IMG/VR virus record: IMGVR_UViG_3300032893_000182 | Location: 1 to 36,446 of that record | Strand: one strand, 5' to 3' | Length of the DNA stretch: 36,446 nucleotides | From: a virus | Shown: positions 1-36,446 of the stretch, in pieces | How positions within the stretch are numbered: position 1 is the stretch's first letter | Layout of the letters: the number at the start of each line of letters is the position of its first letter | Position numbers and translations under genes: made by a program | The notes under the pieces: generated by a model | Seen by the model: only the letters and a program-made list of their open reading frames with translations | What the model was told of the DNA's origin: nothing | Database searches by the model: none

Positions 1-127
1 TCTATGCAGCAAATAACGACGATAAGATTGGTCTTGATCTTGGTTATCGTGTACCAAACATTTGCCATGGTTTGAATAAGTATGAACGTATCCATAATGC
101 TGTATTCATGAGTGCTATTAATAACAA
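1..127. repeat. Terminal direct repeat marking a circular contig
   Basis: Bases 1-127 are identical to 36320-36446. The repeat lies inside the helicase gene, and joining the two copies keeps that reading frame open. A 127-base overlap is what a de Bruijn assembler with a longest k-mer of 127 leaves on a circular or circularly permuted molecule, so I read it as an assembly overlap and not as a biological terminal repeat. The unique genome is then 36,319 bp. Confidence 0.93.
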
Positions 128-476
128 GTTTTCAGATTTTGGGTTTATGCAAAACAACAATGTTTCACCAGAAGAGTTGAAAGCTGCTCAAAGTCATCAA
201 ATAATGTATCAAACAATTATGCGTACCAGTTTGCGTAAATCTGATGATACTAATCCTAAAACAGTTATTGTTATGGACAAAAAATCTGCTGAATACTTGC
301 AAACTTATTTCCCAGATTGCGTGGTTGAAGCAGTTGGTATGGTAGAACCAGAAAAGAAAAAAGCTGGTCGTCCTAAGTCAGAGAAACCAGCAATGACAAG
401 CACAGAACGTTCACGTTTGCGCCGTGCAAAGCTAAAGGCAGAAAAAGAAGCAGCAAAAAATAAAGATAATCAATAA
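1..476 (+). CDS. DEAD/DEAH-like helicase, C-terminal part (continuation of 35380-36446)
   Basis: Bases 1-476 encode about residues 314-471 of the helicase that starts at 35380. The frame is set by matching base 1 to base 36320 (second position of a Tyr codon). The segment holds the second RecA-like half, with GLDLGYRVPNICHGLN near the start and, after it, YQTIMRTSLRKSDD, which resembles the motif VI Q..GR.R region. The last 40 residues are lysine-rich and contain AGRPKSEKP, an AT-hook-like basic tail that could bind DNA. An internal Met at 72 opens an apparent 134-residue frame, but this is only the downstream part of the same gene. The stop at 474-476 is followed by a 73-base gap holding a promoter box and hairpin. 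Confidence 0.85.
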   Translation, partial: YAANNDDKIGLDLGYRVPNICHGLNKYERIHNAVFMSAINNKFSDFGFMQNNNVSPEELKAAQSHQIMYQTIMRTSLRKSDDTNPKTVIVMDKKSAEYLQTYFPDCVVEAVGMVEPEKKKAGRPKSEKPAMTSTERSRLRRAKLKAEKEAAKNKDNQ

Positions 477-500
477 CTATGTACTACGTCTTTGCTGTTT

Positions 501-549
501 TTGCTAAATAAGATTATGAAGGAAATTGTTCTTTCATAGGAGATAGCAA
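501..549 (+). promoter_or_regulatory. Long hairpin enclosing the HNH ribosome binding site
   Basis: Bases 515-524 pair with 529-538 (10 bp with one G-U pair, 4-base loop). Outside them, TTGCTA at 501-506 pairs with TAGCAA at 544-549, ending directly at the ATG. The ribosome binding site AGGAGA (538-543) sits between the two helices on the 3' side. The outer left arm overlaps the TAAATA box, so only transcripts started upstream carry the full structure. Confidence 0.6.
503..510 (+). promoter_or_regulatory. TAAATA-box promoter (GCTAAATA) for the HNH gene
   Basis: GCTAAATA lies 40 bases before the HNH start, in the first gap after the helicase. It matches the T4 late promoter TATAAATA in six of eight positions. 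The surrounding TTTGCTAAATA is shared exactly with the site at 35288-35298. No TTGACA-like element is at the usual distance upstream. Confidence 0.55.
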
Positions 550-1038
550 ATGAAAAAGAAAAAAACAGCAAAAGAATACTTGATGTCATATGTAAAAGTT
601 AATGAAGAAACTGGTTGCTGGGAATGGCAAGGCGCAAGACAGCAACCAGGTAAGAATCCAATGCATCCTAAAATGTTACCATATGGATTGTACAACCATA
701 ACAAGGATCGTGGTAATGCACATAGAAAGAGTTGGAAAATCCATTATGGTGAGATTCCTGATGGTATGTTGGTGATGCATAAATGTGATGTACCTTATTG
801 CTGCAACCCAGAACATTTGAAGCTTGGTACTCATACTGATAATATGAGAGATAAAATCGCAAAAGGACGTGCCAATAGAAAAGGTAAAACTAATCCACGT
901 AAACTTAATCCAGAATTAGTTCGTGAAATTAGAGAAAATAAATTAGGAGCAACAACATCAGAATTGGCTAAAGCTTATGGTGTTAGTTACTTAACAATCA
1001 AACATGTCCAAGATAAAATTTCTTGGAAAAAAGTTTAA
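550..1038 (+). CDS. HNH homing-type endonuclease with C-terminal helix-turn-helix
   Basis: This 162-residue protein has the layout of HNH_3-type phage nucleases. TGCWEW (about 21-26) opens the fold. AHRKSWKIHYG (57-67) carries the first His, and a Cys/His cluster MHKCDVPYCCNPEHL (about 76-90) carries the Asn and His of the HNH signature. LGTHTDNMRDKIAKGRA follows. The C-terminal third (about 118-155) reads as a helix-turn-helix, LNPELVREIRE ... SELAKAYGVSYLTI, as in the DNA-recognition ends of homing nucleases. It cleaves DNA and probably spreads itself, or serves packaging or host DNA attack. It is free-standing between the helicase and small genes, with no split gene beside it. Translation is probably gated by the hairpin described upstream. 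Confidence 0.85.
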   Translation: MKKKKTAKEYLMSYVKVNEETGCWEWQGARQQPGKNPMHPKMLPYGLYNHNKDRGNAHRKSWKIHYGEIPDGMLVMHKCDVPYCCNPEHLKLGTHTDNMRDKIAKGRANRKGKTNPRKLNPELVREIRENKLGATTSELAKAYGVSYLTIKHVQDKISWKKV

Positions 1039-1058
1039 CAATTTTATAAGAGAATATT

Positions 1059-1439
1059 ATGTGGACAATTTTATCAGGTCTAGGCCTTTCATCAAACAAC
1101 CTACAGAATTCAATTTCAGCCCAGAACTGTAGTGTTCAAAACTTACAAAGCCAATATGCTGGTTTTTACAGCCCAATTCAGTCCCAAGAAGATTATACTA
1201 TGTGTGAATGTAATGCCGTACCTGATCCTGACACGCAACAAACATTCTATAGTTTCAGAATCCCCCTAACTGAACGTGAAGATTTCTTTGAATTAAATGA
1301 AATCTTGCACGGTTTTAGTCCAAATGATTACATACTGAAAAGCTCTGTTGCAAACTCATGGGGAGATAGTAGACTGGCGTTGTTTGTCTTTAATGACTTA
1401 CTAGCCGTTCATCTAAAACTGAAATACATGGGGATGTAA
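1059..1439 (+). CDS. Hypothetical protein (126 residues)
   Basis: I do not recognise this gene. The first 45 residues are rich in Ser, Asn and Gln (LSSNNLQNSISAQNCSVQNL), with no clear signal peptide. From about residue 60 the composition is that of a compact soluble domain with aromatic and acidic residues (FYSFRIPLTEREDFFELNE). Four Cys lie in the first half (positions 24, 49, 51 and one near). The start follows AAGAGAAT with normal spacing, 20 bases after the HNH stop. The downstream gene begins at the base following its stop codon, so the two are probably translationally coupled. Being expressed together with a membrane-anchored partner hints at an envelope role, but this is inference. 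Confidence 0.7.
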   Translation: MWTILSGLGLSSNNLQNSISAQNCSVQNLQSQYAGFYSPIQSQEDYTMCECNAVPDPDTQQTFYSFRIPLTEREDFFELNEILHGFSPNDYILKSSVANSWGDSRLALFVFNDLLAVHLKLKYMGM

Positions 1440-1679
1440 ATGAAACGTAATAATATAGCAATTTTAAACAGCATTGTTGGTGTGATCTTGGTTTCGATCA
1501 TCTTCTATCAACAACATGAACTCAAAGTTCAACGCGAAACCATAGAAAACTACGCACTTGAATCAAGTTGTTATATCTTGCATGATCTGCAAGCCGTTGA
1601 TAACGGCAATGGGACGATAACTATCCCAGATAACACAACATGCACAGCAGATGGTAACAAAGCACAAAAAGATGAATGA
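1440..1679 (+). CDS. Small membrane-anchored protein (79 residues)
   Basis: Residues 5-23 (NIAILNSIVGVILVSIIFY) form one hydrophobic segment after a basic N-terminus (MKRN), giving an N-in, C-out anchor. The remaining 55 residues begin with a charged helical stretch (QQHELKVQRETIENYALE) and carry two or three Cys, possibly an oxidised pair outside the cytoplasm. This layout resembles small phage envelope proteins such as inner-membrane spanin subunits, but it is short for Rz and no partner lipoprotein is nearby, so I leave it unnamed. The start abuts the stop of the preceding gene with no gap. A perfect palindromic terminator follows two bases after its stop. Confidence 0.7.
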   Translation: MKRNNIAILNSIVGVILVSIIFYQQHELKVQRETIENYALESSCYILHDLQAVDNGNGTITIPDNTTCTADGNKAQKDE

Positions 1680-1680
1680 T

Positions 1681-1706
1681 AAAAGGGGAGCAATTGCTCC
1701 CCTTTT
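1681..1706. terminator. Bidirectional intrinsic terminator
   Basis: A perfect 26-base palindrome (AAAAGGGGAGCAA and its complement) gives a GC-rich stem with A-run and T-run flanks. It lies between the convergent genes ending at 1679 (+) and 1707 (-) and can stop transcription from both sides. Confidence 0.9.
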
Positions 1707-1991
1707 TCACGAAACGCATTCACCAACACTCAATCTGAATACCTTAAATTTATCAGTCTTGAACTGCTGATTCAATCGCTTCGCATGATTGATCGCTGTC
1801 GCTGCCGTTGAATACGAAGTCTTGATATATTTGATATTAGAATCATTGATGTAAGGATTGTAATTGCGAACACTGATAGGTTGGCCATCATAACAAACTG
1901 AATAAACACAATCAATTTTTGATACATCTTTGGTTAGGTGTGTTACTTTATCGGTTGTGGATAAAATAACCGTTGGTTTTGGTCTTGCCAT
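1707..1991 (-). CDS. Conserved-looking phage hypothetical protein (94 residues)
   Basis: The protein starts MARPKPTVIL and continues with a probable beta-rich segment around DCVYSVCYDGQPISV. The C-terminal half is helical and basic (TAATAINHAKRLNQQFK), followed by a short strand (KFKVFRLSVGECVS). No catalytic motif is visible. The basic N-terminus and size suggest a nucleic-acid or protein-binding role, unproven. GGAG lies 8 bases before the ATG. It is a single minus-strand gene closed by the shared terminator at 1681-1706. A five-codon open frame with its own ribosome binding site lies just upstream on the same strand. Confidence 0.75.
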   Translation of the reverse strand: MARPKPTVILSTTDKVTHLTKDVSKIDCVYSVCYDGQPISVRNYNPYINDSNIKYIKTSYSTAATAINHAKRLNQQFKTDKFKVFRLSVGECVS

Positions 1992-2004
1992 AAAAATTCT
2001 CCAG

Positions 2005-2012
2005 TATAAATA
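2005..2012 (+). promoter_or_regulatory. TATAAATA box, exact match to the T4 late promoter
   Basis: TATAAATA on the plus strand, followed by GAATTACATTAG. The nearest plus-strand gene starts at 2195, leaving a leader of roughly 175 bases that contains the hairpin element at 2057-2108. It overlaps the 5' region of the minus-strand gene ending at 1991. Confidence 0.45.
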
Positions 2013-2020
2013 GAATTACA

Positions 2021-2038
2021 TTAGTAAAGTGACGACAT
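2021..2038 (-). other. Possible five-codon leader ORF upstream of the 94-residue gene
   Basis: On the minus strand AGGAGA (2046-2051) lies 7 bases before ATG TCG TCA CTT TAC TAA, encoding MSSLY. The spacing and match to the ribosome binding site are better than for many real genes here. It could be a leader peptide or a ribosome standby site for the gene starting at 1991. Such short frames arise by chance, so support is weak. Confidence 0.25.
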
Positions 2039-2056
2039 TTGTTTTTCTCCTGAATG

Positions 2057-2108
2057 ATGAGGGCCCTGGTAGAAGCTGCTGGGGCCTTCGTTTATCCAAG
2101 CCCCTCAT
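2057..2108. promoter_or_regulatory. GC-rich hairpin element in a 200-base intergenic gap
   Basis: ATGAGGG (2057-2063) pairs with CCCTCAT (2102-2108). An alternative inner stem pairs GGGGC-TT (2081-2088, C bulge) with AA-GCCCC (2098-2104). The two share bases and exclude each other, as in attenuators. There is no T-run on either side to make a simple terminator. It is GC-rich compared with the AT-rich surroundings. The gap 1992-2194 otherwise holds only the TATAAATA box and the five-codon frame. Confidence 0.4.
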
Positions 2109-2194
2109 AAAGATTTATACCACGTTAACGATTCTAGGCTTGAAACCGCCTCGATACAATGTTAAATTAAGATTTTACTACTGATGAGGAAGGT

Positions 2195-2329
2195 ATGACT
2201 GATTATTTGAAACATGCACTTGAAAATGCAGCAAAAGAGCTTGACAAGAAAGAAATGAACGCCATGGCAATGTTGCTGCGTGATACCATCAACGAACTCA
2301 CTCGATTGCAGCAAGAAGCAAAGAAATGA
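2195..2329 (+). CDS. Small hypothetical protein (44 residues)
   Basis: A short helical, charged protein beginning MTDYLKHALENAAKELDKKE and ending in a Gln/Glu/Lys-rich helix (TRLQQEAKK). Heptad-like spacing of Leu and Met suggests a single amphipathic or coiled-coil helix. The ribosome binding site GAGGAAGG lies at a normal distance before the ATG, and a strong intrinsic terminator begins one base after the stop. Both support a real gene despite the size. Function unknown. Confidence 0.65.
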   Translation: MTDYLKHALENAAKELDKKEMNAMAMLLRDTINELTRLQQEAKK

Positions 2330-2355
2330 AAAAGAGCCCCAACTGGGGCTCTTTT
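2330..2355. terminator. Bidirectional intrinsic terminator
   Basis: AAAAGAGCCCC (2330-2340), loop AACT, and the perfect complement GGGGCTCTTTT (2345-2355). It separates the convergent genes ending at 2329 (+) and 2358 (-). Confidence 0.92.
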
Positions 2356-2357
2356 AA

Positions 2358-2789
2358 TTAGAACTTAATTTCGTCTGGACTAAAAATAAATTCTGTTTTC
2401 TGATTGCGCTGCTGCACCCAGATAGGATAAGGTAGCATGTGAATGCCGTGATCTTTGCCACGGTGATGCTTCTCACATAAAACCATCATATTATATTCAC
2501 TATCAATAAAATCAGATGCCTCTTTAAAGGTTGACCAATCAAAATCAGGATGGTTGATCTTCATCTTTTCCCAATCAATACCTTCACTATCTGCCCATTC
2601 AGCATGGAAGTGATGCACTTCTCGTTTTTCTTTACAGCCACAAACCCAACATGGTGTATCTAATACCGCAACAAGATGATGTTTGGTGCGAGCAAACAAC
2701 TTAGATTCTGTACGTGGTGGATGATCTGGATAAAAGATATCTATTTCAATTTTTTCGTGAACTTCATGTTCACCTTTTACTGTACTCAT
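2358..2789 (-). CDS. HNH nuclease-like protein (143 residues)
   Basis: The protein carries a CWVCG zinc knuckle at about residues 47-51, then VHHFHAEW (first HNH His pair) and, near residue 104, YNMMVLCEKHHRGKDHGIH, which supplies the Asn-like position and the final His cluster. This matches phage HNH-fold nucleases. The segment between (DSEGIDWEKMKINHPDFDW) is an insert seen in some members. The start at MSTVKGEHE is preferred over a longer frame that would run back into the lysozyme gene. With it, the start lies two bases after the lysozyme stop, giving tight coupling. It is the last gene of the minus-strand lysis unit. Nuclease activity is inferred from motifs only. Confidence 0.75.
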   Translation of the reverse strand: MSTVKGEHEVHEKIEIDIFYPDHPPRTESKLFARTKHHLVAVLDTPCWVCGCKEKREVHHFHAEWADSEGIDWEKMKINHPDFDWSTFKEASDFIDSEYNMMVLCEKHHRGKDHGIHMLPYPIWVQQRNQKTEFIFSPDEIKF

Positions 2790-2791
2790 TA

Positions 2792-3235
2792 TTAACCCTT
2801 CGCTAAAAACAATGTGCGCTCTGCCATACGGCGACGAAATAAACCTGGCATTACATGACCAGCAGCTTGATCCCAAACCAGAAATTGATTTGCGGCACCA
2901 GCATAATTACCGGCATTCAATAATTTAAGAAGTGTCGATGAACGAAGATTGCCAATACCCAGGTTATAAACGAAATCAATCAAAGCACTCAATTGATTAG
3001 AGGTAAGGGGAACTTTAACTAGTGATAGGATTTGATTAACGGCGTTCTGAGCGTCTTGTAGAAGAAACGCGTCTGCTTGCTCTTGTGTGATTACCATGCC
3101 CTTGGTGACGTCACCAGTGTGACCGTATCCGATAGTCCAAGGTTCTGCTCCTGTACCAGGATCAGGGTAAGCGGTTAAACTAAGGCCCTCGAATTGCTTA
3201 ATTAAAGCGAGGGCTTGTGATGGAACTAATGTCAT
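2792..3235 (-). CDS. Endolysin, T4-type lysozyme (GH24 muramidase)
   Basis: This 147-residue protein cuts the beta-1,4 bond between MurNAc and GlcNAc in peptidoglycan. The catalytic triad is in the classic spacing: E16 in KQFEGL, D25 in YPDPGTG, and T34 in WTIGYGHT. Downstream, SALIDFVYNLGIGNL and the C-terminal GLFRRRMAERTLF motif are typical of GH24 enzymes such as P22 gp19. There is no signal peptide or signal-anchor, so it is cytoplasmic and needs a holin-like protein for release. The start MTLVPSQ was chosen because the longer frame adds residues unlike the family and overlaps the upstream gene. It lies in a minus-strand unit with three small genes. Confidence 0.93.
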   Translation of the reverse strand: MTLVPSQALALIKQFEGLSLTAYPDPGTGAEPWTIGYGHTGDVTKGMVITQEQADAFLLQDAQNAVNQILSLVKVPLTSNQLSALIDFVYNLGIGNLRSSTLLKLLNAGNYAGAANQFLVWDQAAGHVMPGLFRRRMAERTLFLAKG

Positions 3236-3245
3236 AATTGTTTTC

Positions 3246-3437
3246 TTATTTAAAATCTTCGAAAGCAATTGCAAAATCTTGTGCATGATAAGACTTTTCG
3301 AATTCAATTATTGCTTTCTGATAGGATGGATGAAAATTTATTTCGAAGGCAGCTCCACGTTCGACAAGCCAATTCGAAATTGCAACCCTATACAGCATAA
3401 AATCTTCTGCGCTCACATAAAATTTCATCCGTGTCAT
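3246..3437 (-). CDS. Small hypothetical protein in the lysis unit
   Basis: The core reads MKFYVSAEDFMLYRVAISNW followed by an acidic end (EFEKSYHAQDFAIAFEDF). It looks soluble, and no known family is apparent. The start is uncertain: ATG at 3437 or 3428 gives about 60 residues, while a GTG at 3494 gives 82. The GTG lies inside a sequence almost fully complementary to the 16S 3' end, which is too close to serve as its own binding site. It lies between the 72-residue gene and lysozyme, in the same direction, and is probably co-transcribed with them. Placement suggests a lysis or superinfection role, but nothing in the sequence proves it. Confidence 0.6.
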   Translation of the reverse strand: MTRMKFYVSAEDFMLYRVAISNWLVERGAAFEINFHPSYQKAIIEFEKSYHAQDFAIAFEDFK

Positions 3438-3487
3438 AATATTGATCCAATGGAATGGCGATGCTTTAGACACCGCCAAACTAGATA

Positions 3488-3502
3488 GGATCACCCCCTT
3501 TA
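3488..3502 (-). promoter_or_regulatory. Extended anti-16S (Shine-Dalgarno) sequence
   Basis: The minus strand reads TAAAGGGGGTGATCC, close to the full complement of a bacterial 16S rRNA 3' end (TAAGGAGGTGATCC). It overlaps the stop codon of the 72-residue gene and precedes the next gene. Its length is unusual for this genome, where binding sites are short AGGA-type motifs. Confidence 0.4.
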
Positions 3503-3718
3503 TTTGATGCCAATAGCGGCTTCGAATTTAGCGATTAGAGACTTCAATTCAGCAAGCAGACTTGGTGCTACTGCTACTGCTGCTTCAACTGCTGGTTCTG
3601 CTGCATTCACTACAGTTTCGGCCGCCTGAATACCAGCTGCCGCATTAGGATCCACTGCTGCTACCACGTTAGCAATAGATTCAGCCGATGTAATGGCTTG
3701 ATTGACTGTATCGGTCAT
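3500..3718 (-). CDS. Alanine-rich small protein, first gene of the lysis unit
   Basis: A 72-residue protein of very high Ala and Val content, with regular small and acidic residues (AAAGIQAAETVVNAAEPAVE), ending in an amphipathic helix (LLAELKSLIAKFEAAIGIK). There is no uninterrupted stretch of 18 hydrophobic residues, so it is not an obvious holin. It could lie on a membrane surface or form a helical bundle. ATAAGGATAAG just before the ATG gives a good ribosome binding site. It is first in the unit carrying lysozyme and is preceded by a minus-strand TAAATA box. Role in lysis is inferred from position. Confidence 0.65.
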   Translation of the reverse strand: MTDTVNQAITSAESIANVVAAVDPNAAAGIQAAETVVNAAEPAVEAAVAVAPSLLAELKSLIAKFEAAIGIK

Positions 3719-3750
3719 AACTTATCCTTATAAAATGGGTTAACCATTTC

Positions 3751-3758
3751 TATTTAAC
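3751..3758 (-). promoter_or_regulatory. TAAATA-box promoter for the minus-strand lysis unit
   Basis: On the minus strand GTTAAATA is followed by GAAATGGTTAAC, resembling the sequence after the plus-strand box at 35291 (GAATGG). It lies about 33 bases before the start at 3718. Directly downstream AAATGG pairs with CCATTT, placing a small hairpin at the expected 5' end of the transcript. Confidence 0.5.
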
Positions 3759-3781
3759 CAAAATCATATGAATCAAAATCG

Positions 3782-3789
3782 AGTAAATA
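3782..3789 (+). promoter_or_regulatory. TAAATA-box promoter (AGTAAATA) for the XhlA-like gene
   Basis: AGTAAATA lies 36 bases before the ATG at 3825 and about 25 bases from the oppositely directed box at 3751-3758. This gives a divergent promoter pair, like that at 28952-28979. Confidence 0.45.
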
Positions 3790-3824
3790 ATATCTGGTTA
3801 CACTTTTATTTTAAGGGAATTATC

Positions 3825-4136
3825 ATGAGTGGAAACGCTGAAATGAAAGCCGTCCAAGTAGCTGAAGAAGCTAAAGACGGCCTCACACAACACGTTATTG
3901 AATGTTCAGATCGTTATCATAAACTGGACAATAAAGTAGATAGACAAGGTATCAAACTTGATAACCTATCTAATGATGTAGCAGATATCAAAAATGGTTT
4001 AGAAGGATTGACCAAGCGTATTGAAGAACGACAAGAATCTTTGAATTCAAAGATTATTCAAGCTCTTGGTGCATTACTCGCTTTAGCTTTGAGTGTTATT
4101 GGATTCTTTTTGAGTCACGACCTCTTTGGTAAATAA
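3825..4136 (+). CDS. XhlA-like coiled-coil membrane protein, probable lysis accessory
   Basis: This 103-residue protein has a long coiled-coil region (about residues 10-72, with HKLDNKVDRQGIKLDNLSND and DIKNGLEGLTKRIEERQ). A single C-terminal transmembrane segment follows at about 78-97 (IQALGALLALALSVIGFFL), then a short tail HDLFGK. That order matches the XhlA/hemolysin-type phage proteins that work with holins or endolysins at the inner membrane. The ATG at 3825 is preferred over an upstream ATG because AAGGGAAT precedes it and the upstream extension covers the TAAATA box. It is divergent from the lysozyme unit. A holin role is possible; tail-anchored topology is the firmer statement. Confidence 0.7.
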   Translation: MSGNAEMKAVQVAEEAKDGLTQHVIECSDRYHKLDNKVDRQGIKLDNLSNDVADIKNGLEGLTKRIEERQESLNSKIIQALGALLALALSVIGFFLSHDLFGK

Positions 4137-4163
4137 AGCCATCTACTTTATAGGAATTTTATC

Positions 4164-4334
4164 ATGGATAAACCAAAAATTAATCCAAAAGAGCCTGTGA
4201 CGCGAGTCTACGGCTCATCTACCGTCGCCTACGAACAAAATGGACATCAATTCGACCATCGTGGCAAATACATTGAACCTCCAACTCCAGAAGTAAAAAC
4301 AGTTGTAAAGCGTGGTCGCAAGCCTAATAAATAA
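4164..4334 (+). CDS. Small basic-tailed hypothetical protein (56 residues)
   Basis: A short protein beginning MDKPKINPKEPVTRVYGSST and ending KTVVKRGRKPNK. The KRGRKP end is AT-hook-like, so weak minor-groove binding is possible. The middle (HQFDHRGKYIEPP) has no recognisable motif. The ribosome binding site is TAGGAATTTTATC before the ATG, the same leader type used by many genes here. The stop codon overlaps the AATAAATA promoter box of the next unit, so the gene ends inside the control region of the glycosyltransferase operon. Confidence 0.65.
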   Translation: MDKPKINPKEPVTRVYGSSTVAYEQNGHQFDHRGKYIEPPTPEVKTVVKRGRKPNK

Positions 4335-4352
4335 GATGGTGATGCAGATCAC
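4326..4352 (+). promoter_or_regulatory. TAAATA-box promoter plus 5' hairpin for the heptose operon
   Basis: AATAAATA at 4326-4333 is followed by AGATGGTGATGC. Beginning six bases after the box, where a T4-type transcript would start, GTGAT (4339-4343) pairs with ATCAC (4348-4352) around a 4-base loop. The GGTGA after the box also occurs at the 13797, 20916 and 35291 sites. The operon start follows at 4376. Confidence 0.55.
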
Positions 4353-4375
4353 ACTAACTTTATAGAGAATTTATT

Positions 4376-5884
4376 ATGATTAGCAAAGAAAATCTTCGTT
4401 GGGAACTCCCACGTTATACTCGCGGCACTGGTATCGAAATCAGTACTGCTCCAACAAAAGCATATCCGCATTTCATCTCTGTATCTGAACAAGATAAGCA
4501 GATCGAAGGCCATTCAATTCCACCTGATGTTCGTGTAAAACAAATTCAAACATTGGATCTGTTTTCAAGTCTTTCCCTTGACTTTATCGTAACCAACCGT
4601 ATGTCTGAAGTGGTAGACTATTTCATTACTTTGACCGATTACTGGGCAAAGCTGAAGAATGGCGGTCATCTGGTATTGTTGCTCCCAGAAGCTGAAGATC
4701 TACAAACAGTCGTAGAACTCAATCTCAAGAAGTTGAAGAACTCTCATGTTGTTTGTGATAAGCAATTTGGTGACGAAGAATCAGTAATTCGTTTGTTGGT
4801 ACTGAAGAAGCAAAAGCAATTGACCACTAAGTTGAAGAACGAAAAGCCAACAGCATTCCTTTGCCGTCTTGGTGCATATGGTGACAACATGCAAGCCGCT
4901 TCTGTTGCATATGGTTTGAAGCAACAAGGATACCATGTTACCTATATGGGTAGCCCTCCTGGTATTGATGTACTTTTGTTCGATCCAAATATCGATGAGT
5001 TTTACATCACAGATAAGGATCAAATTCCCAACCATAACCTGGTTGAGTTCTGGAATTACCAAAAGAGCCAACATGATAAATTTGTTAACTTGTCTGAATC
5101 AGTTGAAGGAACATTCCTTGCATTGCCAGGTCGAACACCTCACGAATGGTCACCAGTTATTCGTGAAAAGTTTATGAACTATAACTATCTTCAATTCGCT
5201 CATGAACTGGCTGGCGTCCCACATGATCCACAAGTGCATTTCTATCCAACTAATGAAGAAAAGCAATGGGCTTATCAACAACGTCAAAAGATGGGCAAGA
5301 ACGTGATTATGTGGTCTCTGAGTGGTAGTTCAGTACATAAGACATGGAATGGTGATCATGCCCGCGGATTTGACCAAACTCTCGCACGAATTCTAACCTA
5401 CTACAAAGATGTAGATGTGGTATTGGTTGGTGGTCCTGAAACAATCATGTTGACTGAAGGATGGGATAAGGAACCACGCGTTCATATCCATTGCGGTGAT
5501 TGGACAATTCGCCAAACACTCACATTTATTGATTACGTCGAAATGTTGGTCGGTCCTGAAACTGGTGTATTGAATGCCGCTTGCTGCTCATCTGTTGATA
5601 AGATCGTTTTCTTATCACATTCAACAGAAGAAAACCTGACACGTGATTGGAAGAATACACAAGCATTATCAGCCAGCAATGTAACATGCCCAGGACGTGG
5701 TAATAACGAAGCCAAAGCTTGCCATCAATTGCATTATGGATGGAAGCACTGCAAGCAAAACACCGATACAGGTACTGCTGAATGCCAGAGCAAGATCACG
5801 GTAGAAATGGTATGGGATGCAATCAAGAACGTAATGGATAAGAAAGCAAAACGAGCAATGTTTGATATGGCGGTGGCAAAATGA
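4376..5884 (+). CDS. Degenerate methyltransferase fused to GT9 heptosyltransferase-like domain
   Basis: A 502-residue two-domain protein. Residues about 7-145 have the shape of a class I methyltransferase: an entry region GTGIEISTAPTKAYPHFI (17-34) and the late strand LKNGGHLVLLLPEA (93-106). However, the glycine-rich SAM loop expected after GIEI is replaced by STAP, so SAM binding is doubtful. From about 158 a GT-B glycosyltransferase of family GT9 begins with FLCRLGAYGD (161-170). It ends with the donor-binding signature VGPETGVLNAA (392-402). GT9 enzymes transfer heptose from ADP-heptose to LPS. The next gene overlaps by four bases and encodes a heptose-phosphate kinase, which fits a shared sugar pathway. 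Acceptor (host LPS, phage protein or DNA) is unknown. Confidence 0.82.
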   Translation: MISKENLRWELPRYTRGTGIEISTAPTKAYPHFISVSEQDKQIEGHSIPPDVRVKQIQTLDLFSSLSLDFIVTNRMSEVVDYFITLTDYWAKLKNGGHLVLLLPEAEDLQTVVELNLKKLKNSHVVCDKQFGDEESVIRLLVLKKQKQLTTKLKNEKPTAFLCRLGAYGDNMQAASVAYGLKQQGYHVTYMGSPPGIDVLLFDPNIDEFYITDKDQIPNHNLVEFWNYQKSQHDKFVNLSESVEGTFLALPGRTPHEWSPVIREKFMNYNYLQFAHELAGVPHDPQVHFYPTNEEKQWAYQQRQKMGKNVIMWSLSGSSVHKTWNGDHARGFDQTLARILTYYKDVDVVLVGGPETIMLTEGWDKEPRVHIHCGDWTIRQTLTFIDYVEMLVGPETGVLNAACCSSVDKIVFLSHSTEENLTRDWKNTQALSASNVTCPGRGNNEAKACHQLHYGWKHCKQNTDTGTAECQSKITVEMVWDAIKNVMDKKAKRAMFDMAVAK

Positions 5885-6777
5885 ATAGAGTAATGGTAGT
5901 TGGAGACGCAATGCTGGACCGATACTACTTCGGTTCAGTAACCAGAATTTCACCAGAAGCACCAATTCCAATTGTGAAAGTTAATCGTGTGGAAGACCGC
6001 CTCGGTGGGGCGGCAAATGTAGCAAATAACCTGGCACATTTGACCGCCGTAACATCACTCATGAGTATTACTGGTGTCGATGAACCTGGTCTGGCCTTGG
6101 CTAATAAACTTCGTGAATATGATATTGCACCATTCATCAGTAAAGATCCATACGGAACAACCACATTGAAGCTTCGTACTGTGGTTGGTGGTCATCAAGT
6201 AAGCAGAACAGACTTTGATTCAAAGCCATCAACCACAACTAAACTTGCTCTATTGGATCAATTTGAACGACTGTATCAAACTTATGATGTGGTAGTCTTT
6301 TCTGATTACAACAAAGGAACACTTGGTTATACTGAACGAATGATTGCTTTGTGTAATGAAGCTAATATCAAGACAATCGTTGATCCAAAGGGTAATGATT
6401 GGTCCAAGTATAAAGGTTGCTTCATGATTACGCCAAACGAGAAAGAACTTCAGGATGTTATTGGTACTTGGGATAGCGAAGCAGAACTGACTAGAAACGT
6501 CACCAAGCTGATGGCTGACTTAGGTATTGCACAGGTACTGCTGACACGATCCGAACGTGGCATGACGCTGTTTAATCAGTTCCAGACGCATTATAAGACT
6601 GAAGCTAAGTCTGTTGTTGATGTTACTGGTGCAGGTGATACGGTTGTTGCGACATTAGCTTGGGCATTAGCTAATAACTATTCACTCAATAAATCTATTG
6701 AATTGGCAAATAAAGCAGCTGGTATTGTCGTATCAAAACTTGGTACTTCGGTGGTATCTCATGATGAACTGCTATAA
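5881..6777 (+). CDS. hldE-like: D-glycero-beta-D-manno-heptose-7-phosphate kinase (HldE/RfaE kinase domain)
   Basis: This 298-residue PfkB-family kinase phosphorylates heptose-7-phosphate at C1 in ADP-heptose synthesis. Signatures are complete: GDAMLDRYYFG (8-18) with ISPEAPIPIV (23-32), GGAANVANNL (42-51), SDYNKG (141-146), VDPKG (167-171), TPNEKEL (184-190), and the anion-hole and catalytic DVTGAGDT (247-254) with D253 as base. The C-terminal nucleotidyltransferase half of bacterial HldE is absent, so a host enzyme must add ADP. The ATG overlaps the stop of the glycosyltransferase (ATGA), giving strong coupling. The pair probably raises or redirects heptose flux during infection. Family assignment is near certain; substrate in the phage context is inferred. 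Confidence 0.9.
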   Translation: MNRVMVVGDAMLDRYYFGSVTRISPEAPIPIVKVNRVEDRLGGAANVANNLAHLTAVTSLMSITGVDEPGLALANKLREYDIAPFISKDPYGTTTLKLRTVVGGHQVSRTDFDSKPSTTTKLALLDQFERLYQTYDVVVFSDYNKGTLGYTERMIALCNEANIKTIVDPKGNDWSKYKGCFMITPNEKELQDVIGTWDSEAELTRNVTKLMADLGIAQVLLTRSERGMTLFNQFQTHYKTEAKSVVDVTGAGDTVVATLAWALANNYSLNKSIELANKAAGIVVSKLGTSVVSHDELL

Positions 6778-6780
6778 ATA
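6773..6780 (+). promoter_or_regulatory. TATAAATA box, exact T4-late-type match
   Basis: TATAAATA overlaps the stop codon of the kinase gene and lies 28 bases before the ATG at 6808. Downstream, TGTAAT and ATTATA can pair around a 3-base AGG loop that contains part of the ribosome binding site. Confidence 0.55.
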
Positions 6781-6807
6781 CCATGTATTGTAATAGGATT
6801 ATATTTT

Positions 6808-7035
6808 ATGAAAGTTTCTAACATTATTTGCCAGATCGCGGAGGTGACCCCAAAACGAGTGAAGTACATCGTCGATAACGATAATCGTCTCCGCACACAT
6901 TTTACCAGCTCAGGTAGTTCATTCGCCTATTCAAACCTGGTAGAAAACGAGTATTATGTCATCAGCTGTGAAAACATTGATGGCATCTGGGAATGGCTCT
7001 CCGCTATTCCTATTGATATAACTAAAAAGTTCTAA
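6808..7035 (+). CDS. Hypothetical protein (75 residues)
   Basis: The protein begins MKVSNIICQIAEVTPKRVKY and ends WEWLSAIPIDITKKF. Composition suggests a small all-beta or alpha/beta soluble domain with two Cys and no transmembrane segment. I recognise no family. The ribosome binding site is the AGGA at 6796-6799 with AT-rich spacing. It is the first gene after a TATAAATA box and precedes a 56-residue basic protein by ten bases, so it probably begins a small operon of accessory genes running to 7920. Confidence 0.65.
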   Translation: MKVSNIICQIAEVTPKRVKYIVDNDNRLRTHFTSSGSSFAYSNLVENEYYVISCENIDGIWEWLSAIPIDITKKF

Positions 7036-7045
7036 AGGAATAACT

Positions 7046-7216
7046 ATGCCTTGGTCAATGAAAGATGCCTTGAAACATACAGGCAAAGCAAAGTCAGAGA
7101 AGAAAAAGAAGCAGTGGGCAGCAACCGCTAATGCAGTTCTAAAGTCATCTGGAGACGAAGGCAAAGCCGTCCGTGTGGCTAATGCGGCGGTAAAGAAGTC
7201 CAATAAGAAGAAGTAA
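7046..7216 (+). CDS. Small basic protein of the MPW...KQWA...ANAVLK type (56 residues)
   Basis: The protein starts MPWSMKDALKHTGKAKSE, continues KQWAATANAVLKSSGDEGKA and ends with a lysine-rich tail (KKSNKKK). This matches a widespread short phage protein, often found as a separate gene or at the start of larger phage proteins, whose function is not established. It is strongly basic, so DNA or capsid-lining contacts are plausible. AAAGGAATAAC precedes the ATG. It is too short for many gene finders. Ten bases separate it from the upstream gene. Confidence 0.75.
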   Translation: MPWSMKDALKHTGKAKSEKKKKQWAATANAVLKSSGDEGKAVRVANAAVKKSNKKK

Positions 7217-7242
7217 CCCACCCAATTTTATGAGAGTTTAAC

Positions 7243-7920
7243 ATGTTTGATATCTTTACAACCACAGCAACCAACTTCAAGAATGATATGGATAATTTGC
7301 TCGTTGATTTAAAACCATACGAAGTAACCTATCAATTAGATGGCCAAGTTATGTCTTTGATATTCCATTCAAAGAAGGAAATGGCTCTGACAATGATGCG
7401 TATGGCTGAATATTATGAAAGTCCGCATAGCCATATCAAAGGCAAATACTTCACTCACGAACAACTGATTGACGCATATTCAGATGATGATGGTAATTTT
7501 ACTTACATGAATTTCTACGAAGGCTATAACTTACCATTTATAGCCATTCAAAGATTTAAACGTGATGCTGAAGAATTTACTGCCAGAGAAACTGATATTA
7601 TTAAATTATTCTCCGCAAGTAACGCAAAGTATCTTATTACCACATTAGAAGGTGATACTAATACTTTAGACCATGAACTGGCACATGCTCGTTGGGCAAT
7701 TGATTCTGAATACAAACAACAGATGTTGAAGATTATCTGTTCTATTCCAAAGAATACATATGCCTTTTTACAATATGATTTGATGGCACATTATGATGCT
7801 GATGTCCTGGACGATGAATTACAAGCTTATATGATTACCGCAACCATAGAAGAACTCGAAGAAATGTTTCCAAGCTTCCCAACAGAAGAATTGATCGATC
7901 TCCAGAAATTATTTGTATAA
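7243..7920 (+). CDS. Putative HExxH zinc metallopeptidase-like protein (225 residues)
   Basis: Residues 142-150 read LDHELAHAR, an HExxH zincin signature (H144, E145, H148). A DDELQAY segment at 190-196 places E192 44 residues further on, where gluzincins carry their third zinc ligand. The N-terminal 120 residues show no known domain. There is no signal peptide, so it would act in the cytoplasm, or in the virion if packaged. Homing on host proteins or processing of phage proteins are both possible. It is followed by a TATAAATA box overlapping its stop codon, then a terminator. The motif is convincing, but peptidase activity is inference, because HExxH can occur by chance. Confidence 0.7.
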   Translation: MFDIFTTTATNFKNDMDNLLVDLKPYEVTYQLDGQVMSLIFHSKKEMALTMMRMAEYYESPHSHIKGKYFTHEQLIDAYSDDDGNFTYMNFYEGYNLPFIAIQRFKRDAEEFTARETDIIKLFSASNAKYLITTLEGDTNTLDHELAHARWAIDSEYKQQMLKIICSIPKNTYAFLQYDLMAHYDADVLDDELQAYMITATIEELEEMFPSFPTEELIDLQKLFV

Positions 7921-7923
7921 ATA
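7916..7923 (+). promoter_or_regulatory. TATAAATA box at the end of the protease-like gene
   Basis: An exact TATAAATA overlapping the TAA stop at 7918-7920. Only a hairpin and an intrinsic terminator follow before the convergent gene, so if active it would make a short untranslated RNA. Confidence 0.4.
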
Positions 7924-7928
7924 AGAAT

Positions 7929-7995
7929 ACTTTAGAAAGGGGTTTCTAAAAGTGTTTTGTCATGTAAGAAAGAGCCACGGAATGTGGCTCTTTTC
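7929..7995 (+). ncRNA. Candidate small RNA (about 65 nt) in a convergent gap
   Basis: If transcription starts six bases after the TATAAATA box, the RNA begins near 7929. It would carry a 5' hairpin (7931-7938 with 7943-7950, GGGG loop), an 18-base linker AGTGTTTTGTCATGTAAG and an intrinsic terminator hairpin (7969-7993). There is no open frame of note. The promoter, hairpin and terminator arrangement is that of a compact regulatory RNA. Transcription is not shown by the sequence. Confidence 0.3.
7969..7993. terminator. Bidirectional intrinsic terminator
   Basis: AAAGAGCCAC (7969-7978), loop GGAAT, GTGGCTCTTT (7984-7993), followed by TCTT. It separates the plus-strand gene ending at 7920 from the minus-strand gene ending at 7996. 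Confidence 0.9.
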
Positions 7996-8280
7996 TTATT
8001 TCACCGAAGTAAATTGCTCAATGAAGTATGTTTCTACATCTCCATCGTCCCACACCATATGCAAAGCCATTGTTTCGCCCTCACCTTGAGTATCAACCAA
8101 GCAACCATGTCTTTCATTATGGTTGCTTGTTCCAACAGCCGCGAAACCGACATCAGTTTGACATGAATGGTCGTGTTTTAATACTGTGATCGTTCCACCA
8201 TCTGCATTAGTCATCACAAACAAACTAGCATGCGCACCCATAGAAGCCGTTAATAACAACATTCCGATTATCTTTTTCAT
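7996..8280 (-). CDS. Exported small protein with Sec signal peptide (94 residues)
   Basis: The N-terminus MKKIIGMLLLTASMGAHA is a textbook signal peptide with a probable signal peptidase I cut after AHA, leaving a mature protein of about 76 residues beginning SLF. The mature part has two Cys (SCQTD and HGCLV) that could form a disulphide, several His, and an acidic end (WDDGDVETYFIEQF). No known domain is recognised. The ATG at 8280 is chosen because GGAGA lies six bases upstream and the signal peptide starts there. It would act in the periplasm or outside, perhaps in superinfection exclusion or lysis control; this is inferred from location only. Confidence 0.78.
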   Translation of the reverse strand: MKKIIGMLLLTASMGAHASLFVMTNADGGTITVLKHDHSCQTDVGFAAVGTSNHNERHGCLVDTQGEGETMALHMVWDDGDVETYFIEQFTSVK

Positions 8281-8345
8281 CGGTATCTCCAAAGTAAAAC
8301 CTTATGATAACATATCCATCAGTTAGTGTGTTGTTATTCAGCAAC

Positions 8346-8353
8346 AATAAATA
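8346..8353 (+). promoter_or_regulatory. TAAATA-box promoter (AATAAATA)
   Basis: AATAAATA followed by TTAATACTCAC, 26 bases before the ATG at 8379. ACTC downstream can pair with GAGT of the ribosome binding site AGGAGT, a weak 4 bp helix. Confidence 0.5.
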
Positions 8354-8378
8354 TTAATACTCACAATAGGAGTTTTAA

Positions 8379-8606
8379 ATGAAAGATCCACGTTATACCC
8401 ACGTTCATGGTGAAATGGGAATGTGCCCAAATCAATGGGATGGTATTCCTGTTATTACTGGTAACTTCCAAATGGATGCCGTTATTGCCATCAACAATAA
8501 CTCAGACATCCGCAATCGCCTAGCAATTTACTGCGCTAGTGGTGATACAGCATACGGTCCTATTACAGGATACGACGGTTACTCAGGTTATTCTGGTGAC
8601 AACTAA
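8379..8606 (+). CDS. Hypothetical protein (75 residues)
   Basis: Begins MKDPRYTHVHGEMGMCPNQW and ends with a Gly/Tyr-rich repeat tail (GPITGYDGYSGYSGDN). The tail, with YDGYSGYSG, resembles short flexible or collagen-like ends of virion proteins, but the length is too small to judge. AATAGGAG precedes the ATG. The stop codon overlaps the next start (TAATG), giving coupling. It opens the long plus-strand run leading to the terminase. Function unknown. Confidence 0.65.
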   Translation: MKDPRYTHVHGEMGMCPNQWDGIPVITGNFQMDAVIAINNNSDIRNRLAIYCASGDTAYGPITGYDGYSGYSGDN

Positions 8607-8878
8607 TGAAGTACGTTGAATTAGGAACGGTCCCAACTACCAAACCTACTATGAAAGACCTGAAACCATTCATGGATGATGCCGAGAAAAGGCTCAATGA
8701 AAATAGGAACCAGGTCTTGAAACTTACCTTCGAGAAAGAAACAGAGAACTTGTTCAGAGTAAGAAAGGCTCTATTGAAGAAGTATCCAACATTGGATTTT
8801 CATTGGGAATCTAGCAGATGGTATAGAAAGGACCAAAACTTTACACATTTTATCTTGGAAATAACCAAGCTTGATTAA
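8606..8878 (+). CDS. Hypothetical protein (90 residues)
   Basis: Begins MKYVELGTVPTTKPTMKDLK and is rich in charged residues with predicted helices (DAEKRLNENRNQVLKLTFEK), then FHWESSRWYRKDQNFTHFIL. It is soluble, and no known motif is present. Its start overlaps the previous stop by one base. It ends 11 bases before the zinc-ribbon protein. Position just ahead of packaging genes suggests a role in DNA packaging or regulation, without direct support. Confidence 0.65.
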   Translation: MKYVELGTVPTTKPTMKDLKPFMDDAEKRLNENRNQVLKLTFEKETENLFRVRKALLKKYPTLDFHWESSRWYRKDQNFTHFILEITKLD

Positions 8879-8889
8879 GGAATTTTATT

Positions 8890-9297
8890 ATGCCAGCTTC
8901 CATAGATGGTATCAACAAGACTTGCTCCAAATGCGGTCTAACCAAACACGTATCAGACTTTAAGAAAGATTCATCTGAGAAAGACGGTTACAACACCAAT
9001 TGTAAAGCTTGTTCAGAAGGTAAAACCGACGGAACTGGTACGATTACAAGACAATCCTTCAGCCATCTTCTAAAACAAACTGTAGAAGCCAATGACTATG
9101 AACGACTAAAGATGGTTGTTAATACTCTGGTGGATAAGGCAGAAGAAGGTGATATGAAGGCAATGCAGATTCTAATCGACCGCTACGAAGGCTCTGTGAA
9201 ACAACAAGTAGAACATAGTGGTGAAATAAAGAATGGTACTGAACAACTGGTAGCCACTGCTAATGATCTATTAGAAAAGATTAAGGGAAAGAAATAA
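8890..9297 (+). CDS. Zinc-ribbon protein, candidate small terminase subunit (135 residues)
   Basis: Residues about 12-42 hold two CxxC knuckles (CSKCGLTKHVSDF and NCKAC), a zinc-ribbon fold seen in phage DNA-binding proteins. The C-terminal half is helical. It contains DKAEEGDMKAMQILIDRYEG followed by SVKQQVEHSGEI, a pattern common at the end of proteins annotated as small terminase subunits or DUF5681-like. It sits three genes ahead of the large terminase, where a small subunit is expected. In packaging it would recognise the phage genome and load it on the large subunit. The zinc ribbon is clear; the terminase role is inferred from tail similarity and position. Confidence 0.6.
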   Translation: MPASIDGINKTCSKCGLTKHVSDFKKDSSEKDGYNTNCKACSEGKTDGTGTITRQSFSHLLKQTVEANDYERLKMVVNTLVDKAEEGDMKAMQILIDRYEGSVKQQVEHSGEIKNGTEQLVATANDLLEKIKGKK

Positions 9298-9497
9298 TGT
9301 ATCAATCAGCATACCAAACAGTCCAAAATGCAACTAATACTCTGAATAACACCAGAACAGCTCTGTTGGAAGAAAGACAACGTTTGATGGCTCAAATAAA
9401 CGCCATAGATAATCTACTGAATGCCTATTATCCTCAAGAGAACAATTATCCACAACAAGGACAATACCAGGGCATTAACCAATGGGGTTCTAGATAA
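9297..9497 (+). CDS. Small coiled-coil hypothetical protein (66 residues)
   Basis: The first 45 residues form a probable helix with heptad spacing (NATNTLNNTRTALLEERQRL). The rest is Gln, Asn, Tyr and Pro rich (YPQQGQYQGINQWGSR) and probably disordered. Both ends overlap neighbours by one base, so it is translated as part of the packaging operon. A scaffold or adaptor function would fit a coiled coil with a flexible tail, but nothing identifies it. Confidence 0.65.
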   Translation: MYQSAYQTVQNATNTLNNTRTALLEERQRLMAQINAIDNLLNAYYPQENNYPQQGQYQGINQWGSR

Positions 9498-9895
9498 TGG
9501 ACGAGCTTAAAGACAAATGGGTAATCTTTGATATTGATGGTGTTCTGTGCAAGAAAGGAACTCTATTACCCATCGAAGCTGGTGTTGGTATCTATCAAGC
9601 ATTGGCTAAAACCAATCCTATTCTATTCCTGACATTCCGCCCTGAAGAAACTCGTGAAGAAACATTAACATGGCTCCAACAATGGGTGGACAAAGAGATT
9701 GGTAATGACCAATTGTACATGAGAATACCAGAAACAGATCCTGGTGAGTATCCAGCACCAGAGCAGAAGGTAGATATTCTAATGACTTTGTTTGACGAAC
9801 CAGAAGATATTCTGGTTGTATTCGACGATGAAGCACCAAACATTGCCGCATTTAGATCACAAGGTATTACCGCATATCAAACACTTAGAAGTTGA
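9497..9895 (+). CDS. HAD-superfamily phosphatase (132 residues)
   Basis: Motif I is FDIDGV (residues 11-16) with nucleophile D12 and acid D14. LFLTFRPEETREE (44-56) is motif II with the T.R pattern seen in polynucleotide 3'-phosphatase-like phage proteins. VVFDDEAPN (107-115) is motif IV with the acidic pair D110 and D111. No kinase domain is attached. The likely substrate is a 3'-phosphorylated nucleic acid end or a nucleotide, by analogy with the T4 Pnkp phosphatase domain. It starts inside the previous stop codon and ends just before the large terminase, so it may trim DNA ends around packaging; that link is speculative. Confidence 0.8.
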   Translation: MDELKDKWVIFDIDGVLCKKGTLLPIEAGVGIYQALAKTNPILFLTFRPEETREETLTWLQQWVDKEIGNDQLYMRIPETDPGEYPAPEQKVDILMTLFDEPEDILVVFDDEAPNIAAFRSQGITAYQTLRS

Positions 9896-9900
9896 GCACT

Positions 9901-11562
9901 ATGACTTATTTGCATAATTTAACATTACCAGAAGTATTAAACGAATGGGATAGATTGGACGATAATGGTACCAATCTAGCAGCCATTCGTCTATTATGCC
10001 AACAAGACCGTTATTATCTCCTAATCAAGGTAATGAAACGCGTCGACATGCTACACGAATGGATCTATGCACGATGCCGTGAAGTAGAAGCCAATCCTGA
10101 TGGTTATTTGGACTTATGGGCTCGAGAACATTACAAGAGCACCATTATTACATTCGCTGGTGCTATTCAAGAGATCCTGAAGAATCCTGAGATCACTATT
10201 GGTATCTTCAGCCATACAAAAGACATTGCTGGTGACTTCCTTGCCCAGATTAAACGTGAGTTTGAAACAAATGAACTTCTACAAAAGGCATTCCCAGACA
10301 TTCTTTACAGTAACACATCAGAAGCATTACCTGGTACATGGAACCTGGCAAGACTAACGGTTAAACGAAAGACTAACCCAAAAGAAGCCACAGTAGAAGC
10401 ACATGGTCTAGTAGAAGGTATGCCAACTGGTAAACACTTCGAATTAATGATCTACGATGACGTGGTGGTACCAGCATCAGTAACAACACCAGAACAAATT
10501 GCCAAGACCACACAGGCATGGGAATTATCAGACAACCTTGGCGCTCGTTCAGCAAGTGGTTTTACTCGTAAGTGGCACATTGGTACTCGTTATAGCTATG
10601 CTGATACCTATGATGTAATGATTAAACGTGGTGTTGTGAAGACCAGAATCTATCCAGCAACAGAAGATGGTACCATGTACGGTAAACCAGTATTGCTAAC
10701 CGATGAGCAATGGAAACTAAAGGTACAAACTCAAGGACAGGCTACAATCGCTTGCCAGATGCTGCAAGATCCGTTATCTGGTACTGATCGTATGTTCGAT
10801 CGTAAAGATCTCCAGGTATATGAAGTTCGCCCACATACATTGAACGTTTATATCCTGGTTGACCCAGCACGTTCAATGAAGAAAGGCAGTGATAATACCG
10901 CTATTGCTGTTATTGGTGTAGATGCAAGTCTCAACAAGTATCTCCTAGATGGTATTAACCATCGTTGTAGTCTATTGGACCGTTATAACTGGACAAAGAT
11001 GTTCTATAACAAGTGGAAGAACTCACCAGGTGTTCAAGCATGTTTTGTTGGTTATGAAAAGTATGGTGCTCTGGCAGACTTGGATTACTTCTATGAGCAA
11101 ATGAAACAAGACGGTGCATTCCAGATTAAAGAGTTGGCATCACCAACTGGTATGGGTAATGCGAGTAAAGAAGACCGTGTACAACGATTGGATCCTGATC
11201 TAAGACGCCACAAGTTCTTCATTCCTTATCCAACACAAGCTGGTCGATTGACTTCACATCAGAAGAAGGTTCTGAACATGAAGGAAGAAGAGATGGCTAA
11301 ACTTAGTATGAGTGAGAACGATTACATGAAGAATACTTCAGCCAAGTATCAAACATACCGTTTGAGTAAAGCCATCTTGCGTAAGGATTCAGAAGGACAA
11401 GTTTATGATTTGGTTGAATCGTTCGTCCAACAAGTCCATTACTTCCCACACGGTGGTAAAGTTGACTTGATCGATGCGGTAAGCCGTATCTACGACATGG
11501 AAGTAACACCACCATTCGTACAAGATTATAGCAATTGGACATTAGAACCAGAGATCATTTGA
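9901..11562 (+). CDS. terL: Large terminase subunit (ATPase and nuclease)
   Basis: This 553-residue packaging motor has an N-terminal ATPase and C-terminal RNase H-like nuclease. Walker A is the variant AREHYKST (about 74-81), with the usual Gly before Lys replaced by Tyr. Walker B with the catalytic acid is LMIYDDVVV (about 182-190). The nuclease domain begins at VYILVDPARS near residue 315, with D in VDPARS as a metal ligand, a further GSDNTAI nearby, and a late acidic DLIDAVSR near 525. The ATG at 9901 is preferred over an upstream TTG. It threads DNA into the prohead through the portal encoded at 14230. The type resembles short-tailed phage terminases. Confidence 0.93.
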   Translation: MTYLHNLTLPEVLNEWDRLDDNGTNLAAIRLLCQQDRYYLLIKVMKRVDMLHEWIYARCREVEANPDGYLDLWAREHYKSTIITFAGAIQEILKNPEITIGIFSHTKDIAGDFLAQIKREFETNELLQKAFPDILYSNTSEALPGTWNLARLTVKRKTNPKEATVEAHGLVEGMPTGKHFELMIYDDVVVPASVTTPEQIAKTTQAWELSDNLGARSASGFTRKWHIGTRYSYADTYDVMIKRGVVKTRIYPATEDGTMYGKPVLLTDEQWKLKVQTQGQATIACQMLQDPLSGTDRMFDRKDLQVYEVRPHTLNVYILVDPARSMKKGSDNTAIAVIGVDASLNKYLLDGINHRCSLLDRYNWTKMFYNKWKNSPGVQACFVGYEKYGALADLDYFYEQMKQDGAFQIKELASPTGMGNASKEDRVQRLDPDLRRHKFFIPYPTQAGRLTSHQKKVLNMKEEEMAKLSMSENDYMKNTSAKYQTYRLSKAILRKDSEGQVYDLVESFVQQVHYFPHGGKVDLIDAVSRIYDMEVTPPFVQDYSNWTLEPEII

Positions 11563-11571
11563 GGTTAAATA

Positions 11572-11760
11572 ATGGAACTTAAAGAAGGACAAATCATGTG
11601 CTTGGAAGATACCCAGACTGGGACCTGGCAAGCAATGACTAGATTAGAAGGTACTTTGGTTATCATGAAAGGCAATAGCAAAGAAGAAGCCAAAGAAAAG
11701 ATTAAACAATACGTAATCAATAACCGTTACGACGGCTTTGGCTACGAACCAGAGTATTAA
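11572..11760 (+). CDS. Hypothetical protein (62 residues)
   Basis: Begins MELKEGQIMCLEDTQTGTWQ and ends NNRYDGFGYEPEY. A beta-strand-rich first half (GTWQAMTRLEGTLVIMKG) followed by a helix (SKEEAKEKIKQYVINN) suggests a small alpha/beta domain. No family is recognised. The ribosome binding site GAGGT lies directly before the ATG, nine bases after the terminase stop. The next gene begins two bases after its stop. Function unknown; co-expression with terminase is likely. Confidence 0.7.
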   Translation: MELKEGQIMCLEDTQTGTWQAMTRLEGTLVIMKGNSKEEAKEKIKQYVINNRYDGFGYEPEY

Positions 11761-11761
11761 T

Positions 11762-12082
11762 ATGAGCGGATCAGGACCAACAGATCTATTCCCACCACAA
11801 GCACCGAAAGATGCTGATAATCTGGGATACCAAGTAACAACCAGAGATTATAGCTGGTTGTCTTTCGTTACTGTGGCTTGGGGAGATGAGTTTCACCAAC
11901 CAGATCATGGCATTTATCAGTTTAGTAATGGTCGTAAGTTTGATAGCACTGACCAATACTCTACTGGTGTTTACAAGAAATACGATATATCAAGAGATGG
12001 TATTGTATTGGCTTCACCATGGCCTGATGCACCAGCCTGGCTTACTCTTCAACAGGGCGGCAAGCTGCTCATTCAACAATAA
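11762..12082 (+). CDS. Hypothetical protein, possible virion component (106 residues)
   Basis: Begins MSGSGPTDLFPPQAPKDADN, then an aromatic-rich segment (DYSWLSFVTVAWGDEFHQPD) and ends GGKLLIQQ. The pattern of alternating hydrophobic residues suggests beta structure. The start was placed at MSGSGP because a longer frame overlaps the upstream gene. It precedes a fibre/lyase gene by nine bases and may be a small tail or baseplate-type accessory, which is inference from neighbours. No recognised family. Confidence 0.65.
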   Translation: MSGSGPTDLFPPQAPKDADNLGYQVTTRDYSWLSFVTVAWGDEFHQPDHGIYQFSNGRKFDSTDQYSTGVYKKYDISRDGIVLASPWPDAPAWLTLQQGGKLLIQQ

Positions 12083-12091
12083 GGATTTAAA

Positions 12092-13618
12092 ATGGCATTA
12101 GCAACAGCACCATCAGGCGATACACTCATTAGTAATTTGCCAACAGCAAGTAATCTGAATAGCACAGAATACTTTGTAATGGATCAGACCGTGAATACCG
12201 TCAATGGTCCAACAACCACCACGGTAAAGATTAGTTCACCAACATTAGCAGAACAGATTCTCACATTAGTTGGTCCAGTCGGTATTCCATCTTTGGACGT
12301 AGGAACATTAACATTAACAAATCCATTAGCAGTTACAAGCGGTGGTACTGGTTTGGCTACTCTAACAGCTCACTCTGTATTGTTGGGTGAAGGTACAGGC
12401 AATGTATCATTCGCCACACCAAGCACAGCCAACTTTGCTCTATTGTCCAATGGTGCATCAGCCGATCCATCATTCCAGCAATTGACTGCACCAATTATTA
12501 ACTTTACTGCATCTGGTACAGGAGCAGTTGTCAGAACCCAACAAAGCAAGAATAGTGACATTGTATCAGTAAAAGACTTTGGTGCTGTTGGTAACGGTTC
12601 TACTGACGATAGCACAGCTTTCCAAGCAGCAGTTAATGCATTGCCTACAGCTGGTGGTACTATTCTGGTTCCATCTGCTCATTACGTGGTTAATACCGCT
12701 CCAACATGGGGAACTAAAACCGTGTTCTGGGATATCGATCCAGCGGCTGTTATTAGCGGAACACAAACCACATTCCCAACAGCAGTTACCAATGCTGGTG
12801 TTATTCCTGTTGGTCCATGGATGGTTAACCAATCACCAGTTGTTGCAACTGCCAATAATGGCACAGCAAGCTTTTCAGTAGAAGCAATTCAACCAGCTTC
12901 TCTTAACGGTGGTGTATCTGGTTATTACGGTGGTGTTCAACTTAATAGTAATGGTGCCAATAGTATTGGTCTCGCTGCCAACTTTGTGGCAACTGCCAAT
13001 GCTGGATCATCAGGTAATGTCTGGGGTCTAGAGATTGACGTAGCATCCTTTGCTGGTGTTGGTGTTGGTACACAATTTGGTTTGTCCATTAATGGTGCTG
13101 GTACTGATACTATTACATTCGCTATTAAGACACAGATGGCTAGTTCAGCTAACTATCTGTATGGTATCGACCTGCAAGCAACCGTAATTGGTTTGTTCGT
13201 GGAGAATACAACTGGTCACCAGAACTCAATCATTGCTGGTACCATCGCATCACGTTATTCTGGTAATACAGTTCAACTAGGCCAGTTGTCCAATTCTAGT
13301 GGTAATTCAGCTTTGTTGATTCAACGTTATACTGATACATCACCAGTTGGATACTTCATTAATGCGATTAACTATGCCAACTCTGCATCATTATTCTCTG
13401 TTGACGTATCTGGTAATTTGTTCGCAAGTACCATGTCTTCAACACATTTGACTGTTACTGGTAATGCTTCAGCGGTTGCTTCAGGTTCATTCCAACTTGG
13501 TGCAGCATCATCAAGTACGGCTACAGCTGGTGTAGCAACTCTACCAGCAAATCCTCTTGGCTTCTTGATTGCTTATCTGGGCTCAACAGAAGTTAAGATC
13601 CCTTATTACAACGTTTAA
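12092..13618 (+). CDS. Tail fibre / spike-like protein with pectate-lyase-type beta-helix start
   Basis: A 508-residue protein. Residues 13-60 (ISNLPTASNLNSTEYFVMDQ) resemble virion-attachment ends of phage fibres. VTSGGTGLATLTAHSVLLGE (about 85-105) is a common fibre repeat. At about 157-200, VSVKDFGAVGNGSTDDSTAF followed by GGTILVP is the entry motif of the pectate-lyase-3 beta-helix used by polysaccharide-degrading spikes. Residues about 386-445 share a module with the fibre encoded at 23404 (YSGNT ... LFSVDVSGNL). It probably binds or cleaves a surface polysaccharide. Its place between terminase and portal is unusual for a fibre gene. No catalytic pair could be assigned by eye. Confidence 0.78.
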   Translation: MALATAPSGDTLISNLPTASNLNSTEYFVMDQTVNTVNGPTTTTVKISSPTLAEQILTLVGPVGIPSLDVGTLTLTNPLAVTSGGTGLATLTAHSVLLGEGTGNVSFATPSTANFALLSNGASADPSFQQLTAPIINFTASGTGAVVRTQQSKNSDIVSVKDFGAVGNGSTDDSTAFQAAVNALPTAGGTILVPSAHYVVNTAPTWGTKTVFWDIDPAAVISGTQTTFPTAVTNAGVIPVGPWMVNQSPVVATANNGTASFSVEAIQPASLNGGVSGYYGGVQLNSNGANSIGLAANFVATANAGSSGNVWGLEIDVASFAGVGVGTQFGLSINGAGTDTITFAIKTQMASSANYLYGIDLQATVIGLFVENTTGHQNSIIAGTIASRYSGNTVQLGQLSNSSGNSALLIQRYTDTSPVGYFINAINYANSASLFSVDVSGNLFASTMSSTHLTVTGNASAVASGSFQLGAASSSTATAGVATLPANPLGFLIAYLGSTEVKIPYYNV

Positions 13619-13630
13619 ATGGTGTTTTTT

Positions 13631-13798
13631 ATGAAAAAATATATTATCGAATTTACTCAGGAAGAAATGGTTGTTATCAACGATGCATTGGTGCAAATGC
13701 CTTATTTTAAGGCGGCACCTTTAATTGCGAACATTAATAACCAGATTAAGAATCCTTTGTATAGTGAATCAGACGAAGAAACTGATATCCAAACTTAA
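13631..13798 (+). CDS. Small hypothetical protein (55 residues)
   Basis: Begins MKKYIIEFTQEEMVVINDAL, then QMPYFKAAPLIANINNQIKN, and ends acidic (ESDEETDIQT). The pattern of an ExxV.I..AL.Q.P helix followed by a second helix is typical of short phage proteins of unknown role that occur in many genomes. Only a weak GGTG binding site precedes the ATG, so translation may be low or coupled to the fibre gene 12 bases upstream. The stop overlaps the AATAAATA box. Too short for many gene finders. Confidence 0.65.
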   Translation: MKKYIIEFTQEEMVVINDALVQMPYFKAAPLIANINNQIKNPLYSESDEETDIQT

Positions 13799-13804
13799 TA
13801 AATA
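13797..13804 (+). promoter_or_regulatory. TAAATA-box promoter for the head-gene operon
   Basis: AATAAATA followed by TGGTGAACAATT, 43 bases before the ATG at 13847. It overlaps the left edge of the perfect palindrome at 13801-13828, so RNAs started here lack most of its left arm. Confidence 0.55.
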
Positions 13805-13828
13805 TGGTGAACAATTGTTCACCATATT
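13801..13828. repeat. Perfect 28-base palindrome
   Basis: AATATGGTGAACAA joined to its exact reverse complement. In read-through RNA it would form a 14 bp helix. There is no T-run, so it is not a standard terminator; an RNA processing site or a protein operator is possible. It shares GGTGA with other TAAATA-linked hairpins. Confidence 0.75.
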
Positions 13829-13846
13829 AATAAGGAATATTTTATC

Positions 13847-14230
13847 ATGAGCGACATTATTATTTCGCAATCATTTCAAGACGCAGACGACCTGAAGCTG
13901 GCACAAGAAGTTGGCGATCTGCTCTACAAGTCATACCCAGGTTGGTTGTGGGCAGTAGAGATTCGTGATCACGGTCCATTAATTCGTTTGCTTGATGCAC
14001 CAATCCAAGGTATGTGTTGGTACATTAATCCAAAGGATATCAATGCACATTCTCCAGAATGGTTTACTAAACAGATCATGATGGGTGGTGGTGAGTTCTT
14101 GGAACGATGCGGTGCTAAACGTGGTAAGAAAACAGAAAGTGACCAGATTGACGTGGTTGAGGGTGTAGAAGCGAAGCTTTATACCGATCCATGGGCAAAG
14201 ATGAAGGCTATTAAACAAGGTAAAGCGTAA
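13847..14230 (+). CDS. Hypothetical protein upstream of portal (127 residues)
   Basis: Begins MSDIIISQSFQDADDLKLAQ. It contains SYPGWLWAVEIRDHGPLIRLLDAPIQG, shown here only to mark a strand-rich domain at about 30-57, and ends TDPWAKMKAIKQGKA. Trp and aromatic residues cluster in the first half. A short basic KRGKK segment lies near residue 92. It overlaps the portal start by one base (TAATG). Genes in this position are common before the portal in this phage type and may assist capsid or portal assembly. No family name can be given with confidence. Confidence 0.68.
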   Translation: MSDIIISQSFQDADDLKLAQEVGDLLYKSYPGWLWAVEIRDHGPLIRLLDAPIQGMCWYINPKDINAHSPEWFTKQIMMGGGEFLERCGAKRGKKTESDQIDVVEGVEAKLYTDPWAKMKAIKQGKA

Positions 14231-16473
14231 TGGATCAATATAACAGTGGCAAGCCAATTACACCACCATCAACGGTAGATACTAAAGCCGAGTATAGTGG
14301 TATTTCGAGCTCTACCTGGTTGCAACGAGCTCAAGAGGCATATCGCCAATCCACATCATTTGTTGATACAAACTACCGCAAGCACTGGGAAGACAGTATC
14401 AGCATGTTCAACTCCGAACATCCATCTGATTCCAAGTATAACGCACCACAATACGATAAGCGTTCAAAGGTATTCCGTCCAAAAACTCGTGCCATTATTC
14501 GTAAGCTTGAAGCGGCTTCTGCCGCTGCTTTCTTCAGCAATTCAGATATCGTTTCTATCTCTGCACAGAATCCATCTGATAGAGCAGAAGTGGCTAGTGC
14601 TGAAGTTATGAAGGCATTGCTTGAATGGCGTCTAACTAATTCTATTCCTTGGTTCCAAATTGTTCAAGGTGGTATTCAAGATGCGGCTGTACAAGGTTCT
14701 GTAGTAGCTCACATTTACTGGAAGCTTCGCACACGTAATGTGGCTAAAGCAACTAATGATCTTTCAGACAACGAGTTCTATACCAACCACCAATCCAACA
14801 TCAACTCTGTAAACGATACACCATACACTGGTCCAGTATCTCCTCTGAAAGATCCAAAAGAAGTATTCAGTGGTGAAACAGAGCAAGGTCCATCTATTGG
14901 TCATAATTACGGTTCTGGTATCGTCAGTAATGAACGTACTGGTAAAGAACAATTGCCACGTGGTGATAAGCCAAAGGTTAAAGCTTATGTCAATGAAGTA
15001 GTTGAAGATAAGCCATGTATTGAGTTGATCCCTATCGAGAACTTCCGTATTGATCCAGCATCAAGCTGGGTTGATCCTATTGGTACCAGCCCATACATCA
15101 TCCACATTATTCCAATGTTCGTTGGTGATGTTAAGGCAAAGATGAATACTGGTGAATGGCACGCAATGCCAGAAGCTCGTATCAAATCTGCATTGCAAAA
15201 CAAATCAGATACCACTAATGCAGTTCGCCAGAAAGGTAAGATTGATCCATACGAAAGTGATGGTAAGACTATTGGTGATTACGAAGTAGTTTGGATTCAA
15301 CGCCATATTCACCGTCATAATGATCTTGATTGGGAATTCTACACACTCGGTGAAGTAGCCCTGTTGACAGATCCACAACCACTAGAAGTGAATGTATTCC
15401 ATGGTGAACGTCCATACGTTATGGGTACAGTTAACCTGGAAACACACAAGGTATTACCAGCTTCATTACCAGAATTGAGCAAGCAACTTCAAGAAGAAGC
15501 AAACGAAATTGCTAACCAACGTCTTGATAATGTTAAGATGGTTCTGAATAAGCGTTACATTGTCGCTCGTAATAAACAAGTTGATATTGGTTCACTGGTA
15601 CGAAATGTCCCAGGTGGTATCACTATGGCTGACAATGTTAATGATGACATTCGTGAAGTATCTTTCCCTGATGTTACTCAGAGCTCATATGCTGAACAGG
15701 ATCGTATTAACGGTGATATGGACGAATTGCTGGGCAACTTCAGTGCAGGATCTATTGCAACCAACCGTCAGCTTGCTGAGACTGCCAAGGGGATGTCCTT
15801 GCTTTCCCAGAATACAAACATCATGGTTGAATACCAACTGCGTACTTTCGTTGAAACATTCGTTGAACCAGTTCTGAAGCACTTGATTAAGCTTGAACAA
15901 CACTATGAAACAGATAAGGATGTTCTGGCTATTGCTGGTGCTAATGCTCAAGCATTCCAGAAGTATGGTGTAAGCCAAGTTACTGATGACATGTTGGATC
16001 ATCAAATGACTCTGCGTGTTAATGTTGGTATGGGTGCAACAAGTCCAGACCAGAAGGTTGGTAAGTTGGTACAAGGTGTTGGTGCATTTATGAACATTGC
16101 AACAGCAGCACAAAAGGTACCAGTTCTGAATGTACAAGAAGTGGCAAAGGAAATCTTTGGTGCTCTTGGTTATGCAGATGGTTCACGTTTCATTAATCAG
16201 CAAGTTGATCCACGTATGGCGCAGATGCAACAACAGATCCAACAATTGTCTATGGCATTGAAGACTCGTGCTGATCTGAAGGACAAGGACAACCAAGTTA
16301 AGATGGCTCAAACAACACAGAATAACCAAACAAAACTTGCCTTGGCCAATCTGAAGAGTAAATCTGATGCAAACAAAATGCTCGCCCAAAATTATATCGA
16401 TCATATGCGTGATATGGGTCAACAGCTAAATAATCCTACACAGCCGCCACAAGGACCACAAGGTGGTATGTAA
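14230..16473 (+). CDS. Portal protein (P22-type, 747 residues)
   Basis: The portal forms the dodecameric ring at one capsid vertex through which terminase pumps DNA. The N-terminal region (YRKHWEDSISMFNSEHPSDS, then KRSKVFRPKTRAIIRKLEAA at about 77-96) is characteristic of large P22-like portals. The centre contains WVDPIGTSPYI and a helix-rich wing, then QLQEEANEIANQRLDNVKM (about 420-440), a well-known conserved portal stretch, and NGDMDELLGNFSAGS near 500. The C-terminal 100 residues are Gln-rich coiled coil (MAQMQQQIQQLSMALKTR) as in the P22 barrel. Length matches P22 gp1 (about 725). It is followed after 12 bases by a small acidic gene and the scaffold. Confidence 0.92.
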   Translation: MDQYNSGKPITPPSTVDTKAEYSGISSSTWLQRAQEAYRQSTSFVDTNYRKHWEDSISMFNSEHPSDSKYNAPQYDKRSKVFRPKTRAIIRKLEAASAAAFFSNSDIVSISAQNPSDRAEVASAEVMKALLEWRLTNSIPWFQIVQGGIQDAAVQGSVVAHIYWKLRTRNVAKATNDLSDNEFYTNHQSNINSVNDTPYTGPVSPLKDPKEVFSGETEQGPSIGHNYGSGIVSNERTGKEQLPRGDKPKVKAYVNEVVEDKPCIELIPIENFRIDPASSWVDPIGTSPYIIHIIPMFVGDVKAKMNTGEWHAMPEARIKSALQNKSDTTNAVRQKGKIDPYESDGKTIGDYEVVWIQRHIHRHNDLDWEFYTLGEVALLTDPQPLEVNVFHGERPYVMGTVNLETHKVLPASLPELSKQLQEEANEIANQRLDNVKMVLNKRYIVARNKQVDIGSLVRNVPGGITMADNVNDDIREVSFPDVTQSSYAEQDRINGDMDELLGNFSAGSIATNRQLAETAKGMSLLSQNTNIMVEYQLRTFVETFVEPVLKHLIKLEQHYETDKDVLAIAGANAQAFQKYGVSQVTDDMLDHQMTLRVNVGMGATSPDQKVGKLVQGVGAFMNIATAAQKVPVLNVQEVAKEIFGALGYADGSRFINQQVDPRMAQMQQQIQQLSMALKTRADLKDKDNQVKMAQTTQNNQTKLALANLKSKSDANKMLAQNYIDHMRDMGQQLNNPTQPPQGPQGGM

Positions 16474-16485
16474 TAGGAATATTTT

Positions 16486-16812
16486 ATGGATCAGTATGAA
16501 GACGAAGAAGATCTGCAAGAGAAACTACTAGACAAAGCCGAGAAGTATGATAAAGAACTTCTCGAGCTTGCTGTAGTTGCTAAGATGGCAGAAGATTGGC
16601 TCACAGGAGACGTGGGCCAATATATTATAAATAAAGTTGAAGTTGATATCCAGGATGCTATTGCAAAGTTAATCAATAGCGATCCACATGATTTTAAACA
16701 AGTTCAATCAGCCCAAAATGATATTAAGGTCTGTGAAATGTTTAAAGTTTACCTAAAACAATTAATTGAAGAAGGAGCACTTGCAACCCAGGCGCTCAAT
16801 AATCGAGGATAA
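16486..16812 (+). CDS. Hypothetical acidic helical protein between portal and scaffold (108 residues)
   Basis: Begins MDQYEDEEDLQEKLLDKAEK and is almost wholly helical, strongly acidic at the start, with an internal segment DVGQYIINKVEVDIQDAIAK and a final helix FKVYLKQLIEEGALATQAL. A single Cys lies in the middle. It is not hydrophobic enough for a membrane. Small acidic genes here in related phages may assist scaffold or portal assembly, but no family is recognised. It contains an in-frame TATAAATA at 16626-16633 that I do not count as a promoter. Confidence 0.7.
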   Translation: MDQYEDEEDLQEKLLDKAEKYDKELLELAVVAKMAEDWLTGDVGQYIINKVEVDIQDAIAKLINSDPHDFKQVQSAQNDIKVCEMFKVYLKQLIEEGALATQALNNRG

Positions 16813-16817
16813 ATTTT

Positions 16818-17747
16818 ATGAATAAAGAATATGATGAAGATGGCAATCTGATCTCTTCTGAAGAAGAATCTGGTACTGTTGGATCTGGTAGTCGTTTGGA
16901 TGACCGTATGGCATTCCTTAATGGTATTGCTGATCAGTTGGATGAAGAAGATGGTGCTCGTGAAAAGGGTTCAGATAATGGTTATCTAAAGGATACCGAT
17001 GAAGAATTTGAACAAGAAGAGTTCCTTCAAGACGAAGAAGAACCAGTTGTTCAAACTCCATCCAAGCACAAGATTAAGGTAGGTGGTCGTGAAGTAGAAC
17101 TCACCTATGAAGAACTTCTCGCTCGAGCACAAAAGGTTGAAGCTGCTGACGAATATCTGAAGCAAGCTGCTGCCACTTATAGTCAAGCTCAAGCGAACAT
17201 AAATAGTAATACGTCAAGACCATCCCAAGCGGACGTCAATGACTATATCGGTGAAGACGATATCGCGATTGTCCGCGCGTTACAAATGGGCAGTGAAGAA
17301 GAAGCGGTTGCTGCGCTCCGTAAATTGAAGCAAGGTCCATCCATTAAACAGGACGATGTTGCCAGACTTATCGACGAGCGAGTACAGTTTCAAAAAGCAG
17401 CTGAACAGTTTCAACAAGAATACGATGACATCTTGAGTGATCCATATCTGCGACAATTGGCTATTTCCAAAGATGAACAATTGACACGAAACGGTGATAA
17501 CCGTCCGTACATTGAACGTTTTACAGAAATTGGTGATGAGTTGCGTGGTTGGAAGCAGTCAATGACACAGTCTGTTCAAACAGAAACAAAGTCAGTACAA
17601 AAACAACAGCGTAAAGCGAATATGAATCAAGTTCCAACAGCAGCAATGAGAAATGGTTATAGTCGTGATAATGCTGGTGAGCAAGAAGAAAATGCTTCGG
17701 ACGTTATTGCACAGATGGCAAGAAGTCGCGCAGGTAGAAATATTTAA
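16818..17747 (+). CDS. Capsid scaffolding protein
   Basis: A 309-residue highly charged, acidic protein with the composition of phage scaffolds. Residues 1-75 are Glu/Asp rich (DEEFEQEEFLQDEEEPVVQ). A short ordered motif, KIKVGGREVELTYEELLARA, lies around 86-105. The rest is helical with Gln (AAEQFQQEYDDILSDP). The C-terminus is basic (SVQKQQRKANMNQ and ARSRAGRNI), as in P22 scaffold, whose basic end binds coat protein. It lies directly upstream of the major capsid gene (20 bases), the normal order. It would direct capsid assembly inside the prohead and then leave. Sequence identity to any one scaffold family is not claimed. Confidence 0.85.
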   Translation: MNKEYDEDGNLISSEEESGTVGSGSRLDDRMAFLNGIADQLDEEDGAREKGSDNGYLKDTDEEFEQEEFLQDEEEPVVQTPSKHKIKVGGREVELTYEELLARAQKVEAADEYLKQAAATYSQAQANINSNTSRPSQADVNDYIGEDDIAIVRALQMGSEEEAVAALRKLKQGPSIKQDDVARLIDERVQFQKAAEQFQQEYDDILSDPYLRQLAISKDEQLTRNGDNRPYIERFTEIGDELRGWKQSMTQSVQTETKSVQKQQRKANMNQVPTAAMRNGYSRDNAGEQEENASDVIAQMARSRAGRNI

Positions 17748-17767
17748 ATCTATTAAGGATAATAAAA

Positions 17768-18757
17768 ATGGCAGGTCAGATTTGGTCAGTAAACAGCTTG
17801 GGTGGTTTCATGTATTCACGCCAGCTGTCAAACGTATTGCGTATGGCAGTACAACCTCTTACTAAGTTCCGTCAGTTCTCTGACGTCCGTGATGCGTCAC
17901 AACAAGGTAAGAAGAAAGGTGATATTTTCACATGGGACGTTTTCTCAGACGTCGCAACAGCTGGTGGTGTTCTGGTTGAAACCAATACAATGCCAGAAAC
18001 TAACTTCACAATCACACAGGGTACATTGACTGTGACTGAAGCTGGTAACTCAGTTCCTTATACTGGTAAGCTTGACAACTTGTCAAAGTTCCCAGTTCAA
18101 GAATTGATCCAGAAGGTTCTGAAGAACGACGCCGTTAAGAACTTTGACCGTATGGCTTGGGGTCAGTTCAACTTGACACCATTGCGCGTTATTGCATCAA
18201 GTGGTACAGACACAGCAGCTATTCAGTTGTTCACAAACGGTACTGTTACTGGTACTAACAACATTGCATTCAACAACGGTCACGCAAAGTCAATCGTTGA
18301 CACAATGAAAGAACGTAACATCCCAGCTTACATCGGTGATGACTACTACGCTCTGGCATGGCCAACCACATTGCGTACATTGAAGAACAACTTGGAAACA
18401 ATCCACCAATATTCAGATACCGGCTTTAAGCTGATCATGAATGGTGAAATTGGTCGTTACGAAAACGTTCGTTACGTTGAACAAACAAACATCGCTAAGG
18501 GTGTTGGTACAACTGGTATCGCTTCAACAAACGGCGGTGACATGGTACCTTGGGTCAATGGTAAGTCAGACTGGATTTTCTTCTTCGGTAATGACACTGT
18601 AGCAGAAGCGGTTGCAGTTCCAGAAGAAATGCGTGGTAAGATTCCATCAGACTACGGTCGTTCAAAGGGTGTTGCATGGTACTACTTGGGCGGTTTCGGT
18701 ATTGTCCAAACATTGCCAAGCAATGCACGTATCGTTAAGTGGGACTCACAGGCTTAA
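17768..18757 (+). CDS. Major capsid protein, N4-gp56 type
   Basis: A 329-residue coat subunit. Signals of the N4-gp56 capsid family include the start region GFMYSRQLSNVLRMAVQPL (13-31), KKGDIFTWDVFSD (about 49-61), GRYENVRYVEQTN (about 230-242), and the end motif SDYGRSKGVAWYYLGGFG (about 292-309). The fold is expected to be HK97-like. No cleavable N-terminal delta domain is evident. AAGGATAATAAA provides a strong ribosome binding site. A GC-rich hairpin follows seven bases after the stop. Capsid proteins of this family occur in podo- and siphoviruses, so it does not fix morphology alone. Confidence 0.92.
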   Translation: MAGQIWSVNSLGGFMYSRQLSNVLRMAVQPLTKFRQFSDVRDASQQGKKKGDIFTWDVFSDVATAGGVLVETNTMPETNFTITQGTLTVTEAGNSVPYTGKLDNLSKFPVQELIQKVLKNDAVKNFDRMAWGQFNLTPLRVIASSGTDTAAIQLFTNGTVTGTNNIAFNNGHAKSIVDTMKERNIPAYIGDDYYALAWPTTLRTLKNNLETIHQYSDTGFKLIMNGEIGRYENVRYVEQTNIAKGVGTTGIASTNGGDMVPWVNGKSDWIFFFGNDTVAEAVAVPEEMRGKIPSDYGRSKGVAWYYLGGFGIVQTLPSNARIVKWDSQA

Positions 18758-18763
18758 TGGAAT

Positions 18764-18784
18764 GGTGGAGATTTAATCTCCACC
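18764..18784 (+). terminator. Hairpin after the capsid gene, possible attenuator
   Basis: GGTGGAGAT (18764-18772), loop TTA, ATCTCCACC (18776-18784), followed by TAATTAATA and not by a clean T-run. It may partly terminate or protect the capsid mRNA 3' end, raising capsid mRNA relative to downstream genes. Confidence 0.5.
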
Positions 18785-18811
18785 TAATTAATACACGAAA
18801 AGGAATTTAAA

Positions 18812-19219
18812 ATGACACAAAAGTCACAGGTTTATGATCACCCAACGTATGTTGCTCGTCACTTCAGCGCTCACACAAGCTTGGCTGGTAGTGGTGCGGT
18901 AGGTTGCCGTTTTACAGCATTCACAAATGCGTTGGCATACAGCGCGACAGTCGTTGTTCAAACAGCTGGTACAAGCGCAACAACCAATCTGGCAATTCTG
19001 CAACAAGTTTCAGGCACCAACACAACTGCTCTTGGTACTTTGACACTTGGTACAGCTACAGCTAACACAGTGTTCACAACAACATTGACAAACGTTGCTG
19101 GTGGTGTTGCATTGCTTCCAGGCGATGTTCTGCGTGCAGTTAATGGTACAGACATTGTTGGTGTATATTCACTGGCATGGGAAGTATCAGTAGCTCCTAA
19201 TGCAAACGTTACAGCTTAA
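18812..19219 (+). CDS. Probable head decoration protein (135 residues)
   Basis: Begins MTQKSQVYDHPTYVARHFSA. The rest is Thr, Ala, Val and Asn rich with regular strands (TTNLAILQQVSGTNTTALG, TVFTTTLTNVAGGVALLPGD), typical of jelly-roll or Ig-like capsid decoration proteins that cap HK97-fold shells. AAGGAATTTAAA lies before the ATG. Its place directly after the major capsid gene is where decoration or cement proteins are found. Composition and position support the call; no named family is recognised. Confidence 0.65.
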   Translation: MTQKSQVYDHPTYVARHFSAHTSLAGSGAVGCRFTAFTNALAYSATVVVQTAGTSATTNLAILQQVSGTNTTALGTLTLGTATANTVFTTTLTNVAGGVALLPGDVLRAVNGTDIVGVYSLAWEVSVAPNANVTA

Positions 19220-19231
19220 TAAGAGGATATT

Positions 19232-19564
19232 ATGGCAAAAAATAAGGGTATGGCCCCAACAAACGAAGGCCAAATGAACGTTCTGGGTGGCGGTTACTCA
19301 ACACAAGTTGGTGCTGCAATTCCAGAAGTTGGTGACCTTAGCGATCTTCAATCACTGCAAAGTGAAACACTTGATCGTCCTGGTTTCCAAACAAATGGCT
19401 ATATCACCAAGAAAGGCACAGCCTATGGTGAAGCTGCTAAGTTTAACTACTTGCCACCAGGTCAAGACATTGACATGCAAATGAACTATGATGGCGTACA
19501 TGGCTTCGGCTATCACGAAATCGTAGATGGTAATGGCTTTGATGGCTGGTTCAAGAAGAACTAA
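19232..19564 (+). CDS. Hypothetical virion-associated protein (110 residues)
   Basis: Begins MAKNKGMAPTNEGQMNVLGG and has a low-complexity, Gly-rich first part, then YITKKGTAYGEAAKFNYLPP and a Gly/His/Asp/Phe-rich end (HGFGYHEIVDGNGFDGW). Few predicted helices; it probably is an extended or beta-structured head protein. It follows the decoration-like gene by 12 bases and is closed by a perfect palindrome. Functions such as head stabilisation or lining are possible but not shown. Confidence 0.65.
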   Translation: MAKNKGMAPTNEGQMNVLGGGYSTQVGAAIPEVGDLSDLQSLQSETLDRPGFQTNGYITKKGTAYGEAAKFNYLPPGQDIDMQMNYDGVHGFGYHEIVDGNGFDGWFKKN

Positions 19565-19572
19565 AGTGGTAA

Positions 19573-19594
19573 ACCACCCAGATATCTGGGTGGT
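19573..19594. repeat. Perfect 22-base palindrome between head genes
   Basis: ACCACCCAGAT joined to ATCTGGGTGGT. It can form an 11 bp hairpin between the 110- and 140-residue genes. Only AT-rich sequence and no T-run follows. Its core ACCCAGAT / ATCTGGGT recurs in the structured region at 34777-34885. Confidence 0.7.
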
Positions 19595-19608
19595 ATTAAA
19601 AGGAAAGC

Positions 19609-20031
19609 ATGATGAATAAGTTTTGGCAAGAAAAATACCAAACGATTCAACCTGGTGCTATCGAAGCTGGTGAACCATGGGCAACTGTTGATAGTCAACG
19701 CGTTCTTCGTGGTGATGCAACACTTGATCATAAAAACAATGTGAATGCAAATGATGTTCGTGAGTCATTTGCAAATCCGTTGAACATCTTGCCTTGTGGT
19801 GTGGAGATTTATGATCCAGCTACCAAGTTCGTTTATGGTTTCGGTGGTGATACTGATGTGACTAACAATGTTACACCAATGTCATTGAAGAATGGTTTCG
19901 AATACGATCCAATGGCACCAACTGATGACCAATATACTGGTGAGCATATCGAGATGTTTTATGGTACTGCTTGGGGTGATGATGGTCGTGAAGGATTTGT
20001 TGAACGTAATAATTACTTGGATCGTCAGTAA
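19609..20031 (+). CDS. Hypothetical structural protein (140 residues)
   Basis: Begins MMNKFWQEKYQTIQPGAIEA; the second Met is equally good as a start, since AAGGAAA spacing suits both. The body (GVEIYDPATKFVYGFGGDTD) suggests a beta-rich fold and the end (GREGFVERNNYLDRQ) is polar. No family recognised. It is bracketed by two hairpins, 19573-19594 and the terminator at 20055-20087, so its transcript level may differ from both neighbours. Confidence 0.65.
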   Translation: MMNKFWQEKYQTIQPGAIEAGEPWATVDSQRVLRGDATLDHKNNVNANDVRESFANPLNILPCGVEIYDPATKFVYGFGGDTDVTNNVTPMSLKNGFEYDPMAPTDDQYTGEHIEMFYGTAWGDDGREGFVERNNYLDRQ

Positions 20032-20054
20032 TTACAATTTGAAGTTTAAAATTT

Positions 20055-20087
20055 AGCAGCGGTGGCGAAAGTCATTCGCTGCTTTTT
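20055..20087 (+). terminator. Intrinsic terminator after the head genes
   Basis: AGCAGCG (20055-20061) pairs with CGCTGCT (20077-20083), 15-base loop, followed by a run of T to 20087. Plus-strand orientation, separating capsid-side genes from the tail-side genes. Confidence 0.75.
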
Positions 20088-20101
20088 ATTAAGGAAATAA
20101 A

Positions 20102-20902
20102 ATGAGTTATCCATTTATTACAACACCTTCAGGAGTTCAAACAGCACTTCCATATGAAATTGGTGTTTCTGCTGGTTTAGTTCAAGGCCATACTCGTATT
20201 GCAGGTCTTGGGTTTAATCCAAGTGTTACCACTAGTGGTAACCAAGATATTTGGTCTGGTGGTGGATTGTATCCATTTCAAACATCAGCCCAAAGTTTAG
20301 AAGTATTATCTGCTTCTGCTAATGATACCGCTGCTGGTACTGGTGCTAGAACAATATCACTAACTCTGTTGGATAGTAATTACAATGTAGTTAATCAAAC
20401 TGTTACTCTGAACGGTACTTCTGTTGTTTCAGTTCCAGGTGGTCCATATCTTCGAGTAAATCTTGCCCAGGTCATGACTGCTGGTAGTGGACAAACTAAT
20501 GCGGGCAACATCACAGTTCGTGTTGCCAGTGCTGGTGCTACTCAATCAGTTATTCTAGCTGGTGCGAGTATTGCCCAAAGTAGTGTGTTTACTGTTCCTG
20601 CTGGATATACCTTATATGTAACCAAGTTTGTGTATATCATCGTTGATAATGCCGCTAGTAATGACTTTGTTACAATAGCCACAATCATTAATACACCAGC
20701 TGGCAATCCAGCTAATTTTTTGTCAACTCAACGTTTTGTTATCACACAACAGGCGCAAGTTCCATTCGAATTATCCGCACCATTTCCAATTATCGTAACA
20801 GAAAAGCAAGATTTAGTGCTTAGAAAGACCAATATTAACGCAACTCTACCTATTACAGCTTTATGGCAGGGCGTTATTATTCAAAATAGCGCTTTAGCTT
20901 AA
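20102..20902 (+). CDS. Virion structural protein (266 residues)
   Basis: Begins MSYPFITTPSGVQTALPYEI. Ser, Thr, Val, Ala and Asn dominate, with dense strand pattern (GARTISLTLLDSNYNVVNQT, AGNITVRVASAGATQSVILA), ending LPITALWQGVIIQNSALA. This looks like a beta-sandwich surface or tail protein. It starts just after the terminator and carries AAGGAAATAAA as ribosome binding site. Placement before the P22 gp4-like protein suggests a head-tail or tail-decoration role. No named family. Confidence 0.65.
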   Translation: MSYPFITTPSGVQTALPYEIGVSAGLVQGHTRIAGLGFNPSVTTSGNQDIWSGGGLYPFQTSAQSLEVLSASANDTAAGTGARTISLTLLDSNYNVVNQTVTLNGTSVVSVPGGPYLRVNLAQVMTAGSGQTNAGNITVRVASAGATQSVILAGASIAQSSVFTVPAGYTLYVTKFVYIIVDNAASNDFVTIATIINTPAGNPANFLSTQRFVITQQAQVPFELSAPFPIIVTEKQDLVLRKTNINATLPITALWQGVIIQNSALA

Positions 20903-20908
20903 TCATTT

Positions 20909-20945
20909 GAGTTCTCATAAATATGGTGACATACTATGAGGACTC
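20909..20945 (+). promoter_or_regulatory. Hairpin sequestering the ribosome binding site of the gp4-like gene, overlapping a TAAATA box
   Basis: GAGTTCTCATA (20909-20919) pairs with TATGAGGACTC (20935-20945): 11 bp including one G-U pair. The right arm contains the GAGGA ribosome binding site. CATAAATA (20916-20923) overlaps the left arm. A transcript started about six bases after the box would lack the left arm and leave the binding site free, while read-through RNA would be closed. T4 gene e is controlled in this way. Confidence 0.6.
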
Positions 20946-20948
20946 ATT

Positions 20949-21965
20949 ATGGCAACGAGCGGAACCTATACTTTTACCGTAACTCGCGACGACATTATTA
21001 GAGCAGCTATGCTCAACTTGGGTAAGTTGGGCGAAGGCGAAGGGCCAACAGCTTCTGAAACCCAAGATGCAGCTATGTATCTCAATATGCTCGTCAAGCA
21101 ATATCAAGGCCAAGCTGATTATTCAGCTGGTCTCAAAATGTGGACACGTAGAATTGGACATTTGTTCCTTTCTACCACGTCCGGTCAATATATTCTTGGT
21201 TATAATTCTTCAGCAAACTCAGGTTTGTCTCTGGCTAATTGGACCAACTCCTACGTATCAACCACTCTATCAGTTAATGCTGCTAGTGGTGCTACTTCAA
21301 TTCAAGTTCAGTCAATCACCGGTATTAACAACGGAGATAAGATTGGTATTCAGATGAATAGTGGTTACCAGAACGGTAATTTGTTCTGGACCACAGTTAA
21401 TGGTACTCCAAGTGGCAATACCATTAACTTGGCAACTGCTCTACCAGCGTCCGCAAACTACGGTGGTATCGTTTATGACTATTCTGTTCAGGCACAACTA
21501 ACCGTAGTACCAGAAGCAGTCGTTTTGCGTGATATTAATAACGAAGATGTACCGATCAACATGTGGACCGTGCAAGATTACATGTTTGCACCATCTAAGG
21601 CTGATCCAAATTACATTTCAGACCCAGTTAGCGTCTATATTCAACGTGGTACAACCTATTCAACGCTGTTCACTGATGTGGCTGGTGCTTCTGACGTGAC
21701 AAAGCACTTGGTTGTTGAATATATGGAGCCAATTCAAGACTTTAATAACCCACTTGATAATCCAGAATACCCACAAGAGTGGTTCCGTGCATTGGTTTGG
21801 TCATTAACTAAAGAATTGTGCCCAATGTTTAATGCAATCTGGTCACAAGAGATGCAATCCAACTATACAGAAGCAATGGCAGTAGCTCGTAACTTGGATC
21901 CAAATAGAACCGCAATGTATTTCCAATGCAATGATTGGAACGAAGGATGGAGCAATAGTTACTAA
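20949..21965 (+). CDS. P22 gp4-like tail accessory / head-closure protein
   Basis: A 338-residue protein. The N-terminal helix DDIIRAAMLNLGKLGEGEGP, followed by AAMYLNMLVKQYQGQ (about 15-55), is typical of P22 gp4-type adaptor proteins that extend the portal and start tail assembly. The centre holds beta-rich repeats (TTLSVNAASGATSIQVQSIT) with an insertion domain, and the end PEEWFRALVWSL-like segment (PQEWFRALVWSLTKELCPMF) is common to this family. The start is set by GAGGA seven bases upstream. It ends overlapping the next start by one base. P22 gp4 is smaller (about 166), so this member carries extra beta domains. Confidence 0.75.
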   Translation: MATSGTYTFTVTRDDIIRAAMLNLGKLGEGEGPTASETQDAAMYLNMLVKQYQGQADYSAGLKMWTRRIGHLFLSTTSGQYILGYNSSANSGLSLANWTNSYVSTTLSVNAASGATSIQVQSITGINNGDKIGIQMNSGYQNGNLFWTTVNGTPSGNTINLATALPASANYGGIVYDYSVQAQLTVVPEAVVLRDINNEDVPINMWTVQDYMFAPSKADPNYISDPVSVYIQRGTTYSTLFTDVAGASDVTKHLVVEYMEPIQDFNNPLDNPEYPQEWFRALVWSLTKELCPMFNAIWSQEMQSNYTEAMAVARNLDPNRTAMYFQCNDWNEGWSNSY

Positions 21966-23401
21966 TGAAAAAAGTTAATTTATTTGGAGCTGATACTAAG
22001 TCGTTATCAGCTTTCATCAGTGCGCAAAGACGACTAAATTGCTATTACGAAGTTTTGCCTTCTGGTGAAAAGGATTCGAAAGTTGTTATTCGTGGTACAC
22101 CAGGTTTTACCTTGTTTACCACTATTCCTGCGGCTCCAATTCGTGGATTTCTAGCAGTAAACAACACCCTTTATGTGGTTGGTGGTAATAGCTTATTTTC
22201 AGTGAACAATGCTGGTGTGGTTACGACTATTGGATCCCTAGGTACAATCACTAATGAAGTAGTGGCAATGGCCAATAATGGTGTTCAATTGATTATTGGT
22301 ACTGGATCTTCTGGTTATATCTACACTTATTCAACCAGTACACTATCCATTATTTCTAGTTCAGGCTTTCCACAGTCAACCACTTCAATCGTGTTCATGA
22401 ACGGTTTCTTTGTTGCTCAGAATCCTGGTACTGGTCAATTCTTTGTCAGTGATGTTTATGATGGCACTACATGGGATCCATTGCAGTTTGCTACAGCAGA
22501 AACCACTCCTGATGATCTGTTAGTGGTCAGTGCATTACACGGTGACTTGGTTCTATGGTGTCAACATCACACAGAATTCTGGCAAGACAACGGTGGTTCT
22601 CCAATGCCATTCGCTCAATTAGTTGGTACTGCTCAGGATTGGGGTTTGGCTGCCGTTAATAGCGTGGCGTATTTCAATAATACATTGGCATTCTTGGCAC
22701 AAAACGTTCAAGGTCAAGTGCAGATCATGGCTTTGAATGGTTATGCGCCACAACGTATTTCGAATCACAACATTGAAAACATTATCAATAGCTTTGCAGT
22801 CACATCTGATGCTATTGCTTTGTCTTACATCACTGATGGTCACCCAATGTACCAGATTACATTCCCATCAGCCAATCGTTCATTCCTTTACGAAGGTATT
22901 AACAATATCTGGAGTGAAGTACAAACTGGTGTGAGTCCACAAGCTCGTCATGCAGCCAATATCGGGGTATCATTTGCTGGTGCTTATTGTTTTAGTGATT
23001 CAACAACTGGTAATATCTACCAGTTCGATAATACGGTTTATACCGATAATGGTACACCGATCAAACGTGAATTAGACTCAATGCACATTGAGAATCAAGG
23101 TAACATTTTGGGTATTGATGAACTATGGCTCGATTTTGAATTGGGTCAAGGTTTGCAAATAGGTCAAGGTTCCAATCCACAGATCATGTTGCAAGTAAGT
23201 AAAGATAACGGTAACACATTTGGTAATGAACGTTGGACGAGTATTGGTAAAGTTGGACAATACGGAGGACCACGAGCAATCTATCGTAGATTTGGTCAAT
23301 CACGTGACTTTGTATTCAAAATCAGAATGACCGATCCAGTTCCATTCATCCTAGTACGTGGTTCTGCGATTGTACGAACATCAAGAGAAGCAGGCAAGTA
23401 A
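21965..23401 (+). CDS. P22 gp10-like packaged-DNA stabilisation / tail protein
   Basis: A 478-residue protein with the beta-propeller-like repetitive pattern of gp10-type tail proteins. It begins KKVNLFGADTKSLSAFISAQ with RRLNCYYEVLPSGEK (about 28-42), the conserved N-terminal RxxNxYxE-type motif. It continues with NNTLYVVGGNSLFSV, a WDPLQFATAE segment, and HTEFWQDNGGSPMPFAQLVG (about 202-221), a hallmark of the family. The C-terminal half includes DELWLDFELGQG and GRAIYRRFGQSRDFVFKIRM-like sequence. In P22 gp10 follows gp4 and closes the head; the same order is kept here. Assigned from motif pattern and position. Confidence 0.82.
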   Translation: MKKVNLFGADTKSLSAFISAQRRLNCYYEVLPSGEKDSKVVIRGTPGFTLFTTIPAAPIRGFLAVNNTLYVVGGNSLFSVNNAGVVTTIGSLGTITNEVVAMANNGVQLIIGTGSSGYIYTYSTSTLSIISSSGFPQSTTSIVFMNGFFVAQNPGTGQFFVSDVYDGTTWDPLQFATAETTPDDLLVVSALHGDLVLWCQHHTEFWQDNGGSPMPFAQLVGTAQDWGLAAVNSVAYFNNTLAFLAQNVQGQVQIMALNGYAPQRISNHNIENIINSFAVTSDAIALSYITDGHPMYQITFPSANRSFLYEGINNIWSEVQTGVSPQARHAANIGVSFAGAYCFSDSTTGNIYQFDNTVYTDNGTPIKRELDSMHIENQGNILGIDELWLDFELGQGLQIGQGSNPQIMLQVSKDNGNTFGNERWTSIGKVGQYGGPRAIYRRFGQSRDFVFKIRMTDPVPFILVRGSAIVRTSREAGK

Positions 23402-23403
23402 TT

Positions 23404-25605
23404 ATGGCAAGAGCATTTAATATTTTACCACTAAAGACACCAGTTGATACAAACGGTGTCTCAATGAATCGTGAATGGTATCCATGGTTCCAGAACGCAT
23501 CAAATGCCGTTAATTCATTATATCAATCTGGTACAACGGCTGAACGACCAACTACCAATGTTTATTTGGGTCAGTTATATTTTGATACGACTCTCGGTAC
23601 ACTGGTAATGATTACAAACTTGGACCCATTAACTTGGGTTCCTTTTGTTACGAATGGTACTTTTACACCAGATGCATTCTTATTCACTAACGCATTTGGT
23701 GATATCACTGCATCAGGTGCTGGTACAAATGGACAGATTCTTATTGGTTCTACTGGTTCAAATCCAACACCAGGCACATTAACTGCTAGTTCAGGTATTG
23801 CAGTAACAAATGGCCCAGGTTCTATTACCTTGTCCAATACCGGTGTACTTTCTATTACTGGTACCACTAATGAGGTGATTGCTTCAGCCAGTACTGGTAA
23901 TGTCACATTGAGTTTGCCACAACCTATTGCACTTACTTCAACACCAACATTCGGTGGGTTGACATTGTCAGATCTCACACAGAATGGTTTCCTGACGATT
24001 GGTGCCTCTGGCCTTCTCGGTAGTACCGCAGCAGCTACTGACGGCCAACTATTGATTGGAAGCTCTTCTGGTGCGCCTACGGCTGCAAATATCACTGCTG
24101 GATCTGGTATTTCTGTTACCAATGGTCATAACTCAATAACAATTTCTGCCAATGGTAGTGGTGTCGTTACTTCTATCACTGGAACAGCTAATGAAATTAT
24201 TACGTCATCAAGCACTGGCAATGTCACATTAAGTACACCACAACCGATCGCAACAACATCAACACCAACTTTTGGTGGTTTGACATTGACCCCATTAACT
24301 GGTTATTTGTATGGTAATGGTGCGAGTCCAGTAACGGCTTCTACAACTATTCCTAATACCAGTATTACTGGCTTGGGAACAATGTCAACCCAGAATGCTA
24401 ATGCAGTTGCTATTACTGGTGGTACGATTAATGGTACATCAATTGGTGCTACTACCACTTCAACTGGTGCATTCACAACATTGAATGCCAGTGGTACAAT
24501 TACAGGAACGGCTTCTACGACAGCTCTTGTTCTTGGATCTATACCAACAGTATATTCTGGTAATACCGCAATGATTGGTCAGCAGGCAAATAGCAATTCT
24601 GCTCTTATTCTGCAACGTTTTACCAATACATCACCAAGTGGTTATTTGATTAATGGTATTAATGCTAATAATACCGCTCAGTTATTCAGTGTTGATGTTA
24701 GTGGTAATCTAATTACGGCTGGAACATTACAAGCCACTGGTGGCATTAATAGCACTTCAATTGGTGCTACAACAGCTTCTACCGGCGCGTTCACAACATT
24801 ATCAGCTTCTACAAGTATCACTGATTCATCTTTAACTTCAGGATCTTTGCTATTCGCTGGAACTGGTGGTATTTTAAGCCAAAATAATGCCCAATTGTTC
24901 TGGGATAATACCAATTTGCGTATTGGATTGGGGACAAATGCACCATCTGGTACTATGGATATTGCAACATCCAGTTCTACTAGTTGGATGCGATTCTTTC
25001 TTAATAACGGCGGAACAACTCCTCCTTGGACTGGTACCAATGCCAAAGGGTTGATGATTAGTCGTAATTATTCCAATGGTGGTGGTGAAATCAATTTGGT
25101 AATGGGTACAGCATCTGGTCCATCGGCACCAGATTTGCATTTCGACACGTGGGATGGTACAACTTATACCAATAGAGCTATTCTAACTAGAACAGGTAAT
25201 TTTAGTGCGACAGGTGGTATTGATACAACTGTTATTGGTGCCAATACACCAGAAGCTGGAACATTTACACAGTTGGTTAACACTCAAAATGTGGCAACAC
25301 AAGGTATTAACTATCAAACACCATCTACTGGTTTTTCAATAACATTGAACAATACTGATGCTGTTCTGATTCTTGATCCTTCTGGTACTTTGGCAACTGG
25401 TACTATTACGATGCCAGCTAGTCCAATTAATGGACAAAATGTTTCGATCAGTTCATCACAAACAATCACGTCATTGACTGTTAGTGCCAATGCTGGCCAA
25501 TCGATAAAAAATGCCCCGACCACCTTAACAGTTTCGTTAACAGGTGATCAGGGCTATAAGTTTATCTATCGTTCAGCTAATACTACATGGTATAGATTGC
25601 AGTAA
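23404..25605 (+). CDS. Repetitive tail fibre protein (733 residues)
   Basis: A long fibre protein built from repeated modules. STGNVTLS.PQPIA.TSTPTFGGLTL occurs twice (about 161-186 and 276-301), here cited as a pattern with variable positions. QLLIGS-type units with SGI.VTN..SITIS occur twice. NGTSIGATTTSTGAFTTL, STSIGATTASTGAFTTL and a third variant occur at about 345, 450 and 610. The N-terminus (LPLKTPVDTNGVSMNREWYP) resembles phage fibre attachment ends. About 380-440 shares a module with the 508-residue protein at 12092. The C-terminus ends with GDQGYKFIYRSANTTWYRL, a small fold seen at fibre tips. It meets the minus-strand tailspike gene with no gap. Receptor unknown. Confidence 0.82.
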   Translation: MARAFNILPLKTPVDTNGVSMNREWYPWFQNASNAVNSLYQSGTTAERPTTNVYLGQLYFDTTLGTLVMITNLDPLTWVPFVTNGTFTPDAFLFTNAFGDITASGAGTNGQILIGSTGSNPTPGTLTASSGIAVTNGPGSITLSNTGVLSITGTTNEVIASASTGNVTLSLPQPIALTSTPTFGGLTLSDLTQNGFLTIGASGLLGSTAAATDGQLLIGSSSGAPTAANITAGSGISVTNGHNSITISANGSGVVTSITGTANEIITSSSTGNVTLSTPQPIATTSTPTFGGLTLTPLTGYLYGNGASPVTASTTIPNTSITGLGTMSTQNANAVAITGGTINGTSIGATTTSTGAFTTLNASGTITGTASTTALVLGSIPTVYSGNTAMIGQQANSNSALILQRFTNTSPSGYLINGINANNTAQLFSVDVSGNLITAGTLQATGGINSTSIGATTASTGAFTTLSASTSITDSSLTSGSLLFAGTGGILSQNNAQLFWDNTNLRIGLGTNAPSGTMDIATSSSTSWMRFFLNNGGTTPPWTGTNAKGLMISRNYSNGGGEINLVMGTASGPSAPDLHFDTWDGTTYTNRAILTRTGNFSATGGIDTTVIGANTPEAGTFTQLVNTQNVATQGINYQTPSTGFSITLNNTDAVLILDPSGTLATGTITMPASPINGQNVSISSSQTITSLTVSANAGQSIKNAPTTLTVSLTGDQGYKFIYRSANTTWYRLQ

Positions 25606-27585
25606 TTAGTTTATTACTAACCAAAAATAAACCGTTGTAGCTGTTGAACTAGTGGTTTTGGGATTAGCAAATTGAATCTTTATTTCTCTATTGTTAGTCC
25701 CATCATTAGATTCTGCCCACATTAGAAGTCCTTGTGTAGCAAGAGAGCCATCAAAAGGTTCTAGACTTACTTGCTTTATCGAACCTACTGATATCAATTG
25801 ATGGTAAGCATAAAAATATGAACTACCAGATCCAGCAGTTAAGATAGGAACAGCAGCTGAACAAAAAACACGTTTAGAATACTGTGCTCCACCAACACCA
25901 CCATTATAATTACTTTCCCCTTCTGTTGTAGAAACTGGAATTGGTGATGTATTAACTGCATCTGAATAACGCATAGTGATTTTATTGTATGCGCCTGCAT
26001 CACGAATACGAATGGTATCACCAGCAGTTGGAATTGGACTAGCACCTGGTTTACCACCACCATACGCCATTACTGGACCAATTTCAAATTCACAGAATTG
26101 ACCATTCCAGTAACCTAGTGTTGCATTACCATCAGTTAATGCACCATTAGAAGTTGCGGTTCCTGCAAGAAACGGATTTATCAATGTGGTTGGTGTACCA
26201 CTTGTGCTATCAGCAGCATATCCTGATGACGCCCAATTAACTGTAAACTTACAAGTATCACAAGTATTATTGATGTTATAACCATAGATCGTTGAACCAT
26301 CAACTTCATTAGTAAATGATTGTCCAGTAATATGGAATTGACTTGCCACCAGATTCTGGTTTGAACCATCAATATAAATTGGATATTTTGCCCAAACAGT
26401 ATTGGCAGTAAAAACCAAAGCAGCAATATCTAATGAACCAGCAGTAGCGGTATAAGTCGCAATACCATAAACACAGAAGTCGATAGTGTTAACATTGATA
26501 TTAATATTATCAACACTGACGGTTGGTGTAGCACCAACCTGGATAGCTGCATTCCAACCAGATGCGTAAAGCAGATTAATGTTCAATCGATTACCACCAT
26601 TCAATTGAATAGCATTACCTACACGACTAGCTAGATTATAGGTGTATGATGATGGTCCATAACCAGGAATGGAGAAAGAGCTGTTAATAGCTGGACTATA
26701 AAGCTGTGGAAAGTTCATTGTCGCTAGAGCAGCGGTTGAACTAACGAAATTCAGTAAAATTCCGCAACTTGAACTATTATTCCATCGCATTGTGGCAGTG
26801 TCAGCACTATCGATATCGAAAGGACTTGTTATAGTAATCTGTGAGCCAAAAAGATAGTTACCTTCTGGAATATACATTTTCATTCCAGTCGATTCGCAAT
26901 ATGCGATTGCTGCTTGGAATGCTGGTGCATCATCAGTAACATTATCACCAACAGCACCAAATCTTGGATCCTTAACGTTTACGAAATAGGCAAATTGTCC
27001 AGGAATAGAAGCATTGGTGGAAGTCAAAAGACTGACTAATACAGCCGATAAACCAGAATCCAATTGACCACTATCCCATACAACAGTAACCGTTGTCAAT
27101 GTGGTAAAGACAGATGATGCAATAGTACCGTAAATCGTGCCAGCACCAACAACCGCTTGAATACGACGTTGTGAAGTAAATGTACCAGTTTGATTACCAG
27201 AGATAGTAAACTGTGTTGCACTGATATATGTCAAAGTACCAGCAATAGCCAACCATTCACTGGAAGAACCTGAAGATGCTGATGTGTCATTAATACCAGC
27301 AATGTTATCCCAAGTACCTGGTGTAACAGTTACGTTATTGGATGTTTCAATGACAAACTTATAAGTTTGTCCGCCTTGCAACCAGATTTCATTAGGTGCG
27401 CGACCTGATGAATTCAATACAATTGGGTTTGGATTGGCGGTAAGACCAGTAGAATCGGTGAATGTTGCTTGTGGTGTTGTTGTACCAGCCTCATAGGTGT
27501 AAAGCAATCCACCAGCCAATACCACACCTTGATCAGTAAAGAACTGTTCACTGGCTCCACCGATTGGTGAAAGAAATACGCTCAT
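25606..27585 (-). CDS. Tailspike with head-binding domain and polysaccharide-lyase beta-helix
   Basis: A 659-residue spike. Residues 1-95 (FLSPIGGASEQFFTDQGVVL, GGLLYTYEAGTTTPQATFTD, NSSGRAPNEIWLQGGQTYKF) match the common podovirus tailspike attachment domain. A strand-rich linker covers about 105-190. At about 200-250, KDPRFGAVGDNVTDDAPAF, then MYIPEGNYLFG, start a pectate-lyase-3 beta-helix, expected to cleave capsule or O-antigen. The C-terminus (about 570-659) may be a trimer cap. It is on the minus strand, opposed to the rest of the virion genes, and overlaps the upstream ATP-grasp stop by four bases, so both come from one promoter near 28959. Its stop abuts the fibre gene stop. Confidence 0.85.
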   Translation of the reverse strand: MSVFLSPIGGASEQFFTDQGVVLAGGLLYTYEAGTTTPQATFTDSTGLTANPNPIVLNSSGRAPNEIWLQGGQTYKFVIETSNNVTVTPGTWDNIAGINDTSASSGSSSEWLAIAGTLTYISATQFTISGNQTGTFTSQRRIQAVVGAGTIYGTIASSVFTTLTTVTVVWDSGQLDSGLSAVLVSLLTSTNASIPGQFAYFVNVKDPRFGAVGDNVTDDAPAFQAAIAYCESTGMKMYIPEGNYLFGSQITITSPFDIDSADTATMRWNNSSSCGILLNFVSSTAALATMNFPQLYSPAINSSFSIPGYGPSSYTYNLASRVGNAIQLNGGNRLNINLLYASGWNAAIQVGATPTVSVDNININVNTIDFCVYGIATYTATAGSLDIAALVFTANTVWAKYPIYIDGSNQNLVASQFHITGQSFTNEVDGSTIYGYNINNTCDTCKFTVNWASSGYAADSTSGTPTTLINPFLAGTATSNGALTDGNATLGYWNGQFCEFEIGPVMAYGGGKPGASPIPTAGDTIRIRDAGAYNKITMRYSDAVNTSPIPVSTTEGESNYNGGVGGAQYSKRVFCSAAVPILTAGSGSSYFYAYHQLISVGSIKQVSLEPFDGSLATQGLLMWAESNDGTNNREIKIQFANPKTTSSTATTVYFWLVIN

Positions 27586-28922
27586 TTTTTATCCTTGTTT
27601 TTATCACCCAATACCCATTCGGAAGCAAAGCCCATTTGTTGGAGATCAGGCAGTTTCTTAATTACACGATTACCAATATCAGTTCTGTACATCATTGAAC
27701 TAACATTGATCTTATCGATTGTTTTATAAACACGTTCTTGTGCTTGTTCTACTGTGTTACCAAGTGCATTGACTACGGCAAAATATGTTCCACAGGTCAT
27801 CCAGTTATTCTTCATTTTGATATTACCATCAATGTTATGTGGATAAGAACCCATCATCATTGATTGTGGAATAACATGTTTCTTTACATTTTCGTTATCC
27901 ATAAAGAATGGCTTCTCTACTTCAGCCCATGTCTTGTTCTTACTTGGAAATGGTGGCTGTGTTAGAACAACACCGATAGCAGTATCATAACTAACTTTCA
28001 ATGAATCAATTCCCTTCTGGGCATCAATCATCCATTGAATAGGATCACCTTGATGTTGGGTTAATTGAATATTAAATTGTGGCCAACCCCAACGAGCGGT
28101 GAATTCCAAAGGCCATACTTTACCTTTTTCATCAATGATACAATTCACATCCACATTGCCTTGGTGACCCAACTTAACTAGATCAGATTCCATTGGACGC
28201 AATGCTTCGTTAAACAACTTACTTTGTGCCACGTATTTCTGAACTGTACCTTGTTCACCAGTACCAGGACCGATGTCATCATTCATTAATGGTTTGTGTT
28301 CGAATGATTCGAGAGCAGGACCAATAAATCCGTCAGATCCAATTGACTTGGCAACTGCGAATTCAATACCAGGTATGAACTCTTGTAGCATTACTGGCTG
28401 GTTGTTTTTCATTCCTTGTTTTTGCCAACGCTGTAGCGTACTAATCATATCTTCTGGGGATTTAGCACAATAAGTCAATGCTTTATCTTCAACATCACCA
28501 AGTGGTTTAAACACATATCGTTTGTCATTCTTCCATTGATGCATTTCAGCTTCTTTCAATGAATTAAATGACACATATGGTGGACATTCGATACCGCGAC
28601 TTTCTAGAAATTTCATCCCCAGCGCACGATCAACTTCAAGTTTGGATGAAGCAACAGATGGGCCAAAATATGGAACTCCAGCTTTCTTTAAAACATCCAA
28701 TTTTGGTAAAAACTTCATAATGTCAGAGATCAATACTAGATCTGCCCATTTAACAGCAGCTACCCAGTTATCAATCTTTTCGATATTAGGAAAACCTTTA
28801 AGCAGATTTGGATTTGTATAACCTGGAGCAATAAAAATCTTCACTTTATGACCAAACAAAGTAGATTTATATGCGAGCCCTGTAAACGCCCCATCAGACA
28901 GGTCGATCAGCAATAGGTTCAT
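27582..28922 (-). CDS. PurD-like ATP-grasp ligase (446 residues)
   Basis: An ATP-grasp enzyme with the layout of phosphoribosylamine-glycine ligase. There is a Rossmann-like N-domain (1-100). An ATP-binding core follows with RYVFKPLGD (135-143, K139), VMLQEFIPGIEFAVA (177-191) and DDIGPGTGEQGT (215-226, where PurD has GPNTGGMG). Then comes LEFTARWGWPQ (272-282, where PurD has EFNxRFGDPE) and a C-domain to 446. The Asn of the metal-binding EFN and the GDP motif are changed, so the substrate is probably not phosphoribosylamine. It would join a carboxylate to an amine using ATP. It is co-transcribed with the tailspike, suggesting a link to surface polysaccharide or to modification of a virion or host molecule. 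Confidence 0.82.
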   Translation of the reverse strand: MNLLLIDLSDGAFTGLAYKSTLFGHKVKIFIAPGYTNPNLLKGFPNIEKIDNWVAAVKWADLVLISDIMKFLPKLDVLKKAGVPYFGPSVASSKLEVDRALGMKFLESRGIECPPYVSFNSLKEAEMHQWKNDKRYVFKPLGDVEDKALTYCAKSPEDMISTLQRWQKQGMKNNQPVMLQEFIPGIEFAVAKSIGSDGFIGPALESFEHKPLMNDDIGPGTGEQGTVQKYVAQSKLFNEALRPMESDLVKLGHQGNVDVNCIIDEKGKVWPLEFTARWGWPQFNIQLTQHQGDPIQWMIDAQKGIDSLKVSYDTAIGVVLTQPPFPSKNKTWAEVEKPFFMDNENVKKHVIPQSMMMGSYPHNIDGNIKMKNNWMTCGTYFAVVNALGNTVEQAQERVYKTIDKINVSSMMYRTDIGNRVIKKLPDLQQMGFASEWVLGDKNKDKK

Positions 28923-28951
28923 TGTTAATTCCTTTTATAAATTCTATCTAC

Positions 28952-28959
28952 TATTTATT
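28952..28959 (-). promoter_or_regulatory. TAAATA-box promoter for the ATP-grasp/tailspike unit
   Basis: On the minus strand AATAAATA is followed by GTAGATAGAATT, 29 bases before the ATG at 28922. It is one of very few TAAATA hexamers I found on that strand and it lies exactly at the only minus-strand gene start in this part. Confidence 0.55.
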
Positions 28960-28971
28960 GCGTAGTGAAAG

Positions 28972-28979
28972 CATAAATA
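28972..28979 (+). promoter_or_regulatory. TAAATA-box promoter (CATAAATA) for the dioxygenase-to-ejection unit
   Basis: CATAAATA followed by ACCACAACAAAC, 30 bases before the ATG at 29010. It is divergent from the minus-strand box 12 bases away, so the 87-base gap 28923-29009 holds two back-to-back promoters. Confidence 0.55.
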
Positions 28980-29009
28980 ACCACAACAAACCTCTTTTAG
29001 GAATTTTAT

Positions 29010-29585
29010 ATGAAAAATTTTATGCCAATCGGAAAAGTTGATGTTCAACCATTGATTGATGCTTTGAATCAATATCCAGAACTTTGGAATCTAAACACAT
29101 TGCGTACAACTCACGATCAGAGTCCACATACTCAAGTTCAAGATATTTGGATTCGTTTTAATGAGATCGCTGAAGATTCAACACGTCAATCACTGCTTGA
29201 TGATAAAGAATCAATTTGGTATGGTTCTGCAAGTGTCTTACCAGTACGTGAATACATCTATCGTTTAGCTCATGACGTATTTGCAGATCGTATTGGTCGT
29301 ATCATCATCACAAAGATGGCACCTGGTACTAAGATTGATCCACATGTAGACATGGGTGGTCCAGCAACTTATTACCAACGTTTCCATATTGCAATTCAAA
29401 GCAAAGATGGACAAGTGTTCAAATGTGGTGATGAGGCATTTACGCCTGAAACTGGTGATGTATATGCGGTTAATAACTCACTTGAACATAGCGTAGAAAA
29501 TAATAGTGATGTTGATCGTTTAACAATGATTATTGATCTTCGTACGCCATTCCTCGAAGAACTCAAGAAGACAATCGAGGAATAA
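29010..29585 (+). CDS. Aspartyl/asparaginyl beta-hydroxylase-like 2OG-Fe(II) dioxygenase
   Basis: A 191-residue protein with the cupin-type iron centre of the AspH family: H112 and D114 in IDPHVDMG, and the distal H160 in NSLEHSVENN. 2-oxoglutarate contacts are expected from R124 (YYQRFHIAI) and R170 (DVDRLTMIIDL). The order and spacing agree with bacterial AspH-like enzymes that hydroxylate Asp or Asn side chains. There is no transmembrane segment, so it is cytoplasmic. Tail-end TPETGDVYAVNNS precedes the last His as usual. Its phage target is unknown. It is first in a unit with a GNAT protein and ejection proteins, so a virion protein is one candidate. Confidence 0.85.
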   Translation: MKNFMPIGKVDVQPLIDALNQYPELWNLNTLRTTHDQSPHTQVQDIWIRFNEIAEDSTRQSLLDDKESIWYGSASVLPVREYIYRLAHDVFADRIGRIIITKMAPGTKIDPHVDMGGPATYYQRFHIAIQSKDGQVFKCGDEAFTPETGDVYAVNNSLEHSVENNSDVDRLTMIIDLRTPFLEELKKTIEE

Positions 29586-29586
29586 T

Positions 29587-30057
29587 ATGAAAACATATCA
29601 AGTAGAAACATTAAATCAGTTCTTACCAGATTTTATTCCTACGTTAATGGAAACCCATTACGACGAATTAACTGGTAGTAAAGAATTAATTCTTGATCCT
29701 AATTATGATCTTTATTACATGATTGAGGCTCAAGAAAAACTGCACATCTTTACAATGCGTGAAGATGGTGAATTAATTGGTTATCACCTTGGCATTATCG
29801 ATACTGGATTGCATTACAAACAGAATCTGTTTTGCCTTACTGACATCTATTATGTTCGTAAAGATTATCGTCAAGGTGTTACCGGATATAGATTTTTCAA
29901 GAAGTTGGAGCCCGTCTTGAAAGATCTGGCAACAAAAAAGGGCTATGACAAATTATTTTGGCAAATGCCTTATAAGGTATTCCAGGATCATTCTAATTTC
30001 TTTGTAAATGGTCTTGGGTTTAAAAACAGCCAAGAAATCGTGGCTAAAACAATTTAA
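29587..30057 (+). CDS. GNAT-family N-acetyltransferase (156 residues)
   Basis: The protein shows the GNAT core: LHIFTMREDGELIGYHLGII (about 54-73), FCLTDIYYVRKDYRQGVTGY (about 83-102, acetyl-CoA loop in degenerate form R..G..GY), and a C-terminal DKLFWQMPYKVFQDHSNFFV with GLGF. This type is common in short-tailed phages just before the internal virion protein genes, and its target is unknown. The ATG at 29587 is preferred because GAGGAATAAT precedes it. The longer frame overlaps the dioxygenase. Two bases separate it from the upstream stop. Confidence 0.8.
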   Translation: MKTYQVETLNQFLPDFIPTLMETHYDELTGSKELILDPNYDLYYMIEAQEKLHIFTMREDGELIGYHLGIIDTGLHYKQNLFCLTDIYYVRKDYRQGVTGYRFFKKLEPVLKDLATKKGYDKLFWQMPYKVFQDHSNFFVNGLGFKNSQEIVAKTI

Positions 30058-30067
30058 AGGAAATAAT

Positions 30068-30961
30068 ATGGCTATTGTTATCGGTGGTAGTATTGCCGCA
30101 GCTGGTGCTATTGGTGGTGCTGCTATTTCATCAAGTGGTTCGCAATCTGCTGCTGATACTCAAGCGGCAGCTTCAGAAAGCGCGAACGCACTGCAATATC
30201 AAGAGTTTCAACAACAGTTGCAATTGCAACAACCATGGATTAATGCTGGTCAACAAGCTTTGAGCCAATTGACTGGTAGTTACATTAATGCAGCACCAAC
30301 CGCCGCTAGTGCAAACCAAGGTCAAGCAGCACCAACATATACACCATTGAATGCAGCAACTTTCCAACAAACTCCACAATCTCAGTATCTGCAACAAAAA
30401 GCGACACAGGCTGCTCAGAATCAAGCCAGTGCTACTGGTATGCAATTGAGTGGGGCACAACTTCAAGCATTGCAATCAAATGCGGCTGGTCTCGCTTCAC
30501 AAGATTACAATACCGCATATGCTCAGAACTTGCAGAATTACCAAGCACAGCTTGGTGCATATCAGCAGAACTTTGCTAACGCACAAGCTACATACGGTTT
30601 GAATTTGAACCAATTGCAATCATTGGCTGGTCAAGGTCAAACGGCTTCTAATGCTGCTACTGGTGCAGCAGGTGCTTATGGTAGTGCAGCTGGTGCGAAT
30701 ATTATTGGTGCTGGTAATGCTCAAGCGGCAGGTCAAGTTGGTTCGTCTAATGCTATTAGTAGTGGTTTGTCAAGTGCAGCTGGTAGTATTGGTGGTGCTT
30801 ATTCACTAAGTAACATGTTGGGTAATACTGGATTAGGTTCGAACGCTTATGCATCACAATTCAATACTGGATTGGATTCAGGATTAACAACAAGTAATGC
30901 TGGAACTTACGATTATTCATCAGGTATGAATATGGGTTCAGCATTCGGATATGGCTCATAA
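30068..30961 (+). CDS. Internal virion / DNA ejection protein (P22 gp7-like position)
   Basis: A 297-residue protein. The N-terminus GGSIAAAGAIGGAAISSSGS (6-25) is a small-residue hydrophobic segment found at the start of many ejection proteins. Gln/Ala-rich helices follow (LQYQEFQQQLQLQQPWINAG, QKATQAAQNQASATGMQLSG, QNLQNYQAQLGAYQQNFANA). The C-terminal third is Gly, Ser, Ala and Asn rich. Such proteins are packaged in the capsid and ejected with DNA into the envelope. The ATG at 30068 follows AAAGGAAATAAT; an upstream start overlapping the acetyltransferase was rejected. Order acetyltransferase then three ejection-type genes supports the call. Confidence 0.75.
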   Translation: MAIVIGGSIAAAGAIGGAAISSSGSQSAADTQAAASESANALQYQEFQQQLQLQQPWINAGQQALSQLTGSYINAAPTAASANQGQAAPTYTPLNAATFQQTPQSQYLQQKATQAAQNQASATGMQLSGAQLQALQSNAAGLASQDYNTAYAQNLQNYQAQLGAYQQNFANAQATYGLNLNQLQSLAGQGQTASNAATGAAGAYGSAAGANIIGAGNAQAAGQVGSSNAISSGLSSAAGSIGGAYSLSNMLGNTGLGSNAYASQFNTGLDSGLTTSNAGTYDYSSGMNMGSAFGYGS

Positions 30962-30970
30962 GGAGAAAAT

Positions 30971-32350
30971 ATGCCAGTAGATGCAAATATTCCATTGCAG
31001 GCCCAGGCGCCGCAAGTACCTGATTTTACACAAAACGTTGCTAAAGCGTATCAATTGAAGGATCTTATTCTTGGTGAACAACAAAAAGAACAAGATATGC
31101 AACGTCAATCAGCTCTTCGAGATATTTTCTCGAAGGCTGATACTTCAACACCTGAAGGTCAAGCTAAGTTGGTTCAAGACGTAGCTAAGGTTGATCCAAC
31201 TCAAGCCATGGCAATTCAGAAGAATTATACTGACCTTGCTTTGACTAAGGCTAAAACTGAACAAGCTCTAACAAGTATGAAGAGTGAGCAGTTTGATATC
31301 TTGAAGAAGAGAACAGACGCCACAGCGCAAGCTTTGGCAACTATTGATACTGCCGCACAAGGTCCAATGGGTAAAGATCCAGCAGCCATGAATGCGTTGT
31401 ATCATCACCAGTTGCAAAGTCTTTCTGAACAAGGTATTTTAACTCCAGATGACCTTAAACGCATGCCACCAAATTACGATCCTAATTTCGTTCATGCAAA
31501 AGCAATGGAGAATAAAGACCACGTTGATATGTTGGATAAAGCTCAACAACGTCGTCAAGAACAACAACGTATTGGTATTGAAGGATATCGCGCAAGCACA
31601 GAAGCTCGTCAAGGCGAAGAACGTATTGGTATCGAACGTCAACGTCTTGCTGTTGAATCTGCACAGCCAAAATCTGAAGTTGGTAAGATCGAATCAGATT
31701 ACAAAGCTGGTCGAATCAATAAAGACGAATATGATGCCGCTATCACTAAAGCAGGTGGTAATGCAGGTGGTGGACGTGCTGGTGTTATGAACCAACGTAT
31801 TATCAACTCAGCCAACGAAGCAACACAAGATATCAAGAACTTGGCTCGTTTGCCAATCACATCTGATACTGGTGTATTCAGTGATTATGAACCAGGTCAT
31901 GGTATTGCTGGTGTTACTAAGAAATTGCTTTCTCGTGAAGTTACATCACAAGATGCACAAGATTATAATGTTCGTATGGCTGGTTTGTCACGTAGCTTGT
32001 CAACACTTGAAACAAATGGTTTGGCACCATCAGGTTCATTGACTAAGGGTCTTGAAGATGCAACCACTATCAAAACAGGTGATTCAGTTAGAACCAAGCT
32101 TGAAAAGATGGCTGAAATTCGACAAGTCGTTGATGCTAACATTGAGGCTCAATTGTCAAGCCCAACATTGGGTAAAGATCAAAAGGAATTGTTGAAGAAA
32201 ATGCAAGGTGATATCTCTAAATCGATTCCATATACCATGGAAGATTTGGACAATTTGAGTACTGGTAATACTAAGACACTTGGTAATTCTGGTCCTGGTG
32301 CTAAAAGCAGTTCACAAGGTGGCGAAGATTACAGTCATCTATGGCAATAA
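30971..32350 (+). CDS. Internal virion / DNA ejection protein, helical (459 residues)
   Basis: Almost entirely helical and polar. It has early coiled-coil sequence (QKEQDMQRQSALRDIFSKAD), a repeated RIGIE element at about 200-220 (QQRIGIEGYRAS, then GEERIGIERQRLA), and a domain around 270-340 (NSANEATQDIKNLARLPITS). It ends with SHLWQ. P22 gp20-like ejection proteins have this composition. No lytic transglycosylase motif is seen. Nine bases separate it from the gene before and nine from the gene after, each with an AGGA-type binding site, so the three ejection genes form one operon. Confidence 0.72.
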   Translation: MPVDANIPLQAQAPQVPDFTQNVAKAYQLKDLILGEQQKEQDMQRQSALRDIFSKADTSTPEGQAKLVQDVAKVDPTQAMAIQKNYTDLALTKAKTEQALTSMKSEQFDILKKRTDATAQALATIDTAAQGPMGKDPAAMNALYHHQLQSLSEQGILTPDDLKRMPPNYDPNFVHAKAMENKDHVDMLDKAQQRRQEQQRIGIEGYRASTEARQGEERIGIERQRLAVESAQPKSEVGKIESDYKAGRINKDEYDAAITKAGGNAGGGRAGVMNQRIINSANEATQDIKNLARLPITSDTGVFSDYEPGHGIAGVTKKLLSREVTSQDAQDYNVRMAGLSRSLSTLETNGLAPSGSLTKGLEDATTIKTGDSVRTKLEKMAEIRQVVDANIEAQLSSPTLGKDQKELLKKMQGDISKSIPYTMEDLDNLSTGNTKTLGNSGPGAKSSSQGGEDYSHLWQ

Positions 32351-32359
32351 GGATGTATT

Positions 32360-34333
32360 ATGGCAAAAAGTTGGAATGACGTAGCACAATCTGATCAGTT
32401 TCAATCTCTAAGTCCAGAACAACAAACTGCGGCTAGAGATCAATACTTCAATCAGGTTGTTGCTCCAAAAGTGCCCAAAGAGCACTTGGATGATGCCAAG
32501 TCACAGTTTGATGAAGCTAGTTCTAAGTCACTGAAAGAACCAGGTATGTTGGCTGCTGCCGGCCGTGCTGTAAAAGGTGCGGCTGAAGGAGCCGCCCATG
32601 TAATTGGTTCTACTCTTGCTTCTGGTATTGAAGCTGAAGCTGGTCCAAGTAGTATGGGTGCGCAAATCAGCAAAGCCACTCACTTGACTACACCAGAACA
32701 AGAAAAGACTATTGAATCCAAGTTGCAATCGGCAGAAGGTAAGCTTGCATATAAACCAAAGACTGAAGTTGGTAAGGATATTGCTAACATTACTGATTTA
32801 CCTGGTAAGGTAGCACATTCTATTGGTGAATACGTAACCAATAAAACTGGTAGTAAGGACTTAGGCACTCGTGCTGAAGCTGCTGCTAATCTTGGTATGA
32901 TGTTTGCTGGTCCAAAGGGCGCAAAAGTTGCTGCTGATTCAGTGGTCGCTGGTGTAAATCATATCAATGACATTGCAGATGCCGCTATTGAAAAACATGG
33001 TCCAAATGGTTTAGCCGATATTTTTGAAAAGATGAGCGAAGCTCCAGCAAACCAGAAAGGTCCAGCTGGTGCCAAGATGAAAGCGGCTGCTGATAAGTTG
33101 CGTACTATGACTCCTGATGAAGCACGCAGCCAGATCAATAATGGTAATTCAGCAGTTCATCAGGCTATTTCTGCAATGCGAGCACAAGCTGGTAATGCCA
33201 CTCGTTCAACTAAAGCTAATTTGGTTGAAACATTGGAAAGCTTTTATAACATTACACCAGGTCAAGGTGCTGGCGCTATTGCTAAAGCAGTTGGTAAAGT
33301 ACCTTATGACGTGGCTAAAGCTGGTGTAGGTGGTGCTGTATCAGGTGCGGTATCAGGTGCTAAAACAGGTTCTGGTCATATCTTGGCCAAGTCTATGATT
33401 GACAAAGCATTTCCTGATCTATCAGATACCCAAAAGACTGCTGCTACCGTTGTTGTTCAAGGAGCACTTGGTCATTTGGTTCCAGCAGTTGGATCAGCAG
33501 AATTAGTTGGTGGTGCAATTGGTGCGGTATGGCAAGGTGTTAAACAAGCTGCTGCTCAATTACCAAAGAGTGTTGAAAAAGCTAAGACTGATATTAAATC
33601 TTCAGTTAATAAAGTGGCAGTTGGTAAGTTGTTAGAAGGGCAACCACGCAAAGCTCAACCAACTTTAAAGGATGCTATTGAACAACATTTAGCATCTCAA
33701 AACGCACCAGGAGCCTCACCAAGCGTCTCCCAGAAGCCGCAAGTACCACAGCAAGCTCAACAGCCACAAGCTGGTGGAAGACCGGAAAATGTCGTAGATA
33801 TGAACGATTCAAATCTATTGAAGAATACATTCATGTACAACATGGGTGATATTTCTAAAAAAACTGGTCCACATGCTGAAGTGATTCCATTCAAGGGTAA
33901 AGAATCTACTGCTGATAAAATACCTGGAACCAATGCTACAAAGATGCACTTGGAAGAGAACGTAGATGGTGGTTACACTGCCAAATTTGCTGGTGACAAT
34001 AAGGCAATGATTATGTTCAAACCTGAAGGGAAGGGCGTTAATGTATCTGATGTGTTCAGAGGAAATCAAGCCAAGGGTACTGCTGGTGATATGGTGTCTC
34101 GTGCTTTAAAGGCATCTGGTAATGAAACACCAGAGCATATCAAAATCTCTACGATTTCAGATACTCAACCGACATTAAAGCAACTTGATGAAGGTGTAAA
34201 GCCACAAGACACTATTCTTGGTAAGACTATTGTAAAAGCAGTGAACAATTTAGGTGGTAAGATCACTGGTTGGGAACTTGGTAAAGACAAAAAAGATAAA
34301 CCTTTCCTGAAAGCTACCATTTCTTACGATTAA
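32360..34333 (+). CDS. Large internal virion / DNA ejection protein (657 residues)
   Basis: The N-terminus (AKSWNDVAQSDQFQSLSPEQ, then REQYF-like RDQYFNQVVAPKVPKEH) matches starts of P22 gp16-type ejection proteins. The middle has several Ala/Gly-rich amphipathic stretches (KGAAEGAAHVIGSTLASGIE, AGVGGAVSGAVSGAKTG, VPAVGSAELVGGAIGAVWQG) that could insert in membrane. From about 505 a separate soluble domain runs to the end (MHLEENVDGGYTAKFAGDNK, IMFKPEGKGVNVSDVFRGNQ, DMVSRALKASGNETPEHIKI), whose family I do not recognise. No peptidoglycan hydrolase motif is visible. Its stop overlaps the stop of the convergent 55-residue gene by four bases. Confidence 0.72.
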   Translation: MAKSWNDVAQSDQFQSLSPEQQTAARDQYFNQVVAPKVPKEHLDDAKSQFDEASSKSLKEPGMLAAAGRAVKGAAEGAAHVIGSTLASGIEAEAGPSSMGAQISKATHLTTPEQEKTIESKLQSAEGKLAYKPKTEVGKDIANITDLPGKVAHSIGEYVTNKTGSKDLGTRAEAAANLGMMFAGPKGAKVAADSVVAGVNHINDIADAAIEKHGPNGLADIFEKMSEAPANQKGPAGAKMKAAADKLRTMTPDEARSQINNGNSAVHQAISAMRAQAGNATRSTKANLVETLESFYNITPGQGAGAIAKAVGKVPYDVAKAGVGGAVSGAVSGAKTGSGHILAKSMIDKAFPDLSDTQKTAATVVVQGALGHLVPAVGSAELVGGAIGAVWQGVKQAAAQLPKSVEKAKTDIKSSVNKVAVGKLLEGQPRKAQPTLKDAIEQHLASQNAPGASPSVSQKPQVPQQAQQPQAGGRPENVVDMNDSNLLKNTFMYNMGDISKKTGPHAEVIPFKGKESTADKIPGTNATKMHLEENVDGGYTAKFAGDNKAMIMFKPEGKGVNVSDVFRGNQAKGTAGDMVSRALKASGNETPEHIKISTISDTQPTLKQLDEGVKPQDTILGKTIVKAVNNLGGKITGWELGKDKKDKPFLKATISYD

Positions 34334-34497
34334 TTGTTACGCAGGTACTCCATCAAGCGACGATTGAAGTCTTCCAATTCACGTTGTTTCTCGAGTGCTT
34401 CTTGTTCTGCACGCTTCTTATCATCTTCTTTCGATTGCTTGAAGAAGTTGTACATAAGCATACCAAGAACTACAGCAAAGAAAATAGCATCAAACAT
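34330..34497 (-). CDS. Small single-pass membrane protein (55 residues)
   Basis: Sequence begins MFDAIFFAVVLGMLMYNFF, a single transmembrane segment, then turns abruptly into a charged helix (KQSKEDDKKRAEQEALEKQR) and ends EYLRNN. The layout is that of a small anchor with a coiled-coil arm, like short holin or spanin-type proteins, but it is too small to assign. AGGAGA lies six bases before the ATG on the minus strand. It is antisense to apparent plus-strand open frames, which are shadows. Its stop overlaps the stop of the large ejection gene by four bases. Confidence 0.7.
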   Translation of the reverse strand: MFDAIFFAVVLGMLMYNFFKQSKEDDKKRAEQEALEKQRELEDFNRRLMEYLRNN

Positions 34498-34604
34498 GTT
34501 TGTTCTCCTGGGTTAATTGATGTCTTATGGTACACTCGTTTTGCTCTGGTGTGTGAAGTTTTTACCACCTTAACTTGAATCAGCACTTTTGTCAGTAGAA
34601 ACAA

Positions 34605-34632
34605 AAAACCCACTAGGTTAGTAGTGGGTTTT
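34605..34632. terminator. Bidirectional intrinsic terminator at the left edge of the non-coding region
   Basis: AAAACCCACTA (34605-34615), loop GGTTAG, TAGTGGGTTTT (34622-34632). It insulates the small minus-strand gene from the structured region in both directions. Confidence 0.9.
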
Positions 34633-34639
34633 CTATTAG

Positions 34640-35180
34640 AGAGATTCAACTTAAACTGATAAGACTAAAACGAAGTGAGGACATTGCATCCTCAATATCT
34701 ATTTATCAAGTTGAAAAGTGGCATCGCAACGGTCTCAATCATCAAAGACAAAACTGGTTAATTGCAAGCAAAATCGATCTGGGGAGAAAACAAGTAAGCA
34801 AACCCAGATGTACATATAACCAGAAAAAGCCGCGATATATTGCTATCTGGGTATTGCGAGCGAATGCGATGCAAGTACCCAGATATGAATGTATCAGTCG
34901 GCTCAGGTGCTACGCATGAGTTTACGAAGAAGTAGCCCTGAGTTAGCTGTACATGACATATCGCTTGTATTGCGGCATGACAACTCCAGAGCGACTCGTC
35001 AACTCGTCACTCAGGAGACAACACGTCGTATTACTACTGGCATTGTACTCGCAGATAGCACTTCTGAGTAACTATTGATACTTGCCATGCAGATAGACCA
35101 CTTCAGATACACCTTTGAGTACTTCGATGGTATGTGCTCGCACAATACCTGTAGTAATCCTTGTGTTGTATTTCGACCTA
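34640..35180 (+). ncRNA. Candidate large structured RNA (or structured replication region), about 540 nt
   Basis: No supportable gene lies here. Mutually compatible helices tile the region. 34645-34652 pairs with 34708-34715 and 34658-34662 with 34703-34707, capped by 34676-34681/34689-34694. 34754-34760 pairs with 34817-34823 around 34777-34783/34803-34809. 34832-34838 pairs with 34958-34964, enclosing a 10 bp hairpin (34844-34853/34876-34885, plus 34854-34857/34871-34874) and an 11 bp hairpin (34902-34913/34932-34942). 34984-34991 pairs with 35010-35017. 35030-35046 pairs with 35142-35158 (15 of 17). Unpaired plus-strand loops are A-rich, as in structured RNAs, and the CpG content appears raised. 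Large phage RNAs such as GOLLD and ROOL are possible relatives in size and setting; no sequence identity is claimed. An origin of replication is the main alternative. Confidence 0.5.
34700..34707 (-). promoter_or_regulatory. Possible minus-strand TAAATA box (GATAAATA)
   Basis: On the minus strand GATAAATA is followed by GATATTGAGGAT. It would read toward the 55-residue gene but the bidirectional terminator lies between, and the bases are also part of the proposed helix 34703-34707. Weak. Confidence 0.2.
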
Positions 35181-35187
35181 CTTCTTT

Positions 35188-35216
35188 TTGACTTACACCT
35201 GGTAATTTGTTCTACT
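35188..35216 (+). promoter_or_regulatory. Sigma-70-like promoter upstream of the helicase leader
   Basis: TTGACT (35188-35193), 17-base spacer, TCTACT (35211-35216): five and four matches to the consensus hexamers. It is one of the few intergenic sites with both elements at the right spacing and would let host polymerase transcribe the helicase early. Confidence 0.45.
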
Positions 35217-35234
35217 TGCGTACCAGAAAAAGAT

Positions 35235-35360
35235 GCAACGAAATTCCTCTTAAGATAGATAGAGGTCGTTGCGTGATTTTGTCACCGTTTGCTAAATAGA
35301 ATGGTGAGATAGTTCACAACAGGTCCTAGAGAAACCTGAATAGCAGTGCAATGCTGCTCT
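35235..35360 (+). promoter_or_regulatory. Hairpin-rich 5' leader of the helicase mRNA
   Basis: Successive hairpins: 35235-35241 with 35266-35272, continued by CCTCT/AGAGG (35246-35250/35261-35265); 35282-35286 with 35303-35307, or alternatively GTGA/TCAC at 35304-35317; CAGGT/ACCTG (35320-35324/35334-35338); AGCAG/CTGCT (35342-35346/35354-35358). The ATG follows at 35380. Confidence 0.5.
35291..35298 (+). promoter_or_regulatory. TAAATA-box promoter (GCTAAATA) in the helicase leader
   Basis: GCTAAATA followed by GAATGGTGAGAT, within the same TTTGCTAAATA as at 500-510. It lies 82 bases before the helicase ATG, downstream of the sigma-70-like promoter, so the gene may have tandem promoters of two types. 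Confidence 0.5.
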
Positions 35361-35379
35361 AACTTAAAAAGAGATTAAG

Positions 35380-36446
35380 ATGAAAATTCATTACGTCGAT
35401 GCCTTAGCAGGCTCAGGCAAAACAACAGCTGCAATCAAATACGCACTTCAACAAGCAGAATTAGGTGCAAAAATTGCTATCGTTCAGCCATCAACAGTTC
35501 TGATCGATCAAACACACAAAAACATCACCAAAAGCAATACCAAGAACATCCGTGTAACCAAGATCCATTCAGATTGCGTATCTGGTCAAGTCAAGGACAA
35601 AGTTCAAGATCATTTGCGTGAGTGCAACCAGAGTGTTGGTGAAATTCTACTTATTACCCACCAAACATACCTTTCCTTGCCATACTGGCATAATTCAACA
35701 AGCTGGGACATCATTATTGATGAAATCCCACAATGCCATACTAAGTGGGAAAATGATCTTCCAGTTAACCACGCTACTATCACAAGCTATGTAGAATTAG
35801 GTGAAAACGTTGATAACTATGCACTGATTAGCACAAAGCCAGGTAGCGAAGAAGAAATTCGTCGTGTGGCCGAATGCCGTTATAACGATGCACAAGATAA
35901 ACTGTGCCAAGATCTATGTGAAAAACTTAACAACTATACAACATGGGATACATACGCTCGTGTTGATTCATGGAATAAAGTTGTGAATGGCGAAGAAAAA
36001 GGTAAGCATTCATTGGTTGCATATTCATTACTTCGCCCATTATCTTTTGGCAAGTACAAATCAGTTACTATTATGGGTGCCATGTTTACAGAATCAGTTT
36101 TATACTTACTCTGGAAAGACCAGGTTACATTCGTTGAACATGCCGCTATTGCAAGTGGTTTAGTTACGCAAACCCATACTAATGGTAATCTGCTTACCAT
36201 TAAGTACATGTTCGAAAAAGATTGGTCAAAAACATTCCGTGATAGCAAGTATGACGGTGACACAATTCAATCAGCAGTTAAGGCGAAAATTGATGAATTG
36301 ATGGATGGTGAACAGTTTATCTATGCAGCAAATAACGACGATAAGATTGGTCTTGATCTTGGTTATCGTGTACCAAACATTTGCCATGGTTTGAATAAGT
36401 ATGAACGTATCCATAATGCTGTATTCATGAGTGCTATTAATAACAA
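35380..36446 (+). CDS. DEAD/DEAH-like superfamily 2 helicase, N-terminal part (continues at 1-476)
   Basis: This is the first part of a 471-residue protein interrupted only by the linearisation point. Walker A is AGSGKTT at residues 10-16, and a Walker B / DEAD-box variant, IIIDEIP, lies at 111-117. Motif Ia-like QPSTVLIDQ (36-44) and a THQTYLSLP stretch (93-101) follow the order expected in SF2 helicases. It is the only recognisable DNA-metabolism enzyme here besides the HNH proteins, so it probably unwinds DNA during replication or recombination. The start at 35380 was chosen because the Walker A motif follows within ten residues and AAAAAGAGAT upstream can act as a weak ribosome binding site. 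Its 5' leader is long and hairpin-rich. Family assignment is firm; the precise role is inferred. Confidence 0.85.
   Translation, partial: MKIHYVDALAGSGKTTAAIKYALQQAELGAKIAIVQPSTVLIDQTHKNITKSNTKNIRVTKIHSDCVSGQVKDKVQDHLRECNQSVGEILLITHQTYLSLPYWHNSTSWDIIIDEIPQCHTKWENDLPVNHATITSYVELGENVDNYALISTKPGSEEEIRRVAECRYNDAQDKLCQDLCEKLNNYTTWDTYARVDSWNKVVNGEEKGKHSLVAYSLLRPLSFGKYKSVTIMGAMFTESVLYLLWKDQVTFVEHAAIASGLVTQTHTNGNLLTIKYMFEKDWSKTFRDSKYDGDTIQSAVKAKIDELMDGEQFIYAANNDDKIGLDLGYRVPNICHGLNKYERIHNAVFMSAINN

Follow-up and report, generated by a model that had tools for sequence, protein, structure and literature searches.

A 740-nt ORF-less, highly structured region upstream of a helicase gene in a podovirus-like phage

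Genes and features around the gap

We analysed the 36,446-base virus contig IMGVR_UViG_3300032893_000182 over its full length (the window). The contig comes from a podovirus-like phage of an environmental sample and carries genes for the large terminase subunit, portal, capsid, a P22-type stabilisation protein, DNA-ejection proteins and tail fibres; its right end holds the first 355 codons of a DEAD/ResIII-type helicase gene (35380–36446, + strand), which is truncated where the record stops. The helicase belongs to the PHROG 2467 family (E 3e-40), matches Pfam DEAD (E 2e-8) and is 25–26% identical to T4-like and Atu_ph07 proteins, T4-like 55.2 being a distant relative. The phage also encodes metabolic or modifying proteins, namely a PfkB-type kinase, an ATP-grasp/GARS-like protein and an aspartyl/asparaginyl beta-hydroxylase (5881–6777, 27582–28922 on the − strand, and 29010–29585). 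Its capsid gene is 83–90% identical to the best 80 of 574 environmental contigs and its portal 38–61% identical to the best 80 of 198, and cultured Vibrio phages are only distant kin (portal 36%). The group of podovirus-like phages to which it belongs is abundant and little studied, as 574 contigs carry the same major capsid gene. The nearest relative found, L010, is an 18 kb contig with a terminase of 71% identity that stops short of the region matching the structured gap; it also encodes relatives of the ATP-grasp/GARS-like protein and of the aspartyl/asparaginyl beta-hydroxylase.

A gap of 740 nt (34640–35379) separates the late (DNA-ejection) genes from the helicase; it reaches from a terminator-like hairpin to the helicase start codon, and we infer that it is oriented on the + strand. 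To its left, on the − strand, lies a small gene (34330–34497) that overlaps the stop codon of the final ejection-type gene; its product has 55 residues, a single membrane helix by prediction and a charged tail. The gap is bounded on the left by a bidirectional, intrinsic-terminator-like hairpin (34605–34632; inverted repeat AAAACCCACTA/TAGTGGGTTTT). The − strand has the longer T run of the two (TTTTTTGTTT; TTTTCTATT on +), and the terminator region (34595–34645) folds at −15.4 on + and −19.2 on −. The hairpin is flanked by a 20-nt inverted repeat (80%; 34562–34581 and 34643–34662), and on the − strand no local structure in the genome is more significant than the segment 34561–34662 (z −7.0).

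The gap contains no recognisable gene, as an earlier note on this DNA had held for 34640–35180. Its longest open frame, 100 codons on the + strand (34617–34919), has no ATG, GTG or TTG start giving 60 amino acids; neither this frame nor the other longer ones matched a Pfam or PHROG family better than E 0.07, and tblastn of two + strand frames against phages returned no match. A decayed protein gene was dropped as an explanation, given that Pfam, PHROGs and the phage tblastn of the tested frames were all empty. No tandem repeat array is present beyond one 8-nt doublet, and the direct repeats are short, of two to three copies and of chance type, so that no direct-repeat array of the iteron type was found. 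The record of 36.4 kb contains no tRNA or tmRNA, although it ends 1.07 kb past the gap and a tRNA may lie farther on.

Folding excess and predicted domains

The whole gap folds better than its shuffled versions on both strands (z −5.83 on + and −5.41 on −), and none of 100 shuffles reached so low a value on either strand. For 34640–35180, the part of the gap in which the earlier note had proposed a structured element, the folding energy was −161 kcal/mol on + (z −4.56) and −169.2 on − (z −4.54) relative to 100 dinucleotide-preserving shuffles. Because coding sequence of the same genome also beats its shuffles somewhat (mean z −1.6 on +, −1.4 on −), the element was set against the rest of the genome, on a window grid that was anchored at the element and is thus slightly biased in its favour. 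The 541-nt element window ranked first of 65 genome-wide with both strands summed (z −7.1 on − and −5.4 on +, 20 shuffles), and 34800–34959 ranked first among 226 windows of 160 nt. The two best-folding of the 180 + strand windows of 200 nt were 35180–35379 and 34780–34979, in that order, and a local-structure scan placed 34829–34977 on + at the top of the genome (z −7.8). On the + strand the signal is carried mostly by the domain 34826–34980 (z −7.5) and by the segment 35180–35379 next to the helicase (z −4.7). Other stretches of the genome reach local z values of −5 to −6; the gap is more structured than any of them, and is a real and statistically exceptional feature. Strong local structure was also seen in the intergenic stretches 1992–2357 (z −6.3 on − at 2306–2416) and 13619–13846 (z −6.1 on + at 13784–13847).

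In the predicted fold, helices tile the gap from end to end. The leftmost, P1 (34645–34715), is a stacked 7+7 bp stem (34645–34651/34709–34715 and 34657–34663/34702–34708) enclosing a hairpin (34676–34681/34689–34694); it is weak on + (z −1.4) and better on − (z −3.0), and because 34643–34662 overlaps its 5′ strand, P1 and the outer 20-nt stem around the terminator are mutually exclusive. P2 (34754–34823; z −3.5 on +) is a 7 bp helix (34754–34760/34817–34823, pairing probability 0.98) with a 6–7 bp helix inside it (34777–34783/34803–34809). The P3–P5 domain (34829–34976; z −7.5 on +, −6.4 on −) is closed by P3, an 11 bp helix (34829–34839/34966–34976) with two G-U pairs on the + strand, and contains the hairpin P4 (34844–34858/34870–34885) and the 22 bp hairpin P5 (34889–34913/34932–34954), all three with pairing probabilities of 0.89–0.99. 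P6 (34984–35017; CTCC-a-GAG-c-GAC/GTC-a-CTC-a-GGAG), a hairpin with two 1×1 mismatches and a pairing probability of 0.99 (z −2.6 on +, −2.9 on −), directly adjoins P7 (35018–35169), a long-range helix of 8 bp (35018–35025/35162–35169) plus 17 bp (35028–35048/35140–35160) whose interior is poorly defined (z −1.8 on +, −3.8 on −). Among 100 shuffles, a 15-of-17 match of the P7 type, with its strands 50 nt or more apart, arose in one.

Every helix on which the earlier note had built its proposal is present in the sequence, in the repeat search and in the helix list with pairing probabilities: the 10+4 bp hairpin (34844–34857/34871–34885) in P4, the 11 bp bulged hairpin (34902–34913/34932–34942) in P5, the nested 7 bp helices as the two pairs of P1 and as P2 with the helix inside it, and the 15-of-17 helix with 95 enclosed bases (35030–35046/35142–35158) in P7. 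The proposed extent, 34640–35180, is indeed structured but too narrow, as structure continues to 35373 into the helicase leader. The note had also suggested a pseudoknot between GCATCGCA (34721–34728) and TGCGATGC (34865–34872). The two segments are complementary over 8 bp, but their pairing would break 2 bp of the inner stem of the hairpin, and the region holds nine 8 bp complementarities in all, helices included, against a mean of 2.6 in shuffles; the pseudoknot was set aside as no better than a chance short complementarity.

The last domain, D8 (35182–35373), is a closed multibranch domain that would form the helicase leader and has a folding excess mainly on + (z −4.7 from 200 shuffles and −5.1 from 30, compared with −2.2 and −2.4 on −). 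Its closing helix (35182–35195/35360–35373) has 13 bp and one mismatch, and its inner hairpins include 35235–35241/35266–35272 with 35246–35250/35261–35265. A Shine–Dalgarno-like AAGAGA (35369–35374) lies in the 3′ strand of the closing helix, and the predicted probability that its bases are unpaired is about 0.1 for RNA starts at 34640, 35018 and 35180 alike; an RNA starting at 35230, which would lack the 5′ half of that helix, is predicted to leave the site open. The helicase start region is unpaired at 0.35, compared with a mean of 0.50 over 24 other gene starts of the phage, 4 of which are predicted to be less accessible overall, so that burial of the helicase start alone is not exceptional. 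These predictions are suggestive of a ribosome-binding site held in a stable leader structure. With 5′ leaders that sequester the ribosome-binding site (riboswitches, thermosensors and autoregulated phage leaders) D8 shares a closed multibranch domain directly upstream of the start codon and Shine–Dalgarno bases within the closing helix; it differs from them in matching no known leader family in the Rfam search.

Known large RNAs and the search for relatives

An ORF-less stretch with structure beyond chance, as in large structured phage non-coding RNAs, is what we find in the gap, and the earlier note had likened the element to GOLLD and ROOL. That part of the comparison did not hold beyond size: a search of Rfam over the whole window gave no family at the gathering score, and in 34330–35420, where five models matched at up to E 5, neither GOLLD nor ROOL was among them. 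These five, with scores far below threshold, were eukaryotic miRNA or snoRNA models or short bacterial models. Membership of GOLLD, ROOL or another Rfam family was therefore rejected for want of a covariance-model match.

GOLLD RNAs lie frequently, though not universally, near tRNA genes, and have covarying helices, a conserved 3′ domain and the ability to self-assemble into a nanocage; ROOL is a very abundant transcript. To our knowledge, no function has been established for large phage RNAs such as these. Members of GOLLD are often longer than 800 nt, and ROOL is often found near tRNA islands (PMC12286853). The gap shares with GOLLD the size range, the phage setting, many predicted helices and a possible loop-to-strand complementarity, and with ROOL the size range and the phage setting; it differs from both in having no covariance-model match and no tRNA in the record, and from GOLLD in the 740 nt available to it.

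A precedent is offered by the Vibrio phage ICP1, in which the most abundant transcript by RNA-seq is an orphan non-coding RNA of about 800 nt from an ORF-less 1 kb gap (PMC7567579). We analysed this gp139–gp140 gap as a control. It too gave no Rfam match above threshold, and its folding excess was weaker (z −2.5 and −3.0); a missing Rfam match is thus no argument against an RNA. Both regions are orphan, ORF-less, of similar size and without a tRNA nearby, whereas the ICP1 gap differs in adjoining the lysis cluster and in having a transcript shown by RNA-seq. Neither blastn nor the models described below detected similarity between the two.

Searches for homologues of the element covered several collections. 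In 50,697 phage and 72,556 plasmid records, blastn found nothing beyond a short terminator-like match; this 85% match at the left end of the element covers the terminator stretch only and was discarded. Scans of viral contigs with the neighbouring genes (helicase, both ejection proteins, portal and capsid) yielded many relatives by portal and capsid, none of which carried this helicase or the element. In 68 of the records behind the portal and capsid relatives, DNA searches gave only short, chance-level matches, and helicase searches of the relatives' records gave none. Over 3.1 Mb of DNA, mostly from relatives, blastn with 7-base words returned no match and nhmmer no significant one. Single-sequence covariance models of 34826–34980 (R1) and 35181–35374 (R2) matched only the source window across the loci searched, and no relative emerged from viral contigs scanned with a DNA pattern for the helicase P-loop and with the back-translated frame of 100 codons. 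Most of the relatives' contigs are fragments that do not reach the site of the gap, so the element may be common to close relatives outside the collections.

Structured gaps in eight related contigs (L102, L131, L096, L118, L124, L111, L235 and L236) were considered as homologues and rejected, as they could not be aligned to the element; several appeared repeat-like by eye. Two of them, in L236 (3381–4161, 781 nt) and L235 (8358–8986, 629 nt), are ORF-less and fold strongly, contain long inverted repeats such as TGTAATGG...CCATTACA and adjoin a shared small gene; they are possibly origins. Related environmental phages also carry known RNAs, a Group I intron in L128 (9828–10064; Rfam RF00028, E 2.8e-20) and a Betaproteobacteria-1 RNA in L099 (10568–10691; RF02932, E 2e-14), the latter giving a hint of the host group.

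Strand and interpretation

The earlier note had derived a + strand RNA from A-rich loops. This argument fails: 45% of the bases predicted to be unpaired in the element are A, and across 11 control windows from this genome the share is 25–50%, with 7 of them reaching at least 41%, so coding controls are equally A-rich and we abandoned the criterion. Base-pair types do not tell the strands apart either, since the oppositions in or next to helices common to both strands comprise 6 G-T and 5 A-C. The domains disagree, P1 and P7 folding better on − and P3–P5 and the leader better on +. The G-U pairs on + in P3 and in the leader closing helix become A-C mismatches on −, and among the 200-nt windows the leader ranks first on + and 22nd on −. 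The one-sided excess of the leader, the presence of the strongest domain of the genome on + and the location in the gap of both best-folding + strand windows of 200 nt mildly favour the + strand, so that a + strand RNA is weakly favoured by the folding models. None of the promoter-like sites at either edge of the element scores well.

We consider it about an even call that the gap gives rise to a rightward transcript, either a structured helicase leader or a large RNA, with further structured domains upstream. According to this model, the 740 nt between the late genes and the helicase would be transcribed rightwards as a structured RNA, the last domain (35182–35373) would serve as the 5′ leader of the helicase messenger with the ribosome-binding site in its closing helix, and translation of the helicase would stay low until that domain was opened or processed. 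P1–P7 would then either extend this long leader on its 5′ side or be released from it by cleavage as a stable non-coding RNA. Transcription, the strand, processing and a regulatory effect on the helicase are what we infer here, and several observations speak against a rightward RNA: the roughly equal folding of the whole gap on both strands, the better folding of P1 and P7 and the better terminator T run on −, the lack of a homologue in the searches above and the lack of a well-scoring promoter-like site at the edges.

The same near-equality of the strands is what an element acting as DNA would give, for example an origin of replication, or another region bound by proteins where late and early genes meet, with inverted repeats that would form hairpins or cruciforms. 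The balance of G-U and A-C type pairs, the adjoining helicase gene and the long ORF-less stretches with long inverted repeats in L236 and L235 are in keeping with such an element, but the gap lacks iterons, its core has a GC content of 0.46–0.475, above the flanks rather than AT-rich, and its fold branches and contains bulges and unequal internal loops, with a leader that folds well on one strand only; the relatives' gaps, moreover, lie at other places and do not align with it. We regard a DNA-level role as possible and on the whole doubtful. A non-coding RNA transcribed leftwards from the − strand and ended by the terminator at 34632–34600 would account for the T run, for the − strand preference of P1, P7 and the terminator region and for the lower − strand z value of the 541-nt window; the most stable domain and the leader, which fold better on +, and the lack of a convincing − strand promoter to the right of the element make this quite unlikely. 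It is more improbable still that the structure is mimicked by leftover inverted repeats of a decayed gene or mobile element, or arose by chance. The unusually long open frame across the 5′ half, the lack of a homologue that could show selection and the local z values reached elsewhere in the genome would fit such a relic, but the tested frames matched no protein family or phage by tblastn and the excess structure ranks first in the genome at three window sizes.

Returning to the rightward transcript, the element is of a general kind already known, being a candidate large structured phage RNA or leader outside the GOLLD and ROOL families. A stronger version is tentative and in our view unlikely: the element would represent a new family of large multi-domain phage RNAs, about 740 nt long and with no sequence relationship to GOLLD or ROOL, physically linked to a helicase leader and controlling the ribosome-binding site there. 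If true, it would add a further unrelated large phage RNA, this one tied to a named gene and hence with a testable role, the control of an early helicase. Orphan structured regions that Rfam does not cover exist in abundant, little-studied podovirus-like phages.
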